NCBI GenBank assembly: GCA_016871715.1
Contig: VHCO01000007.1
Span: 1 to 64,000, forward strand
Direction: 5' to 3'
Source of the DNA: Verrucomicrobiota bacterium
GTDB taxonomy: Bacteria > Verrucomicrobiota > Verrucomicrobiia > Limisphaerales > J093
Length of the DNA stretch: 64,000 bases
Shown here: positions 1-64,000 of the stretch, one piece after another
Numbering within the stretch: the stretch's first letter is position 1
Layout: every line of letters begins with the position of its first letter
Notes under the pieces: model-generated
What the model was told of the DNA's origin: nothing
Database searches by the model: none
Seen by the model: only the letters and a program-made list of their open reading frames with translations
Program-made: the position numbers and the translations under genes

Positions 1-590
1 ACGGCCGATGACTGAGGCGTCGCAGAGCTCCGCCCTCCAGAGCGGCAAGGGCCGATGACTGTGGACTTGGAGGGGCGAGTTCCACGAGCCCTCGGGCGCA
101 AGTCCGCGAGGCGAACGTCGCAGGCCGAAGGGGAACCAAGGCGTCGCGGAGCTCCGCCCTCCAGAGCGGCAAGGGCCGATGACTGTGGACTTGGAGGGGC
201 GAGTTCCACGAGCCCTCGGGCGCAAGTCCGCGAGGCGAACGTCGCAGGCCGAAGGGGAACCAAGGCGTCGCAGAGCTCCGCCCTCCAGAGCGGCAATGGT
301 CGATGACTGAGGCGTCGCAGAGCTCCGCCCTCCAGAGCGGCAATGGTCGATGACTGAGGCGTCGCAGAGCTCCGCCCTCCAGAGCGGCAATGGTCGATGA
401 CTGAGGCGTCGCGGAGCTCCGCCCTCCAGAGCGGCAAGGGTCGGTGACTGAGGCGTCGCGGAGCTCCGCCCTCCAGAGCGGCAAGGGTCGATGACTGAGG
501 CGTCGCAGAGCTCCGCCCTCCAGAGCGGCAAGGGTCGGTGACTGAGGCGTCGCGGAGCTCCGCCCTCCAGAGCGGTGACGGTCGATGACA
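1..590. repeat. Tandem array of a 47-bp repeat, nine copies, cut by the window edge
   Basis: Copies beginning with ggcgtcgc start at 16, 140, 264, 311, 358, 405, 452, 499 and 546. From 264 on the period is exactly 47 bp; the first two periods are 124 bp because each carries an extra segment starting ttggaggggcgagttccacg. Every unit contains the self-complementary core GCGGAGCTCCGC or a one-base variant. The arm of the long segment is roughly the reverse complement of the short unit, so the long form could fold into a hairpin. A second array of the same family lies at 11769-12033. No protein is claimed here even though the repeat is open in some frames. Confidence 0.93.
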
Positions 591-609
591 ATGGAGGGGA
601 GGGGGGGAA

Positions 610-1569
610 TCAGGTGGCCGGCTGCGCAGGGCCAGATCGCGTTGTCTTGAGTTTCGCCCATCTGGCTCGGGCGGCCTGGATCAGTCTGCGCCGGGCCGCT
701 GCAGAGAGAGTCTGGCGGCGCGGGCGCGCGGGTTTTCGGGTCTTCTTGGGGCGCGGCGGAGTGGCGGGCCTGGACGCGGCCTTCCGAGTGACCGGTGGGG
801 CGTTTTGGGTGACAACGAGCAGAGTGGGCACTGCCGGAGGGGCAACCTGCGTCGAGTCCAATTCGATGCCGAACACGGCGCCGATTTCGCTCTCGGCCAG
901 TTCGGGACCGGCCGCGGGGGTCTTGGCGGCGAGATCGCCTGCTGTGGCGGCTTGGGTGATGAGTTCTTCGTGATTGACGGCGCGCAGGGTGAAGAGCAAC
1001 TCGGGGCTCGCATCCAGGCGCGCGCCCACACCGTAGAGCACGGCGGCGACGTGTTTGCACATGGTCGCCCAGTCCGGACAGGAACACTTGAGCTTGATCT
1101 CGGTGGGCTCGGGAAACAGGCCGGTCTCCTTGCGCGTGAGGATGCTCATGACGTGGTCGGAGAAGCGGCCTTGCAGCAACTCGACCAGCGATCCGATGCC
1201 ACCGGCACATTCGGCGCAGAGCTTCTTCCACTTGGCCTTGGCGGCGGCGGCGATGCCGATGCGAACCTGGTACAGCTCCGAGCCGCTGACGGTCGCTTCG
1301 ATTTCGCCCGGGCGGATGTCGAGGTGGACGACCGAGCCGTTGCGCACGTAGGTACGGCCGCGCGGCAAACGGTTCGCGTAATCCATGTAAGACTCGAGAT
1401 GGTCGCACCAGGCCTTGCCCCAGAACGTGCGAGCGATGGTGCGGCCTTCGAGGCGGACCGGTTTGATGACCTTGCCTTTCTTGGCCAGCTTGGCCATCTC
1501 GCGCTCGGCTTTGCGGCGGCGCTCGGCCAGCGGGACGTAGGGGCGGAATCCGAAAGAGTACCAGCTCAT
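610..1569 (-). CDS. SWIM zinc finger protein paired with SNF2 helicase
   Basis: The 319-residue protein carries a SWIM-type zinc motif, CSCPDWATMCKH (CxC then CxH), around residues 160-172, which is typical of small partners of bacterial SNF2 ATPases and is thought to bind DNA or protein. The N-terminal half (SFGFRPYVPLAERR, then FWGKAWCDHLESY) matches the usual architecture of this family. The last 80 residues are Ala/Pro/Arg-rich and basic, probably disordered and nucleic-acid binding. It starts 14 bp after the helicase stop on the same strand, so the two are very likely co-transcribed. The exact substrate is unknown. The stop lies close to the repeat array. Confidence 0.88.
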   Translation of the reverse strand: MSWYSFGFRPYVPLAERRRKAEREMAKLAKKGKVIKPVRLEGRTIARTFWGKAWCDHLESYMDYANRLPRGRTYVRNGSVVHLDIRPGEIEATVSGSELYQVRIGIAAAAKAKWKKLCAECAGGIGSLVELLQGRFSDHVMSILTRKETGLFPEPTEIKLKCSCPDWATMCKHVAAVLYGVGARLDASPELLFTLRAVNHEELITQAATAGDLAAKTPAAGPELAESEIGAVFGIELDSTQVAPPAVPTLLVVTQNAPPVTRKAASRPATPPRPKKTRKPARPRRQTLSAAARRRLIQAARARWAKLKTTRSGPAQPAT

Positions 1570-1583
1570 AGTCGTGGCGGTGT

Positions 1584-4358
1584 TTATACCTCAGTCGCCC
1601 GGTTCAAGTCGAGCGCGACGAAGCGCAACAGTTCGTCGTTGTTCATCTCGGTCAACAGCTTCTCGCCGCCGCCTTCAAGCAATTCCGTCGAGAGCGATTT
1701 CTTGTCCTCGATCACCTGGTCGATGCGCTCCTCGATGGTGCCGCGGCAGACGAACTTGTGGACGAGGACGTTTTGCTTCTGGCCGATGCGGAAGGCGCGG
1801 TCGGTGGCCTGGTTTTCGACGGCGGGATTCCACCAGCGGTCGAAGTGGATCACGTGCGCGGCCTGCGTCAGGTTCAAGCCCGCGCCGCCGGCTTTCACGG
1901 TGAGCAGAAAGAACGGTGGACCGTCGTCGCGTTGGAAGGACTCGACCAATTGGCGCCGCTGGGCCACGGCGGTGCCGCCGTGCAACACCAAACCGGGCCG
2001 GCCAAAGACGTTCTCGAGAAAGGCCGCCAACGGGTCGGTGATCTCCCGAAATTGGGTGAAAACCAGCGCCTTTTCCTGCCGCTCGGCAATTTCCTCGGCC
2101 AACTCGCGCAGCCGGGCGAATTTGCCGCTCGCCTCGGGCGCGTAACCGCCGTCGCCCGACCACTGCGAGGGATGATTGCAGATTTGTTTGAAGCGCATGA
2201 TGAAGGCCAGCACCAGGCCCTTGCGCTGGATGCCGTCGGCGTTCTCGATCGCCTCGGTCAACTCGGAGACGGCCTTCTGGTAGAGCGCCGCCTGGGTCTT
2301 GCTCAGCCAACACCATGCGCGCACCTCGGTTTTCTCGGGCAGATCGGCAATGACCTGCTTGTCCGTCTTGAGCCGGCGCAGGATGTAGGGCCGCGTGAGC
2401 GCGCGCAGCGGGCCGTAGTCGGGCTGCGGAGCATCGTCGCGGGCACGAATGAATTTGGCGAACGCGCTGGCCGAGCCGAGGAGGCCAGGATTCAGGAAAT
2501 CGAAGATGGACCACAGATCGCTGGCGCGGTTCTCGACGGGTGTGCCGGTCAGGGCGAAACGGGCGGTGGCCTTGAGTTCTTTGACCGCGCGTGCCTGGCG
2601 CGTGCCGGGGTTCTTGATGGCTTGGGCCTCGTCGAGGATGGCCAGGCTCCACTCGCGCTGCCGCAGCGTCTCCAACCGTGCCACCATGCCGTACGTCGTG
2701 ATGACGAGATCCGCTTCGCGTCCGGCGGACGAAGCCAGAGACGCCCGCGGGTCGTCGGTTTCCGAGGGGTGAAGGATGAGAAACGTCAGCGACGGGGTGA
2801 AGCGCTGGATTTCCGCGCGCCAGTTGGCCAGCAAGGAGGCGGGCACGACGAGGATGCTGGGGATGGTTGCGGCCTCGTGCTTGCGCCGTAGCAACAGCGC
2901 CAGCACCTGCAAGGTCTTGCCCAAGCCCATGTCGTCCGCCAGGCAGCCGCCCAATCCCAGGCGCGCCAGGAACCCGAGCCAGTTGACGCCCACGGCTTGG
3001 TAAGGACGCAACTGCGCCAGGAGGCCGTCGAGGTTCCCCGTGGTCTCCAGGCGCGCCGGGTCGCGCAGTTCGGCCAGCGCCGCCTCGAGCCATTGCCCCG
3101 GCTGAATGCCCGTCCACTCGCGGTCGACCCCCAGCCCGGCGCCGTCCGCGGCTCCGGCGCCGGGTTGGAAGCCGGCGATCATCCGCATCCCCTCGAAGAA
3201 CGTCACGCCGTCCTGGCGCGCCATGTGCTCGACCTTTTTCCAGTGCGCCAGCGCGTCATTCAGCTTTTGCGGATCGACCTCGACCCATTGCCCGCGCACC
3301 AACGCGAGGCCGTCGGCCGCATTTAAGAGCCCTTGCCATTCCGCCTCGGTCAACGGTTGGCCATCCAGGGTGGTCTCGACCGAGAAATCCAGCAGCGTGT
3401 CCGCGCCGAGGCCCGCGCCGCGGCCCTGGCCGATGCGCACGTTGATGCGCGGACGCGGCGGCCGCCCGCCTTTCCACCAATCGGGCAGGCGCACGATGAC
3501 GCCCGCCGCTTCGCACAGCGGCACGTCTTTGAGGAACCGATACGCCTCGGCCGGCGTCCAGGGCAACGGCTTGAAGATGCGGTTGCTGTCCACCAGTTCG
3601 TGGATGAAGGCGCTGGTCGAGGCGGCCTTCTGGACGGGGGACAGCAGGTTGAGGAGGGCGGCCTTGTTGCCGGCGCCGGCGTATTCCTGGAGCGCCCGGC
3701 CCAAGGGCAGGTGCTGCACGCGCGACTGGCTCGAAATCCGCGACGCGTAACTGGCCATGAAGGCGAACGGATGCGTGGGGTGCCGCCGGTTTTCCGCGAG
3801 ATGAAACGTCACCCGACCCACCATGCGCCAGAGCGGATGGCTTGCTCGTAACCACGCCCCCACGCCCTGGGGATGCCGAAGCGCCTCGCCGCGCACCACG
3901 ACATCCAGCTCACCCCAGAGCTGCGCCAGGACCTCCGCGTTCAGGTACTCGCCCCCGCGCATTGGCGGGGCCGTGTCGGCCAGGGCGCGCAGCTCGGTCT
4001 GGGCCGGCGCCGGGAGCGGCGCCAGTTCTCGGGCCGACTCGAGTTCTGGCAGGTGGCACAAGCGGGTGAGATAACTGCGAGCCAGTTCGCGCCACCAAGC
4101 CGCCGCCGGCGGCAGCGCCGTGTTCAACTCGCGCGTCCCGAGGTGTAAGAGACCGCGCGCCGGCGAGTCGGCGAACGCGGTGGCTAGGCGCTGCCCGGCG
4201 TCCGCGTCTAAGCAGGGCACAGGCGCCGCGGCATCCCGGCCACTCGCCGCACTGGAGTCGCCCACGACCGATGGCTGGCGGTCCGCCGACTCGCCGCTCG
4301 GCGGGAGTTGTTCCACGCGCAGCAGCCCGTGCGGTGTCAGGAAGACATCGGAGAACAT
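1584..4358 (-). CDS. SNF2-family DEAD/DEAH-box helicase (Snf2/Rad54-like ATPase)
   Basis: The 924-residue protein is a Swi2/Snf2 double-stranded DNA translocase. Visible motifs are Walker A DDMGLGKT near residue 475, the DEAQ box (DEAQAIKN) near 575, motif III LTGTPVENR just after, and the C-terminal helicase motifs GGAGLNLTQA and DRAFRIGQ near residues 820-860. The N-terminal 450 residues are the SNF2-associated region found in bacterial family members. It is encoded immediately upstream of the SWIM protein, the usual bacterial pairing. The role (chromatin or transcription remodelling, repair) cannot be read from sequence. Start taken at the first ATG of the frame, giving family-typical length. 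Confidence 0.93.
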   Translation of the reverse strand: MFSDVFLTPHGLLRVEQLPPSGESADRQPSVVGDSSAASGRDAAAPVPCLDADAGQRLATAFADSPARGLLHLGTRELNTALPPAAAWWRELARSYLTRLCHLPELESARELAPLPAPAQTELRALADTAPPMRGGEYLNAEVLAQLWGELDVVVRGEALRHPQGVGAWLRASHPLWRMVGRVTFHLAENRRHPTHPFAFMASYASRISSQSRVQHLPLGRALQEYAGAGNKAALLNLLSPVQKAASTSAFIHELVDSNRIFKPLPWTPAEAYRFLKDVPLCEAAGVIVRLPDWWKGGRPPRPRINVRIGQGRGAGLGADTLLDFSVETTLDGQPLTEAEWQGLLNAADGLALVRGQWVEVDPQKLNDALAHWKKVEHMARQDGVTFFEGMRMIAGFQPGAGAADGAGLGVDREWTGIQPGQWLEAALAELRDPARLETTGNLDGLLAQLRPYQAVGVNWLGFLARLGLGGCLADDMGLGKTLQVLALLLRRKHEAATIPSILVVPASLLANWRAEIQRFTPSLTFLILHPSETDDPRASLASSAGREADLVITTYGMVARLETLRQREWSLAILDEAQAIKNPGTRQARAVKELKATARFALTGTPVENRASDLWSIFDFLNPGLLGSASAFAKFIRARDDAPQPDYGPLRALTRPYILRRLKTDKQVIADLPEKTEVRAWCWLSKTQAALYQKAVSELTEAIENADGIQRKGLVLAFIMRFKQICNHPSQWSGDGGYAPEASGKFARLRELAEEIAERQEKALVFTQFREITDPLAAFLENVFGRPGLVLHGGTAVAQRRQLVESFQRDDGPPFFLLTVKAGGAGLNLTQAAHVIHFDRWWNPAVENQATDRAFRIGQKQNVLVHKFVCRGTIEERIDQVIEDKKSLSTELLEGGGEKLLTEMNNDELLRFVALDLNRATEV

Positions 4359-4635
4359 CGTCAGCGCGACCTCGAGTTCATGGCGCCGGCGACAACGCGG
4401 CCGCCGCTGTCAGCATCGCGGCCCGCGAGAGGGTTCGCAAAACACGCGCCAGCGCCACAGGCGTGGTTACCATGGAGTCGAGGCTACGCTTCGCTGGCGG
4501 CGATTGCACGCGGTTTGGCGCGGACCGTTCGCCGTGGCTGCCCGGAGCGCCGATGGACGTATAGCAGTCGCCGTCCCGGTCGACAGCCGGGCTATGGGTG
4601 TTGGGTCGGCCGTCTGCCGACTCCGCCCGCCGGTT

Positions 4636-5310
4636 TCACCGCCAGGGCAGATCGCCCGGCTGCAGCTCCCTGAGACGGATGTTCCGGAGCGCGATGGGCA
4701 AGCCGTGATCCTGGAAGCCGATCCACCCCGTCCGCGGCCGCCGGGCCAGTTGGCCGCCGCCGGAAAGATCGTGGGCATTCACGTTCACGTCATTCAGCAT
4801 GACCACAATCTTGTGGTCATAATGGGTGACTTTCATCGTGTTCCATTCCCCAGCGGGTTTGGCAGCAGGCCGATGGGGTTTGAGTCCGGGAATGATGCCG
4901 CCGGCGTCGTGGTCGGTGAGGGAGGCAGCGGACTGGCGGCTGGGCGAATCGTAGATTTGGACTTCGATGCCCTGGGCCACTGGGTCGTTACGGTCGCCGA
5001 CCCGAAAATAGAAGCCGCTGTTGCCGCCCGGTTCGAGCCGGTAATCGAACTCGATCTCGAAGTCGGTGTATTGCTGTTTTGACCACAGATAGGCCGACCA
5101 ACGCGACCACCCGGATTCGCCGGGACGCGGCTGGAGCGCGGCGACGCCGTCCTGCAGCACCCAGTTGCCGGTGGTAGTCCACCGATCGTCCAAGCGCTCG
5201 GTTTGGGCAGACAACAGTGGAACCCACGCTTTGTCCTGGGAGGTCTTTTCCGCGGCGATCGCCGCGGCGCCGAGCAGGCCCGTCAAGGCGATCAGGGAGA
5301 AGGTCTTCAT
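4636..5310 (-). CDS. Secreted DUF1080 (3-keto-disaccharide hydrolase-like) protein
   Basis: A signal peptide ([20 protein letters not shown]) is followed by one DUF1080 domain of about 200 residues with the family hallmarks YTDFEIEFDYRLEPGGNSG and the closing strand TGWIGFQDHG. DUF1080 has a concanavalin A-like fold; some members hydrolyse 3-keto-glycosides, but most are uncharacterised and very common in Planctomycetes and Verrucomicrobia. It lies 11 bp downstream of the DUF1579 gene, so the two probably form an operon. The signal-peptide DNA is nearly identical to that of the neighbour. Upstream on this strand, 4359-4635 (between SNF2 start and this stop) holds nothing I recognise. Confidence 0.88.
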   Translation of the reverse strand: MKTFSLIALTGLLGAAAIAAEKTSQDKAWVPLLSAQTERLDDRWTTTGNWVLQDGVAALQPRPGESGWSRWSAYLWSKQQYTDFEIEFDYRLEPGGNSGFYFRVGDRNDPVAQGIEVQIYDSPSRQSAASLTDHDAGGIIPGLKPHRPAAKPAGEWNTMKVTHYDHKIVVMLNDVNVNAHDLSGGGQLARRPRTGWIGFQDHGLPIALRNIRLRELQPGDLPWR

Positions 5311-5321
5311 GATCGTCTCCC

Positions 5322-5939
5322 TTAGCGGGCGCCTGTCTTGGCGGTGCGCGTGTAGGTGATCTCGAGGTGCTTCCCGAATTCCTTCGCGCCGGCGGGCTTG
5401 CCGAACATCGTCAGGATCATCCGGTCCGGTCCGCTCTCTTCCAGGACCATCCGATGCAGCATCGTGCTGCCGTCGGGCATTTTTTGTTCACCGTTATAAG
5501 TGATGGCGTTGCCCTGTTTCTTGCCGTAGCTCATGAAGATGCCGGTGCTCATGCTGTCCATCCACGCCATGACGTATTGCTTCTCCATGGTGTCATACGC
5601 CGTGACGCCAAAGCCCTCGAACTTGCCCATCGGGCTTTCCGAGGAGTATTCCTGGACCAGGTAGCGGCCATCTAGGATGGCGCGCAACGTGGCCTTGCCT
5701 TTCCCCTCGAACGCCTGCGCCCCCATCGTGTGCTTCTCGACCGCGGTCCAGTCGCCTGCGCTCTGCTGGAACGCCGCGTGCGGCTCGCCTTTGGCGTTCA
5801 GTTTCATCCATTGTTCCATCATAGCCGCATGGTCCATCTCGGCGGCAGTCCCGCCCGGCTGCCGCTCGTCCGCGGCCAGCGCCATCGCGCCGAGCAGGCC
5901 CGTCAAGGCGATCTGGATCAGGGACCATCTCGTTTTCAT
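5322..5939 (-). CDS. Secreted DUF1579 family protein
   Basis: A signal peptide beginning [18 protein letters not shown] is followed by a DUF1579 domain: a [20 protein letters not shown] strand pair, the core [20 protein letters not shown], and [19 protein letters not shown]. The family is a lipocalin-like beta barrel of unknown function, widespread in PVC bacteria. Start placed at 5939, where the signal peptide begins; an in-frame ATG nine codons upstream is possible but would spoil the signal. It is 205 residues long. The gene leads a two-gene unit with the DUF1080 gene, and 5940-6048 is the divergent promoter space towards the regulator remnant. Confidence 0.86.
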
Positions 5940-6048
5940 AGGTCGTATCGGGTTTTGTTGTGGCACGTGCTGGCCAGGTTGCAGGTTGCGGTTGGTAGGC
6001 CGATGGGCATCCCCAGGGAGCAGACCGGCCGAACCAACAGGTCATTCC

Positions 6049-6645
6049 ATGGATGACGTTAGCAGCTCTATTTCCAGAGGCAAGCGGGAATCCTGGTCTG
6101 CCGCCCGGTGCAACGCTATGCCAACGGATGTACTCGATTATGTGCCGGACGGGGTGTTCACGGTGGACACCGAATGGCGGATTACGTTCTTCAACCGGGC
6201 TGGCGAGCAGATCACCGGTATCCCGCGGCAGGACGCGCTCGGCCGTCGTTGTTGCGACGTTTTGTTCGACCTGCTGCCCGTGGTGGCCGCCAGCGACAGC
6301 ACGGTCTTGATCGAAGGCTCCAGCGGCACCGGCAAGGAGTTGGTCGCCCGCGCCATTCACGAACGGTCGCCCCGCAAGGCCCGCCGGTTCGTGGCCGTCA
6401 ACCGCGGTGCGTTGCCGGGCACCTTGCTTGAATCCGAGTTGTTCGGCTACAAGACCGGCTGCACCTCAACACCCGGAACGGCCAGCTCTGCCGCAGCGTC
6501 CTGGTCGAGCACGAGCAGCCGCGGCACGGCCGAGAGTAGGAATGCGTCCAGCAAGTGCCCCAGCATCGCATGCATCGCGTCCTTGGCCGCGCTAGTGCCG
6601 GGCGGTGCCCACACCGAGCTTGCCGGCAAATTCCCAATCCGGTAG
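6049..6645 (+). pseudogene. Remnant of a PAS-sigma54 interaction domain regulator
   Basis: The first 60 codons are a good PAS domain ([16 protein letters not shown], then [20 protein letters not shown]). It joins abruptly to a sigma-54 activator AAA+ domain beginning [19 protein letters not shown] (Walker A) and running through the [11 protein letters not shown] and [10 protein letters not shown] segment (GAFTGA-loop region). After about 6458 the frame turns into Ser/Thr/Ala-rich nonsense and stops at 6645; the rest of the AAA+ domain and the HTH are missing. The linker between PAS and AAA+ is also shorter than normal. An intact protein of this kind would activate sigma-54 promoters; this copy cannot. 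The sequence after 6458 may derive from an unrelated gene on the other strand. Confidence 0.8.
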
Positions 6646-6683
6646 GGTGCCTGGCGAGTTAACTGAATCTGCGATTATCTGCG

Positions 6684-6932
6684 ATGCACACCACCTACCG
6701 AATGAGCGCGGCGGACCTGGACGAGCGGTTCCTGGCCAGCGTCAAGTCGCTGTTCGGCGCCAGTGAAATCGAGATCTCCATTTGCGGTCCCGCCCAAGTC
6801 GAGGAGGACGAAACGGCCTACTTGCTGAAATCCGAGGCCAACCGGCGGCATTTGCTGGAAGCCCTGGCCGATGTGGAAGCCGGACGGAATCTGGTGACCG
6901 TGCCGCCGGGTGAGCTGGCCACCATGAAATGA
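6684..6932 (+). CDS. Antitoxin of a YefM/RelB type, partner of YoeB-like toxin
   Basis: The 82-residue protein has the C-terminal toxin-wrapping pattern of this antitoxin group: DETAYLLKSEANRRHLLEAL followed by a short tail. The N-terminal part (ADLDERFLASVKSLFG, then EIEISI) would form the DNA-binding and dimerisation section that represses the operon. Its stop overlaps the toxin start (ATGA), the usual translational coupling that makes antitoxin ahead of toxin. I infer antitoxin function mainly from the pairing; N-terminal similarity to classical YefM is weak. Confidence 0.8.
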   Translation: MHTTYRMSAADLDERFLASVKSLFGASEIEISICGPAQVEEDETAYLLKSEANRRHLLEALADVEAGRNLVTVPPGELATMK

Positions 6933-7189
6933 GGTCTGTCGTGTTTACCGCGACGGCGCTGAAGGACTTCGTGGAATGGGCGCGCCTGGATGCCAAACTC
7001 CACCAGCGGATTGCCACCTTGATCTTTGACATCCTGCGCGATCCCTTCCAAGGCCTCGGCAAACCGGAGCCGCTGAAGCACCAGTTCAAGGGCTGTTGGT
7101 CGCGGCGGGTCAATGACGAGCATCGGTTGGTTTATCGGATTTCAGATCAGGCCATTTACATTCTGTCCTGCCGGTACCATTACGAGTAA
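6929..7189 (+). CDS. yoeB: YoeB/Txe-family mRNA interferase toxin
   Basis: The 86-residue protein matches Txe/YoeB over its full length: start FTATALKDFVEWARLD, middle DPFQGLGKPEPLKHQFKGCW, and the catalytic end HRLVYRIS then CRYHY. YoeB toxins bind the ribosome A site and cleave mRNA; the HRLVY histidine/arginine and the terminal C-x-YHY region are part of the active site, and all are present here. It is coupled to the upstream antitoxin by a 4-bp overlap. No obvious disruption, so the module is probably functional even though both sides are decayed genes. Confidence 0.93.
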   Translation: MRSVVFTATALKDFVEWARLDAKLHQRIATLIFDILRDPFQGLGKPEPLKHQFKGCWSRRVNDEHRLVYRISDQAIYILSCRYHYE

Positions 7190-7245
7190 TTGCAGGCTGC
7201 GGAGCTGACAGACCAGCAGCCACGCACAATCCCGCCATCCCTCCG

Positions 7246-7455
7246 ACCGTTCTGCTCGTTGCCCACTGCTTGCTGGCGCTGCTGGCCGCACTGATGGGCG
7301 AGGCGCCGCCTGGCTCGTTCAAGTTGACGCACACCCGGCTGCAAGTCGCCGTGAGTTTTGTGGCCGGCTTGATGCTCGGCCTGGCGCTGCTGGGACTGCT
7401 GCCGCACGCCAGTCACGAACTGCATTCGGTGCTCGACGGTCTGGCCCTGTCGGCG
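7246..7455 (+). pseudogene. Remnant of a ZIP-family metal transporter
   Basis: In frame from about 7246 the translation gives VLLVAHCLLALLAALMGE, then AVSFVAGLMLGLALLGLLPH, typical of the first membrane helices of ZIP zinc/iron permeases. It then passes at SHELHSV directly into LDGLALSAV, which in intact ZIP proteins belongs to the central histidine helix, so the intervening loop and helices are missing. After 7455 the sequence is a dispersed palindrome element. There is no upstream start and no downstream half. Confidence 0.6.
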
Positions 7456-7585
7456 GTACGGCAGACCAGAATGTCTGCGCTACGAGGCCGCCAGGCGGCC
7501 TGGACGGGTAGCAGGGCGTTGAGCCCGTCCTGCCGATGGGTCCGGATCGGCGGACGCCCTGCCGACAAGAATGTCGGCGGTCTTG
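7446..7585. repeat. Cluster of dispersed short palindromes (REP-like)
   Basis: Two related palindromes flank a third. One is the GTCGGCGGTACGGCAGACC..GAATGTCTGC type near 7448-7480. Another is GCCGACAAGAATGTCGGC at 7561-7578. Between them, GGACGGG at 7502-7508 pairs with CCCGTCC near 7524-7530. The GCCGACAAGAATGTCGGC element recurs exactly at 12194-12211, and CAGACAGGAATGTCTG at 10832-10847 is a related form. The stretch 7586-7723 holds a short minus-strand fragment that I could not assign (it reads VTAQMRASDQRVVIAGNGE). Confidence 0.75.
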
Positions 7586-7723
7586 TAGTCGGCGTGCGCC
7601 TCGCCGTTGCCCGCGATGACGACGCGCTGGTCGGAGGCGCGCATCTGCGCGGTGACTGCGCCCTTGGGCTGGGTGGTGGGCTGGCGTCGAACACCCCGGT
7701 GGCGGTGGGCAGGCGACCGGTCA

Positions 7724-9673
7724 TCACCGCGGCGCGCTCCAGTCCAGCGGCGGCTTGAGGTTGACCCGATCCGCCGGCGTCGCTGGGCGGTTGCCTGGGA
7801 TCAACTGCACGGCCAGGTCCAGAATGCCCGAGGTGGGGGCGGTTACGGTGAACGCCGTCATGACCGTGCCGCGATTTGGCGAATCCCATTCGTTCTTTGG
7901 CTTTGCGGTGTCGAGCAACGCCCAGGTGGCGGCGGTGGGTTGCAGGATCCGAAGGGTCAGGGAGACATCCTGCTGCCGCAGTTCCAAAGAGCGGGCGCCG
8001 GGCTGGACGGCTGTCGCCGGCGTCACCATCCCCCAGCGCACGGACACGCCGGGCTGCAAGCCGGTCAGACGATCGCGCACCAGCACCTCGCCGGTGGGCA
8101 GCAGAGCGATGCCACGATGCGCGGTGGCCGCTTGGCCGGCATAGACCGCGCTCATGTCCACCACCGAGTGCGGGAAGTCGGGCGAGGCGGAGAAACGGAC
8201 GATGCTGGCGTGGCCGGCGGCCTGTTGCAGTTGGTCGTCAATCACCAGCGTGTTGTGGCTCAGGCTGCCCTGGCGAAAGACGGTCCAGCGCTGCGACTCC
8301 TGCGCCATGCTCCAGAAGTTCATCCCACGGGACTCGATCCGATGATACCCCTCTGCGCCGAGATCGGTCGCCCACCGAACCCCCTCAGCGTCCAACACGA
8401 AGGAACCGATGTCCATGTGCCCGTGCGGGCCGGAGGGCGACCCGGCCTTGATCCCTACGAACACGGCCTTCGGATCCGTCCACGAGCTGCGGTGCAACGC
8501 GATGGGCACCATGCAGTCGCTGGTCCAGTGCAAGGGCAAACGCGCGACGTCGGCGTGCGAGTCGTCTTGGAGCCAGAGCAGCAACAGGGGCAGGAAACGG
8601 TCCGATCCGGAGATGCCGTCAGGGCGCGCGGACAATCTTCTACGCATGGGCGCGGCTTCGCCGGTTAACCATTCCGGCCGCGAATAGCGGGCGGCAAACC
8701 AATGCACGGCCGGCTCCACACCGCGTCCCGAACCGCCGTCGGCGTAGTTGAAGGTCAATCCAGACGGGCCGGTCGTCAGCGCCAGGTATGCGCCGGTCTG
8801 ATCGAAGCCCGGCGCCTGGTCGAGTCCGAAGCTGCTTCCCAGCGCGGATTCAAGGATGGCGATGAGCAGGACGTTGAAGGTCGAGCCGTAAGACCAGTAG
8901 CCGGGGCCCTCCGGGTAGCTGCCCTTGGGCGCAAAGGCGGCCATCGAGCGCGGCACGTTGGCGAGCGCGCGATGCACGGTCTTCGCCGCCGCCTCGCGGT
9001 CGTCCTCGAGGACCGATAGCGCGCCGGCGACCATGCCGGCATGGCAGACCTGGCCCCAGTTGTTGGCCGCGCGCGTCCAGCCGTTGTGTGGGGTGTCCAG
9101 CGGAACGCGAACGCCTTTCGACAGGATCGCAGCCCGAATGGTGTCGCGGGCTGCGGGATCGAGCTGGTCGTAGAGCCAGTCGTAACCCATGCCCAGCGCC
9201 AAGGTCATTTCTCCCACGTCCAGGAAGTGACCAGGATTCCAGTCGGTGAACGCCGCCGCCGCCAGCATTTCGCGCGCGGCGCGGTCGGCATAGGCCCGGT
9301 TGCCGGTCAAATGGTATGCCATGGCCAGAACGATGACGCGGCGAACCGCACGGCGCGATTCGCCCAGCAGGCGGCGGCCTTCGAGCTGCCGGGCGATGGG
9401 GGCGGCCTCGATCATGGCGTCGGCATCCCGCCGCACCACGTCGGCGATCTCGCGCAGGCGGGCATTGGCGGTCACGCGGTCCCGCAATTGACGGACCTGG
9501 TCCGGTTTCATCAGCAGGCGGGGACGCGGAAACTGGGTGCGATCCATTAAGGCGCGCACCTCCGCTTCGCTGATGGAAGGCGGGTAGGTGGTTGGGATGG
9601 CGGCAACGGCCGGCAGGCTGCCGACGAGGCATGTCAAGCCGAGGCCAAGGGCAACGAGAATTTGATTTGTCAT
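7724..9673 (-). CDS. Secreted heparinase II/III-family polysaccharide lyase
   Basis: The 649-residue protein begins with a signal peptide (MTNQILVALGLGLTCLVGSL). Its alpha/alpha-toroid half includes FPRPRLLMKPDQVRQLRDRV, GMGYDWLYDQLDP and HNGWTRAANNWGQVCHAGM (the Asn-rich active-site region of alginate/heparin lyase-like toroids). The C-terminal beta-sandwich has the heparinase II/III signature SPSGPHGHMDIGSFVLDA with the metal or substrate histidines. Such enzymes cleave uronic-acid polysaccharides in the periplasm or outside the cell; the substrate is not predictable. The start at 9673 is chosen because the reading frame further upstream encodes an unrelated ATPase remnant. It is intact while its neighbours on both sides are broken. 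Confidence 0.88.
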   Translation of the reverse strand: MTNQILVALGLGLTCLVGSLPAVAAIPTTYPPSISEAEVRALMDRTQFPRPRLLMKPDQVRQLRDRVTANARLREIADVVRRDADAMIEAAPIARQLEGRRLLGESRRAVRRVIVLAMAYHLTGNRAYADRAAREMLAAAAFTDWNPGHFLDVGEMTLALGMGYDWLYDQLDPAARDTIRAAILSKGVRVPLDTPHNGWTRAANNWGQVCHAGMVAGALSVLEDDREAAAKTVHRALANVPRSMAAFAPKGSYPEGPGYWSYGSTFNVLLIAILESALGSSFGLDQAPGFDQTGAYLALTTGPSGLTFNYADGGSGRGVEPAVHWFAARYSRPEWLTGEAAPMRRRLSARPDGISGSDRFLPLLLLWLQDDSHADVARLPLHWTSDCMVPIALHRSSWTDPKAVFVGIKAGSPSGPHGHMDIGSFVLDAEGVRWATDLGAEGYHRIESRGMNFWSMAQESQRWTVFRQGSLSHNTLVIDDQLQQAAGHASIVRFSASPDFPHSVVDMSAVYAGQAATAHRGIALLPTGEVLVRDRLTGLQPGVSVRWGMVTPATAVQPGARSLELRQQDVSLTLRILQPTAATWALLDTAKPKNEWDSPNRGTVMTAFTVTAPTSGILDLAVQLIPGNRPATPADRVNLKPPLDWSAPR

Positions 9674-9814
9674 GGGGATGGAGATGCAGTGATTGAACGT
9701 GTGTTTGGAAATCAGCGCCGACGGACGGCGGCGGCCTGGGCATCGACTTTGCCCCGGTGGTTGAGCTGTACGGAATCGAGCCACCCGGTTTCCTCGGCGT
9801 CGGCTGAGTCGCGC

Positions 9815-9955
9815 ATCCAACTGAGAGTCGTCGAAGAACGGGGCGACTCGCTGCACGGCTCCGCGAATTTGCCCATAGGCCTCCTTGTGTTTCTCACGCA
9901 AAACGAAGAGAAATGCCGCGAGATTCGACCCGTCCGGCCTCTGGGGGTAGTTCCG
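9815..9955 (-). pseudogene. Remnant of an AAA-family ATPase
   Basis: A 47-codon stretch reads NYPQRPDGSNLAAFLFVL, REKHKEAYGQIRGAVQRV and APFFDD, which matches a central segment of RecF/SMC-like AAA ATPases of the AAA_21 type. There is no Walker A before it or Walker B after it, and the frame then runs straight into the heparinase gene. The remaining DNA to 9680 is open in a second frame (ADAEETGWLDSVQLNHRGK) that I cannot assign. A decayed fragment. Confidence 0.5.
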
Positions 9956-10080
9956 GTGATGGCATGTCGGGTTCCCTTTACGCCGATGCGCCCTGATTGT
10001 CGAATTCCGAATGCGCTTTCGCCCGCCGCACGTCCACCGCCGTGATGAGCGAATGGCCGTAGGTGACCTTGGCCGGCCCG

Positions 10081-10781
10081 TCAGGGCCGGTTCCCCTGAT
10101 TCAGCCACACATCGATGCGCGGGGTGTCCCAGGTGTAGGGTTTAGTCACGATGTCGAGTTTGCCGTCGCCGTTCACGTCCGCCAGCCGGCTGTCGTGATT
10201 GCCGATGCCCACCGAGAGTTCTTGCGTCCGAAACTTGCCCTGGCCGTCGCCGTAGAAGATCCAGGCGGTGCATTTGTCCTTCGGTCCCGGCGTGTGCATC
10301 TCGGCACAAAAGAGGTCCAGGTGTCCGTCGCCGTTGAGGTCCCCGGTTTCGAGCGTGTGGCCGGAGAGCACGTCGCGGTCGAGTAGCTTGCGGCGGGTCC
10401 AGGACTTTGGATCGGCCGGATCGCTTGGGCACTCGAGGAACCAGAGCGGGCCGTTGCCGTCGCCGGGCGCCACCGCGATCTGCGCGACTTTGCCCGGCTG
10501 AAAACGCCCCGCCACGATGCGCCCTGGATGATCGGTCACTTGGATGGGCGTGAACCTGTTACCGCTTGCGTGCGTTCGGCGATGACGATGTCCGCCGCGC
10601 CGTCCCTGTCGATGTCGAAGACGACGCAGGCGGTTTGTTGTTTGCCGCCATTGGGCACGGGCAAATCGCCACTCCTGCTGGAAAGATGTTTCCAGGTCGG
10701 GGTGGGGACGCCGGCGATAGCGCCGGCAAGTGAAGCTGCCAACAGCGCAGTGCCGGTGAGGAGCATGGGGATGGTTTTCAT
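10081..10781 (-). pseudogene. VCBS/FG-GAP repeat protein, broken into two frames
   Basis: The 5' part (start 10781) has a signal peptide (MKTIPMLLTGTALLAASLAG) and an FG-GAP calcium-type repeat, VVFDIDRDGAADIVIAERTQ, then runs out of frame and stops at 10536. The 3' part, in a different frame, has two more FG-GAP repeats: LETGDLNGDGHLDLFCAEMH and LADVNGDGKLDIVTKPYTWD, and ends with a normal terminus. Intact homologues are much longer beta-propellers, so both a frameshift and a deletion of intervening repeats are likely at about 10536-10545. Confidence 0.75.
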
Positions 10782-10828
10782 GTTGGGTTGGTTCGGATCG
10801 AGAGCATCGACGGAGCGCTGGAAGCGTA

Positions 10829-10850
10829 GCGCAGACAGGAATGTCTGAGC
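10829..10850. repeat. Dispersed palindrome CAGACAGGAATGTCTG
   Basis: The palindrome CAGACAGGAATGTCTG lies at 10832-10847, just upstream of the broken VCBS gene, and is a variant of the GCCGACAAGAATGTCGGC family at 7561 and 12194. The rest of 10782-11000 holds no recognisable gene. Confidence 0.6.
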
Positions 10851-11000
10851 GCCCGTCACCATGCGTCGCAAGATGTTATTTCCTCCCTATCGCTGGTTTG
10901 TCCAGGCAATAGACGACTGCGTTGTCCCACACCTGGTCTGCGATCGGCCCTGAGCGGCGGGGCCTTGGCTTCTTGGGGGATCGCGGGCACCCTGCGCGCC

Positions 11001-11764
11001 ATGCACAGCCTTCTCCCCTGTTTCGTGGGCATCGCCCTGGCCGCGGCCCTGTCCGCTGGTCGGGCAAACACAACACCATCAGTTGCCCGGCCGGACATCA
11101 CTTCTACGAAGGCCGCTGGCTGCGCGATCCCCAATACCTGGACGACTATGCGGTGTTCTGGTTTCGCAAGGGCGGCGAGCTGCGGCGCTACAGTTTCTGG
11201 GCGGCGGACGCGCTCTGGGCGCGGCACCTGGTGCAACCCAATGCCGCGCTGCTCGCCAACCTGCTCAACGGACCGCCCCAAGAGCACATCAGTGTGCGCG
11301 ATTACTTCGCCACGCTGAAGACCTACGCCAAGTCCCACCGCTTCACCCGCGACGATGGCCGCGTGGTGCCGTGGATTGATGAGAACCTCAATCCGTTCAC
11401 CGGCGATTGGATTTCCCGCACCCGGCTCAAGGCGTGGAAGGACGGCACGTGGGACACCGGCAAAGGTGGCCCGGAGCGGGGCAAAGATTACAACCACTCC
11501 ACGTTTTGCGACCTTGTCATCCGCGGACTCGTCGGCCTCCGTCCGCGCGCCGACCGTCAAGTGGAGGTCCATCCACTCGTGCCGCCGGGGGAGTGGGATT
11601 GGTTCTGCTTGGACGGCATCGCTTATCGTGTGCGCACGCTCACCATCCTTTGGGACCAGACCGGGGCGAAGTATGGCAAGGGCGCCGGCATGCGCGTCTT
11701 TGCCGATGGCCAAGAAATCGTCCAGGCACCGAAGCTACAGCGGGTGATGGGCGAGTTGCCCTGA
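11001..11764 (+). pseudogene. MGH1-like (trehalase-type) glycoside hydrolase, internally deleted
   Basis: The ATG at 11001 opens a clean signal peptide, MHSLLPCFVGIALAAALSAG, that then goes out of frame near 11065. From there another frame gives about 230 residues resembling the C-terminal end of mannosylglycerate hydrolase/MGH1-like (alpha/alpha)6 glycosidases: SCPAGHHFYEGRWLRDPQYL, RRYSFWAADALWARHLV, YNHSTFCDLVIRGLVGLRP and VEVHPLVPPGEWDWFCLDG. So the N-terminal leader and the C-terminal end survive, joined out of frame, and the central domain is missing. The gene is dead. Confidence 0.72.
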
Positions 11765-11768
11765 GCCG

Positions 11769-12033
11769 CTGTTGGAGGAGCGAGTTCCACGAGCGCCTGT
11801 TGGAGGGGCGAGTTCCACGAGCCCTCGGGCGCAAGTCCGCAAGGCGGACGCCGCAGGCCGAAGGGAAACCGAGGCGTCGCGGAGCTCCGCCCTCCAGAGC
11901 GGCGACGGTCGATGACCGAGGCGTCGCAGAGCTCCGCCCTCCAGAGCGGCAATGGTCGATGACTGAGGCGTCGCAGAGCTCCGCCCTCCAGAGCGGCAAT
12001 GGCCGATGACCGTGGCGTCGCGGAGCTCCCATG
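11769..12033. repeat. Second array of the 47-bp repeat, four copies
   Basis: Copies start at 11873, 11920, 11967 and 12014 (47-bp period); the last is cut after about 20 bp. The array is preceded by two copies of the segment containing gagcgagttccacgag / gggcgagttccacgag (11775-11820) and by the same long leader found at 61-142 and 189-265. Sequence identity to the first array is very high, so the family is either young or still being homogenised. Confidence 0.92.
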
Positions 12034-12193
12034 TAACAGCTACGCAGCTTCCTCGATCGGAACCAGTCCGTGATCCAGTTCTTGCGCCGGCCCACGACCG
12101 GCTCCGCTGGTTGCGTTGCTCTCCAGCCTGCCGGATCGCGGACGTTCCAGCCCGCTGTCCGATCCATCCATCCATCCCACAGCCGGATGCCCT

Positions 12194-12220
12194 GCCGACA
12201 AGAATGTCGGCGGTACGGCA
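12194..12220. repeat. Dispersed palindrome GCCGACAAGAATGTCGGC
   Basis: An exact copy of the palindrome at 7561-7578, followed by the same cggtacggcagac tail seen near 7453. It marks the downstream edge of the hydrolase remnant at 12226-12575. The stretch 12034-12193 has no gene I can recognise. Confidence 0.75.
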
Positions 12221-12225
12221 GACAG

Positions 12226-12575
12226 GCATCGACCTTGCCGGGTTGAGCCAACACCTGCCCCCAAGGCGGGGGGTGACAGCCAAGGATGGCAAGCCGCAGA
12301 CGATCGCGCGACAGGCTGAGGCCAAACAGAACGCTCGGCGAGAGATTCTCCATCAGCAGGGTGCTGTAGCCACGCGTGAAACGCTTCCACACCCACGCCC
12401 GGGTGAAGGCGGCGTCATGGATGAAGATCTTCCAGCCAATGTGGTCGGTATCCAGCAACACGACCTTGTGGCCATCGGCCGCGGGCGGCGCGGAGGCCCA
12501 AGGGTCCTTCGCTTGATCCCAGCGGACTGTTGAGCGCTCCAATCGCTCGCGGATGATGGAGGCCAGGCAGTACTG
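12226..12575 (-). pseudogene. Fragment of a secreted cellulase-like (DUF6298-type) protein
   Basis: The reading frame gives RERLERSTVRWDQAKDPWAS, then PPAADGHKVVLLDTDHIGW, then WVWKRFTRGYSTLLMENL, resembling the conserved core of large secreted TIM-barrel proteins in which ADGrKVVl.DTDH and WVWksFtRG recur. Neither end of the protein is present: the upstream side meets the apnL-like gene and the downstream side ends in a dispersed palindrome. Family assignment is from memory of the motif and is tentative. Confidence 0.45.
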
Positions 12576-12585
12576 CGACGAGGAC

Positions 12586-14565
12586 TCACGAACGGCGGCT
12601 AAACTGCACGAAGGCATAGGGCGGAAGTGCGGCCTCGATAACGCCCGAGACCTTCTGACAGGAACCCCCGGCAAAGGCGGGAGGCGCCTCGATGTGCCAC
12701 GCGCCCCCGCCAGCCGGTGTGGCCGGCGACCGTTCCAGACCGCTGGCCGTGAACGGACCAGCGATGCGGACCTGCTGAACGCCTGCTGACAAGTTCGCCA
12801 GCAAGACCCGTTGCAGGGCCTGGTGGGAATCAAAGAGCGCAAGGCCCGCCAGCTCGGCGAGTTGGATCGCAGCCACGCCGGCCCACCGCTTGCGCCCCGA
12901 CAGACTGGCCAGAACGTGGAAGAGCGGGAACACGCCTCCGGCAGTCGAGGGGAACTGGTTCGGAAGAGGCGACCCCGTGACGCGCTCCATCACACCGCGC
13001 CAGCCCGTGGTTTCGTACCAGGTGACGCTCTCGACTTCTGCGGTTGCCCAAGCGACAAGGCTGCCCAGGGTCCAAGCGGCTCCGAAGTGGCTGAGTTGAC
13101 GTGGATCCACTTGGGGCGGCAGTTCGCCCGATGCCGGCGCGGGCGCTGGACCGGTCGCCACAGGATTGAACCGCTGCTTCAGGGTCACCGGCGTGACCGC
13201 CAGCGGCCGTCCCCGAGCGAACGCCCGCGCGGATCGGGCGGTCGCGGCCTGCGCCTCCAAGGTCTCCATGACGGAGAGGTGATCGGACGCGTGGACTTGT
13301 GGATTGATGGACCAGAAGAGGAAATCCGCTTCCTTCGCCGCCAACCGACCGAGCCCCTGCTCGCGGTTAAGCTCGCAGAAATTGCAGTCGCTGCCCGCCC
13401 CCACGGGCACGTCCGCGCCGCGCAGGAGCGCTCGCACACGCAGCAGGGTCGCGGGACTGGTGGCGGCTTCGCCCTCGCGGAGCGCCAGGACGCGCGCCAG
13501 CGACGAAGCGTGCCGGCCCATTGCCCGTGCCACGTTGTCGGCCTCCACTTCGCCCTGGCGTGGCAGATGAACGGCCAGTTCCAGTCGCGCCCCCATCTGC
13601 TCCGCCTCGGCGGCAGCCTGCTCGAGCCTCGTTGGCCAGCTTGTGGTCGCCAACCGCAAATCCAACCGCAGATGGGCCGGCCCAAGCTCGCTCAGGGCAG
13701 AGACCTCGTGCGGATCCAACGGCTCGCCGTGACTCGCGATTCCCAAGCCGACGGCCGGCAAGCGCGTAGTCGGTGCCTCTGGAATCTCCAGCGTGAGCAT
13801 ACCGGACGGTTGCGAGACGACCTCGCCTCCCGAGGTTGGGACCTGTGTCGCGCCTGCCAACCGCAGAGTCACCGCTTGGCGAATCCGGCTGCCTTCCGCG
13901 ATGGCCACCGGAAAAGCCAGCCCTAGAGGCGTGCAGTAGGTCTTGAAGCTGGCATCGGTCCAATTGCGTTGGTCCTCCATCTCGAAGACGTCGCCCTCGA
14001 ACTCAAGCTCCGCCCATAGCCCGCCACCGACCTCGTGGGCCAGGCCGGCCAAGTCCTGGAAGCTGCCGCGGCCAATGATCTGCGGGTTGATCGACTCTGG
14101 AAACCGGCCTGCCACGGCACGGCCGTCCGCGCGCCGCTGTCGGGCCGGCGCGCCGGCGCATTCACGGATGGGATGGAGCACGCAAAAGCCGATGCGGTTG
14201 CGGAGGAACGCGGTCTTCGCTGCGCCATCGAAATCGTAGCGGAGCGTTCCGTCCGCAGCGCCGCAGAGAGACCCGTGCCAGACGAAGTGAATGTCTCCCT
14301 GTCGGTGCACCGACTCGAATTCGATGCGGAACGACTGCGCTTTGACGTCCCGCAGCGTCTCCCGAACGACCCCGGGCGGCGTGCCCCAGTTGCGGTCGCG
14401 CACCGCGGCATAGATGCCGCGCAAGACTTCTCGTTCGCCTAGCTTGATCCGCCGCACAAAGCCGGTGCTGGGATCGTAGAGCATCGTGAGCGGGCCGGCG
14501 CGGAGCGGAGCCAGGCACGACGGCGGCTCCGGTTGGCCGTAAGTCAAGAAGGTCTCGGTGAGCAT
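12586..14565 (-). CDS. apnL: D-apionate lactonase (ApnL-like)
   Basis: The 659-residue protein matches the D-apionate lactonase architecture: an N-terminal beta domain beginning LRAGPLTMLYDPSTGFVRRI, GEREVLRGIYAAVRDRNWGT; a TIM-barrel middle (LPAVGLGIASHGEPLDPHEV, LSELGPAHLRLDLRLATTSW, ADVPVGAGSDCNFCELNREQ, FLFWSINPQVHASDHLSVME); and a C-terminal beta domain. ApnL opens D-apiono-1,4-lactone to D-apionate, the second step of oxidative apiose catabolism. It is the last gene of the operon, 3 bp after an ABC permease. Together with ApnO-, OiaC-, OiaK-, RLP- and ApsD-like genes in the same strand run, the assignment is strong. No signal peptide, so cytoplasmic. Confidence 0.85.
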   Translation of the reverse strand: MLTETFLTYGQPEPPSCLAPLRAGPLTMLYDPSTGFVRRIKLGEREVLRGIYAAVRDRNWGTPPGVVRETLRDVKAQSFRIEFESVHRQGDIHFVWHGSLCGAADGTLRYDFDGAAKTAFLRNRIGFCVLHPIRECAGAPARQRRADGRAVAGRFPESINPQIIGRGSFQDLAGLAHEVGGGLWAELEFEGDVFEMEDQRNWTDASFKTYCTPLGLAFPVAIAEGSRIRQAVTLRLAGATQVPTSGGEVVSQPSGMLTLEIPEAPTTRLPAVGLGIASHGEPLDPHEVSALSELGPAHLRLDLRLATTSWPTRLEQAAAEAEQMGARLELAVHLPRQGEVEADNVARAMGRHASSLARVLALREGEAATSPATLLRVRALLRGADVPVGAGSDCNFCELNREQGLGRLAAKEADFLFWSINPQVHASDHLSVMETLEAQAATARSARAFARGRPLAVTPVTLKQRFNPVATGPAPAPASGELPPQVDPRQLSHFGAAWTLGSLVAWATAEVESVTWYETTGWRGVMERVTGSPLPNQFPSTAGGVFPLFHVLASLSGRKRWAGVAAIQLAELAGLALFDSHQALQRVLLANLSAGVQQVRIAGPFTASGLERSPATPAGGGAWHIEAPPAFAGGSCQKVSGVIEAALPPYAFVQFSRRS

Positions 14566-14568
14566 GGG

Positions 14569-15564
14569 TCAATCGGGTTGGGCGACCGTGTAAATCCGCC
14601 GCCGATTCGCCTGGGCCAGGACGCGACTCCGGATGGCATCCAGCAGCACGGCGACGAAGATAACGCCACTGGTGATGAGCGGGTAGAGATACGGATTGAC
14701 GTTGAGAACGTTGAGCCCGTTCTCGATGGTCTGAATCAGGACTGCGCCAAGGACGGTGCCGGGAAAGACCGCGCCGCGACCGCCAAACAAACTCGTGCCG
14801 CCCAGCACCGCCGCCGCAATGGCCATGAACTCGCGGTTGTTGCCGAAACTCGGCGAGACCGCCGGCGCCTGCGACAGGGCGACAATCCCCGCCGCCGCCG
14901 CACACAGGCCGCAGATCGCGTAGACCGAAAACCGGACGGCGCCCGTGTTAATGCCGGCCTTGCGCGCCGCTTCCACGTCGGTGCCAACGGCGTAAACCTG
15001 GCGTCCAAACGGTGTCCGCGTCAGCGCCAGATGCGCGAGCAGCACCACGCCCGCGAAGATCAGCACGGGCACCGGCACGCCCAGCAGGCGCGCCGCGCCG
15101 AGCTCGTAGAAGCTCTCGGGCAGATTCATCGCGCGCGTTTCCGTGATGCGCAAGCCGAGGCCACGGCCAAAGTAGCGCGTGGCCAGCGTGACGACGAAGG
15201 CCATGATGGCCAGGCGCGTGATGAACAGCGCGTTCAACGCGCCGAACAGCACGCCGATGCCGAGCATGATCGCCAGCACCCCACCGAAGGCCCAGCCCCC
15301 CAGGATCAGCTTCCCGCCCACGGCGGCCGCGACAAACATGATCGCTCCCACCGACAGATCCACGCCCGCCGTCAGCAGCACGAAGGTCATGCCCACGGCC
15401 AGTATGCCGGTGGAGGAAGTCTGGATGAGAATGTTGACCATATTCGACGTCTGCAAGAACGCGGGCGAGAGCATCCCGAAGACGACCAGCACCACCGCAA
15501 AGAGGAGCAACGACGCCTGATGCAATACGCGCAAACCCAGGTGGCTGGCGATGGGCGAAGTCAT
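14569..15564 (-). CDS. Ribose-type sugar ABC transporter permease (operon copy 1)
   Basis: The 331-residue membrane protein of the RbsC/BPD_transp_2 family has about ten hydrophobic segments, the substrate-path motif TAGVDLSVGAIM and the coupling region AAAVLGGTSLFGGRGAVFPG. Its start overlaps the end of the ATPase gene by 4 bp (ATGA). With the second permease at 17170-18177 it would form a heterodimeric channel, as in two-permease CUT2 systems. Substrate inferred from the operon: D-apiose or a related branched sugar. Confidence 0.93.
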   Translation of the reverse strand: MTSPIASHLGLRVLHQASLLLFAVVLVVFGMLSPAFLQTSNMVNILIQTSSTGILAVGMTFVLLTAGVDLSVGAIMFVAAAVGGKLILGGWAFGGVLAIMLGIGVLFGALNALFITRLAIMAFVVTLATRYFGRGLGLRITETRAMNLPESFYELGAARLLGVPVPVLIFAGVVLLAHLALTRTPFGRQVYAVGTDVEAARKAGINTGAVRFSVYAICGLCAAAAGIVALSQAPAVSPSFGNNREFMAIAAAVLGGTSLFGGRGAVFPGTVLGAVLIQTIENGLNVLNVNPYLYPLITSGVIFVAVLLDAIRSRVLAQANRRRIYTVAQPD

Positions 15565-17066
15565 GCGAGCCCACCGTGGTGAAGGGCTGCGCGCAGGATG
15601 CGTTCGCGATCGAACTCGTGCGGTTCAATCGTGTCCCGAATAGCGCCGCCGCGCATGACCAGAATGCGATCGCACATGCCCAGCAGCTCCTCGACCTCCG
15701 AGGAAATCAGGAGTACCCCCGTGCCGCGGGCGGCGAGTTGCCGGATCAGCCGGTAGACCTCGTACCTGGCGCCGACGTCGATCCCGCGCGTCGGCTCGTC
15801 GAGCAGGAAGACCTTGGGCTCCTGGAGCAGCCATTTCGCCAGGACAACCTTTTGCTGGTTGCCTCCGCTCAGGGTCTTGACCGGCTGTCCGTCGCGCGCC
15901 GTCGGCGTCAGCTTGACGGCCTCGCGCATGCGCCGCACCTCCGCAGCCACCCGGGGCCGATCCAACCAACCAAGCCACGAGCGAAGCAGCCGAGGCAAGG
16001 CCACCAGCGTGACGTTGTCGGCGATGGACGCTTCCGGGCAGAGACCCTCCGCCCGCCGGTCTTCCGTCAGAAACGCCAACCCGCGCTCGATGCGCTCGCT
16101 CGCAGGCAAATGGCGGATCGATTCGCCTTCGAGGCGGATGTCGCCGGCCGCGCAAGGATCGAGGCCAAAGAGGATGCGGGCGAGTTCAGATCGGCCAGCG
16201 CCCATCAGGCCCGACAACCCAAGGACCTCGCCGCGGCAGAGTTGAAAGGCGATCCCGCGCACGATGCCCGGCTGCGCCACGTCGCGCACGTCCAGCACGA
16301 CCTCTTTCGTCGGTCGAGCGGCGCGGGGGGGGAACAACTGCGTGATCTCACGCCCGACCATCAGCGAAACCAAGCGGTCCATGGCGAACCGCACCGCCGG
16401 TTCGTTGGCCACCACCGCCCCGTCGCGCAGGACTACGATCTGGTCGCACAGCCTCAGGACGTGGTCGAGGCTGTGAGAGATGTAAATCAGCGAGAGGCCG
16501 CGCGCTCGCAAACGCGCGAGGATGGCAAACAACCGCTCGGTTTCGCGCGCTGTGAGGGAGGTGGTCGGTTCGTCCAGAATGATCAGCCGTGCGTCCAGCG
16601 CCAGTGCCTTGGCGATTTCGACCAACTGGCGTTCACCGGCGGAGAGCCGCTCGATCAAGGTATCCGGCGCGTGCGGGAGATTCACCTCCGCCAACAAGCT
16701 GCGCGTCCGCTGCAGCATCTGGCGCCGGTTGATGAACGGGAGCCAGGACCGGCTTCGGGGAAAGCCGCCGATGAAGAGGTTCTCTGCGATGGAGAGGGTG
16801 CTGAAGAGATTCAACTCCTGGTGGATGAACGCGATCCCGGCGCGCTCGGCGTCGCGCGGCGAATCGGGCGCGTAAGGCTGGCCATCCAATCGCATCTCGC
16901 CGGCGTCCGCCCGCACGTTGCCGCCCAGGATGTTCATCAGCGTGGATTTGCCCGCGCCGTTTTCGCCCACCAGGCCGACGGTTTGGCCGGGCTTGACGGC
17001 GAGGCTGACATCCTTCAGCACGTTGACGCCGAAGAAGCTCTTCTCGATGTGCGCGAACTCGATCAC
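15561..17066 (-). CDS. Sugar ABC transporter ATP-binding protein (RbsA-type, two NBDs)
   Basis: The 501-residue tandem ATPase. NBD1 has Walker A GENGAGKST, signature LSAGERQLVEIAKALA, Walker B LIILDEPTTSLTA and the switch histidine in ISHSLDH. NBD2 has the degenerate Walker A usual for this family (GLMGAGRSELARILFG), signature LSGGNQQKVVLAKWL and Walker B FLLDEPTRGIDVGA. All motifs expected for CUT2 sugar importers are present, in contrast to the broken paralogue at 35670-37087. It sits between the two permeases; 103 bp separate it from the upstream permease gene. Confidence 0.95.
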   Translation of the reverse strand: MIEFAHIEKSFFGVNVLKDVSLAVKPGQTVGLVGENGAGKSTLMNILGGNVRADAGEMRLDGQPYAPDSPRDAERAGIAFIHQELNLFSTLSIAENLFIGGFPRSRSWLPFINRRQMLQRTRSLLAEVNLPHAPDTLIERLSAGERQLVEIAKALALDARLIILDEPTTSLTARETERLFAILARLRARGLSLIYISHSLDHVLRLCDQIVVLRDGAVVANEPAVRFAMDRLVSLMVGREITQLFPPRAARPTKEVVLDVRDVAQPGIVRGIAFQLCRGEVLGLSGLMGAGRSELARILFGLDPCAAGDIRLEGESIRHLPASERIERGLAFLTEDRRAEGLCPEASIADNVTLVALPRLLRSWLGWLDRPRVAAEVRRMREAVKLTPTARDGQPVKTLSGGNQQKVVLAKWLLQEPKVFLLDEPTRGIDVGARYEVYRLIRQLAARGTGVLLISSEVEELLGMCDRILVMRGGAIRDTIEPHEFDRERILRAALHHGGLA

Positions 17067-17169
17067 GGCCGGACGTCTGTCTCAGCCCAGAGATTGGGAG
17101 AGCCCAAAGACGTTCCTGGACTCCGACCTCCGTGTCCTCCAAAACTCTGTGCTAAGTCCAACGCGAAGT

Positions 17170-18177
17170 TCACTCTTGTGTCAGGAGTCTGTTCCGCAAT
17201 GCATCGGTCAACGCCGCGGCGAGGATGGCACCGCCCTTGACCATGGTGATGGTGTAGAACGTCAGCCCGAGCAGGTTGAGGCTGTTGTCCACCAGGGCCA
17301 GGAACAGCACGCCAAAGACGGTGCCGGACACTCGGCCTCTCCCGCCGTAGAGGCTGGTGCCGCCGATGACCACGGCGCCGACGACATCCAGCAAGTTGTC
17401 GCGTGCCATTTCCGGATTCCCAGTTTCCAGCCCGGCGGTAAAGAGGATCGCCGCCAGGCCGGCAAACCAACCGCTCACGACGTAGGTGAAGAACGTCACC
17501 CGCGCCACCGGCACGCCGGAAACTGAGGCGGCGCGGGCGTTGTGGCCGATGGCGTAAAGCCACTTGCCATAGAGCGTACACGAGAGGGCCAGGTGTGCGA
17601 GCCAGGTGGTGACGCCGGCCGTCATCCCGGCCAGCCAGAGCTCCTGGCCGAGGCGGACGAATCCGGGAGGCAGGCCGCCGATCTTACGCGAGAGCGTGAG
17701 CCAGATCGCCAGACCGCTGACCAACATCATCGTCGTGAGCGTGGCGATGAATGGGGGGATGCGGCAAGCCGTGACCGCCAAACCGTTGATGGCGCCGAGG
17801 CCCGCACTGACGCTCAGCATCGCCAGCAACCCCGCCGGCACCGCGAGCGCGTGTCCCGCCAGCCAACCTTCGTCCGCGCTCATGACTTTTCCGCCCACGA
17901 CGCTGGCCAGCGCGACGATCGAGGTCACCGAGAGGTCAATCCCGCCGACGATCAACACGAGGGTGAGGCCGACTGACACGACCAGAATGGGCATGGCGTA
18001 CGCCAGGATCGTCTGCAGGTTGCCCCAGGACGCAAAGCCTGGGGTGAACGGCGCCAACGCGGCGGAGTAAACCAGGCACAGCCACAGGACCAGATGGTCG
18101 GCGAGCAAGGCGCGTTTCAGGAGGCGCAGCGCAGGCAGCGACGCCATCCGGGGGGGCGCTGATTCGGCGGCCGGCAT
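17170..18177 (-). CDS. Ribose-type sugar ABC transporter permease (operon copy 2)
   Basis: The 335-residue RbsC-like permease shows IVGGIDLSVTSIVALASVVG and GAVVIGGTSLYGGRGRVSGT, the family's two most conserved segments, with some ten hydrophobic helices. The start at 18177 (MPAAESAPPRMASLPALRLL) is 5 bp after the binding-protein stop; the frame is open further upstream but only as a shadow of that gene. It pairs with the 14569-15564 permease. Confidence 0.93.
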   Translation of the reverse strand: MPAAESAPPRMASLPALRLLKRALLADHLVLWLCLVYSAALAPFTPGFASWGNLQTILAYAMPILVVSVGLTLVLIVGGIDLSVTSIVALASVVGGKVMSADEGWLAGHALAVPAGLLAMLSVSAGLGAINGLAVTACRIPPFIATLTTMMLVSGLAIWLTLSRKIGGLPPGFVRLGQELWLAGMTAGVTTWLAHLALSCTLYGKWLYAIGHNARAASVSGVPVARVTFFTYVVSGWFAGLAAILFTAGLETGNPEMARDNLLDVVGAVVIGGTSLYGGRGRVSGTVFGVLFLALVDNSLNLLGLTFYTITMVKGGAILAAALTDALRNRLLTQE

Positions 18178-18182
18178 GGCCG

Positions 18183-19265
18183 TCACTTTCGCCCCACCTG
18201 CGCGCCCCACATGCGCTCCCGCTTGGCCTCGAGATTGCCCTGGTGAATGACGAAGCCGGGATCGCGGATGAGGGACGGCACTTCTTTGCCCGCAAGCCGA
18301 TCCAACAGGGCCTGCACCGATCGCTCGGCCTCGAAGTAAACGTCCTGGACGCCGGTCGCGTCGAGGTAGCCGTCCACCAGCATCTGGTATGCGGTCGCGT
18401 CCCCGTCGAAGCCACCGAGGATCACGTGCCCGAGCTCGCCGAGCTTGTGATACTTGTTGGCCGACTTCAGCGCGGCGACGACGGACGGGAACAGAAAATC
18501 GGACGACGAGAAAATGAACGAGATGTCCGGATGGGCTTGCAGCGCATTCACCACGCCGGACCGGGCCTTCTCCTGATTCCACTCGGACGGCACTTCCGCC
18601 ACCACGTTCACCACCGCCTCCTGACCCTTCACGGCGTCGTAAAAACCCTCCCTGCGGCCGATGGCGTTGATGTCACCCAGGTCGCCGACGATCACCAAGC
18701 CCTTGTGTTGCTTCCCCGTCTTGCGCGCCTCCCCAATCATGAACTCGACCGTCTCGCGGGTGAGCTTGCGGTTGTCCGCCACCACGGCGATCGACCTGAC
18801 CCCTTGGGCCTCGGCCGCCGGGCGATTAAAGAGCACGATGGGAATACCTGCTTCGTTTGCAGCCTTGATTGCCGGAATGCACGTCTTGGCGTCTTTGGGC
18901 ACCAGAATGATGCCATCCACCTTGCGGGTGACAAAGGTGCGGACCTGCTGAAGCTGCCGATTGGAGTCGCCGTCCGCGATGGATTCCACGATCCGGATGT
19001 TGCGCCCCTTCAATTCGGCCTTGATCGCCTCGAAGCCCGCCACCCAATACTCGGTCTGGAGCGTCTCGAAGTTCACGCCCACGGTGAGTTGTTTTCCAGC
19101 CGGCTCCTCTCCCGCCGGGGACGTGGAATCCGACTTGTTGCAGCCAACAACACAGGCAGCGATCAGCAGGCTGGCGGTGAGCCGCGCCGCCAGACGCGCC
19201 GGGCCTGCGGCGCGGCTGGGATCAGGATGGAGTACGGAGTGTGGGTGTCGCCGCAGTGGCTTCAT
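18183..19265 (-). CDS. Periplasmic sugar-binding lipoprotein of the operon ABC transporter
   Basis: The 360-residue type I periplasmic binding protein (ribose/LacI fold) has a lipoprotein signal with lipobox VVGC (LLIAACVVGCNKS). Its fold shows LTVGVNFETLQTEYWVAGFE, GDSNRQLQQVRTFVTRKVDG, IILVPKDAKTCIPAIKAANE, and ILGGFDGDATAYQMLVDGYL, all typical of RbsB-like solute receptors. The N-terminal 25 residues before the signal core are basic and a later start is possible. It would capture the sugar and hand it to the two permeases. Located 53 bp downstream of the OiaC-like gene. Confidence 0.92.
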   Translation of the reverse strand: MKPLRRHPHSVLHPDPSRAAGPARLAARLTASLLIAACVVGCNKSDSTSPAGEEPAGKQLTVGVNFETLQTEYWVAGFEAIKAELKGRNIRIVESIADGDSNRQLQQVRTFVTRKVDGIILVPKDAKTCIPAIKAANEAGIPIVLFNRPAAEAQGVRSIAVVADNRKLTRETVEFMIGEARKTGKQHKGLVIVGDLGDINAIGRREGFYDAVKGQEAVVNVVAEVPSEWNQEKARSGVVNALQAHPDISFIFSSSDFLFPSVVAALKSANKYHKLGELGHVILGGFDGDATAYQMLVDGYLDATGVQDVYFEAERSVQALLDRLAGKEVPSLIRDPGFVIHQGNLEAKRERMWGAQVGRK

Positions 19266-19318
19266 AGGTTGCTTTCGTTCAGATCCAGCGGGAATTGCGA
19301 TTCATGGTAAGCGGCAGA

Positions 19319-20131
19319 CTACCCGGGGATGAGCTTCCGAAGATTTCGGACGCTGGCTTCCGCCCACGCCCGCTCGCGGGCGATGGTGTCGTCCAGGGTG
19401 GGTCCAAACGGCGGCCACAGTTCGAGAATGGCATTCACCTCCCGCCCGGCGGTGCCGAGACGTTCCAGCAGCCAGGGCAGATTCAACCGACCTTCGCCGG
19501 CGGGGCAGCCTGTCAGGATGAACCCCATCTTCGAGCTCACGCGCTCGATGGTGAAGTCTTTGACGTGCAGATTCAACGTGTAAGGCGCGAGCGTCTCCAC
19601 CACGACTTCCGGTCCTTCCAAAGCCCCGAAAGAGTTCACCGTGTCCAGGCAAATACCCGCGTGGTTCGTGCCGATCCGCTCGATGATCCAAGCCAGTGTC
19701 CGGGCGGTGAAACGGTCATGGTTCTCCAGCGCCAGCCTGACCCCGGCACGTTGGAACTCAGGGACGAAAACCCGCAATCGCGCGACGACCTCCTCCGGCG
19801 ACGGTTCGTCGCCCGCGCTGTCCGTGACGATGCGCACAAAAGGGCTGTGGAACCGCTGCGCCAACCGCAGGTGGGTCAGCACGTTGTCTGGCTGCAGACC
19901 GCGTGTGCCAACTTCCACCGCGATGCCGGACGCGCCCGCCCGCCGCTCGAACTCGTCCAACTCCGCCGAGGTGAGCCCGGTCAGGGGCAGGTTATCGCAG
20001 ACTTGAAGCACGCGCGTGCCCAACCGTTCCGCTTCGGCCAGCAGGCCGAAGAGGTCCATCGGGCGCGCGGGTGGATGACCGGGCACACCGATGGCCCACG
20101 CGTAAGCGTAGGTGCTGAGGCCGAGTTTCAT
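19319..20131 (-). CDS. oiaC: Xylose-isomerase-like TIM barrel, probable 3-oxo-isoapionate decarboxylase (OiaC-like)
   Basis: The 270-residue sugar-phosphate isomerase/epimerase-type TIM barrel starts MKLGLSTYAYAWAIGVPG. Metal-site segments are RLALENHDRFTARTLAWII, AGICLDTVNSFGALEGPEVV, YTLNLHVKDFTIER and AILELWPPFGP. In the D-apiose pathway OiaC is a TIM-barrel enzyme that decarboxylates 3-oxo-isoapionate to L-erythrulose, and this gene overlaps the apnO-like gene by 4 bp (ATGA), which supports that role. From the fold alone it could also be a sugar isomerase or epimerase, so the functional call rests on context. Confidence 0.72.
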   Translation of the reverse strand: MKLGLSTYAYAWAIGVPGHPPARPMDLFGLLAEAERLGTRVLQVCDNLPLTGLTSAELDEFERRAGASGIAVEVGTRGLQPDNVLTHLRLAQRFHSPFVRIVTDSAGDEPSPEEVVARLRVFVPEFQRAGVRLALENHDRFTARTLAWIIERIGTNHAGICLDTVNSFGALEGPEVVVETLAPYTLNLHVKDFTIERVSSKMGFILTGCPAGEGRLNLPWLLERLGTAGREVNAILELWPPFGPTLDDTIARERAWAEASVRNLRKLIPG

Positions 20132-20994
20132 GGGGCATTCCCGGGGGGCAATTGGCCTGAAACGATCGTGCGCACCTGTTCCTTCACGCTCTCCGGCTCA
20201 AACAGCCTCTTCCAATCCGGCTTCAATAAATGCCGCCGGCCATACGCCGCGATCAGCTTCGCTCCGTCGCTGAACGGGAAGTTCACGCGGCTGAAGGCGA
20301 TTCCCAGTTCAACCTTGAGGTGCCCAAACATGAAATCCTCCGCCGCGGCGCGCGGGACGCCGCGCCGCACCGCCTCCTCCAGCGCCTCGCGCAGGGCGAG
20401 GTTCAGGCAGATGCCCACCGTCTCGGCCATCGCCGGCTCGAGGATGGCCATTTGCTCGACGGTGATGCGATGCGAGCGCGTGACGGGGGCGTAGATGTCG
20501 CGGGCAATGCGTTCGCCCAGAGCGTAATGCTCCTCCGGCCCTCGCATCAGGGCGCAGACAATCGCCTGCCGGGCGTGGGTGCCGCCGAAAAAATCGTCGA
20601 TCTCCGCCTCCGTCTGAAAGCGATCGAACACGCTTGGGTGACAGGGATGACTGACGAAGTAACTGATGTCCGAGCGTGCCGGAAGCTCACCAGCATGTGC
20701 GGCGGCCGGATCGAGGGTCATGACCAGCGCGCCGGCCTTGAGTTTTGGCACCACCTCACGCGCCACCGTCCCCAGGATGCGGTCGGGCAAGGCGAGGATG
20801 ACCACGTCGGCCCCCGGCAGCGCCGGATCGGGCGGCGTGGGTTTCTGGCCGCGTTCGGCCAGGTTCGCCAGGCCGCGTTCGCCGTTCTCGACGCACGTCA
20901 GGCGGTAGCTCTCATGCCGGGCCAGGTGGTCCATGACGCGGCAGCCCATTTTGCCGCCGGCACCGAAGAGTGTGAGTTCGATTTTCCTTTTCAT
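20128..20994 (-). CDS. apnO: D-apionate oxidoisomerase (ApnO-like)
   Basis: The 288-residue NAD(P)-binding protein has an N-terminal Rossmann segment LTLFGAGGKMGCRVMDHL, then DVVILALPDRILGTVAREVV and YFVSHPCHPSVFD. Its C-terminal phosphogluconate-dehydrogenase-like helical domain includes HRITVEQMAILEPAMAETVG and AAAEDFMFGHLKVELGIAFS. ApnO converts D-apionate to 3-oxo-isoapionate by coupled oxidation and isomerisation. The gene lies 16 bp after the glycoside hydrolase gene and overlaps the OiaC-like gene. The combined sequence pattern (single long helical domain, HPCHPSVF) and pathway context make ApnO more likely than a generic hydroxyisobutyrate-type dehydrogenase. Confidence 0.83.
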   Translation of the reverse strand: MKRKIELTLFGAGGKMGCRVMDHLARHESYRLTCVENGERGLANLAERGQKPTPPDPALPGADVVILALPDRILGTVAREVVPKLKAGALVMTLDPAAAHAGELPARSDISYFVSHPCHPSVFDRFQTEAEIDDFFGGTHARQAIVCALMRGPEEHYALGERIARDIYAPVTRSHRITVEQMAILEPAMAETVGICLNLALREALEEAVRRGVPRAAAEDFMFGHLKVELGIAFSRVNFPFSDGAKLIAAYGRRHLLKPDWKRLFEPESVKEQVRTIVSGQLPPGNAP

Positions 20995-21010
20995 GGTTTG
21001 ACTGTGGGAT

Positions 21011-23857
21011 TCAGCGCCGGATTCCCGGCGCGGGAAACTGCATTGTTACGTCATCCAAAACGAGCACCCAGTCCAGGTGTTCGCCGCCGTCGGGCGGGAG
21101 GAATTCGCGCTCGCCGGTGTTGGGGAATTCACCGATGGCTGCGGCCTTGCCGTCGCGCTCGACGGGAGCCGCCTTGCTGCGCTGCAATTCCACGATCTTC
21201 TCTAATGGCAATGCGCCTATCCCGTCGAGGGCGCTGCCGTGGACGCGGACTTCGTCAATCAAGCCGCGGAACATCCGGTCGGTGTGGCCGTCGCGGGTGC
21301 GGTTATTGAAGTGGCCCACCGCCAGCGGGCCGAGATTGTCACCCACGGGCCCGCGGTCGTAGGCCAGCCTGGTGTCCAGGGTTGCGTCACTTTCGGCCGA
21401 ACCAAAGTAGAACTTCACCTGCGCGGGCGGGCGCGTGGCGTCGTAGGTGACGGCGAAGAAACGCCAGTTGGCCGCGGAGGTGTTGGCGTGGCTGGGAATG
21501 CGGCCGGGCGAGCTTTTCGCCGAGGAAGTATCCGGCCATTCATTGACGCCCAGTTGCAGTCGCCCGTCAGCGAGCATGACCAGGTCAAAGCCGTCGCCGC
21601 CGTGATTGATGGCGGTGACGATCCGGTTGCCGCCCGCGCCCGTCTTGGCGCTGCGGCAATTGATCCATCCGGAGAGCGTGAAGGATTTCAGGTTCTTGAG
21701 CGCGTCGAGCGGTTCGCCTTCCAGTTCGGCGGCGCAGGCGGTCGGTTCACTGCCGAAGTCGAGCGCGCGGGCGGCGCCACTCGGAGGCGTGTTCGTGCTC
21801 CAAGCGATTTGGTTCCCAATCAATCGCGCTCTGCCGGCCACGCGGGCTGAACTTCCCGTGTTCGCCGTAACTTGGCCCCGGCCTTCGTTGAAGCGCAGTT
21901 CTACGATGGGCCGGGAGGGATCATGCACTTCGAACGTGAGTTGCGCGGGAGCGCTCAGACGGTTGGGGGTTGGCGCCCGGTCCTGAATCCCGCGCACGGT
22001 GAGCGTGTGGCGGGTGCCGCCGGTCAGCGGGCCCGTGGTGAGCTTGACCACGTGCGGCTCATCGCCGGCAGCGGCCTTCAGCACTGGCACGGCAGGTGCG
22101 AGCGAAAACTGCTCCGCAGCGAGTTGGCGGGCGTCCACCGCTTCGGAGAACGTGACGAGCACCTGGCCGGATGGTGCGCTGCCGGTGGCGGCGACGGGCG
22201 TGGGCGGCGAGGTGTCCCGCAGTTGCGGATCGTGGCGTAGGAGCAGTGTCCAGTCGCCGTCATCGGGCGGAGTGGGTGGCGTCCAGCGCGGGCCGCTGGC
22301 CAGCGGCGCATCGCTCCACTGCCCGGAGCGCGGATTGAACCAGCGGCCGTGGTAACTGCCAGGCTCAAGCGTAAGGGTGACGTTGGCCGGGCGGGGCAGG
22401 TAAACGGCGTACAACTTGCCGGTTTCGGCCAGGCAGAACGCGCCGCCGCGCACGAGATCATTGCGCGGCACGAGCCGCCACCAGTCGAACGAGGTGAAGA
22501 AATCCACCAGATGGGCGTAGCCGCGCAGCATCGTCATGGTGTCGTCGCCGCGCCCGCTGACCCAGCCGCCGCCGGTGTCCGGCGGGAAGCCCACGCCGCG
22601 ATTGGCGGTTTCGCCCGTCGTCTGGTAACAGCCGGCCATGGCGATTTCCCAGGCACAACGGCGGCGGGTGTCGGCCGCGCGCTGGCCGGGTGTCTTTTCC
22701 CAAAGGTCTTCGTAACCGTATTCCTCGTTGATCTGCGGGATGACGCGGCCGGTGGCTGCTTGTTTGGCGCGTTCGCCGAGCATGAAGGTGTTTTGCCCGC
22801 CGTCCCAGCGCTGAATGAGTTGCAGGTCGTTCCAGGTTTGTGCCGGCGTGCGATAAACCTTGTTGTGCGCCGAAAGGAGGTGATCGTAAGGGTCCCATTC
22901 CTTGAGGAGTGGTCCCAGCCAGTCGCACCACTTGGGGAACTCGCGGTGAAAATCGTGTTCGTTGCCCAGGTCCCAGGTGACGTTGGCGAACGCCGCCAGC
23001 CGCGCCACGCCGTAGCGGTAGAAGCGTTGCTCGTCTTCGCTATAGGCCGCGAAAGGTGTGGGCAGCACCTGCCCGCCAATGAAGAAGATCACCGACACGA
23101 TGACCTCCCGCTCACGGGCGTGCTGGAGCATCCGCTCGTATTTCTGCCAGAAAGCCACGTTGAAGCGAGTGAGGTCAAAGCCGGGATTCTTGACATCGTC
23201 CGGACGGGCGGCCGGCCACGGATTGAGGTAAAGCTTGAACGCGGGCGTCGTCTTGACCGGTTGGTCCCAGGGCCGGTCGTGGTTGCGGCCATAGACCAGC
23301 ACGCGGAGGCGATTGACCTTGAGCGCGGCCAGCCGGTCAATGGCCTGCCGGATGACGGCATCGTCTTCCCAGCCCATGAGGTAGTAGGTGGTGGTGCCGT
23401 TCCAGAAATAATGCTCGCCCGTGCCAGCCCAGATAAAGTGCTCTGGATAGGCCGTATCAATGCGGAGCTGGCCGCAGCGTTTCGCGTCGCGCGCGGTGAA
23501 CGTGCCGGTGTGCGACCGCTCGACGCTGCCGTGGCGGTACTTGACGGCGTAGCGGTGTTCGCCGGCTTGTGTCGGCATGAAGCGAATGCGAAACACGCTG
23601 CCATCCGCCGCGTCGCAGAAGCCGTCCACCTTGAGCGGCGGGCTGCCGGCGCGGCTGAATTCGCCCTCGACGATGACGTCGGTGAACGGATTGGCGGCGT
23701 CCGGATGGGTAACCTTCACCGCGACCTCCGCGAAGTCATGCACCTCCACCGTCGGCGCGGCCAAACGGATGGCAACATCCGCCGGGGCGGCCGACAGGGA
23801 GCACGCGAGCAATGACAGCCAGATGACCGCGGCCAGGTTGAGCTTCGCCCGCACCAT
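21011..23857 (-). CDS. Secreted DUF5060/DUF4038 glycoside hydrolase, apiosidase-like
   Basis: The 948-residue secreted enzyme has a signal peptide ([20 protein letters not shown]). Residues about 30-120 are DUF5060. Residues about 130-500 are a TIM-barrel DUF4038/GH140-like catalytic domain; candidate catalytic acids are Glu300 in WDLGNEHD and Glu378/Glu379 in NEEYGYED. An SbsA-type Ig domain follows (about 570-650) and a LamG domain (about 670-860, [20 protein letters not shown]). GH140 enzymes cleave D-apiose from rhamnogalacturonan II. Its position inside an apiose catabolic operon makes apiosidase the leading idea, but the family also holds other activities. An upstream in-frame ATG at 24022 would add 55 residues and hide the signal peptide. 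Confidence 0.82.
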
Positions 23858-24073
23858 CGCGGCCGATGTGAGACGGCGATGAGTTGCGAGGTAAGGATCG
23901 TCGCATGGTCTTGCGCGGAGCGAGCTCGGCCGGTCAGATGGAGGAGACGGCTGACTTGGCTGGGAATTCATGCATTGGGGGGCGCGGCAGTCTTTGAAGA
24001 ACGCGTTATTGAGTTCGATCATTGTTTCTCAGAAGGGTTGGAGGTGGGATCATTTTGAAAACTCGCTTGGCCG

Positions 24074-26197
24074 TCATTGGACAGGCAGTTCGTAGGCGCC
24101 CAGGTCAATGCCCGTCCCCATCGGACGCGGTTGGCCGGTCAAATCGGTCGGAGGTGAGTGGGCGGTAATGCCGGCGTCGCGGCAGGGGCTTTCGGGGGCC
24201 AATCGGTAGTCCGCTGAACCGACGTCCAAAAAGAGGGGATCGCGGTTTGCCGAGTGCCCGCCGGGGCCTGAGTTGGGGAAATGGCAGTTGTAATCGAACA
24301 TGCCCGCGGCTTGTGCGAGCGGTGTGGAGCAGCGCGAATAGAAAATGTTGTTCCGCCAGACGGTTTGGAGGCTCCCGTTTTGCACCCAGACGTTGGGATG
24401 CGTGGTGTCGCCGTTGTTGACGAAGGTGTTGTTGGCGAACACCGCCTGGTCGGTAACGGCGTTGCGGGCCACCCGCAGACCGCTCCAGGCATTGCTGTAA
24501 ATGAGATTGTTCACCACGCGGCCCGTGAAGGGCAGGCCGTTGTTGTAGATGTGAATGCCTTCCGACGGGCCGTCGCGGACGATGTTGCAGTCGAGGTGAA
24601 CCTCGCCCCCGGCGACGTTGATGGCGCCGTTCACGCCCCGCCAGTCGCCGCCCGCAAAGCGCGTGGTGCCGCACCGGACGAACGTATTGCTGCGGATCAC
24701 GAAGTTCACCACTTCGACCTCCCGGCGCGGCACGACTTGGATGGCTCCCTGCATCACGCCCTGGTCTTCAAACCAGCCGCGCCCAATGTCTTCGAAGGTG
24801 TTTTGCTCGTAGAGAATGTCGCGCAGCGATTTCGTTCCCGGCGGATCGCCGCCGAACCAGCAGTGAATGCCGTTGGTGCAGTTGAAGATGCGATTTCGGC
24901 GGAAGACAATGTTCCGCTGCTCGCCCTTGAAGCCCTGGTTGGTCAAACCGCCGTCGGGGAATTCGCCAATGTCGTTGTTCTCAAAAACGATGTCGTGGCT
25001 GGATTCCCAGATGTCGAGGCCGTCGCCCCAGCGGACGGGCGGCCAGTGGTTAGGCGTCACATTGCCCCCGCCGCCGCAGACGATGGCGCCGTTGCGGAAG
25101 ATGATGTGGTGCGAACTGCGGATGCCGACGCCATGGACGTTGGCGTAGTTGACCCGCAGGCCGTCAAAGACGAGATGCGCTGCCGACATGGAGAGCACGA
25201 ACTGCTGAATCCATCCGTTGGTATGCACCGGCGCCAGCGGGACCTCCAGTGACTTGGCCAGCTTGGCTGGATTGTCGGCAGACCAGACGTCGATGCGGCC
25301 CTGTTCCTGGTTGTGCCAGAAGTCCCACTGGGCCGCCAAATCTTCGGACCGGTATTTCTTGTAGCGCCAATGCGACCGACCGTCGTGCCAGAGTGTGGCT
25401 ACGTCGTGGTTGACCGTGCGCGCGTCAAAGGAACCTGCCGCTGAGTGCCAGCGGTTCGAGCCCATCAGTGTCCAAGCGGCTGGCTGGCTCATGTCTTTGG
25501 CAAACCCAATGCGGACTTCTTCGCCGCAATAGCTGCGAAACGTTATGGGCTTGCCCGGTTCGCCCGAGCGGGCTATGTGAATCTTCTCGCGGTAAACGCC
25601 GCCGCGGATGTGGACGGCGTCGCCTGGCTTCACAAGGTTGGCGGCGTGCTGGATGGTGCGGAACGGCCGGGCCCACGTACCGGGATTGGCATCGTTGCCT
25701 TCCAGTGAAACAAAGTAGTCCCTGGCATTGACTTTGTCCGCTGCGGCCCGAGGAGGTGGTGCAGCCGAGGCAGTGGTCACGGTGCGCCAAAACCCGCCGG
25801 TGCCATTGCTCTGGTCCGCATCCACGACTTCGTGAACTGGCCCGTGATCGTCATCGTCCCAATGACAGTTGGGCCTCCTTTCGTCGGCGACTGCAGGAGG
25901 ACTCGAAGTCTCAGAACGACCTCGCGCCGTGGCAACCGCGGCGAGAAGCGCGAAGCTGGTTGCGAACAGACCAAGTGTCCCAAGGACGCAGCGTGGTGGC
26001 AACCCCACGCGCGATGCCGTCAGAGTCTTAGTGCAGAAGCCCCGAAGGCTCTCGCCGGCGAACGTGGGGAAGGCCTGTTCTCCGCACGCCTCTGTGCCAA
26101 CCTCGGCGACCGGGGTGGTCCGAAATCCTTGCACTGCAATCGGCGCTTGACTCAGCGCCGTGCCGAATGCGCTGGTGAATCCGGTTTGGGTTTTCAT
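24074..26197 (-). CDS. Secreted right-handed parallel beta-helix protein (pectate lyase-like fold)
   Basis: The 707-residue protein begins with ATG overlapping the kinase stop (ATGA), so it belongs to the operon. After a long, poorly conserved N-terminal region with a hydrophobic stretch (VLGTLGLFATSFALLAAVAT) comes a DUF1565-type opening, YFVSLEGNDANPGTWARPFR, TIQHAANLVKPGDAVHIRGG, and then many beta-helix turns: HHIIFRNGAIVCGGGGNVTP, DIVFENNDIGEFPDGGL, NIVFRRNRIFNCTNGIH. It ends with the usual LAPESPCRDAG and GTGIDLGAYEL tail. The fold is that of pectate lyases and polygalacturonases; catalytic residues cannot be assigned. It may act on apiose-bearing pectin beside the glycoside hydrolase. 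Confidence 0.85.
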   Translation of the reverse strand: MKTQTGFTSAFGTALSQAPIAVQGFRTTPVAEVGTEACGEQAFPTFAGESLRGFCTKTLTASRVGLPPRCVLGTLGLFATSFALLAAVATARGRSETSSPPAVADERRPNCHWDDDDHGPVHEVVDADQSNGTGGFWRTVTTASAAPPPRAAADKVNARDYFVSLEGNDANPGTWARPFRTIQHAANLVKPGDAVHIRGGVYREKIHIARSGEPGKPITFRSYCGEEVRIGFAKDMSQPAAWTLMGSNRWHSAAGSFDARTVNHDVATLWHDGRSHWRYKKYRSEDLAAQWDFWHNQEQGRIDVWSADNPAKLAKSLEVPLAPVHTNGWIQQFVLSMSAAHLVFDGLRVNYANVHGVGIRSSHHIIFRNGAIVCGGGGNVTPNHWPPVRWGDGLDIWESSHDIVFENNDIGEFPDGGLTNQGFKGEQRNIVFRRNRIFNCTNGIHCWFGGDPPGTKSLRDILYEQNTFEDIGRGWFEDQGVMQGAIQVVPRREVEVVNFVIRSNTFVRCGTTRFAGGDWRGVNGAINVAGGEVHLDCNIVRDGPSEGIHIYNNGLPFTGRVVNNLIYSNAWSGLRVARNAVTDQAVFANNTFVNNGDTTHPNVWVQNGSLQTVWRNNIFYSRCSTPLAQAAGMFDYNCHFPNSGPGGHSANRDPLFLDVGSADYRLAPESPCRDAGITAHSPPTDLTGQPRPMGTGIDLGAYELPVQ

Positions 26198-27615
26198 TTC
26201 GTTCTCTTGCTGACGAGGTCCACGAAGAAGGAATCGCGGCCCACCTGGCCGCCTTTGAACACCACGTCGCAGCCATGCGCAACCCGACCCGGGGCATGAA
26301 CGCGGCAGAGCGGCCCGCCTGGGGCGACGGGCGCCAAGAACTCCAGCGCCTCGATGCCCAGCGCCCGAGCGACCGCCGTGGAGGTGTCGCCGCCACAAAC
26401 AATGGCGCGCCGGGCGCTGGTCGTGCGCAAAGCTTCTTCCAGGATGAAGGCCAATCCCTGGCCAAGAGATTCCCCCGCCGCGGCGAGTCGTTCTGCCGGC
26501 GTCCGACCGGGACAACGCTTGGCCGCGCCTTCAAAGGCCGCCCGGCGCGCGTCGCCCGGACCGCGCGCGGTGTGGAAGATGACATTCCGGCCTGCGTGCA
26601 AAGCCGAGTTTGCGTTCGACAATGCGTCAGCCGCCGCTTGCTGCGTGCGCTTCGGGTTGGCCAGCAAGCCACTGTCACACGCGACCTCGATAAAACCCTG
26701 TTTCACCGCCGCGCCGATCTGCCGGTCGGTGACGGGCGAGCAACTGCCGGAAATGGCGATGATCTGTTGGGCCGTGGTGGCTGGACGCTGGCGGGCTCGA
26801 GTCGGTCGCCGGATCTGGCCACTCTCCCGCCAGTGGGCGACCAGCGCATACTCGATACCGCTGCTGCCCACGCAGAAAAGTCGGCCGCCGGGCGGACCTT
26901 GACTTGAGATGAGACGACCGATGACGGGTAAGTCGGCTTCCAACAACGTGTCGAACAGCAAGACCGGCGGAGGCTTGGCCCGGGCGAGAGCCGCCAAGCG
27001 GTCCACGATTTCGTCGCTCTGCTGCCTGGAGTGTCCAGCCTCCAGTTTCAGCACATCCACCAACGCGGCGGGCAAGTTCGTTTGTTTGGCCAAATGCAGC
27101 CGCACGTCCGCTTCATCCATCGGCGTAACCGGGTGGCGGCTCATCGTGGGGTGACGATCCAGTCGGGTCGGCTCGGCGTCGAGCCCGGAGCGCGCAAAGA
27201 GGTTGTCAAAAACCACGTAGCGCCCCAGCACGGGGACGCCGAGGACCACGGGGGTCATGCGGCTGCCGAACACCCGCCGTCCCAGCTCGATGGCCAGGCC
27301 AATCGAGCCGACCGTAGGGGAGGAGTCAAACGTGGAACAGGTTTTGTAGTGGATGAAGGCGGCGCCGCTGGCTTTGAGCGCCTTGAAGGCTGGTGGTAAC
27401 TCGCGCTCCATTTGATCGGGCGACATGGCGCGCGAGCCGCCGGCGATGCCGAACGCGCGCAGACCGCGATGACTCGCCAGTTGCTGCTGGGTCGGTGGCT
27501 TCAGGAACAACACCGTCTTCAGGCCAGCCCGTGACAGCGATTCCATCACGTCTGTCGAGCCGGTGAAGTCGTCGCCGTAGTAGGCCAGTAACAAAGTGTT
27601 CGATGGTGAGGGCAT
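26194..27615 (-). CDS. oiaK: Four-carbon acid sugar kinase (DUF1537), probable 3-oxo-isoapionate kinase (OiaK-like)
   Basis: The 473-residue kinase of the DUF1537 family has an N-terminal LLLAYYGDDFTGSTDVMES, a substrate-loop FIHYKTCSTFDSSPTVGS, and a C-terminal nucleotide-binding domain ending AIVCGGDTSTAVARALGIE. The family includes OiaK, which phosphorylates 3-oxo-isoapionate before the RuBisCO-like enzyme acts; the next gene upstream is exactly such a RuBisCO-like protein. Start at 27615 is preferred because aggag sits 4 bases before it; an ATG at 27657 overlapping the upstream stop (ATGA) would add 14 residues. Its stop overlaps the beta-helix gene start. Confidence 0.82.
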   Translation of the reverse strand: MPSPSNTLLLAYYGDDFTGSTDVMESLSRAGLKTVLFLKPPTQQQLASHRGLRAFGIAGGSRAMSPDQMERELPPAFKALKASGAAFIHYKTCSTFDSSPTVGSIGLAIELGRRVFGSRMTPVVLGVPVLGRYVVFDNLFARSGLDAEPTRLDRHPTMSRHPVTPMDEADVRLHLAKQTNLPAALVDVLKLEAGHSRQQSDEIVDRLAALARAKPPPVLLFDTLLEADLPVIGRLISSQGPPGGRLFCVGSSGIEYALVAHWRESGQIRRPTRARQRPATTAQQIIAISGSCSPVTDRQIGAAVKQGFIEVACDSGLLANPKRTQQAAADALSNANSALHAGRNVIFHTARGPGDARRAAFEGAAKRCPGRTPAERLAAAGESLGQGLAFILEEALRTTSARRAIVCGGDTSTAVARALGIEALEFLAPVAPGGPLCRVHAPGRVAHGCDVVFKGGQVGRDSFFVDLVSKRTK

Positions 27616-27653
27616 GCTTCTCCTAGCACAGGGGTCTGGAGGACCCAGAGAAT

Positions 27654-28922
27654 TCATTTGCGGTGAGAGAATTTCTCGATGGTCGCTCGGAGTTCAGGGT
27701 GTGCCGTTGCGTGCTCGTGGAGCTCAATTCCGTTGACGGCCGCCTCCCAGGCCTGCCGGAGCGCCCGCACGCCGGCCGCCGGCCCCATGGGATGCGCCAG
27801 GATGCCGCCGCCAGCCAGATACATCACGTCGAGAGTTCCGGTCCGGCGGTAAGTCTCAGGTGCCTGGCCGCCCCACTGACCGGAACTGACCACCGGCATG
27901 GCGGTGTCGTCGGGTCGGAACATCGGTGTGAGACAGGCCTTGATGCTGCGCACGACCGAGTCGTCCGGCTCCCAAAACTTGTTGTCCAGTCCGTTCACAT
28001 GGAGCTGATCCGCGCCGGCCAAGCGCCACAGTTTCTGCCACGCCGGATACTCGACACCGAGCAGAGGATGCCGCGTCTAAAGCCCCCAGCCGCTGCGATG
28101 ACCGTGGATCGGCAGTTGGCAGTGTTTGCGGAATTCTGCCAACGTTGCCAGGCCGACACTATGAATGCTGACCATCACGCACGTCCCGCCCGCACCTACA
28201 ACGTGGTCGTGATGCCGCCGCATCGCCTCCAGGTCGTCGGTGACGTTGAACGCGTACATCACCTTCTTGCCGGTCCGGTCTGCGAGTTCGTCGATAACGC
28301 GCATGACGGCAGTCACCCGTTCGTCAAAGGGCGAGTGGGGCGAATCCGCCTGAAGCTCGTCGTCCTTGATGAAATCGATGCCGGCTTCGCCCAGTGTGCG
28401 GACGAGGTCGGCAGTCTGGGCCGGCGTCAGGCCGACGCTCGGTTTGACAATGGTCCCGACGACCGGTCTGCCCTGGACACCGGCGAGCTTGCGCGTGCCG
28501 GCAATGCCGAACTGCGGGCCCGGGTAGCGCTGCGCGAAGGCGGACGGCAACTGCACATCCAACAGCTTCAAGCCGGAAAGCTCGGCCAGTTCGTAGAGGT
28601 TGCCGCAAATCGTGGCCAGCAACGTGGGCAGGTTGGGCCCAAGGTTGTCGTACGGGAACTCGACCGTGACTTGCGCCCGCTGATACTTGATCGGACCGGC
28701 CTGACCTCGCGGCGGACGTGAGCCGGGCAGACTCGGTGTGTCCACAGATTCCAAGCGGGTTATGCTCGTGACCCTGGCGCGGGAGCGGGCCTTGAGTTCC
28801 TCCGTTTCACCGGGCACGGCGACAATAGTGCCGCTGGACTGCTCCCCGGCGATCATCTCGGCGGCGAACTCCACCGGATGCGGCGTCTCGAGGAGATACG
28901 TGGCAACGATAGGGTTCTTCAT
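27654..28922 (-). pseudogene. RuBisCO-like protein (form IV), probable OiaX/OiaT, with one in-frame TAG
   Basis: The frame covers 422 codons, full family length, interrupted only by TAG at 28077-28079 (codon 282). Before it are GTIVKPSVGLTPAQ (Lys175 kept, Lys177 replaced by Ser), the carbamylation motif GIDFIKDDE and IHGHRSGWG; after it are TRHPLLGVEYPAWQKLWRLA, HVNGLDNKFWE (His327/Lys334 equivalents, seven apart), VVSSGQWGG and YLAGGGILAHP. In apiose catabolism RLPs act on 3-oxo-isoapionate-4-phosphate, as decarboxylase (OiaX) or transcarboxylase/hydrolase (OiaT); which of the two cannot be decided here. Start overlaps the dehydrogenase stop by 4 bp. It is not a carbon-fixing RuBisCO. The stop may be a true mutation, a sequencing error or, less likely, readthrough. 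Confidence 0.85.
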
Positions 28923-29944
28923 GCGGGCAATCGGACGGTTTCGCCGGACGCGGCGCTGGCATAGGCCGCGGAAACGAGTCGCACCGTCTTCAAGTTGTCT
29001 TCACCGGTGGTTTCGGCTCGGCCTTGCCCCGACAAGTGCCGCAGCAAGTCTCGCTGGCAATCCACGATGCTCGCGTGCACCACCGCGTATCTTGGGTCAG
29101 CCCAAGAATAGAATGGCGGCGGACACTGGCGCGAGGCGGTGCCGGCGCGCGTCGTCACCCGAATCCAGTAATCCGGCCCGAGTTCCGCGGAGCCCTCCGA
29201 ACCTTCCACCCACGCGTAGGTTTCTGGAAAACGATCATGTTCCATCCGGCTGGCGTAGCTGAGATGGCAGGTCACGGTGGCGCCGCTGCGCATCTGCAAC
29301 AGAACCGTGGCGACATCCTCGCCCCGGATGTCTTCATGCACGCGGCAGGTCCGGCAGTTGAGCGCTGCAGCTTCGCCGAACAAGAACCGCGCGACATCGA
29401 GGATATGGCTGCCCATGTCCGCGACGATGAACTGCTCGACGGTTTTGAGAAACGGCTGGTTGTCGAAGACCGGAAAGCTGTTGCAGTAATCGAGCCGGGC
29501 GCGAAACACGCGGCCGATGTCGCCCGCGGCAAGGACCCGCTGCAACTGGCGCACCGGCGTCTGCCAGCGCCAGTTCTCATTCACGAGAAACGGGACGCCC
29601 GCCTGCCGACAGGATTCCACCATGGCCTCCGCGTCGACCAGATTGGGGGCCATGGGTTTCTGGCAGACCACCGGGAGGCGATGCGCCGCCGCAAGCTCCG
29701 CGTACTGCCGATGCGTGGTTACGTCGGTAATGACGTCCACAAAGTCGGGCTTTTCCCGGGCCAAGAGCTCCTCTGGGGTGTCGTAAACGGCGGGCACGCC
29801 GAAGGCGTCCGCCAATGCCTGTGCCCTGGCGCGGGTGCGATTCCAAACCGCGACGCAGCGCACGCCCGACAGTTCGCGCCAACCGGCCAGTTGGTAGCGC
29901 GCCCAAAACCCTGTGCCCAGAATGGCAAACCTCAGTTCGTTCAT
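28919..29944 (-). CDS. apsD: Gfo/Idh/MocA oxidoreductase, probable D-apiose dehydrogenase (ApsD-like)
   Basis: The 341-residue protein starts MNELRFAILGTGFWARYQLA, a dinucleotide-binding fold; then EKPDFVDVITDVTTHRQYAE, the catalytic Lys region PVVCQKPMAPNLVDAEAMVE, NWRWQTPVRQLQRVL and the C-terminal substrate domain FIVADMGSHILDVARFLFGE. ApsD oxidises D-apiose to apionolactone with NAD, the first intracellular step of the pathway. The motif FWARYQLAGW at the N-terminus fits the ApsD group as I know it. Start at 29944 (fourth codon after an earlier in-frame ATG at 29956). It is the first gene of the operon; 30-85 bp upstream a promoter is expected but none was recognised. Confidence 0.83.
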   Translation of the reverse strand: MNELRFAILGTGFWARYQLAGWRELSGVRCVAVWNRTRARAQALADAFGVPAVYDTPEELLAREKPDFVDVITDVTTHRQYAELAAAHRLPVVCQKPMAPNLVDAEAMVESCRQAGVPFLVNENWRWQTPVRQLQRVLAAGDIGRVFRARLDYCNSFPVFDNQPFLKTVEQFIVADMGSHILDVARFLFGEAAALNCRTCRVHEDIRGEDVATVLLQMRSGATVTCHLSYASRMEHDRFPETYAWVEGSEGSAELGPDYWIRVTTRAGTASRQCPPPFYSWADPRYAVVHASIVDCQRDLLRHLSGQGRAETTGEDNLKTVRLVSAAYASAASGETVRLPA

Positions 29945-30085
29945 AAGACCTGCCAACAGCCTAGCTGCCCGCCAACGCGGGACGCTAGGAGAGTCCCGTC
30001 TCTTGAGTGGAGTATTCTCTTCCCGACGCGCAGTGTCACCAGCGAAGCAGACCGCCCGCAGTCCGTGCAGTTCGGCTGGCAGATC

Positions 30086-30862
30086 CTACGGTGCCAACGC
30101 CGCGACCCGGTTGGTGAGCCAGGCGTGGTCTTTGCGACCGGCGTTGGGCAGGAAGCTGATGTCGTTGGCCACCACGGCCCCGCCATCGATTCTCACGCGC
30201 GTCACGTCGCTATCCACCCATCGATGGATTTCCGAGTGGCCGTCGGCGAAGGCGAATCCTGTGGCGTTGCCATGCCGGCCGGACGGCGCATCCAGCCAGC
30301 GGTTGTCATAAGCCTTCAAGTTTCGAAACGGATAGAAGTGCGAGTCGTTGATGCTGTTTTCGTGCTCGTCAATCAGGACGTAGACCGCCGTCGGTCCCGG
30401 TGTCGCAATGTCCCCGAGTTTGGCCATGTGTCTGAACGGGGGGACATTCGGCTGGTGCCAGCCGCTCTTGCCCATGGCGCCGTTCACGGCGTAACTGCGG
30501 TTGCGCAAGACGATTTGCCCGCGATAACGCAAGCCGGCCAGATCGCTCGGGCAGTGGAACACCTTGGGCGAGCTCAGATAGCAGTAGGTGGGGCTGTTCT
30601 TGACGAGGTCCGCATCAATGGCCGCGGGGGCCGAGACTACATTGCCCTCGCACCAGGAAGGGACACTGTCGTAGCCAAATCCCGGCAGGCAGAGGTCGTT
30701 ATTGTCGTGCGCATACATCAGGTAAGCCGTGCCCAGTTGTTTGCCGTTGTTCATGCAGGAGATGCCCTGCACCTTGAGTTTCGCCTTGCCCAGGGCCGGT
30801 AGGAGCATGGCCGCGAGAATGGCGATGATGGCGATGACCACCAGCAATTCGATCAGGGTGAA
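30086..30862 (-). pseudogene. Prepilin-type (pseudopilin-like) protein lacking its leader
   Basis: From 30862 the frame reads [20 protein letters not shown], the type IV pilin N-terminal helix, followed by a verrucomicrobial pseudopilin body: [66 protein letters not shown] and [18 protein letters not shown]. The normal Met, charged leader and the Gly before Phe are absent; upstream codons in this frame are antisense-like sequence of the LamG gene (RRHLFTLIE, so Leu instead of Gly at -1). The frame starts inside the LamG gene at the shared junction 30853-30862, so the leader was lost by a deletion. Probably not processed or exported. Confidence 0.8.
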
Positions 30863-31479
30863 AAGGTGACGGCGAAGTAGACCCAGTTGTCCGGGCCGGC
30901 GTTGGGATCGGCGCTGATCTTGCCGACCGAACTGACGGGACCGCCGCCGTCGGCGCCATCGGGCCACTGATTGACGCCCAACCGCAGCGAACCGTCAGCC
31001 AGGTGGACCAGGTCAAAGCCGCGGCCATTGGGATTGTCGAGCGCGAAGACGAGGCGGTTGCCGCCCCAGCCGGCGGTGAGGTCGCGGCAATTCAGCCAGC
31101 CGCAAACGGTGGAGCCGTTCAAGGCCCCGAGCGCGCCGGGGACGTCCACCGCCCGGCCACCGTCTCCGGCGGCAATGTCGCCGAAGTCCAGCGCACTGTT
31201 ATTGCCGGCAGGCGTGTAAGGACCTGCCGGCACGTTGGCGACGAAGATGGGAAAGCCGTTTTGCTGGGCCACCGTGCCCACACCACCGAGCGAGCCGGCG
31301 TTGAGGGTGGTGAATCCGCCGCCTTCACTGAAGGACAGATCGCAAAGGGGCGCGGCCCCGGCAGGCAGGCTGAGCGCGACCAAGAAGGTCAGGCACGCTC
31401 CCGGGAGGAATCTCGGGAACCTGTGCCTGCAAGAGGGCTGCGACCGGTCGAGTTGAGTCTCCAAGGTGGGCTGTTTCAT
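30853..31479 (-). pseudogene. Secreted LamG/concanavalin A-like protein, C-terminally truncated
   Basis: The start MKQPTLETQLDRSQPSCRHR leads a signal peptide (ACLTFLVALSLPAGAA), then a LamG domain: [68 protein letters not shown]. The domain breaks off at NWVYFAVTF where the next conserved residues would be YDAT.., and the sequence continues as the pseudopilin helix in another frame. It ends SP then stop after the junction. A displaced piece resembling the missing continuation lies at 32530-32615. Confidence 0.82.
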
Positions 31480-31973
31480 ACGAGTGCCTACATAGGTTCT
31501 TGTTAGGTTCAGGTTAGTGGGTTTCTGCAGTTCTCCGTCACTGGGGATGTCGGCGGAAAACACGGTGGTGCGGGGGCGCGGGTATCCAGGCCGGACTTGC
31601 CGGCTGGGCGGGAGGCGTCCGTGGGCCTGATCGGGCGGGGGCTTCCTCCAGCTTGAGGTCGTCATCCCGAGAGAGCATCAGCCAGCTTTCGTCAACGGTT
31701 TGAAGGCGTAGGCGCGGCGGCGCGCAGCAGGTGCTTGCATGAGGTCTTCCTACTGAAATCCCCGCTAAGCGTCTTGAACAAACCCGCCGAAGTCTGGAAT
31801 GGAAACGACAGCCCACGCCGGCCCATGGGGGTTGGGCGGCGACCCGCGCAGTGCCCCTCCGACCTTTCGCGTTGGCAACGCGGGAGGCTCAGGGCGGCCA
31901 ACGTCAGAACCAGGGTATGCGGCAGGGTCGCCTGCGGAGGTGAGGCGCGAGTCTCCGAACCACGGGTTGACCG
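31480..31973. other. Intergenic stretch without a recognisable gene
   Basis: About 490 bp between the LamG remnant and the AraC-type gene. Short open frames exist on both strands but none shows family motifs, ribosome binding sites or coding-like composition. No palindrome or repeat family member was recognised here. Confidence 0.5.
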
Positions 31974-32468
31974 CTAGGGAGCCAGTTGCGCCCGGTACTG
32001 GCCGGACGAGCGCCCGAAGGTCCGGTGGAAGTGGCGGCAGAAATGGCTTTGATCGCTGAACCCGAGCCGGAGTGAGATCTCGGCGATCGAATCGCCAGTC
32101 TCCTCCAGCAGTTCCACCGCATGAGTCATGCGAACATGATGGAGATAGCTGCCCAAGGTCATCCCGGATGCCGCTTTAAAAACCCGTCCCAATACCGCTT
32201 TGCTCATGCCACATAGGGCGGCGGCCCTTCCCAGCGATACCCGGGTGGCATACTGCTCGCGCACATGGTCGAAAACCGGCTTGAGCCGGCCTGCCTGGCG
32301 CTGGCGCCGCAGGAGTTCGACGCGTTCGAGCGCGGAATCTCGCAATTCCTGGATCAGCACATTCAAGAGCACGTCCAGCAGATGGGCGATGCGGTGGGAC
32401 CGGAAGTTCAACCGTCCGGCAATGGCCAACAGCCGCTCCCATGCAGCGCTAGACCGTGATTCAGGCAC
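31974..32468 (-). CDS. AraC-family regulator, short (HTH half only)
   Basis: The 164-residue protein ends with a complete double-HTH AraC domain: RVSLGRAAALCGMSKAVLGR (first HTH), GDSIAEISLRLGFSDQSHFC (second HTH) and RHFHRTFGRSSGQYRAQ. Before it only a helical linker remains (RIAHLLDVLLNVLIQELRDS); the usual N-terminal cupin effector domain of about 130 residues is absent. Either a naturally short member or, given the surrounding decay, a 5'-truncated gene. It is the only regulator near the apiose operon (2 kb upstream, same strand), so it is a candidate remnant of its sensor. Confidence 0.75.
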   Translation of the reverse strand: MPESRSSAAWERLLAIAGRLNFRSHRIAHLLDVLLNVLIQELRDSALERVELLRRQRQAGRLKPVFDHVREQYATRVSLGRAAALCGMSKAVLGRVFKAASGMTLGSYLHHVRMTHAVELLEETGDSIAEISLRLGFSDQSHFCRHFHRTFGRSSGQYRAQLAP

Positions 32469-32529
32469 GATCTCAGCGTAATCTGCCTACCACGTTCGTC
32501 AAGTGGCCCGCCCGTGCCCCTCAGCACGG

Positions 32530-32615
32530 CCTCCGCGGGCGCGGGTGCGGACGCCGAACGCCGCCGAGCCGAAGGAGGACGTCACCTGGGCGGGCGCGCA
32601 GGTGGCATCGTAAGT
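32530..32615 (-). pseudogene. Small displaced LamG fragment
   Basis: The minus strand reads TYDATCAPAQVTSSFGSAAFG, about 28 codons, which matches the LamG segment [20 protein letters not shown] in the glycoside hydrolase at 21011-23857. It starts and ends without context. It is the part missing from the truncated LamG gene at 30853, although it lies upstream of it. Confidence 0.55.
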
Positions 32616-32621
32616 TCAGGC

Positions 32622-34100
32622 TCAGGAGGCCGCAGGGGTTAGGGCAACCGCTCCGGGTTCCACAGGCGCGGGAGGGACCTGCCCCTGGTCCAAAAGGGCC
32701 CGCACGACGTCCGCGGCCGTGTAGGAGGTGGCGCCGGGTTGGAGGAAGCCCGCGATCCGGCTCGCATCGTCGCCCGCGGTCAACAACGCCAGTTCGCGGT
32801 CGTGGCCGCCGCGCACTTGGGCCAGGCCGACGGTGGCCGGCAGGCCATTGCAGATGCACTTGCGTCCCACCGTGTCCGCCTCGGCCCCACCTTTGGCGAC
32901 GTAGTTCGCGACCGGTTCGGCGGGGCAACGGTAGCCCACCGTGCCGTCGGCTTTGCGATAGAGGTGTCGGAGGTAACCGAGGTCACAAATCCGAGTCCGA
33001 GCCTGGTAGGCGTCGGCCTGGGACAAGGTGCCTTCCATCGGGAGCACTTTGAAGGGGAAGCCCGTCGGCGAAGCGAGCGGATCGGTAAAGACTCGAGCCG
33101 CACCCGCCCGGCTCAGCTCGATCGCTTGGCGTTTGAGGTCGGGATCGATTCCCGATTCCTCGCAGAATGCAAATGCAGTTCCCACTTGCACGCCTGCGGC
33201 GCCCAACCGCAGCGCGTCGTGCAACCGGCCGGGCCGTCCGTACGACCCGGCCAGCCAGAAGGGCAGGCCCAGGGCACGGATCTTCTCGAGGTCGGGCACG
33301 TCGCGCGGGCCGTACACCGGTTCACCGCGGGCGTTGAGCTGTAGCGGGCCGCGCGGCGGGGCATTGTGCCCGCCCGCAGTCTCGCCTTCGACGACGAAGC
33401 CGTCCACCCGCCCACTGGATTTCTTGGCGAGGGTGATGGCCAAGGTGGCGGAGGCGACGATGCCCAGGAACCGCGGCCGTCGCAGCGTCGGCGCCTGGCC
33501 GCCCGCGAACGCCCGTGGGTCGAAGGACGTCAGATGAGTTTCATCGGCTGCTGCGCCCTCGACCTCGAGCTTGAGGTCGGCGGGTTCGCCCTGGGCGAGT
33601 CGGTCCAGGACGCCGGGAATGGCTCTGGGGATGCCAGCCCCCATCAGCACATAGTCGACGCCGGCCAACATCGCTCCGAAGAGCGACGGCAAGGTGGGCA
33701 GTTGGATCTTCTCGAGCAAGTTGAGGCCCACCAGGCCGTCATGGCCGGCCTTGGCCAGAAAGACCTCGGCGAAGTTGGCCACCACGGTCAACTCGACCAA
33801 CCCGGCATCGGCTTGGAGCGCCGGCATGGGGAGGGCCTTGAAGGCCGACGTGGCCGCCTTCCCGCCGGCCATGAAGTGCGCCGCCAACACGCGGGCGGCC
33901 ATCTCCGGGTACGGGAAGTGGTCCAAAGCGCGCCGGAGGTGGCCGCCGGGATCGCCCAGTTGGAGCCGCCGCGCCAGGGTGACCGCCAGGGCCGTGCCGG
34001 AGACGACGCCTAGGTGCCCCAATTGAGCCACGGCCCGCGCCAAGGCCCAGCCGGACACCGCAACGCCCATCCCGCCCTGAATAATCGTCGGCTGTAACAT
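32622..34100 (-). CDS. Nitronate monooxygenase-like FMN protein
   Basis: The 492-residue protein is a 2-nitropropane dioxygenase/NMO-family TIM barrel: start IIQGGMGVAVSGWALARAVA, the glycine-rich ASATLAITLAKKSSGRVDGF, GETAGGHNAPPRG, FWLAGSYGRPGRLHDALRLG and VQVGTAFAFCEESGI, all around the FMN site. A Cys-rich end (LGYLRHLYRKADGTVGYRCP) fits the long subgroup. Its physiological substrate is unknown; such proteins can oxidise nitronates or act as enoyl reductase-like enzymes. The gene is intact and not obviously linked to its neighbours. The start ATG at 34100 gives the canonical N-terminus. Confidence 0.86.
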   Translation of the reverse strand: MLQPTIIQGGMGVAVSGWALARAVAQLGHLGVVSGTALAVTLARRLQLGDPGGHLRRALDHFPYPEMAARVLAAHFMAGGKAATSAFKALPMPALQADAGLVELTVVANFAEVFLAKAGHDGLVGLNLLEKIQLPTLPSLFGAMLAGVDYVLMGAGIPRAIPGVLDRLAQGEPADLKLEVEGAAADETHLTSFDPRAFAGGQAPTLRRPRFLGIVASATLAITLAKKSSGRVDGFVVEGETAGGHNAPPRGPLQLNARGEPVYGPRDVPDLEKIRALGLPFWLAGSYGRPGRLHDALRLGAAGVQVGTAFAFCEESGIDPDLKRQAIELSRAGAARVFTDPLASPTGFPFKVLPMEGTLSQADAYQARTRICDLGYLRHLYRKADGTVGYRCPAEPVANYVAKGGAEADTVGRKCICNGLPATVGLAQVRGGHDRELALLTAGDDASRIAGFLQPGATSYTAADVVRALLDQGQVPPAPVEPGAVALTPAAS

Positions 34101-34271
34101 GGTCCGTGAACAGTTCGCGCTCCCCGGCTAGGGGGAGAACTCGCGGCAGGAAAGTCAGGGCGCTCCTGCCGAGCCCACACGTGGCGCTCGGCGGAAGTCC
34201 GTCGGAAACCGACGCGATGGCGCCACAGTAGCGGATCGGCTCCCAGACGCAAAGGGATTTGCAGGTTTTGA

Positions 34272-34416
34272 TGGACGGCCCGAATCCTTAGCGAGGCGGA
34301 GAGCGGACGATCACGCCCGCCAAGCGGATCTGACGATCATCACCCCACAGGGAGCCTGCCGGGTTTCACCCGCGATGCCAGCCCTCAAGCACCTTGCTAA
34401 GGATTCGGGTGGACGG
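34272..34416. mobile_element. Candidate MITE of 131 bp with 14-bp inverted ends and a 7-bp duplication
   Basis: The left end is CCCGAATCCTTAGC (34279-34292) and the right end GCTAAGGATTCGGG (34396-34409), a perfect 14-bp inverted pair. Immediately outside both ends is TGGACGG (34272-34278 and 34410-34416), the picture left by transposition with target duplication. The 103-bp interior has no open frame of note. No second copy was seen in this window and the parent transposase is not present. The remaining 34101-34271 and 34417-34502 show nothing recognisable. Confidence 0.72.
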
Positions 34417-34502
34417 TGGGCGCGCCGCCTGGTTGGTCCTCGAGCGGCGGGTCCCCGGGGCACCCGCAGCGTGGCTCATGGGCAGCGTTGACATGAACCT
34501 GT

Positions 34503-34560
34503 AGCGCCGGTTTTCCAACCGGCATCGGGCCGACTGGAAAGTCGGCGGTACGGCCGGTTC
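34503..34560. repeat. Paired dispersed palindromes next to broken permease
   Basis: GCCGGTTTTCCAACCGGC lies at 34506-34523 (7-bp arms, 4-base loop) and GCCGACTGGAAAGTCGGC at 34529-34546, followed by the cggtacggc tail shared with the elements near 7453 and 12212. It could act as a transcription terminator-like hairpin past the permease end, but it fits better in the dispersed family. Confidence 0.6.
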
Positions 34561-34569
34561 AGGGGGAGT

Positions 34570-35542
34570 TCAGGCGTTTTTCTCCCCCATCTTGTCCACG
34601 GCCACTGCGACGAGTATGACGAGGCCTTTGATGACCTGCTGCCAGAAGGGCGACACCTCCAGCAAGACCAAACCGTTGTTCAAGACGCCGATGATTAAGC
34701 AGCCTAGCACGGTGCCCAGGATCGAGCCGCGTCCGCCGCTGAGGGAGGTGCCGCCAATGACCACCGCCGCGATCGAGTCCAGTTCGTAGCTCAGGCCCGC
34801 GTTGGGCGTGGCCGAATCCAGCCGCGCGGTCACCAGCAGACCCGCCACACCCGCCAACGCACCGCCCAGGGTGTAGACCCGCAATTTAATCCGGCGCACG
34901 TTCAGACCGCTCAAACGCGCCGCCCTCTCGCTGCCTCCCACCGCATAGACGTGACGGCCAAAGCGCGTCCGTTTCATCACCAGGAGGAAAACCGCCACCA
35001 AGGCGCCGGAAATCCACACCGGCATGGGCAGGCCAAGCCAGTTCCCCGAGCCGATGAACCCAAACGACTCGCCGAGTCGTGTGATCGGAAAACCGCCTGT
35101 CCAGAGCATCGTGAGCCCGCGCGCGATGCTCAACATGCCCAGCGTCGCTACAAACGGCGGCAGTTTGAACCGCGTGATGGCGAACCCGTTGAACCAACCC
35201 AGCGCGGTGCCGACCAGAACACCGACCAGAATCGCCCCGGAAACCGTCACTTCAATGAAGACATCGGTCGCCCGGGATGGCGACTCCGTTTTTCAGCAGA
35301 CCCGCCGCCACCGCGCCCGACAGCGCCAGCAGCGAGCCCACGGACAGGTCGATTCCGCCCGAGAGGATGACGATGGTCATGCCGATGGACAGGCAAAGGT
35401 TCACGCAAATCTGCCGCAGGACGTTCAAGCCGTTGTCCACCGTCAGGAACTTGTCCGACATCAGCGCCAGGGCGAGAACCATCAACGCCAGCGCCAGCAG
35501 GGACTGAAACTTGCGAAGGAATTCTCGGTGGGGCGTCCGCAT
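34570..35542 (-). pseudogene. Ribose-type ABC permease, frameshifted
   Basis: The 5' half (from 35542) has MRTPHREFLRKFQSLLALAL, then ILSGGIDLSVGSLLALSGAV, and ends GVAIPGDRCLH-stop at 35252. The 3' half in another frame continues VFIEVTVSGAILVGVLVG to GGTSLSGGRGSILGT and a normal end at 34570. The break is a single-base indel near 35255-35265. Apart from that, the two halves make a standard RbsC-like permease. If the indel is real, this second transporter has no channel. Confidence 0.88.
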
Positions 35543-35669
35543 GAGAGTCTTTCAATTCGAGGCCAGTGCGGGAAGGGCGCGACTGCCCGACGCCTCCCGC
35601 AGGGGCGCCTTCGAGCCAGGCGCACACCCGGCATCGGCCTGGACGTTTCGTGTTCTCATGGACTGGTGT

Positions 35670-37087
<1,418 letters not shown>

Positions 37088-37090
37088 GCG

Positions 37091-37732
37091 TCAGTCCGGT
37101 TCCACAAGAATCGGCACCAGCTTGAGCGGTTTCAGGTCCAGGTCTTCGTCCCCGATCTCGGCGCAGCCCACGAACCGAATGCGGTGGCCCACCTTCGCGA
37201 TCGGCTGCAACCTCGGCAGCACATTCGTCTCGACGATGCCGTTGAGCGCGGCGGAGATTTCATTGAATTCCTGCGCGTTGGGATAGCTGCTGGCGCTGAT
37301 CAAGCCGGTGGCATCCCGCACGCTGTTGCCGAAGACAAAGCCCAGTTCGATGAGAATCTGCGCCTCGTCGCCGTCGGGGGTCAGCCTCAGCCCGACGCAG
37401 GTCTCATCCGCGCTGACCACCGGCCCGCGGCCGCGCAGGAAGAGGAAATACGAACGGCCCACGCCCACGGTGCGCCCGAAGTGCTCGCGCACGGCATGGG
37501 GATCGACGGCGATGCGCTCGACGACAACCAGCGCATCCGTGGCCCGGTCCGCCGCCGGCAGCAACTCCTCGGTCCAGAAACCCGAGGCAAAGTCCACCGC
37601 GTTGAATTGCTGGCTTGCCAGTGCGCCGCGCACCGTCTTGAGGGAACGGACATGAAACGGTGGGAACACGGCGCACAGCACGGCCAGCACGGCCACCCCA
37701 ACCATCGCTGGGACGGCTCGGTTCATCTCCAC
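37091..37732 (-). CDS. DUF2291 family protein of a sugar ABC locus
   Basis: The 213-residue protein has one N-terminal membrane helix (VPAMVGVAVLAVLCAVFPPF) and a periplasmic DUF2291 domain: VDFASGFWTEELLPAADRAT, RSYFLFLRGRGPVVSAD, LGFVFGNSVRDATGLISASS and YPNAQEFNEISAALNGIVE. DUF2291 proteins accompany CUT2 sugar transporters in many proteobacteria as probable accessory lipoproteins. It lies between the binding protein and the ATPase of the broken transporter, with only 3 bp to the ATPase start. It is itself intact. Confidence 0.86.
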   Translation of the reverse strand: MEMNRAVPAMVGVAVLAVLCAVFPPFHVRSLKTVRGALASQQFNAVDFASGFWTEELLPAADRATDALVVVERIAVDPHAVREHFGRTVGVGRSYFLFLRGRGPVVSADETCVGLRLTPDGDEAQILIELGFVFGNSVRDATGLISASSYPNAQEFNEISAALNGIVETNVLPRLQPIAKVGHRIRFVGCAEIGDEDLDLKPLKLVPILVEPD

Positions 37733-37795
37733 AGGAGCCTGCGGGGAAAACGGAGAGCACGGACAGCAGCCTCCGCTCCCTCCTGGGCCGCCCGG

Positions 37796-38746
37796 TCAAT
37801 TCTTCCTGCCGTAATCGCCATACTTGTGGACGTTGGCGGGCGTGACCAGTTCCACGGTCACGGGAATCTTCTGCTGAAAGTCGCGGTTGCCCTTGAGGTA
37901 CTCGTCGGCGAACTCGGCGGCCTTCTGGGCCATCACCTTCGGAAACTGCATGCCCGTCGCGGCGGTTTTGCCCTCGGCGATCAGCTTGACGACATCGTCT
38001 GCGCCATCGAAGCCGAAGACCTTCACCTGGCCCGTCTTGCCGGCGCTGACGAGGGCCTGATAGGCGCCCATCGCCATGGCGTCGTTGCCGCAGAACACCG
38101 CGTCGAGATCGGGATGCTTCTGTAGGATGGATTCCATCACCTCCAAGGCTTTCGCCCGGTCGAACTCGGCCGTTTGCTGCGCGACCAGCTTCAAGCCGGG
38201 AAAGCGGTCCACCACGGAATGGCAGCCTCTCGAGCGGTTCCAGGTGTTGTTATCGCCCACCAACCCGAGCAGCTCGGCGTATTGGCCCTCCCGCCCCACG
38301 GTCTTCACAAAATATTGCCCGAGGGCCACACAGCCGGAGTAGTTGTCCGATAGCATCTGCGCGGTGGCGGCGTTGGTAGAGTTGATCTCGCGATCGATGC
38401 AAAACACGGGGATGCCCGCCTTCTTGGCCTTGAGCACATTGGCGATCGAGCCGTCGGCGTCGGTGGGGTTGAACAGGATGGCCCGGTAGCCGGCGGCGAT
38501 GACATTCTCGAAGTGCGCCGCCTCCTTCGAGGTGTCGTTCTGGGAATCGAAGACCGTGGCGTCGTAGCCGAGTTCGGTGGCACGCGTTTTGGCCGAGTCG
38601 CCCAGCACGACGAACCACGGGTTGTTCAACGTCGAGATGACGACGGCGACCTTGGGCTTGGCCGGTTGCGCGGCGGCCGTGAGAACGAAGAGGCAGGCGG
38701 CCGCCAAGGCCACCGCGCCGGAGGATGCACGGAGGTTAGTCTTCAT
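37796..38746 (-). CDS. Ribose-type periplasmic sugar-binding protein of second transporter
   Basis: The 316-residue RbsB-like protein has a signal peptide ([20 protein letters not shown]) and a type I binding fold: [99 protein letters not shown] and [20 protein letters not shown]. It is intact, although its permease and ATPase partners are broken. Start placed at 38746, the ATG before the signal peptide. The ligand is not predictable; a pentose or tetritol is typical for DUF2291-linked systems. Confidence 0.9.
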
Positions 38747-38750
38747 GAAG

Positions 38751-38927
38751 TTAGAGGACTCGTTCCACGGCAGCGAGCCACTGCCGGTGGAGCTGTTGGT
38801 ATTTCGACTGGCTCGATTGCGGTTGAAACCGATGTAGCTTGCGGGGCAAGGCGGAGAGTTCCTCGAACGACTGCTGCACGCCCAGCCCAAGCAGACCGCA
38901 CATCGCCGCGCCCCCGAACGCTGCTGC
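38751..38927 (-). pseudogene. 3' end of an FGGY-family carbohydrate kinase
   Basis: Fifty-odd codons read [20 protein letters not shown], then [20 protein letters not shown] and [17 protein letters not shown] with a normal stop 4 bp before the binding-protein gene. This is the conserved final helix region of FGGY kinases (GAA.. followed by a P..-YQ.LY pattern). Everything upstream is replaced at 38928 by a metalloprotease fragment on the opposite strand. The intact gene was probably the first gene of the second sugar locus. Confidence 0.65.
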
Positions 38928-41773
38928 CCTTCGCGCAATTCCGCATCGGCATGCGCAACCCGGGTGTGTCCAAGTCCGTCTTATTCGCTCCGCCCCGTTC
39001 GTTCGATGTGCCGAAAGACGAAAGCGCAGCACTGGGCGCCGTGGACTTTGCGCGCATCCTGGACGGCAATCCGTTGGGCGGCCCGTACGTGGGCATGTTC
39101 CCAGCAGCCGCCAGTCCGTGGAATGGCCTTGGCCGGCGGCCGGGGCAGGCCCTCATCATCCGCATGGCGGCGACGGGCTATTCGGCATCGCCCTGGAACT
39201 CCCTGCACGGCGGCTTCAGCTTGGCCCACGAACTGGGCCACAACAGCGGATTCCGACATTTCCGCAACGCGGCGACGTGCGGGTCGATCCCCCTCGGCTC
39301 GGACCAGACGACCAACGTGACTCCGGGCAATTACGATGGATACCCCAGCGGCGCCGACGCCTGCACACTGGGTGCGACCGATCTGAACGACCTCGCGACT
39401 TCAGTCGGGTTCGACCCCATCTCCTGGAGCGTCGTTCCCCCCGCCATCAATGGCGAGCTCATGTCTTATGCAAACAGGGTTTGGATTTCCGAATACAACT
39501 GGACGCGGCTCTACGAGATTTACACGTTTCGGCCTCCGCCAACGACCTCGTCGCTGCGGGCGCGGCCCGCGGCCGCTCCGGTCGGATCGTTTCTGCTGGT
39601 GCAAGGCTCGCTCCAGCTCACTGCCCAGACGGCCGCACTGCAGCCTCTGTACACTCTGCCAGCGGCTATGCTCGCGCCCGCAATCCTCGCCGAACTGACC
39701 GAGGTGAGCGCGGACTTGCCGGCGAGTCATCCGTATCGGCTGCAGTTGCTCGGCGGCGCAGACGCCGTGCTGGCGGAGCATCGGGTGCCGCTTCAGTTCG
39801 ACGAAGATGCCACGACCGATGAAGTCTCGATCAGCCGCGCCCTGCCGATGATCGACGGCGCGCGCGCCCTCCGGTTGGTCCACGGCGCGCATGTGCTGGC
39901 AGAACGATCCATCAGCGCGCGAGCGCCCGTGGTGCAGATCCACGCCCCGACGGTGCGCGATGGTCAATTGCAACTGGCCTGGAGCGCGAGCGAGGCGGAC
40001 GGTGACGCGCTCCAGTCCACCACTCAACTGAGCGTCGATGACGGCAAGACCTGGCAGACACTCACGGTCAATGAAGTCGTCACGAGCCTGTCCTTGGCGG
40101 CGGCGGCGTTGCCGGGAGGTGAGGCGGCGCGCGTGCGAGTGATGGTAACGGACGGCGCCCGCAGCGCGGTTTCTATGAGCGACGCTTTCGTGCTGCCGAA
40201 GCACGCGCCGACGGTGCGAATTACCGGGGTGACCGATGGCCAGCAAATGGACTTCGGCTCGGCGGCAGCGGTCGAGGGATTCGGATATGACGCGGAGGAT
40301 GGCAGTCTGGACCAGGCGGGGTTGCAGTGGTCGCTTGCCGGGCCGGAAGTCCGGGCCGGGGCCGGCGGGACGTTCGCGCTCTCGAATCTTCCGCCCGGAG
40401 ATTATGCGCTGCGGCTCGTGGGCACGGACGCGGACGGGCAGACCGGCGCACAAGTGATCGAGTTCACGATTCGCGCGTTCACCGTGGCCGACTCGAACAC
40501 GGAGCCGGTGCTGGACGGGTTGTGTGCCGACGCGGGTTATGGCAACACGCCGCCGATTCGTTGGGCGGTGGCGAACGGACTCTACGCCAGTGCGCGATTC
40601 ACGCACGCGAACGGGGCGCTGTTTGTGTGCTTCACCGGACTGCGGTACGGCGCGGCGCACACGACGGGAGCCGTGGCCGGACTCCGCGTGGACGCCGGCG
40701 CATCGGGGCAAGCCCTAGCGACGACCGTTGGCTTCGCGGTGAACGAGCACGGCGAACCGATTCGCGTCGGCGGCGATGGCGCTCAGTTGGTCGCGCTGAC
40801 CAATCCGCCGCCGGGTTTCAGCGTGGTCATCCTGCGTGACGAAAACACTTGGAGCGCCGAAATGCGCCTCGAGAACGCGTTGCTCGGTGGCTGGAGCCAT
40901 CGGCTCGGATTGGTGGCGCTGTTCGAGGATGGCGATGCCGCGACGCCGGTCGCAACCTGGCCACCCCATGCCGACATCGAGCGACCGTCGTCCTGGGCCG
41001 CCAGCCAGCCGACCCCGCGTCCGCCCGAGGAGTTGATCGTCAACGGCAGCTTCGAGAATACCGCAGGGACCTTCGTTCCCGATGGGGCGGTTCTCATGTC
41101 GCTGCCCGCGGGATCCAGCGCGATTCCGGGCTGGAGGAGCATCAACGCGGAACTGGTCTGGGTCGATAACGCCAACTCCTTTGGCGCGGTCACGCCCCAT
41201 GGCAAGTTCTCCCTGGAGTTGACGGGCTATCACGATCGCCAGCCCTATGGTGGAGTCGCCCAGACCATCGCCACCCTTCCGGGCGAAAACTACCGGCTCT
41301 CCTTTTCGCTGGGTTCGGACCAGGACCGCACCCTCTTCCTCGGACCGATGTCCGTGGCGGCAACCGCGGGTGCCGTCAGCCGCGAGTTCACGTTCACGCC
41401 CACGGGGTTGGGCGTTCAATGGGGCGCCTTCACTCTGGACTTCACCGCCAGTTCCAGCACCACTCCGATTTCCATCCTCGGAACTCGAAGTGCCGGCGGA
41501 GGGTATCTCGGTCTGGACAACGTTTCCGTTGTGCTTCAAGCCTTCGAACTGAGGATCACTTCGATCGAAACAAGCGGGCAGGAATTGAGCCTCAGCTTCG
41601 CCTCCGTCCCCGGTCGAACCTACCTTGTTCAAGGTCGCGCCGATTTCGGCTCAGGCACATGGGAAACGATACCGGGCACAGAACAAACCGGCGCCGGTGG
41701 GATCCTTCAGGTCCAGCTTCCCCTCCCCGCCGGCCAAGGGCATCGGTTCTACCGGCTACAAGAGTTGCCATGA
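38928..41773 (+). pseudogene. Secreted zinc metalloprotease with DUF642 domain, 5' truncated
   Basis: The frame gives a metzincin zinc site, LAHELGHNSGFRH (HExxHxxGxxH), in a reprolysin-like context, with the later SYANRVW turn. Two Ig-like repeats follow, then a cellulose- or sugar-binding-like part, a DUF642 jelly-roll domain (ELIVNGSFENTAGTFVPD, GYHDRQPYGGVAQTIATLPG) and the FYRLQEL C-terminal domain frequent in verrucomicrobial secreted proteins. There is no signal peptide or propeptide: the protein begins abruptly at the breakpoint shared with the FGGY kinase remnant. An ATG at 38951 could still start translation. Only the N-terminal part is missing; the remaining 940 residues show no internal break. 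Confidence 0.82.
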
Positions 41774-41920
41774 TCTGCCTGCGCCAATCGGGATGCTCGC
41801 GCAGCGCGCGACCGGGCTATCGAACTTGGCAATAGGCGATGATCGGGACTGGGAACCGACCGACATCCCTTCGGGCGCGCCGGGAAACTCGCGCGTGCCG
41901 TCGGCCTTGAGGCCGTTGCC

Positions 41921-42070
41921 CTAGCCACCGTTGACCACCACGCCTTGGGATTCGGGTGTGGCTTCCTCCCAGTGGTCGCCGGGGAGAACATTGGCCTCCG
42001 CTACGACCGCCGCCGGCAGGAGGTAGGCGGAGGCTAGGAGAACGGGCAGATGGAGGCGAGGTTTCTTGGC
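41921..42070 (-). pseudogene. N-terminal fragment of a serine hydrolase (beta-lactamase family)
   Basis: After a hydrophobic leader (LHLPVLLASAYLLPAAVVA) comes the motif GDHWEEATPESQGV, which is the usual opening of class C beta-lactamase-like serine hydrolases. The reading frame stops 7 codons later. Further upstream codons of this frame are not hydrolase-like. The rest of 41774-41920 is not recognisable. Confidence 0.5.
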
Positions 42071-42089
42071 GGTAGGCGAAGGGTTGCAG

Positions 42090-42492
42090 TCATCGCTCGG
42101 GCAGGCACCAGGCCATGCGTCGGGCGAAATCGCGCTGGAACTCGGGACGCCAGCGGCTGACGGTAGCACGCGGGTCCAAGCCGTCCTGGGCCGTCAGGTC
42201 GCGCCACCAACCGTCCGGCTCGCGCTGGAACTGGCCGCCCCAGATGCTGAGGTTCAACGGCCGCTCCGCCGTGCCGGCATCGATCCGTTCGATGAGGAAA
42301 CTCGAGCCTTCTGTGTCGTGGCCCTCACCGATGGCCCCGCGCCCGCGCTGCGGGTTGCCGGACTTCACCCGCTGGCGCAGGTGCCCGGGCTCGGGCCACC
42401 CTCGGGCGTGGCGTTTGAGGTTCGGCAGCGGAGGCCACGGCGCCAGCCAGCGTAACCGTGAGCGTCAGAATCGTGGGCTGGAAGGTTTTCAT
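42090..42492 (-). pseudogene. DUF1593 (Sde182-type nucleoside hydrolase-like) protein, broken
   Basis: ATG at 42492 opens a signal peptide (MKTFQPTILTLTVTLAGAVA) that loses its frame after about 25 codons. A second frame from about 42345 reads IGEGHDTEGSSFLIERIDAG and PLNLSIWGGQ, the DUF1593 core, and then jumps to ATVSRWRPEFQRDFARRMAW, which lies much later in intact proteins. So at least two segments have been removed. Confidence 0.65.
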
Positions 42493-42747
42493 CGTTATCT
42501 TCCCCTTTCTGCGCAAGACGGGCGGGTGAAGCGCGTGGTTGCGGAAGCCGCCTGGGGGCAGGAGCGAGAGGCCGCCGACCACATCGCCTTGCGCCGCCAC
42601 GACGTTGCGCGTCTCCCGCGGTTTGTGCGTCGAGCGAAGTCCGCCGTTCGAGCGGCGCGGTCCAAACCCCGGTACAGGGCAGACCTGGATGGAACTCTGG
42701 TCGTGGTGTATACCGATGAGTCACTGACATGGCCTACAACTCGGTGG

Positions 42748-42826
42748 TAGGGCGCGCAGTCCTCTGCGCGCCGTAAACCGCTGTGGACACAGGAAGCCGC
42801 GGCGCGCAGAGGACTGCGCGCCCTAC
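42748..42826. repeat. 25-bp perfect inverted repeat with 28-bp spacer
   Basis: TAGGGCGCGCAGTCCTCTGC and the next five bases at 42748-42772 are the exact reverse complement of 42801-42825. Each arm is itself palindromic around GGCGCGCAG..CTGCGCGCC. Between a decayed gene and the ceramidase-like gene; could form a long hairpin. The nearby stretch 42493-42747 has no recognised gene. Confidence 0.88.
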
Positions 42827-42866
42827 CTGCGATTTGTCGTCTATCCCGACCTCTCATCAGTAAGGG

Positions 42867-44306
42867 TTACTTCCGCAACTCGGCGAGCAAGGCGACGGCG
42901 GCCTCGACCAGTCGTTCGCCCGAGCCGGGGGCGCACCGGGCGCTTTCGGGTTCGTAGTTGCCCTCGGCATAACTGCGCCGGTCGGGGATGTAGCCGATGT
43001 TTTCGTTGGCCAACTCGACCACGAACGTGTGCGGGAAGGGGGAACGTTGTTTGATGGCTAGGCCCAACTCGACGAAGACCTCGCCGGGCAACGCCACCCA
43101 GGCGACCTCCTTGCCCAGCGCGATGACCTGCACCTCGACACGATGGGGCCTGCCCTCGCGGCTGGCGAGGTCGAGCGCGCGATAGGAGCGCACCAGCGTC
43201 ATGAAATTCGCTCCCGCGTCGTCTTGGGTTTCGGCGATCCGTTTCTGGGCCTCCTCGACTTGAACCGGTGTGACTTCCGGCAGGGCGAGTTCGACGATCT
43301 GGGACCGGGCCTGCAGCGTGGCGGGGCTCACGGGTTTCAACTCTTTGTACGTTTGAAAGATGGCCGCGCCCAGGATCGTGCCGATGCGGTGCCCTTCGGC
43401 GCCGGTGTTCTGGGGCCAGGCCCAACCGAAATCGAGATGGTTCAGGTTGCCACAGGCGCCGTTGCCCACCAGCGTGAGGTGGTTCGGGCCGTGATACGCA
43501 GCCAGGACCCGACTGACTGCGCCCGGCCAGTCCGCGCCGATCTTGCGGCCGCCGCAGGTGTCCGGGTGCATGGCGAAGTTCACGTAAGTGGCCAAAGCCC
43601 GACGAGGATCGGCGGCCCCGACTGGCGTCGCGTAAAGCAGCCCGACCTCGGGATCGCTCGGGCCGGCGGGCATGACGATGTTGGGGTTGGATTTGCCGGG
43701 ATTCCAGCCCACGCTGCCGTCGCGCATGAAGTAGCGGCGGTTGAACGTGAGGGCTTCACAACGGCCCTTGGCCGCGCTGAGCTTCGCGGGCTCGATACGT
43801 TCGTTGGCCTGGCGCACGGCGTCGGCAATCTTCCCGGCTAGCCCCTCGGTGAACTCCACGACCAGTGCACCCTGCCCACCCAGGTCACGGCTTCGCTGAC
43901 TGCGGTTGGCCAGCTCCGGTCCGGTATGCGCGTGCGTGGCGGAGATCATGACGTGAGGGCCCGGAATGCCGGTGGCCTGCTCGATGGCGGCGCGGGCCTG
44001 GTCGGTGATGGCGCGGGTGACGCTGATGATGTCCAAGGCGACCAGAGCGGCACGCTGTCCGCCGGCCTCGAGGACGAGCGCCTTGGCGAACAGCGGGTCG
44101 AGCACGCCGTCCGCGCCGCGCGCGTGGTAATAGCCGGCCATGGGAATGCCCGGCGGCGGTGTGATATCCACCTGGCCGACGCCGACGCGGACCTCGGCGG
44201 AGTAGGTGGGGGATGCACAGCCAAGAAGCACCCACACCGCAACGGCGAGAGGCGACCCGGACGGCCGCGCCGAGGGGAACGGGCGAGTATGACGATGTTC
44301 GTTCAT
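42867..44306 (-). CDS. Neutral/alkaline ceramidase-like secreted hydrolase (N-terminal domain type)
   Basis: The 479-residue protein has a signal peptide (AVAVWVLLGCASPTYSAE) and the neutral ceramidase N-terminal domain: RVGVGQVDITPPPGIPMAGY, YHARGADGVLDPLFAKALVL, zinc-site SATHAHTGPE, NFAMHPDTCGGRKIGADWPG and GNGACGNLNHLDFG. Many PVC bacteria carry such shorter relatives whose substrate is unknown; the true ceramidase C-terminal domain is absent. Start at 44306, giving a clean signal peptide. It follows the DUF4838 gene by 145 bp on the same strand. Confidence 0.86.
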   Translation of the reverse strand: MNEHRHTRPFPSARPSGSPLAVAVWVLLGCASPTYSAEVRVGVGQVDITPPPGIPMAGYYHARGADGVLDPLFAKALVLEAGGQRAALVALDIISVTRAITDQARAAIEQATGIPGPHVMISATHAHTGPELANRSQRSRDLGGQGALVVEFTEGLAGKIADAVRQANERIEPAKLSAAKGRCEALTFNRRYFMRDGSVGWNPGKSNPNIVMPAGPSDPEVGLLYATPVGAADPRRALATYVNFAMHPDTCGGRKIGADWPGAVSRVLAAYHGPNHLTLVGNGACGNLNHLDFGWAWPQNTGAEGHRIGTILGAAIFQTYKELKPVSPATLQARSQIVELALPEVTPVQVEEAQKRIAETQDDAGANFMTLVRSYRALDLASREGRPHRVEVQVIALGKEVAWVALPGEVFVELGLAIKQRSPFPHTFVVELANENIGYIPDRRSYAEGNYEPESARCAPGSGERLVEAAVALLAELRK

Positions 44307-44451
44307 AGGCTTGATGGGTTGGCGGGTACGAAGCAGGACGCGCATGGCGAGGGTGTACGGTTTAGCCTGCGAGCCGACGGAGGCGATGACCGGCCGTCTT
44401 GCCACCCACTCGCTCTGAGCGGGCGGCTCGAACACGCGTCGAGTCGCAGGG

Positions 44452-47400
44452 TCACGGCTGGTCCCATTCGCCCAGCGTCAGCCAGCCGGGCCGGTGTTGG
44501 TCCTGACTTCGATTGGCGAAGCGCAGCGGCGGGCCGTTCGGCAGCGGGTTGGGGACGCGCAGTAGCAGACGATACGCGCCGGGCGGAAGCGCACGCACCT
44601 CGGTTTGCATGCGCCACCGCGTCGCCGGTTCGGCCGGCAGGACGCCGGTCAGTTTCCAGTCGGTCGGCCAGGTCGCGGCGAGCTTTCCGTCGCTGCCCAG
44701 CGCGGCGAGTTCCACCGGCCAGTCGTAGTAGAACGGGGCGACACCCGTGTTGGTGACGGTGAGTGCGACCGTGAGCTGGCGGTCGGCCAAGGCCCATTCC
44801 ACGCGAGCCACGTGGAGTTCATAGCCCATCCGTTGCGCGGCGCGAATGGCCCGCTCGCGTGCGGCGCCTTGGATGCGGCCGCGGAACACGCCCTCGTTAC
44901 ACAGCCAGGAGGCATGGGTGACGGCCACGCAGCGGTCGAACTCCTGACCCGCGGGCGCGCAACTCGGCTCGTCGAAGAGGCACTGCCACACCTCGGGTCG
45001 GACTTCGCCGCCGATGGGTTGGATGCGCCACTTGTCGAGCGCGCCGGCCGAGCGCAGGCGGGTCTCGAAGAACCATTGTTCGTGGTTCTTGCCGGTGTGG
45101 ACCGTGGCCCAGGCGAAAGAGTCATCGTGATACCCGATGGCCCGTCGCGCGTTGTCGGCGTAGCGCGGGTCATTCGGGCCGGCGGGATAGCGCGCCACGA
45201 GCTTGGTCTGCTTGAACGCGGCCTCATAGGCGTCCATGACTTCGCGTTGGACGGTTTTCGAGGCGAACCACTGGTCGTTCGGGTGGTTGTGCCATTCGCC
45301 CCAGGTCCCCAGGAGGCCCAGGCCGACGAAGCCCAGGCGCGGATCGCCGTCGTAGCGCCGGCCCAAGGCGTGGATGAAGTTCGTCAGCGCAGCGCGCAAC
45401 CGCGGGTCTTCGTAGTCGGGGGTGTGGTCCACGGCCGGCGGGAACGGCTGCGTGTTGGTGTTGGTCCAAGTCCGCAGCTCGAGTCCGCCATCGATCAAGT
45501 AGCGCGGGACCCCCGTGGTCTTGCCCGGCCATTCCAGGTAGAACCGGGCGAAGAACTGGTGCCCGCGCGACGCGGCAGCCGCGAGCTTTGCGTCGAACGG
45601 CGCCCAGTCGAAGTCCGCCGGCCCGGTCATCACCTCGGAGAGCTTCGTGTAATCCCATTCCAGACTGTGCGGGAAGGTGTCGTCCTTGCGCAGGTAGGGC
45701 ACAAAGCCCTTGAGCGGATTGTCCGGCGGCGACGGGGCATAAACCGGCGCTTGAACCTGCCGCGCCGAGGCGGGGCCGGGCGATGGAGCGATGTCGAGGT
45801 ACCTCACCTCGTAGGCGTAACGGGCGCGTTGGCCGGGCTCGAGTTGCACCGCCTTCGAGATCAGCTCGAGATTGATCTGCTGGCGCGAGGGATTCCAGAA
45901 CAGGGCCAGCGCGCTGAAGTCCAGCGGATCGAAGCGCTGGGCGACACCGAACTTGGCTTGATGATTGTAGTAAGCGAAAGCGCCACCGGCGGCGGCGCTC
46001 TGGATGGCCGCGAGCTGGGGTTCAGTCGGTAGGGCCTCGGCCCAGCCGCGATTGGCCTGGACCCACTCCGGGCTCTTCACGTAGATGGCCAACACGGCTG
46101 GGTCGTCGGTGGAGGTGGCGGTGTCGTACTCCGGATGGACCAAGACCTCGAAGGCGCGAGGGCGACCGGCCGTCAGGGTCGTCTCGAACCGGACGACGTC
46201 GTTAGTCAGCAGGATGCGGCGCTCGAGTCGAGCCCCGTCGCTCGTGGTCAGGGAGAGTACGGCCTGGTTGGGGTCGGCTTGCGCTCCGAACGCCACGATG
46301 TTCGGGGAGGTCGGGCCTTCGCCCTGGCGGACCCATTCTTCATGTCGAAACCGCGTGAACGAGCGCCGGGCGTGCACCACATTGCGGCCGGTGGGCCGGT
46401 AGGTCATCTCGACCACTTTGCCGTTGCTTTCGGGCAGAAGGATCACCCGCCAGAAGTCGTTCTCGAGCCGAACCGCCTCGAGCCCGGCGTGGAGCCGCCG
46501 CGTCGCCTCGAGGAACGGCGCCACCGGGAGGTGCTCATCTTCCATCGTGACGCCGAAGCGCGTACACAACGCGGCGTAGCGCTCGACCAGATCGGGACCG
46601 AACCCCGTCAAGTCCGGGCGGCAAACGCCGTCGCGGTAAACCAAGCGCATGCTGGCCGCGCTGAGCGCGGCGCGGTAAGCGCACAACGAGGCCTTCGCGA
46701 CGCGGTCCCGCACGGCCTCCGAGCGCGCCAGGGCGAGCGCGTCCTGGAAATACGCCACGATCCTCCGGGCCGACTCGGGCCCGATGGCCAAGGCGGCTTC
46801 GGTCGGGAAACACGTCGGATGCACCCCGGCGGCGCTGACCAGGTCGTGGTAGTACTCGAGGTAAGCGAGGATGGGTCCGGCGGCCTCGGCGTAGTGGAGG
46901 CGACAGAATTCCTGCGCTTCCTGCCAGCTATCCCGGCCGGGCCGCCACAGGCACCGGGCCATGACGTAGTTGCGCAAGTCGCTCAACTCGGTGGCGAAAC
47001 CGTTTCCGGCGGCTTGCATAAAGACGCCGCGGCCTTTGTTTTTGGCGAAACAGGCGACGCTGGGGCCGATGCTGCGCAGATTCGGGAAGGGCAACAGATA
47101 GCCTTTGAAATTGGTGTTGTAGTGCCAGATGAAGAGGTGCGAGGCGAGCTGTTGCCAGCGGTCGAGGTCCTGGCAGAACGACCGGTTCAACGGACACGCC
47201 GGGTCGTCGATGGCGTGGAAGTCGCAGCACTCGATGCTGCACAACTGGATCAGGACATTGCGCCGCGGCTTCAGGGTCTTGGGCGGCTTGCGGGTGTACT
47301 GGTAGGCGTAGGTGCTGATCAGGACCTCCGGGTGCAGCGGTTCGATGCGCTCGGCCACGGCGTTGACCAACGCGAGGGTGGCGCCGGCATGAGACTCCTC

Positions 47401-48276
47401 GCGCGCGTCGATGGCCGCACAGCCGGGACAGGTGCAGTAGCCTTCGTTGTCCATTTGCGCCACGTTAAAGTTGCGCACTTCAGGATGGCGGCGGATCTCG
47501 TCCAGGACCGCCTGCACGACCCGTTCGAGCACGTCCGGATGGGTCATGCACAATTGCGGGCCGCCACCGCCTTGATCGAGCCTCCGTTCCCCACCCACCA
47601 GCGCGTAGTACTCGGGATGCGCCTGTCCATATTGAGCTGGCGGCACCAGGTAGGCCACATTGTGGCTCACCAACCGGTACCCGGTCCGCCCGCCCAGCTT
47701 GGGATCGTCGCTCACCGTGTTAACCCGCAGGCGCGCGGCGTACTCCGGGTGCCGACTGTTCTCGCCATAGTAAGACCAGCGAAAGGCGAAGGTCGGCTTC
47801 ACTTCGTGGGTGCCCAGGGGGATGGCGCGTTGCGCCGCCTCGGCTGGGTAATGCGTATGGTCGTGCGTCAGAAACCGCACGCCGCACAACGCCTCGAAGA
47901 ACTCGTAAACCCCATAGAGCGTGCCCCGGGGGCGGCCCCCCTCGATCCACAGGGCTCGGGCCCCGACCTGTATGCGGAACCCTTCCTCGCCCCACGCTTC
48001 GGGATCGGCCGGTTGGTCTGGACGCCGCGCCGCCTCGGGCCCGATGAACACGGCCCCCCCACCGGTTGGCGCGGTCTCCGTCACGGGTATCCGCGCACCG
48101 GTCAGCCCTTCAAACAGGCGCTGGAACTCGCTGGCGGCGTACCGTTCGGACTCCGTCGACGAAGGATGGCTGACGACGGTCCAAGACATCATAGCCGCCG
48201 GCGTCAGCTCCGCCGATTCCGCACGTATGACCGCTCCCGCAGCGAGCCATGTCAGCATCCACCCGCTCATTCGCAT
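44452..48276 (-). CDS. Large secreted DUF4838 + DUF4874/DUF4832 fusion, glycosidase-like
   Basis: The 1274-residue protein starts MRMSGWMLTWLAAGAVIRAE (signal peptide) after a strong ribosome binding site (aggaggg). The N-terminal half is DUF4838 with a GH67/GH20-like N-domain: WIEGGRPRGTLYGVYEFFEA, GYCTCPGCAAIDAREE, VLIQLCSIECCDFHAIDDPA and FIWHYNTNFKGYLLPFPNLR. The second half begins NPLKGFVPYLRKDDTFPHSL (DUF4874, TIM-barrel-like) and ends with DUF4832 (PFYYDWPVELAALGSDGKLA). These domains are usually separate proteins. Catalytic residues cannot be fixed; hexosaminidase- or glucuronidase-like activity is a guess. It probably forms an operon with the ceramidase-like gene. Confidence 0.82.
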   Translation of the reverse strand: MRMSGWMLTWLAAGAVIRAESAELTPAAMMSWTVVSHPSSTESERYAASEFQRLFEGLTGARIPVTETAPTGGGAVFIGPEAARRPDQPADPEAWGEEGFRIQVGARALWIEGGRPRGTLYGVYEFFEALCGVRFLTHDHTHYPAEAAQRAIPLGTHEVKPTFAFRWSYYGENSRHPEYAARLRVNTVSDDPKLGGRTGYRLVSHNVAYLVPPAQYGQAHPEYYALVGGERRLDQGGGGPQLCMTHPDVLERVVQAVLDEIRRHPEVRNFNVAQMDNEGYCTCPGCAAIDAREESHAGATLALVNAVAERIEPLHPEVLISTYAYQYTRKPPKTLKPRRNVLIQLCSIECCDFHAIDDPACPLNRSFCQDLDRWQQLASHLFIWHYNTNFKGYLLPFPNLRSIGPSVACFAKNKGRGVFMQAAGNGFATELSDLRNYVMARCLWRPGRDSWQEAQEFCRLHYAEAAGPILAYLEYYHDLVSAAGVHPTCFPTEAALAIGPESARRIVAYFQDALALARSEAVRDRVAKASLCAYRAALSAASMRLVYRDGVCRPDLTGFGPDLVERYAALCTRFGVTMEDEHLPVAPFLEATRRLHAGLEAVRLENDFWRVILLPESNGKVVEMTYRPTGRNVVHARRSFTRFRHEEWVRQGEGPTSPNIVAFGAQADPNQAVLSLTTSDGARLERRILLTNDVVRFETTLTAGRPRAFEVLVHPEYDTATSTDDPAVLAIYVKSPEWVQANRGWAEALPTEPQLAAIQSAAAGGAFAYYNHQAKFGVAQRFDPLDFSALALFWNPSRQQINLELISKAVQLEPGQRARYAYEVRYLDIAPSPGPASARQVQAPVYAPSPPDNPLKGFVPYLRKDDTFPHSLEWDYTKLSEVMTGPADFDWAPFDAKLAAAASRGHQFFARFYLEWPGKTTGVPRYLIDGGLELRTWTNTNTQPFPPAVDHTPDYEDPRLRAALTNFIHALGRRYDGDPRLGFVGLGLLGTWGEWHNHPNDQWFASKTVQREVMDAYEAAFKQTKLVARYPAGPNDPRYADNARRAIGYHDDSFAWATVHTGKNHEQWFFETRLRSAGALDKWRIQPIGGEVRPEVWQCLFDEPSCAPAGQEFDRCVAVTHASWLCNEGVFRGRIQGAARERAIRAAQRMGYELHVARVEWALADRQLTVALTVTNTGVAPFYYDWPVELAALGSDGKLAATWPTDWKLTGVLPAEPATRWRMQTEVRALPPGAYRLLLRVPNPLPNGPPLRFANRSQDQHRPGWLTLGEWDQP

Positions 48277-48420
48277 CGTCGACCCTCCTGGCCTAGTTGG
48301 GTTTGCTTGAGCGCGCCCGTGTTGGGCCGCCCCTTTGGGGGACGGTTTGGGCCTTCGTCGTGCCCCTGTCAACCCGAGAATGCAAGCGCGCTGACGCGCG
48401 GCCAGGCGTGGCGTGGGCGG

Positions 48421-49278
48421 TTAGCGGAACTGCGGATGGGCCAGCAATCGGTCCCAGGTCTCCTCGGTCAGGCGGCGTTGGCGATAAATGGGCTCGCGCA
48501 GGGGTTCGGCGCTGGCCGAGCGCCGCGCCCGCTGCAGCCAGCGCCGGTCTAACGGGGCGGCGACTAGCTCCGCCGTGTTCGCGGCGATGGTGGTTTCTTC
48601 CTTGTCACCGGTGGCCTGGCCAGCCCCGACGTAGAAGCCGGCCAAGAGCAGCGTCACCCGCAGCAGCGTGCTGCGCGAATACGTGGGCAACACACAGGGC
48701 CGGCTCGGGTCAAGCGCTCGGAACAGCTCGGTGAATAGGGGCAAGGTCCACATCTCGGGGTTCCGCGCCGGAGAGAATGCGTCGAACATGATCGCGTGCG
48801 GCTTGGGCCAGTCGGCGGCCTGGGGTTGCCGCAACAGGGTTGGGAAATCGCCCAAGTGCACCTCCCAGGTTAGCCGTTGGCCCCCGCCGTCTCGGGTGGC
48901 GCGGCGGTGGGCAAGCAGCTCCCGCACCAACGACTCGAAGTCGCAGAAGTACTCGAGCTGTTGGGCCTGGGTCAGGCCAAACTCGAGCGCTGCGAGCGTG
49001 CGATCGAAGCTGACCACACGCAGCGCGCCGGGTTGGCGTGCCGCCGCCCGCAGGAACACCAAAACATTCGCCGCCGCACCCAACCCGACGTCCCAAACCA
49101 CGAACTCACCGGCGGTCGCGGCCGCCCGTTCAGCCAGCCGTAACTGGCGCACGTAGAGCGCCTCCGCCTCGGCCACCGGGCCAATGACCGGGTGAAACGT
49201 CTCCCCCACCTCGAGCGAGCGCACGCTCCAGGCGCCGTGAGCGAGTTGAACCAGCCGGTAGCCGCCCTCAGTCTGCAC
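48421..49278 (-). CDS. MnmD-like tRNA methyltransferase (MnmC methyltransferase-type domain)
   Basis: The 285-residue protein has a Rossmann SAM site VWDVGLGAAANVLVFL and the family marker MFDAFSPARNPEMWT, which defines the methyltransferase half of MnmC (5-methylaminomethyl-2-thiouridine formation in tRNA wobble position). The oxidase half of MnmC is absent, as in stand-alone MnmD. An extra C-terminal arginine-rich section follows. Start at a GTG (49278) in front of QTEGGYRLVQLAHG; no better start was found. Divergent from lrp with about 130 bp between starts. Confidence 0.78.
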   Translation of the reverse strand: MQTEGGYRLVQLAHGAWSVRSLEVGETFHPVIGPVAEAEALYVRQLRLAERAAATAGEFVVWDVGLGAAANVLVFLRAAARQPGALRVVSFDRTLAALEFGLTQAQQLEYFCDFESLVRELLAHRRATRDGGGQRLTWEVHLGDFPTLLRQPQAADWPKPHAIMFDAFSPARNPEMWTLPLFTELFRALDPSRPCVLPTYSRSTLLRVTLLLAGFYVGAGQATGDKEETTIAANTAELVAAPLDRRWLQRARRSASAEPLREPIYRQRRLTEETWDRLLAHPQFR

Positions 49279-49407
49279 CCCGCCAGTAAAGCCGTTGAAG
49301 GCCGGGTTGGGAACGGGGAAATGGAAACGGCCCCGGCGCAGCGGTGGCGCTCTGGGGATGGCGCTTTCTGACTTGGCGCGGTTCCGAGGCGCGGTTAAAG
49401 CTGGGGC

Positions 49408-49887
49408 ATGGATCCATTGCTCCGACTCCTGTGCGAAAACGCGGCTTACAAACCGGCGCAGTTAGCGGCCATGCTGCGCGTGCCGGAAAGCGAGGTCGAG
49501 GCCCGCATTGCGGCCTACGAAGCGGACCAGGTCATTCTGGGTTACCGGACCATTCTTAACGAAGAGAAGCTGGGCCTCGAGAGTGTGCGGGCGGTCATCG
49601 AGGTCAAGATCACCCCCGAGCGCGAAGGCGGCTTCGACCGGATTGCCGAGCGGGTGGCCAAGTATGCCGAAGTCCGGTCCTGCTATTTGATGTCGGGGGC
49701 CTACGATTTGTTGGTCGAGGTCGAGGGGCAGGGCCTGCGCGAGGTGGCGATGTTCGTTTCGGAGAAGCTGGCTACGATCCAAGGCGTGTTGTCCACGGCG
49801 ACGCATTTCATCCTCAAGCCCTACAAAGAGCAAGGGCTGCTCATGAAGCGCGAGCGGAACGAGGAACGCCTCGCCGTGACGCCCTGA
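49408..49887 (+). CDS. Lrp/AsnC-family transcriptional regulator
   Basis: The 159-residue protein has a short N-terminal winged HTH (NAAYKPAQLAAMLRVPESEV, then VILGYRTILNEEKLG) and a C-terminal RAM/AsnC ligand domain: VRAVIEVKITPEREGGFDRI, VRSCYLMSGAYDLLVEVEGQ. Such proteins sense amino acids as octamers and act on nearby or global genes. The C-terminal RNERLA tail is basic. Convergent with the S1 protease gene (7 bp apart). Confidence 0.88.
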   Translation: MDPLLRLLCENAAYKPAQLAAMLRVPESEVEARIAAYEADQVILGYRTILNEEKLGLESVRAVIEVKITPEREGGFDRIAERVAKYAEVRSCYLMSGAYDLLVEVEGQGLREVAMFVSEKLATIQGVLSTATHFILKPYKEQGLLMKRERNEERLAVTP

Positions 49888-49894
49888 CCGCGCC

Positions 49895-51040
49895 TCAGTC
49901 GTATGTCAACTCGAGCCGGTCACTCGCCCGCGTAACGGACCGAAGCCGAACCGGCTGACAGTGGCGCAGCCTGTAGAAACGGTGCGTGACCGGCACAGGC
50001 ACACTCATCGTGCGGCGGACGAGATCCACCTCGACCTCCGCCGCCTCGCGGTACTCGCCATCGACGGTCTCGGACGCTAGCAGCGTCGGTTGGCCGGCTT
50101 CCGGGTCGTGCGCGGCGATCACGCTCTGGATCCAAGCCCGGCGAGCCGAGACCCGCGTCGCGTACAGCCCGCCGGGTCGCGCGCTCGGCCCCCGCGGGAT
50201 AAGAGACCAGTCGCCGGTGCTGGTTTGCGCGTAGAACCCGCGCATGTCGGTCAACGACGCGCTGAAGGTTGGGCCGTCCAGGGTGCGCCGGAACGGCCCG
50301 TCCACGGCGTAAGCGATGCCGGCCAGCGCCCAGCCCTGGCCGACCCGCATAAATACCCCGCCCCCAGAATCGCCGGCCGCCAAGGTCGCCTCCTCGGGCC
50401 CGCCCGCAGCGTCAAAGGTTGCCTTCAACAGACTGCCCAGGCCCGCCCCGGCCTCGACCACACTCGCTACTTCGTTCTTGCCCCAACGCAAGCGCCCGCT
50501 GCCGCCGCCCCAGAGCCAGCCGCTGGTGCTGACCGTTGGACCATTGGTCTGCCAGACCGGATCGCCCCGCCCAAGGCCGCGGCCGAACAGGACACAGACG
50601 CTGCCCACCTCCTGTTGATCGGTGTAGAGCGGGGCGAATTCGGGAAAGGCACCGCAAACCTGCCAGATGGTCAGGTCGCTCTCTGGATCGGGAAAGACGG
50701 CCAACGTGGCGTACGTGCGGCCGCCGAGCGTGAAGGGGTCGCCGACGGCGCCGCCGACATGTTGAGCGGTGAGGAACAGACTCGGGGCGATCGGCGTGCC
50801 CGTGAACGACTGCCACTCCCCTTGATACTGCCAACCGCTACCCGCCAAATCCCCGCCCGGCGGGGCGGTGTGAAACTCCGGATCCGCCGTTGCCACGAAC
50901 ACCAACCCCCACAGCCGCGCCGTCGTCGCCGCCAAAAACCCCAACCCGAGGCACCAACCCGGACACCGGACCCCACGCCGCGGCCTGCTCCCCGGCCGGT
51001 GAGAGGTGGGAACACACTTGCGATTTCCGGATGCGCTCAC
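49895..51040 (-). CDS. Secreted trypsin-like serine protease (S1)
   Basis: The 381-residue protein shows the S1 triad: LFLTAQHVGGAVGD (His), SDLTIWQVCGAFPEF (Asp) and LAAGDSGGGVFMRV (Ser in GDSGG). A hydrophobic export segment lies near residues 30-50 (CLGLGFLAATTARLWGLVFV). The end has the RFYRLRH motif of verrucomicrobial secreted proteins. Start is a GTG at 51040, only 13 bp from the divergent plsY start, so the true start may be a little further in. Confidence 0.78.
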   Translation of the reverse strand: MSASGNRKCVPTSHRPGSRPRRGVRCPGWCLGLGFLAATTARLWGLVFVATADPEFHTAPPGGDLAGSGWQYQGEWQSFTGTPIAPSLFLTAQHVGGAVGDPFTLGGRTYATLAVFPDPESDLTIWQVCGAFPEFAPLYTDQQEVGSVCVLFGRGLGRGDPVWQTNGPTVSTSGWLWGGGSGRLRWGKNEVASVVEAGAGLGSLLKATFDAAGGPEEATLAAGDSGGGVFMRVGQGWALAGIAYAVDGPFRRTLDGPTFSASLTDMRGFYAQTSTGDWSLIPRGPSARPGGLYATRVSARRAWIQSVIAAHDPEAGQPTLLASETVDGEYREAAEVEVDLVRRTMSVPVPVTHRFYRLRHCQPVRLRSVTRASDRLELTYD

Positions 51041-51053
51041 CTAGATTCTCGGC

Positions 51054-51710
51054 GTGGCGATGCTTGCCTATCTGGCGATTGGCCTGGCGGCTTACCTCTT
51101 GGGCTCCGTGCCGACCGGCTACTTGGTGGCCCGCGCCCGCGGCGTCGACATCCGCCGCGTGGGCAGTGGGAACATCGGCGCCACCAACGTCTCGCGTGCC
51201 CTCGGTCGGCCGACCGGGATCTTCGTCTTGGTCGTGGACGCCGTCAAGGGAGCCCTGGCCTGTGGGCTGGCGCCGACGTGGGCCGGGTGGTGCGGCATCG
51301 GCGGCGGCGCCCTGGGACCGGAGCTGCCCCAAGTGGTGGCCGGTGTGTGCGCCATCGTGGGGCACAATTACCCTTGCTGGCTGGGCTGGAAAGGGGGCAA
51401 AGGCATCGCCACCAGCGCTGGGGTGTTGCTGGTCTTGATTCCCCTGTCGCTGGCGATTGCGCTGGGCGTGTGGCTGCTGGTGTTCAGCCTGAGCCGGTAC
51501 GTTTCGCTGGCCTCGGTGGCGGCCGCCGCGACCTTGCCGTTGGCGGTGTGGGTCGTGCGCCAAAACGGGCTGCTGGTTGTGGCCGGCACCGCCCTGAGTC
51601 TGCTGGCGATCCACGCGCACCGGGCTAACCTCCGGCGTTTGTGGGCTGGAACCGAACCCAAATACGGGCGGCCTCCCCCCAGCCTGCCGCCTCCGCCTCC
51701 ACCCGCATGA
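51054..51710 (+). CDS. plsY: Acyl-phosphate:glycerol-3-phosphate acyltransferase
   Basis: The 218-residue inner-membrane protein with the PlsY signatures GSGNIGATNVSR and GHNYPCWLGWKGGKGIATS, plus GSVPTGYLVARARGVDI at the N-terminus. PlsY makes lysophosphatidic acid from acyl-phosphate and glycerol-3-phosphate. The start is a GTG (51054) or the ATG two codons on. It overlaps gpsA by 4 bp (ATGA), which joins acyl acceptor supply and use in one unit. The C-terminal Pro-rich tail (PPPSLPPPPPPA) is unusual. Confidence 0.96.
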   Translation: MAMLAYLAIGLAAYLLGSVPTGYLVARARGVDIRRVGSGNIGATNVSRALGRPTGIFVLVVDAVKGALACGLAPTWAGWCGIGGGALGPELPQVVAGVCAIVGHNYPCWLGWKGGKGIATSAGVLLVLIPLSLAIALGVWLLVFSLSRYVSLASVAAAATLPLAVWVVRQNGLLVVAGTALSLLAIHAHRANLRRLWAGTEPKYGRPPPSLPPPPPPA

Positions 51711-52687
51711 AGGTTGCCTTCCTCGGGGCCGGCGCTTGGGGCACCGCCTTGGCGCGTCACCTGCACGCCGGTGGGCACGAGCTCACCCTTTGGGACCACG
51801 ACACAGCCAATCTCGGGGTCATGGCGGCGAGCGGAATGAACCGGAAATACTTGCCGGGAATCGAGCTGCCGGGCCCGTGGCGGTTCGAGCCGGACCTCGG
51901 GCAAGCCTGGCGCGGAAGCGAGGTGGTGGTGCTGGCGGTACCGTCAAAGGCTTTCCGCGCCATCAGCCAGGTGCTTAAGGACTTCACGGGCTTCCTGATC
52001 AGTGTGACCAAAGGCATCGAATTCGACACCGGCCTGACGATGAGCGGCGTCCTCGAGGCCTCCTGCCCCCGCGCCCGCGTCGCCGCCTTGTCCGGACCCA
52101 CGCTGGCCCTCGAGGTGGCGCGGGGCACGCCCACGGCGGCGGTGGCCGCCAGCCGCGATCCCGAGGCGGCGCGCCTGGTGCAGGAGCTGTTTCATCGGCC
52201 GGCCTTTCGCGTTTACACGAGTTCGGACATTCTGGGCGTCGAGTTGGGCGGGGCGCTCAAGAACGTGATCGCGATTGCGGCGGGGGTCTGTGACGGCCTG
52301 GGATTCGGGGACAACTCGAAAGCGGCGCTGGTAACGCGGGCGATCGCGGAAATCCGCCGCCTGGGCGCCGCGTGTGGCGCCCAGCCAGAGACCTTCGCCG
52401 GCCTCAGCGGGTTGGGCGATCTGGTGGTCACCTGTTTCTCGCCCCTGAGCCGGAACCGCACCCTGGGAGAGCGCCTCGGGCGCGGCGAGGCCCTGGCGCG
52501 CATCCTCGCCGACTCGGTGACGGTGGCGGAAGGGTACCCCACCTGTCGGGCGGCCTGGCAACTGGCCGGCCAACACCGCGTCGCCACCCCCATCATCGCC
52601 GAGGTCCATGCCATGCTCTACGGGAGCAAAGACGTGAAGGCAGCCCTGCGCGACCTAACCACCCGCGACACCAAGCCGGAAGACTGA
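51707..52687 (+). CDS. gpsA: NAD(P)-dependent glycerol-3-phosphate dehydrogenase
   Basis: The 326-residue enzyme starts MKVAFLGAGAWGTALARHL with the nucleotide-binding loop. Further markers are LISVTKGIEF, ALSGPTLALEVARGTPTAAV, VELGGALKNVIAIAAGVCDG, FGDNSKAALVTR and GLGDLVVTCFSPLSRNR. GpsA reduces dihydroxyacetone phosphate to glycerol-3-phosphate, the substrate of PlsY. Start taken at the ATG overlapping the plsY stop; sequence upstream in this frame is a plsY shadow. Confidence 0.97.
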   Translation: MKVAFLGAGAWGTALARHLHAGGHELTLWDHDTANLGVMAASGMNRKYLPGIELPGPWRFEPDLGQAWRGSEVVVLAVPSKAFRAISQVLKDFTGFLISVTKGIEFDTGLTMSGVLEASCPRARVAALSGPTLALEVARGTPTAAVAASRDPEAARLVQELFHRPAFRVYTSSDILGVELGGALKNVIAIAAGVCDGLGFGDNSKAALVTRAIAEIRRLGAACGAQPETFAGLSGLGDLVVTCFSPLSRNRTLGERLGRGEALARILADSVTVAEGYPTCRAAWQLAGQHRVATPIIAEVHAMLYGSKDVKAALRDLTTRDTKPED

Positions 52688-52712
52688 GTCTCCGGCGGGC
52701 GCCCCGGATGCC

Positions 52713-53318
52713 TCAGGCCTGGGTCGCGCGCAGCAGCCGGAGCAGGTCCTCGTAGGTGTCCACCGCCGCAAACTGAGGGTACTCCCGGCGAACGTTAGCA
52801 GGGGCACGAAACAGCAAACCCACATCCGCCGCCCCCAGCATGGCGGTGTCGTTGTAGGAATCACCCGCCGCAATGACCTGGTAATTCAGACTGCGCAGGG
52901 CCTCGACGGCCTTCTGTTTCTGGTCCGGGAGACGCAGGCGATAGCCGACGATGCGGTCGTTGTCGACCACCAACCGGTGACATAGGAGCGTGGGCCAGTC
53001 GAGCTGCCGCAACAGCGGGGTGGCGAACTGCTCGAAGGTGTCCGAGAGGATGATGACCTGGGTTTGACTGCGGAGTGCCTGGAGAAACTCACGAGCGCCC
53101 GCCAGCGGTTCAAGCGTGGCGATCACCCCCTGAATGTCCGATAAACGCAGGTCGTGCTCGGCCAAAATCTGCAGGCGCCCGCGCATCAAGACATCGTAGT
53201 CGGGCACATCCCGCGTCGTGAGGCGCAACCGTTCGAGGCCGGTCTTCTCCGCCACGGCAATCCAGATCTCCGGCGTCAACACGCCTTCCATGTCCAGCGT
53301 CACGATCGATTGCTTCAC
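52713..53318 (-). CDS. thrH: ThrH-type bifunctional phosphoserine phosphatase/homoserine phosphotransferase
   Basis: The 201-residue HAD protein begins SIVTLDMEGVLTPEIWIAVA, which has the DxEG nucleophile motif of the ThrH subgroup, and continues with SDTFEQFATPLLRQLDWP and the closing motif AAGDSYNDTAMLGAADVG. ThrH can dephosphorylate phosphoserine and transfer phosphate to homoserine. It is convergent with gpsA and lies just downstream of pyrE on the same strand (54 bp). Confidence 0.9.
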   Translation of the reverse strand: MKQSIVTLDMEGVLTPEIWIAVAEKTGLERLRLTTRDVPDYDVLMRGRLQILAEHDLRLSDIQGVIATLEPLAGAREFLQALRSQTQVIILSDTFEQFATPLLRQLDWPTLLCHRLVVDNDRIVGYRLRLPDQKQKAVEALRSLNYQVIAAGDSYNDTAMLGAADVGLLFRAPANVRREYPQFAAVDTYEDLLRLLRATQA

Positions 53319-53372
53319 AGGCGCGCATCGTTCCAGGATCGCTCCCGAGTGTCGAGCCCGGTCAGGCTTGGG

Positions 53373-53939
53373 TCACTTGCTGCCTGGCTTCACGGCGGGG
53401 AGCGCCGCCAGATCCGGGGGAAGCTGGTCCGGCAGGAAGGCCTCCACGCGCAGCGCCACCAGACTCACCAGCGGCACCCCAAAGCCGACCCTGCCGTTGG
53501 ACCGATCCACCACCACCGCCACCCCCAACACCTCGCCCCCACCCGCCCGCACCAGGTCCATCGTCTCTTGCACGCGCCCCCCTTGCGTCACCACGTCCTC
53601 GACCACCAAACACTTCTCGCCCGAGGCAATCTTGAACCCGCGCCGCAGGCAAAGTCGGCCCTCCTCTTTCTCGGCGAAGATGAACCGCAACCCGAGTTGG
53701 CGAGCCACCTCTTGGCCAATCACCAGCCCGCCCATCGCCGGCGAAACCACCGTTTGCGCCCCCAGGGGCCGCACCTGGTCGGTCAGGGCCCGGCCGAACC
53801 GTTCGACCACCGGCATGTGTTGCAGGGCGAGGGCGCACTGGAAGTACTGCCGGCTATGGAGGCCGCTCCGCAGCACGAAATGGCCCTCGAGCAACGCGCC
53901 GGAATCCCGGAATACTTGGAGCGCTTCAGCACTTGTCAT
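53373..53939 (-). CDS. pyrE: Orotate phosphoribosyltransferase
   Basis: The 188-residue enzyme starts MTSAEALQVFRDSGALLEGH, then HFVLRSGLHSRQYFQC and the PRPP motif CLVVEDVVTQGGRVQETMD (normally TTGGS; here TQGGR, an odd change in the loop). Other active-site pieces, VVSPAMGGLVIGQEVARQLG and FIFAEKEEG, are present. It transfers ribose-phosphate to orotate in pyrimidine synthesis. The frame is open for another 72 codons upstream but that part shows no homology and lies over the promoter region. Confidence 0.93.
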   Translation of the reverse strand: MTSAEALQVFRDSGALLEGHFVLRSGLHSRQYFQCALALQHMPVVERFGRALTDQVRPLGAQTVVSPAMGGLVIGQEVARQLGLRFIFAEKEEGRLCLRRGFKIASGEKCLVVEDVVTQGGRVQETMDLVRAGGGEVLGVAVVVDRSNGRVGFGVPLVSLVALRVEAFLPDQLPPDLAALPAVKPGSK

Positions 53940-54162
53940 GGGCGGATGAAAACCCAAGCTTCGCCGCACCACAACCTCGAAAGGCGCGCCGCCGTCGGCG
54001 CCATGGGTTTCCAGCTCGCCAACCCACGAGCTGTTGCCGTCGCGTTTCGGCTCTGGCAAAGCACGGAACGGGGCGGTATGGCGGAGGCGTATTCTCGCCC
54101 GAAAGGCTTGGTAATCTGGGGTCTGTTCGAGTTGGTGGGCTTCAAAAAAGTCCAAAAATCTA

Positions 54163-54191
54163 TTGACTGGCCGCAGAGCCGTGTGCTAAGG
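54163..54191 (+). promoter_or_regulatory. Putative sigma-70 promoter for the Ala-rich secreted protein
   Basis: TTGACT (54163-54168), 17 bp spacing, then a weak -10 CTAAGG inside TGTGCTAAGG. It sits 45 bp before the start codon at 54237 in a locally AT-rich patch (ttcaaaaaagtccaaaaatc). The next gene in this direction is the Ala-rich protein, so this is the natural candidate. Confidence 0.45.
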
Positions 54192-54236
54192 GATTGACCA
54201 GTCGAAAGTCGTAAGGAACGTTTGGAAGCGAAAACT

Positions 54237-54857
54237 ATGAAACAGATGAGTCTGAAGTGGGCCTGTGGAGTCTTCGTCGCTGCGGCAGCCGTAGCCATTG
54301 CCCCTGCCTACGGAAGCGTCGAATCGCAGAAGGTCGTCGTGGCTAAAGCCATCCAGAAGGTGCCGGTGACCGAACTGGCGGCTAAAGCGGCGAACTTGGT
54401 GGCCAAAGCCAAGGCCGCCGACCGCAAAGACGTAGCCATCGCCAGCGTCCAAGTCATTTTGCAGCAGCAACCCATGGTCGCTGCGCCGCTCGTCGGCGCC
54501 ATCTCGGCAGTCGCGCCGAACCTCGCGGCGGCCGTCGCGGCTGCTGCGGCCGAAATCAACCCTGCTCAAGCGGTCGAGATCGCGCGCGCGGCCGCCTCTG
54601 CCGCCCCAGACGAGGGGACAGCGATCGTCGCGGCGGTGTCGAAGGCGGCGCCTGAACTAGCCGTCCGCATCGCCCAAGTGCAGCCCGTGCCGACCGTCGC
54701 GCGCAGTTCGCGTGCCGCCGTCGCAGCCCTAGGCGGGCCGACCCTTAATCCGGGGACCACGCCCATTAACCCCGGTGCGCCGGGCTTCGATACGCGCGGT
54801 ACGCCGAACAACGTCTCCGGACGCGATACCTTCGGTGCCGACTACGCGCGGCCATAG
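54237..54857 (+). CDS. Secreted Ala/Val-rich protein of unknown function
   Basis: The 206-residue protein has a clear signal peptide (LKWACGVFVAAAAVAIAPAY), then about 125 residues of Ala-rich amphipathic helix (KVPVTELAAKAANLVAKAKA, ILQQQPMVAAPLVGAISAVA) and a Gly/Pro/Asn-rich, probably disordered tail (GGPTLNPGTTPINPGAPG, then GTPNNVSGRDTFGADYAR). The start MKQMSLKW is taken for the signal. No family was recognised. The gene has its own candidate promoter and a strong terminator, so it is probably well expressed on its own. Confidence 0.75.
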   Translation: MKQMSLKWACGVFVAAAAVAIAPAYGSVESQKVVVAKAIQKVPVTELAAKAANLVAKAKAADRKDVAIASVQVILQQQPMVAAPLVGAISAVAPNLAAAVAAAAAEINPAQAVEIARAAASAAPDEGTAIVAAVSKAAPELAVRIAQVQPVPTVARSSRAAVAALGGPTLNPGTTPINPGAPGFDTRGTPNNVSGRDTFGADYARP

Positions 54858-54895
54858 TCCGAGTTCGCGCCTCCAGCTCGCAAGATTCTCTGTGC

Positions 54896-54940
54896 CGAAC
54901 GCCTGCCCGAACGGGCAGGCGTTCGTGCTTTTGCTTGCTA
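54896..54940 (+). terminator. Rho-independent terminator after the Ala-rich gene
   Basis: A perfect 14-bp stem CGAACGCCTGCCCG / CGGGCAGGCGTTCG (54896-54909 and 54912-54925) with an AA loop is followed by TGCTTTTGCTTGCT. It is about 40 bp past the stop at 54857 and 30 bp before the ymdB start. Confidence 0.9.
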
Positions 54941-54968
54941 GTGGATCGCGAGCCCCTAGCCTCAGGCC

Positions 54969-55781
54969 GTGCGCCTGCTTTTCATCGGGGACATCGTTGG
55001 CGAACCGGGCCGACGAGCCATTCGTGTCTTGGTGGGTAGACTCCGCGCCGAATGGGAGGTCGAGGTCGTGGTCGCCAATGGCGAGAACTCCGCCGGCGGC
55101 GCCGGCATCACCAAAAACACCGCGGCGGAATTGCTCGACGCGGGTGTGGACGTGCTGACCACGGGCGATCACGTCTGGGATTTCAAAGAAGCTGCCCAGT
55201 TGCTCGAAACCGAGCCGCGCGTCCTCCGGCCCCTCAATTACCCACCGGGCGCGCCCGGCCAGGGGAGCACCCTCCTGCCTTTGCCCTCCGGCGTGACCCT
55301 CGCGGTCGTGAACGTGCAAGGACGGGTCTTTCTGCCGGAGTTGGACAACCCGTTCCTGTGTCTGCCCGCCGAGGTGCAGCGCCTCCGGGCGGTAACGCCT
55401 CTAATCTTCGTGGACCTGCATGCGGAAGCCACTTCGGAGAAGATCGCCCTAGCCCGCTTCCTCGACGGCCAAGTCTCCGCCGTCATAGGCACCCATACTC
55501 ATGTCCAAACTGCTGACGACCAGATCTTGCCCGGCGGCACGGCCTATCTGACCGACGCGGGCTTCACCGGGCCGCACGATAGCGTGCTGGGCCGGAAGGT
55601 CGCACCGGTCATCCGCCGCTTCACCACCAACCTGCCTCAGCGTTTCGAGGTGGCCTCCGGCCGCGTGCGGCTGCAAGGCGCCCTCCTGGACCTCGACCCG
55701 GCCAGCGGCTGCGCCCGGTCCATCCGCCGAGTCTCGGAATCGGTGCCCCCGGAGTTTCCCGGCACGCCCTCCTCTTTGTGA
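54969..55781 (+). CDS. ymdB: YmdB-family metallophosphoesterase (TIGR00282)
   Basis: The 270-residue cytoplasmic phosphodiesterase has the complete metal-binding set: LFIGDIVGEPGRRAI, NGENSAGGAGIT, TTGDHVWDFKE, and VIGTHTHVQTADDQILPGG. In Bacillus YmdB hydrolyses 2',3'- and 3',5'-cyclic nucleotides and affects biofilm and motility choices. The start is a GTG at 54969. The last 25 residues are low-complexity. Just upstream of xseA on the same strand. Confidence 0.92.
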   Translation: MRLLFIGDIVGEPGRRAIRVLVGRLRAEWEVEVVVANGENSAGGAGITKNTAAELLDAGVDVLTTGDHVWDFKEAAQLLETEPRVLRPLNYPPGAPGQGSTLLPLPSGVTLAVVNVQGRVFLPELDNPFLCLPAEVQRLRAVTPLIFVDLHAEATSEKIALARFLDGQVSAVIGTHTHVQTADDQILPGGTAYLTDAGFTGPHDSVLGRKVAPVIRRFTTNLPQRFEVASGRVRLQGALLDLDPASGCARSIRRVSESVPPEFPGTPSSL

Positions 55782-55889
55782 GCCCTCAGGTTCGACAGCC
55801 GGTTGCAGGCAGAGTTCGCCATCCGCGGCGCGCCCTGCTGCCCAGTCCTACTCCATCGCGGTGACCTCCTAAGTAGGCGCGCCTCTCCA

Positions 55890-57308
55890 ATGCCCAGGAC
55901 CGTCCAATCACAGTGGGACTTCGGTGAGCTGGTTCCCGCCGCGCAGGCCCGCCGCGTCTTGACGGTCTCGGAACTCACGGGCCAGGTGAAGCGCCTCCTG
56001 GAACAACAGTTCGGTTCCCTCTGGGTCTCCGGCGAAATCACGAATCTGCGCCTCCAGGCCTCCGGCCACTGTTACTTCACGCTGCGGGACGCCCAGGCAC
56101 AACTCAACTGCGTCCTCTTCCGCGGCGAGGCCAAAACCCAGCGCCAGTGCTTGGTGGACGGCGCTAAGGTGGTGCTCGCGGGCGAGCTCACCGTGTACGA
56201 ACCGCGCGGCCAACACCAACTCCTCGTCAAGGCTATCGAACTGCAGGGTGTCGGCGCTCTGCAGCTCGCCTTCCAGGCGCTCAAACAGAAACTCCAGGCT
56301 GAGGGCCTGTTCGCCGTCGAGCGGAAACGGCCCCTGCCGCGCCTCCCGCAGCGCATCGGCGTCATCACCTCCCCCTCCGGCGCCGCCCTGCGCGACGTCC
56401 TCCACGTCCTCCAACGCCGGCACCCGGGCCTCGAACTGGTCCTGTGCCCCTGCCGTGTCCAAGGCGACGGCGCGGCTGCGGAAATGGCCGACGCCCTATG
56501 CCGGCTTAACCAATGGTCCGCCGCACAACCTGCCCCCGGCCGGCTCGACTTGCTCCTGCTCACCCGTGGCGGCGGCAGTCTCGAGGACCTTTGGGCCTTC
56601 AACGAAGAGGTCCTCGCGCGCGCCATCTACCACTCGGCGCTGCCGGTGGTCTCCGCCGTCGGCCACGAGATCGACTTCACCATCAGCGATTTCGTCGCCG
56701 ATTTCCGCGCCGCGACACCCACCGCCGCCGCTGAAATCGTCACCGAAGCCGCCTTCGCCACCCGCCGGTTTGTGGCGGAGGCGCGCGCCCGATTGCAGCG
56801 CTGGACCCGACAACGGCTCGCGGCAGCGCGTGAGGCGTTGGACCAGTGCGGCCACCGGTTCGCGCGGCGGCACCCTCGACGCGCCCTGCGCGAACATTGG
56901 CAACGCTGGGATGAAGCCACGGCAGCTCTGCCGCGCCGGGCACTGGCGCGCTGGCGCGAGGCGTGCCGCGTCTGGCAGGCCACCCGCATGCGCTGGACCA
57001 GTGTCCACCCTGCCGAGACCCTGCGCCGCCACCAGGAACTCTTAGGTCGCCTGGCCGCCCTGCTGCGGGAGCGCGGCCGGCATCGCGCCAGCACATGCCG
57101 CCAACGGCTGACCTCGCTCGCCGCGCGCTTGCGCGTGCTCTCCCCGGCCCAGGTCCTGGCCCGCGGCTACTCGATCACCCTCGATGCCGCCACCGGCCAG
57201 GTCATCCGGTCCGCCCGCCAGACGCGCCCCCGGCTGCGGCTCCGCACCCGCCTCCACCAAGGGGAAATCGACAGCATGGTCGCCGACGACCCGCCCCGGC
57301 TCACTTGA
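55890..57308 (+). CDS. xseA: Exodeoxyribonuclease VII large subunit
   Basis: The 472-residue protein has the N-terminal OB fold (LTVSELTGQVKRLLEQQFGS, LWVSGEITNLRLQASGHCYF), the catalytic domain (PQRIGVITSPSGAALRDVLH, LLLTRGGGSLEDLWAFNEEV, VVSAVGHEIDFTISDFVADF, RAATPTAAAEIVTEAAF) and a coiled-coil C-terminus ending in the usual LSPAQVLARGYSI. It degrades single-stranded DNA. The small subunit xseB is not next to it. The start at 55890 (MPRTVQSQWD) is chosen; an upstream ATG at 55803 would add unrelated residues. The stop overlaps the convergent regulator by 8 bp. Confidence 0.93.
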   Translation: MPRTVQSQWDFGELVPAAQARRVLTVSELTGQVKRLLEQQFGSLWVSGEITNLRLQASGHCYFTLRDAQAQLNCVLFRGEAKTQRQCLVDGAKVVLAGELTVYEPRGQHQLLVKAIELQGVGALQLAFQALKQKLQAEGLFAVERKRPLPRLPQRIGVITSPSGAALRDVLHVLQRRHPGLELVLCPCRVQGDGAAAEMADALCRLNQWSAAQPAPGRLDLLLLTRGGGSLEDLWAFNEEVLARAIYHSALPVVSAVGHEIDFTISDFVADFRAATPTAAAEIVTEAAFATRRFVAEARARLQRWTRQRLAAAREALDQCGHRFARRHPRRALREHWQRWDEATAALPRRALARWREACRVWQATRMRWTSVHPAETLRRHQELLGRLAALLRERGRHRASTCRQRLTSLAARLRVLSPAQVLARGYSITLDAATGQVIRSARQTRPRLRLRTRLHQGEIDSMVADDPPRLT

Positions 57309-58230
57309 CGCCGGCGGCCAGAATCGTCTCGAACTGAGGCGGTTGCTCCTCGCGAGCGACCACGGCGATCTCGACCGCCTTGAACCGCGCCTCCTCGAGC
57401 CACCGCTGCAGGTCGCTCTCGCTGAAGCCGAGCCAGCGATCGCCGTACAATTCATGCGCCTGCTCGAACCGGTGCGCCAACAAATCCAGGATCATCACCT
57501 GGCCGCCCGGCCGCAAAACCCGATGCGCGCCACTGATCGCGCGGGCCGGCTCCACCGCGTGATGCAAGGCCTGGCTCAAAATCACCAAGTCCACACTCCC
57601 CGATTCGATCGGCGGATCCTGCAAATCGCCCAGGCGGAACTCGAGGTTCTTCAGCCCGTTCTTCTTCGCCTGGGCCGCGCCGAATCGCACGATCTTCTCC
57701 GAATTGTCCACCGCGATGATCTTCCGGCAACGGGCCGCCAAGAGCCCGCTCACGAGACCCTCGCCTGACCCCAAATCCGCCACCGCCAACGGCGGCAAAA
57801 TCCGCAGCAGCATCTGCCCAAACGCCTGCCAGGACCGCCCCGGCCCGTACCGGCGATCGAACCGGCCCGCCACTTGGTTGAAATAGACCTGCGCCCGATC
57901 GGCCCGCCGACGCACAATCCGCCTCAGGTTCACCTGGTCCGCCCCCGATTCCGGCAACTCGCTCGCCCCCCGCTCGGCCCAACGCAGCCACTGCCCTTGC
58001 CCCTCGTCCACCGGCGGCCGCACCCGGTAGAACGTCCGTCGCCCCTCGCGCCGCGACTCGAGCAGACCCGCCTCTAGCAGCAAGCCCAGATGTGTCGAGA
58101 TGCGGGATTGGCCCATATGCGTGATCTCCTGCAGCTCGTTGACCGAGAGCTCCGCTTTGTCGAGCAAGGCCAAAATGCGCAGGCGCGTCGGATCCGATAG
58201 GGCCCGGAGGGCTTTCAAGGTGGCGGACAT
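57301..58230 (-). CDS. ArsR-HTH/SAM-methyltransferase fusion, SahR-like regulator of SAM cycle genes
   Basis: The 309-residue protein has an N-terminal ArsR winged HTH ([40 protein letters not shown]) and a C-terminal class I methyltransferase domain ([59 protein letters not shown]). This two-domain form matches SahR, the SAH-responsive repressor of metK/ahcY described in Proteobacteria; it is divergently transcribed from metK here. I infer that the methyltransferase fold senses SAH or SAM rather than catalysing. No zinc-binding cysteines typical of metal-sensing ArsR members are seen. Start at 58230 ([11 protein letters not shown]). Confidence 0.82.
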
Positions 58231-58271
58231 GGCGCGGCCGTCGTTTGGCACCGCCCCGCTGAAAATACCAG

Positions 58272-58313
58272 TTGACGGTGCTGCCCGCCGTTATATCTTC
58301 GCATCGCGATACG
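58272..58313 (+). promoter_or_regulatory. Candidate metK promoter with overlapping palindromic operator
   Basis: TTGACG (58272-58277), 16 bp, TATCTT (58294-58299). Directly downstream is the palindrome ATCGCGAT (58303-58310) inside the broader CGCATCGCGATACG (58300-58313), which would cover the transcription start. It is the only clear palindrome in the 170-bp divergent space and a natural binding site for the ArsR-type regulator encoded on the other side. Confidence 0.5.
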
Positions 58314-58399
58314 TCAATATGTCTGTTCAGTCCCGCGGTCGCCTCGGCCCTCCGTCGGCCCGGTTCCCCTCGGGCGCACAGACCCCTGGTCCATCACGC

Positions 58400-59572
58400 A
58401 TGAGCAAACAATTTATCTTCTCGTCCGAGTCGGTCGGCGAAGGCCACCCGGACAAAGTCTGCGACACCATCTCCGACGCGGTCTTGGACGCCTGCCTCGC
58501 GCAAGACAAGTCCAGCCGCGTGGCCTGCGAGTGTTACGCCAAGTCGAACGTCGTGGTGGTGGGCGGCGAGATCACCACGCACGCCCAACTCGACTTCACC
58601 GCCATCGCCCGCCAAGCGATCCGCGACATCGGCTATGTCAACGACGACGACCTCTTCCATGCGGACAAGGTCTTCGTCATGAATATTGTCACGCGGCAGT
58701 CGCCGGACATCGCCCAAGGCGTCGACGCCCGCGCCGCCGAAGGCAAGAAGAAGGCCGAGCAAGGCGCCGGCGATCAGGGGCTCATGTTCGGCTACGCCTG
58801 CAACGAGACTCCCGAGTTGATGCCGGCGCCGATCATGTTCGCCCATCGCTTGGGCCGCCAACTCACCCAAATCCGCAAGACCGGCAAAGTCAAGTGGCTC
58901 CGCCCGGACGCCAAGAGCCAGGTCTCCGTCGAGTACGTCGATCATCGGCCGGTCCGCATCGCCAACGTGGTGGTCTCGACCCAGCATACCGACGCCGTCG
59001 ACCACGCGGAGATCGAGCGGTTCATCGTTGCCAACGTGATCCGCAAGGTGCTCCCGAAAAACCTCCTCACCCGCGACACCACCTACCTGATCAACCCCAC
59101 CGGCCGGTTTGTGGTCGGGGGACCCCAAGGCGACACCGGCCTGACCGGGCGCAAGATCATCGTCGACAGTTACGGCGGCATGGGTCGCCACGGCGGCGGT
59201 TGCTTCAGCGGCAAAGACCCGTCCAAAGTCGACCGCAGCGCCGCCTACATGGGCCGGTACGTGGCCAAGAACATCGTGGCGGCCGGCTTGGCGGACCGTT
59301 GCGAAATCCAGTTCGCCTATGCCATCGGTTACCCAGACCCCGTCTCGGTTGCGGTCGACACCTTCGGCACCGGCGCTGTAAGCGACGAGAAACTCACCGC
59401 CGCCGTTTGCCGGGTCTTCAGCTTCAAGCCGGCGGACATCGTCAAGCAACTGAACCTCCTGCGCCCCATCTACACCAAGACCACCAACTACGGCCACTTC
59501 GGCAAGGTCGACCCCGAACTCACCTGGGAACGCACCGACAAAACCGCGGCCCTCAAGCGCGCCCTCAAGTAA
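58400..59572 (+). CDS. metK: S-adenosylmethionine synthetase
   Basis: The 390-residue enzyme begins [19 protein letters not shown] with the GEGHPDK motif. Further hallmarks are [15 protein letters not shown] (GDQGLM), [17 protein letters not shown] and [20 protein letters not shown]. The glycine-rich loop reads [13 protein letters not shown] instead of the usual GAHGGGAFSGK, a subgroup difference, not a defect. MetK makes SAM from methionine and ATP. It is 43 bp upstream of ahcY, so SAM making and SAH recycling are co-expressed. Confidence 0.97.
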
Positions 59573-59615
59573 CCGACGGCCCCGGCCGCAAATCCTCAGT
59601 CACCGACCCATCATC

Positions 59616-61109
59616 ATGCCCACGACGCAGCTCCCTCACCCCCGGACCAAATCCCCTGAGGCCAACCCCAAACCCGGCCCCGACAAGAGCGGCAAGGGAC
59701 GCACCGCGCCGGATTTCCAGGTCCGCGACCTCAGCCTGGCCGAACTGGGCCGCAAAGAAATCGAGGTCGCCGAGCACGAAATGCCCGGCCTGATGGCGAT
59801 TCGCGCCAAGCACGGCCCCGCTAAACCTTTGGCGGGTGTGCGCGTGTCCGGTTCCCTGCACATGACCATCGAGACCGCGGTCCTCATCGAGACCTTGGTC
59901 GAGTTGGGCGCCTCGGTGCGCTGGGCCTCCTGCAACATCTTCTCGACCCAGGACCACGCCGCCGCCGCCATCGCTCAGGCGGGGATCAGTGTCTTTGCCC
60001 ACAAAGGCGAGACCCTCGAGGAATACTGGGAGTTTACCCTCGCCGCGCTCACGCATCCGGGCCGGCAAGGCCCGCAACTCGTCGTAGACGACGGTGGGGA
60101 CGCCACCCTGCTGCTCCACAAGGGCTACGAACTGGAGCAGGGCAGCGATTGGGTGAACAGCCCCAGCGGCAGCCAGGAAGAGACCGTGATCAAGAACCTG
60201 CTCAAGCGCTGCGCCACCGAGCGCCAGGGCTGGTTCACCCAAGCCGCTAAGGAATGGAAAGGCGTGAGCGAAGAAACCACCACCGGCGTTCACCGGCTCT
60301 ACCAGATGCTCGAAGCCGGCAAACTCCTGGTCCCCGCCATCAACGTCAACGACTCCGTCACCAAGTCCAAATTCGACAACCTCTACGGCTGTCGGGAGTC
60401 TCTCGCCGACGGACTCAAACGGGCCTTAGGCGTCATGATCGCAGGCAAGACCGCCGTCGTCTGCGGCTATGGCGATGTCGGCAAAGGCTGCGCCCAGTCC
60501 CTGCGCGGCTTCGGCGCCCGTGTCATCGTCACCGAGATCGACCCTATCAATGCCCTCCAAGCCGCCATGGAAGGCTTCCAGGTGGCCCGCATCGAAGACA
60601 CCCTGGGCCAAGCCGACCTCTACGTCACCGCCACCGGCAACCGGGATGTCATCACCCTCGAGCACCTCCTCGAGCTCAAAGACCAGGCCATCGTCTGCAA
60701 CATCGGCCACTTCGATAACGAGATCCAAGTCGACCGCCTCAACGCCGCCCCAGGGGTCGCGCGCGTCAACATCAAGCCGCAAGTCGACAAATACGTCCTG
60801 CCCAGCGGCCACGCTATTTACCTCCTCGCCGAGGGCCGCCTTGTGAACCTCGGCTGCGCCGAAGGCCACCCGAGCTTCGTCATGAGCAACAGCTTCACCA
60901 ACCAGTGCCTCGCCCAGCTCGATCTCTGGGCCAACCGCGACACCTACAAAACCGGCGTCTATCGACTGCCCAAGAAGTTGGATGAAGAAGTCGCCCGCCT
61001 TCACCTCCAGAAGATTGGCGTTCGCTTGACCCAGCTCACCCAACCTCAAGCCGACTACATTGGCGTCCCGGTCGAAGGTCCGTACAAACCGGAGCACTAC
61101 CGATACTGA
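59616..61109 (+). CDS. ahcY: Adenosylhomocysteinase
   Basis: The 497-residue enzyme has the NAD-site [18 protein letters not shown], substrate-site [18 protein letters not shown] and [20 protein letters not shown], and the C-terminal [20 protein letters not shown], ending KPEHYRY. It hydrolyses SAH to adenosine and homocysteine. The first 30 residues ([20 protein letters not shown]) are a low-complexity extension ahead of the normal N-terminus; a later start is possible. It has the longer insert ([20 protein letters not shown]) typical of one bacterial subgroup. Confidence 0.97.
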
Positions 61110-61137
61110 CCGGGGACGGGCGATCCCTGCGCGGGTT

Positions 61138-61683
61138 TTAGCGTAAGCTGACCCGCGTCGGAAACCCCGGACAGAGCCGCGAACCGCTCAGCAACCTGTC
61201 GCCGATCAGCCCGAAAAAAGTCATCGCCCCGGATGCCGAGCCGATCCAGACTTCCTTTGCGCCGGCGTCCAAATAGAGCGCGGTCTTCTCCTCAATCTCG
61301 GCCTCGGTGTTACCAGGCGAGCGGACTTCAACGCAGATCTCCGGCGCGTGGGGAAAACACAGCCGGTTGCCGAGCTCGCGCATGCACTCTGGCGAGGCCC
61401 AAGCCACGTCGGCCGCTTTGACGCCGTCAGCCGTCGAGATCGGGCACTCCGTCAGCACGCGCCCGCGCCGCAGTAGCGTCCTGAGCCGGTGGCCAATCTC
61501 CAGTTGGTAGCTTCCATGATTCGGGGCGGGTGGGGGACTCATAAGGATGTGACCGTGGCGGTCCGTCTCGATGCGGCCCTCGAACTTGGCCAATTCAGGA
61601 TCCGCGAGCAGTTCAGCCCACCGGCTCAGGTTGAAACCCGTCCGCGCCTCGTATTGCGGGAGTTCGATTGTCAACGCTGCCAC
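61138..61683 (-). CDS. Uma2-family (DUF820) PD-(D/E)xK endonuclease
   Basis: The 181-residue protein has the Uma2 core: RLRTLLRRGRVLTECPIS, AADVAWASPECMREL, PEICVEVRSPGNTEAEIEEK and ALYLDAGAKEVWI, with the restriction-enzyme-like D...ExR/K residues in place. These proteins are common in cyanobacteria and PVC bacteria, often mobile, and of unclear function. Convergent with ahcY (28 bp between stops). Confidence 0.88.
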   Translation of the reverse strand: MAALTIELPQYEARTGFNLSRWAELLADPELAKFEGRIETDRHGHILMSPPPAPNHGSYQLEIGHRLRTLLRRGRVLTECPISTADGVKAADVAWASPECMRELGNRLCFPHAPEICVEVRSPGNTEAEIEEKTALYLDAGAKEVWIGSASGAMTFFGLIGDRLLSGSRLCPGFPTRVSLR

Positions 61684-61875
61684 GCTGGGAGCCTACCCTT
61701 CAGGAGTTTTTCGCGTCAAGTGAGCCGGCACGCTCCAGAGCAGTTCTCATTTTGGCATGTAGGATTTTAGGCGTGGCCGAAGCGGCGAGGCTCAGGGCCA
61801 TCGCGGGAAGAGGGGGGACAAGATTCCCTCATTCTTTTCGGAACGGACTGCCCCCTTTCCGCGCTACCGACGGTG

Positions 61876-62258
61876 GATGGCACGCGAGTGGATCCTCCAG
61901 GGGCGCACCCGCAGCTCGGACGACCTAGCCTAAATCCGGGCTTGGCGGGCCGAGCATCCCACCTGGCATCGGACGCGACTGTCCCGCGAACTGTGTGCCT
62001 TGTGGGGGTGGCGCAACGCGGCGCCAGCGCCTCGGCCTGGCGATCAGCCAAACACATCTTCTCATCCTGCCTTGGATGCGCGCGCCCGGATTGGCCAGCC
62101 GCCTGTTAGGGCAGATGACCCGACGTCTGAGCCGCGACTGGCAGGCGCGCTACCTCCATCCGGTTCATCTGGTCGAGACCTCTGTCGAGCGCGACCGTTT
62201 CGGCGCCGCCAGCTACCGGGCAGCCGGATGGATCGGCGTCGGCGCCACCACCGGTCGT
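61876..62258 (+). pseudogene. DUF4338 (DruA-like) protein remnant
   Basis: The frame from 61876 reads MAREWILQGRTRSSDDLA then a TAA stop, then IRAWRAEHPTWHRTRLSREL and CALWGWRNAA, the conserved N-terminus of DUF4338 proteins. From about 62022 a different frame gives RLGLAISQTHLLILPWMRAP, GLASRLLGQMTRRLSRDWQA, RYLHPVHLVETSVERDRFGA and GWIGVGATTGR, the C-terminal core. The middle is missing. DUF4338 includes the DruA component of Druantia defence but also IS-linked proteins; next to a transposase fragment this one is more likely IS-derived. The stretch 61684-61875 holds no recognised gene. Confidence 0.75.
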
Positions 62259-62556
62259 CGTCGCCCCGGGGCGCGCCGAGGTCATCACCCCCCAGGACGG
62301 TCTCACCAAGCAGGATTGCAGGATCGCCGCCCCCAAACGCTGGCTCCAACAGAATGCCGCGCATTGTCTTTCAGGGACCGTGACGCTGCTGGGTGAGGAC
62401 CTCGACGCGCATCAACCCTTCTGCCGGCGTACCTTGCTCTACGGCTTCCACTTCCTCTTCACCTGCAAGCCCGACTCCCATGCGACCCTTTGCCGCTGGG
62501 TGAAGCTGCTCCAAACCCCGGAGCTGGGAACCCTCCAGCAGCGCCTCACGCCATAA
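62250..62556 (+). mobile_element. Transposase C-terminal fragment fused to the DUF4338 remnant
   Basis: In a third frame the sequence reads VVVAPGRAEVITPQDGLTKQ, DCRIAAPKRWLQQNAAHCL, LLGEDLDAHQPFCRRTLLYG and FHFLFTCKPDSHATLCRW to a stop at 62554-62556, with the DDE-type transposase motif D-L and the family marker FTCKPDSHATL. It is joined to the DUF4338 core at the shared GATTGR/TPVVVAP point. So two gene ends meet here and the central part of the element is lost. Confidence 0.68.
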
Positions 62557-62612
62557 TGAGAACTGCTGGATCTTCGCTTGCCCCCTGGTGCTTCGGAGCT
62601 AATCTCCCAACC

Positions 62613-63170
62613 GTGAGCCTGTTCCGAGTGAGCATCGTGGCACGGAATCCGAAGGACGAGGGCCTCAAGACCCCGCCGGTAGAGGTGCTGGTGGATACGG
62701 GTTCCGAACTGACTTGGCTGCCCAAGGACTTCCTCGCCAGTATCAAAGTCAACCCAGTGCGCAAACGCAACTTCACAACCGCCACCAAGCAGTTGGTCAC
62801 GCGCGAAACCGGCTACGCCATCCTCAGCGCTGAAGGCTTCGAAACGGTGGATGAGGTGGTGTTCGCCGAACCGGGCGACATGGCCTTGTTGGGCGTGAGA
62901 ACGATGGAAGGCTTTGGCGTCATCGTGGACAACGTTGGCCACCGATTTGTCGCCACCACGACCATTGTGGCAACGGTGTCACCTCGACCAAGCGCACTCG
63001 AACAAGAGTGTACATCGGGTGCGATGATGGGAATCTCTACGCTCTGGAGGGGACGACAGGAGCGAAACGCTGGCAGTTTGCCACCGGCTCGAGCGTGTCT
63101 GGCTCCCCCGCAATTGGAGCCGATGGCACGGTGTATGTGGGGGCCGACCAGGGGAAAGTCTACGCGCTGA
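62613..63170 (+). CDS. Retroviral-type aspartyl protease (clan AA), end altered
   Basis: The protein starts at a GTG (VSLFRVSIVARNPKD; an ATG at 62556 is also in frame) and has the DTG active-site motif in VEVLVDTGSELTWLPKDFL, the flap region TKQLVTRETGYAILSAEGFE and the ALLGVRTMEGFGVIVDNVGH body, i.e. a single-domain, dimerising bacterial aspartic protease of about 120 residues. After TTTIVATV (about 62975) the frame enters DNA that codes for a beta-propeller in another frame, so the native stop was probably lost there and the last 65 residues are spurious. Function unknown. Confidence 0.7.
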   Translation: MSLFRVSIVARNPKDEGLKTPPVEVLVDTGSELTWLPKDFLASIKVNPVRKRNFTTATKQLVTRETGYAILSAEGFETVDEVVFAEPGDMALLGVRTMEGFGVIVDNVGHRFVATTTIVATVSPRPSALEQECTSGAMMGISTLWRGRQERNAGSLPPARACLAPPQLEPMARCMWGPTRGKSTR

Positions 63171-64000
63171 ATGGAGCCAGTGGCGCCCAGCTGTGGGAGT
63201 TCGGCTCGGGCGGCTTTCAATCGAGCCCGGCGCTCGGAGCTGGAGGGACCGTGTATGTGGGAGGGAAGGACGGGAAGGTGTATGCGCTAGTGGGGGCCAC
63301 GGGCGCCAAGCGCTGGGAGTACGCGAGCCGCGGAGAGGTGCTGTCCTCGCCGGCGGTGGGGGCCAATGGGACGGTCTACGTCGGCTCGCGGGACGGGAGC
63401 CCCTATGCCTTGAGCGGGGCCACAGGGGCCAAGCTCTGGGAGTATCAGACATTCGTGAGTTCGGAACGACTCGAGGGCTCGATCCTGGCTGGCGACCTTA
63501 TGTCCAGCGATCTCATCCGAGTGGTGGGAGTTCAGGTGCGAAATCCCGGTAGTGCGCCTTCTCCACCATTGGCGTTCACGATCGCTGGGGGCGCGGTCCA
63601 AGCGGTCGAGAGTCAAATCGTAGGTCCCAATGACAGTGGAGTCGTATCCACGGCCCCGACCAGCCCTACCGAATCGGGGGTGACGGCACGCTTGTCAAAC
63701 ACTGGTGGTGCCCCCGTCATCATCACGGCGGCGAGCTACAGTGCGAACCCTGTGGGAGAGACCGCCTTCAGTATTGGCGAAGGGGCATTCGTCGATCTGC
63801 GGATTGTCGGTGCTGACAGCCAGGATGTGGCAGAAGCCGCGTTCTACTACCCCTCCACGGTGAGCGGGTCGGCGGAGAACAAGCTCAAGCTCCGCTATTT
63901 CGACGGGACGAAGTGGGTTCCGGTCCTCAGCAGCGGTGGCAAGTCGCCCGACAAGGATACGACGGACGACCTCGACCAGACGGACTCGGGGGGGCGGTTC
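63008..64000 (+). pseudogene. PQQ-type beta-propeller protein, 5' truncated, runs off the window
   Basis: From 63008 the frame gives four to five copies of the propeller repeat GTVYVGxxDGKVYALxGATG, e.g. GADGTVYVGADQGKVYALNG and GAGGTVYVGGKDGKVYALVG, about 40 residues each, then from 63450 a beta-sandwich part (GVQVRNPGSAPSPPLAFTI, then AAFYYPSTVSGSAENKLKLR) still open at 64000. It begins abruptly after the aspartyl protease body without signal peptide or start codon, so the 5' end has been lost. The function is unknown; outer-membrane or extracellular by analogy. Confidence 0.72.

Follow-up and report, generated by a model that had tools for sequence, protein, structure and literature searches.

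A GGAG-tagged family of REPIN-like repeats in Verrucomicrobiota and its probable link to RAYT transposases

Results

Two arrays of inverted arms

The window, the whole 64,000-nucleotide stretch analysed, covers positions 1-64000 of the 70,916-base contig C7. The draft genome to which this contig belongs has 8.58 Mb in 554 contigs and is 94.5% complete. The window carries two arrays of a short repeat (TRF scores for the window repeats 569, 577 and 275) composed of two kinds of 24-nt arm, R (pattern GGCGTCGC[AG]GAGCTCCGCCCTCCA) and F (pattern TGGAGGGGCGAGTTCCACGAGCCC). Array 1 opens with an R arm and a spacer, runs on through F, middle, R, spacer, F, middle and R, and ends in six R-only units at a 47-bp step. 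Its R arms start at 16, 140, 264, 311, 358, 405, 452, 499 and 546, and are thus spaced by 47 or 124 bp. As position 1 of the window is the end of contig C7, this array is cut by the assembly. Array 2 (11769-12033) starts with a degenerate F arm, which is followed by F, middle, three R arms and a truncated R. The features are as follows.

1-590, minus strand: array 1, two F-middle-R REPINs, one leading R arm and six R-only 47-bp units, cut by the contig end
16-39, minus strand: R arm, stem GGCG/CGCC, loop TCT
68-163, both orientations: complete REPIN 1, F arm 68-91 (plus), middle 92-139, R arm 140-163 (minus), TGGAG at both outer ends
192-287, both orientations: complete REPIN 2, F arm 192-215 (plus), middle 216-263, R arm 264-287 (minus)
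311-334, minus strand: R arm of an R-only 47-bp unit, array 1
358-381, minus strand: R arm of an R-only 47-bp unit, array 1
405-428, minus strand: R arm of an R-only 47-bp unit, array 1
452-475, minus strand: R arm of an R-only 47-bp unit, array 1
499-522, minus strand: R arm of an R-only 47-bp unit, array 1
546-569, minus strand: R arm of an R-only 47-bp unit, array 1
11773-11796, plus strand: degenerate F arm that opens array 2, stem GAGC/GCGC
11801-11896, both orientations: complete REPIN 3, F arm 11801-11824 (plus), middle 11825-11872, R arm 11873-11896 (minus)
11920-11943, minus strand: R arm of an R-only 47-bp unit, array 2
11967-11990, minus strand: R arm of an R-only 47-bp unit, array 2
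12014-12029, minus strand: truncated fourth R arm that closes array 2, read from the sequence

The original prediction, made from the sequence of the window, counted nine copies at 1-590, and all nine R arms were located. It counted four more at 11873-12033, of which three are complete (11873, 11920 and 11967) and the fourth is the truncated arm at 12014-12029. An exact palindrome had been ascribed to each copy, but GCGGAGCTCCGC is present in only 5 of the 12 complete copies, the other seven having GCAGAGCTCCGC. The 124-bp form does add an arm that is nearly the reverse complement of the short unit, as had been proposed. The 47-bp unit, however, is not the basic form. The basic unit is a 96-bp REPIN-like pair of inverted 24-nt arms with the TGGAG tags outermost; the 124-bp period is this arm pair plus flank, and 124 minus 47 leaves 77 bp, about an F arm plus the middle. 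Because F-middle-R is what recurs elsewhere, we regard the 124-bp unit as the fuller form and the 47-bp one as reduced. Arrays 1 and 2 have their spacer and middle in common and therefore share a local origin.

The repeat flanks the 0.6-12 kb region on both sides, but the description of that region as decayed is only partly correct. Two ORFs between the arrays are open, one of 924 aa for an SNF2 helicase, next to a SWIM ORF, and one of 794 aa that is heparinase-like. The array pair around the region is one of many such arrays, and a link to the region is not needed. Note that the window ORFs at 5677-6645 and 10922-11764, with partial matches to a sigma-54 activator and a glycoside hydrolase, are probably gene remnants.

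Covariation defines a small hairpin

Each arm consists of TGGAG, a 4-bp stem, GA, 2 bp, a 3-nt loop, 2 bp, GA and the returning stem, 24 nt in all. When species were compared, F and the reverse-complemented R proved to follow a single design, with GA opposite GA. The outer stems seen are GGCG/CGCC, GGGC/GCCC and GGTC/GACC, and the inner pair is GC/GC or GT/AC. A scan in which the stems were free but had to pair around GA/GA gave 15 matches in the window versus none for any of five other mismatch pairs. The corresponding values were 188 versus 6, 6, 3, 4 and 10 in 40 loci of the source genome, most of them picked because they bear arrays, and 173 versus 3, 4, 4, 6 and 24 in 96 other-species loci picked by an exact R match. 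Among 58 distinct anchor-picked arms, 246 of 348 stem cells were paired, compared with a mean of 165 and a maximum of 187 in 500 shuffles. Judged on sequence, the stem changes in the arms are compensatory. The predicted fold matched the arm design for all five natural arms folded as DNA and for all three folded as RNA. As the folding energies of the arms were no better than those of shuffles, the case for the hairpin rests on covariation rather than on stability; the 111-nt stretch at 190-300 likewise folded no better than its shuffles.

A T precedes GGAG in a fraction of 0.94 (other species) and 1.00 (source genome) of distinct copies picked by GGAG. Conservation starts at this T, with nothing comparable upstream in other species: the base preceding TGGAG is not conserved, and a search for a conserved cut-site dinucleotide outside the tag found none. 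As a palindrome within the 20-40 bp range of REPs, with high copy number and a mostly intergenic location, the 24-nt arm qualifies as a REP. Its foot is GGAG preceded by T rather than GT[AG]G, so it is REP-like with another tag and not a GTAG REP.

Neighbouring arms no more than 150 bp apart with their tags outside, the arrangement of REPINs and BIMEs, number 65 pairs in the source genome and 36 elsewhere; the tags-inside count of 62 in the source genome is due to the tandem arrays. In 63 of the 65 pairs here the stems are unequal, a GGCG arm being joined to a GGGC or GGTC arm, and this is also true of 35 of the 36 pairs elsewhere, in which only the partner arm is informative because the loci were chosen for their GGCG arm. 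The sole GGCG|GGCG pair among the tags-outside pairs belongs to the other-species set, and a GGCG|GGCG pair is present in Ereboglobus.

RAYT genes lie between REPINs in other species

The original prediction named a REP-type family among its options and RAYT-like transposases as the test, and in other species we found RAYT genes flanked on both sides by the element. At locus L341, which came from 20 weak matches, a REPIN stands on either side of an HUH/Y1 gene (153 aa aligned), the distances to the aligned part being 10 and 22 bp; the HUH motif of this RAYT reads MPDHIH. Homologs of 63-72% identity are found in genomes G050, G048 and G447 and as a second copy in G046, all REPIN-flanked, the G447 copy and the second G046 copy being broken. 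A Kiritimatiellae RAYT (G051, 43%) is flanked by GGTC/GGCG arms. REPtrons (a RAYT with REPs on both sides) are thus present in G046, G050, G048 and G051, with broken copies in G046 and G447. A clustering of ORFs also contained the RAYT cluster. When scanned with the NCBIfam model REP_Tyr_transpos (NF047646, cut-off 80), the RAYTs of G046 (85.1 bits) and G050 (92 bits) passed and those of G051 (76.8) and source-genome contig C5 (partial, 69.6) fell below, so that two of the four scanned pass. The closest solved chain is TnpA_REP (4er8).

GA/GA REPs lie within 350 bp of 14 of 52 RAYT homologs, 10 headed by GGAG and 4 by GTAG, and none was found near the other 38. Several REP-bearing genomes match this RAYT only weakly (e.g. 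G427/G044, with 27 REPs). In a tree of 48 of the 52 homologs (pieces shorter than 100 aa, L392 and L194 among them, were left out) 11 of the 12 REP-flanked rows fall in one 15-row clade together with four unflanked rows (support 96/93). The REP labels change five times on the tree versus a shuffled mean of 11.4, a clustering that near-copies aid. The REP beside the G448 RAYT reads GGTAG-GGC-GA-GAC-TCT-GTC-GA-GCC; its body recurs beside the G041 RAYT headed by GGGAG, and a similar body headed by TGGAG lies beside the second RAYT of G051. Because RAYTs lie between such REPINs and related RAYTs adjoin GTAG REPs of the same GA/GA design, we assign the repeat to a REP/RAYT family tagged GGAG, not GT[AG]G. 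A switch of the guide tag, thought to be nearly invariant as GT[AG]G, among related RAYTs, after which the TGGAG form became a phylum-wide mobile family, is the reading to which we lean.

The best matches to Pfam PF01797 were considered as the cognate enzyme and rejected as other Y1 classes. This model matched 56 times in the source genome and also hit other genomes, 17 of 17 in one search and 12 of 12 in another. Among the 30 loci L213-L242 a TGGAG REP was found only at L240, where it lies 1.4 kb away and goes with a second RAYT, and L243-L272 had no TGGAG REP at any locus. L104 has an F-only array some 190 bp away from a gene for a 360-aa protein of the long Y1 class; this was taken as a coincidence because 14 other aligned loci of that class lack such an array. 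These long Y1-domain proteins of the source genome (G000, e.g. L085-L099) are about 381-401 aa and carry YCIMSNH. Their diverged copies number in the dozens and often lie at contig ends; 14 aligned copies had no conserved flanks.

The source genome also has a GTAG-type sister family of 79 copies with up to three mismatches (30 exact, control 0), and the RAYT on C5 has three GTAG-type REPs with the GA/GA body upstream. None of the seven near-full-length RAYT matches of this 94.5% complete assembly has a GGAG REP beside it, and hence the window REPINs look orphaned in this assembly or served in trans. The GGAG REPINs might be moved today by the C5 RAYT acting across tags, since that protein falls in the 15-row clade and the REPs next to it have the same GA/GA body. 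However, only GTAG-type REPs were detected beside it, and according to the text of PMC8266576 the TnpA_REP of E. coli did not tolerate any change of GTAG; we consider such cross-tag activity unlikely. Elsewhere in the genome, RAYT matches on C122 (L399) and C324 (L395) have nearby perfect-hairpin GTAG/GTGG candidates, possibly further REP families.

Dispersal within the genome and across the phylum

The original prediction held that a lack of other copies in the genome would point to a local duplication only. Other copies are present: the 124-base unit gave 124 BLAST matches (E up to 0.001), R arms with up to two mismatches number 156 (reversed-pattern control 0) and one arm pattern has 186 exact matches. 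Because many arrays sit at contig ends, the copy number is underestimated. At 21 array loci the arms recur, and spacer, middle and period differ from array to array. Clusters lie inside crudely called genes in 13 of 47 cases here and 20 of 100 in other species, the rest being intergenic or at locus edges. Reduced single-arm arrays of about 48-52 bp are also found on C374, C464, C309 and C455. Taken with those of the window, the R-only and F-only arrays have periods of 47-52 bp despite differing spacers.

In the phylum, TGGAGGGNNGAGCTCYGCGANNCC matched 12 of 387 sampled genomes and 9 of 198 genera (control 0), and an exact R scan of a species-genome collection returned at least 96 stretches. 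The titles among the R matches listed were Kiritimatiellae, Chthoniobacterales, Udaeobacter, Ereboglobus, Verrucomicrobia, PVC group or unassigned. Among 40 genomes, the source and its family and order relatives, exact or near R was found only in the source genome. The cultured Ereboglobus sp. PH5-10 carries a single pair, on NZ_JAQFIP010000009.1. To judge from these matches, the GGAG-tagged family has a patchy distribution among distant Verrucomicrobiota. No match to the repeat was obtained in plasmids, phages or viral contigs.

Some REPIN sites are common to several species. At one site in a soil genus a REPIN or its remnant is present in four of nine aligned congeners and absent from five; at another, two of six aligned species have the REPIN and four have conserved sequence instead. 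A third site (3519) was left out as coding sequence conserved in all species, not a REP. The flanks were too diverged to give a clean empty site, and no transposition event was seen in the congener comparison. The suggestion that the repeat is mobile is backed by dispersal, sharp ends, presence and absence between congeners and linkage to RAYTs, but not by an observed event.

Conservation of some sites between species, the mostly intergenic location and the identical fold of the arm as RNA would also suit a transcribed RNA element, such as a terminator or an mRNA 3'-end hairpin, with a cellular role and no mobility. The RNA-coding element of the original prediction is nevertheless not supported: gene orientations at the sites in other species (tandem 35, divergent 11, convergent 12, from crude gene calls) follow those of all intergenic gaps (200, 58 and 57) without a bias to gene ends, RAYT genes sit between the pairs, and Rfam gave no match up to E 1 over window positions 1-14000, so that a known structured RNA was not found there. 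We regard this reading as very improbable. Slippage or unequal exchange could also have duplicated the stretch in tandem without any mobile element. This purely local reading agrees with the private spacer, middle and period of each array and with those shared by the two arrays of the window, and it stands as the origin of the arrays. It is refuted as the origin of the arms, which recur at dozens of unlinked sites across the genome and also in other classes of the phylum, and as a complete account it deserves almost no credence.

Discussion

The repeat is very probably a REPIN with a GGAG tag that a RAYT, a transposase of the HUH/Y1 type, moved in trans in the form of single-stranded DNA and that was later duplicated in tandem. 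By analogy with TnpA_REP and the SBW25 REPINs, as treated in the text of PMC8266576 and PMC3116915, the RAYT would bind the folded single-strand arm, and it would use GGAG as the guide to cut and insert the REPIN. GGAG keeps A3G4, which in the TnpA_REP model of PMC8266576 selects a CT cut, and the same cut would be predicted here. The REPINs of the source genome may have been seeded by a RAYT that is now lost, unassembled or of the GTAG type. Tandem duplication of the REPIN plus flank, the mode of growth given for ordered REPIN clusters in the text of PMC3116915, could then have multiplied the copies into arrays with private spacers, and loss of the F arm and middle would yield the 47-bp units. 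The unequal stems may disrupt the long arm-to-arm duplex and still let each small hairpin form.

Like the GTAG REPs and their RAYTs described in the text of PMC2817692, PMC3733652 and PMC6006769 (TnpAY1 class 2), the arms are short, intergenic and palindromic, and their 5' tag sits at the foot of the hairpin; they likewise form inverted pairs and clusters and flank RAYT genes. The arms differ from GTAG REPs in having GGAG within TGGAG, a tandem GA/GA opposition in a 4+2 bp stem and pairs that almost always have two different stems. The unpaired bases inside the stem recall the bulge of the E. coli REP. In E. coli BIMEs, REPs alternate in orientation and are separated by two alternating kinds of linker. 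The same alternation of REPs and linkers is seen here, but arm sequence and tag differ and the linkers are private to each array. As with the Pseudomonas fluorescens SBW25 REPINs (text of PMC3116915), the unit is an inverted REP pair with a variable middle, whereas the tag and stem design are others, the source-genome copies are mostly in arrays and a cognate RAYT was not found in that genome. The CGTC-tagged REPs discussed in PMC3733652 are likewise short and palindromic and form inverted pairs whose partners are often unequal. Their stems measure 8-9 bp and the text of that paper gives no known transposase for them, whereas here the stems are 4+2 bp and a RAYT is linked. Membership in the CGTC superfamily was rejected, as the stem is 4+2 bp and CGTC occurs only within the R stem and is absent from F.

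Opitutus terrae is rich in GTAG repeats according to the text of PMC3733652. The REP finder described in the text of PMC6006769 requires GTAG or GTGG at the foot, and therefore tag-shifted families would escape such a search. The string 'ggag' has no occurrence in the main text of PMC3733652 or PMC6006769, and GGAG was not met as a REP tag in the text, as distinct from figures and supplements, of PMC3733652, PMC2817692, PMC6006769, PMC8266576, PMC3116915 and PMC12306157. Related RAYTs with the same REP body and differing tags allow a direct test of the link between tag, cut site and protein. If the tag switch is true, they form a natural series for reading the guide code of single-strand transposases protein by protein. 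The nearly obligate unequal stems bear on why heterodimers prevail, a question that the text of PMC3733652 leaves open, in that two swapped stem pairs would spare the hairpins and break the arm-to-arm duplex.

Other repeats were seen in these genomes. G155 had no match to the arm pattern and no such arm in 200 kb; its loci L303-L312 contain a different repeated palindrome, TTTCACGTAATACGTGAAA-like, in 8 copies per 200 kb with both strands counted. In 11 genomes of one soil genus a very abundant repeat of about 88 bp occurs in both orientations (L115:366-453 and L115:4224-4307).
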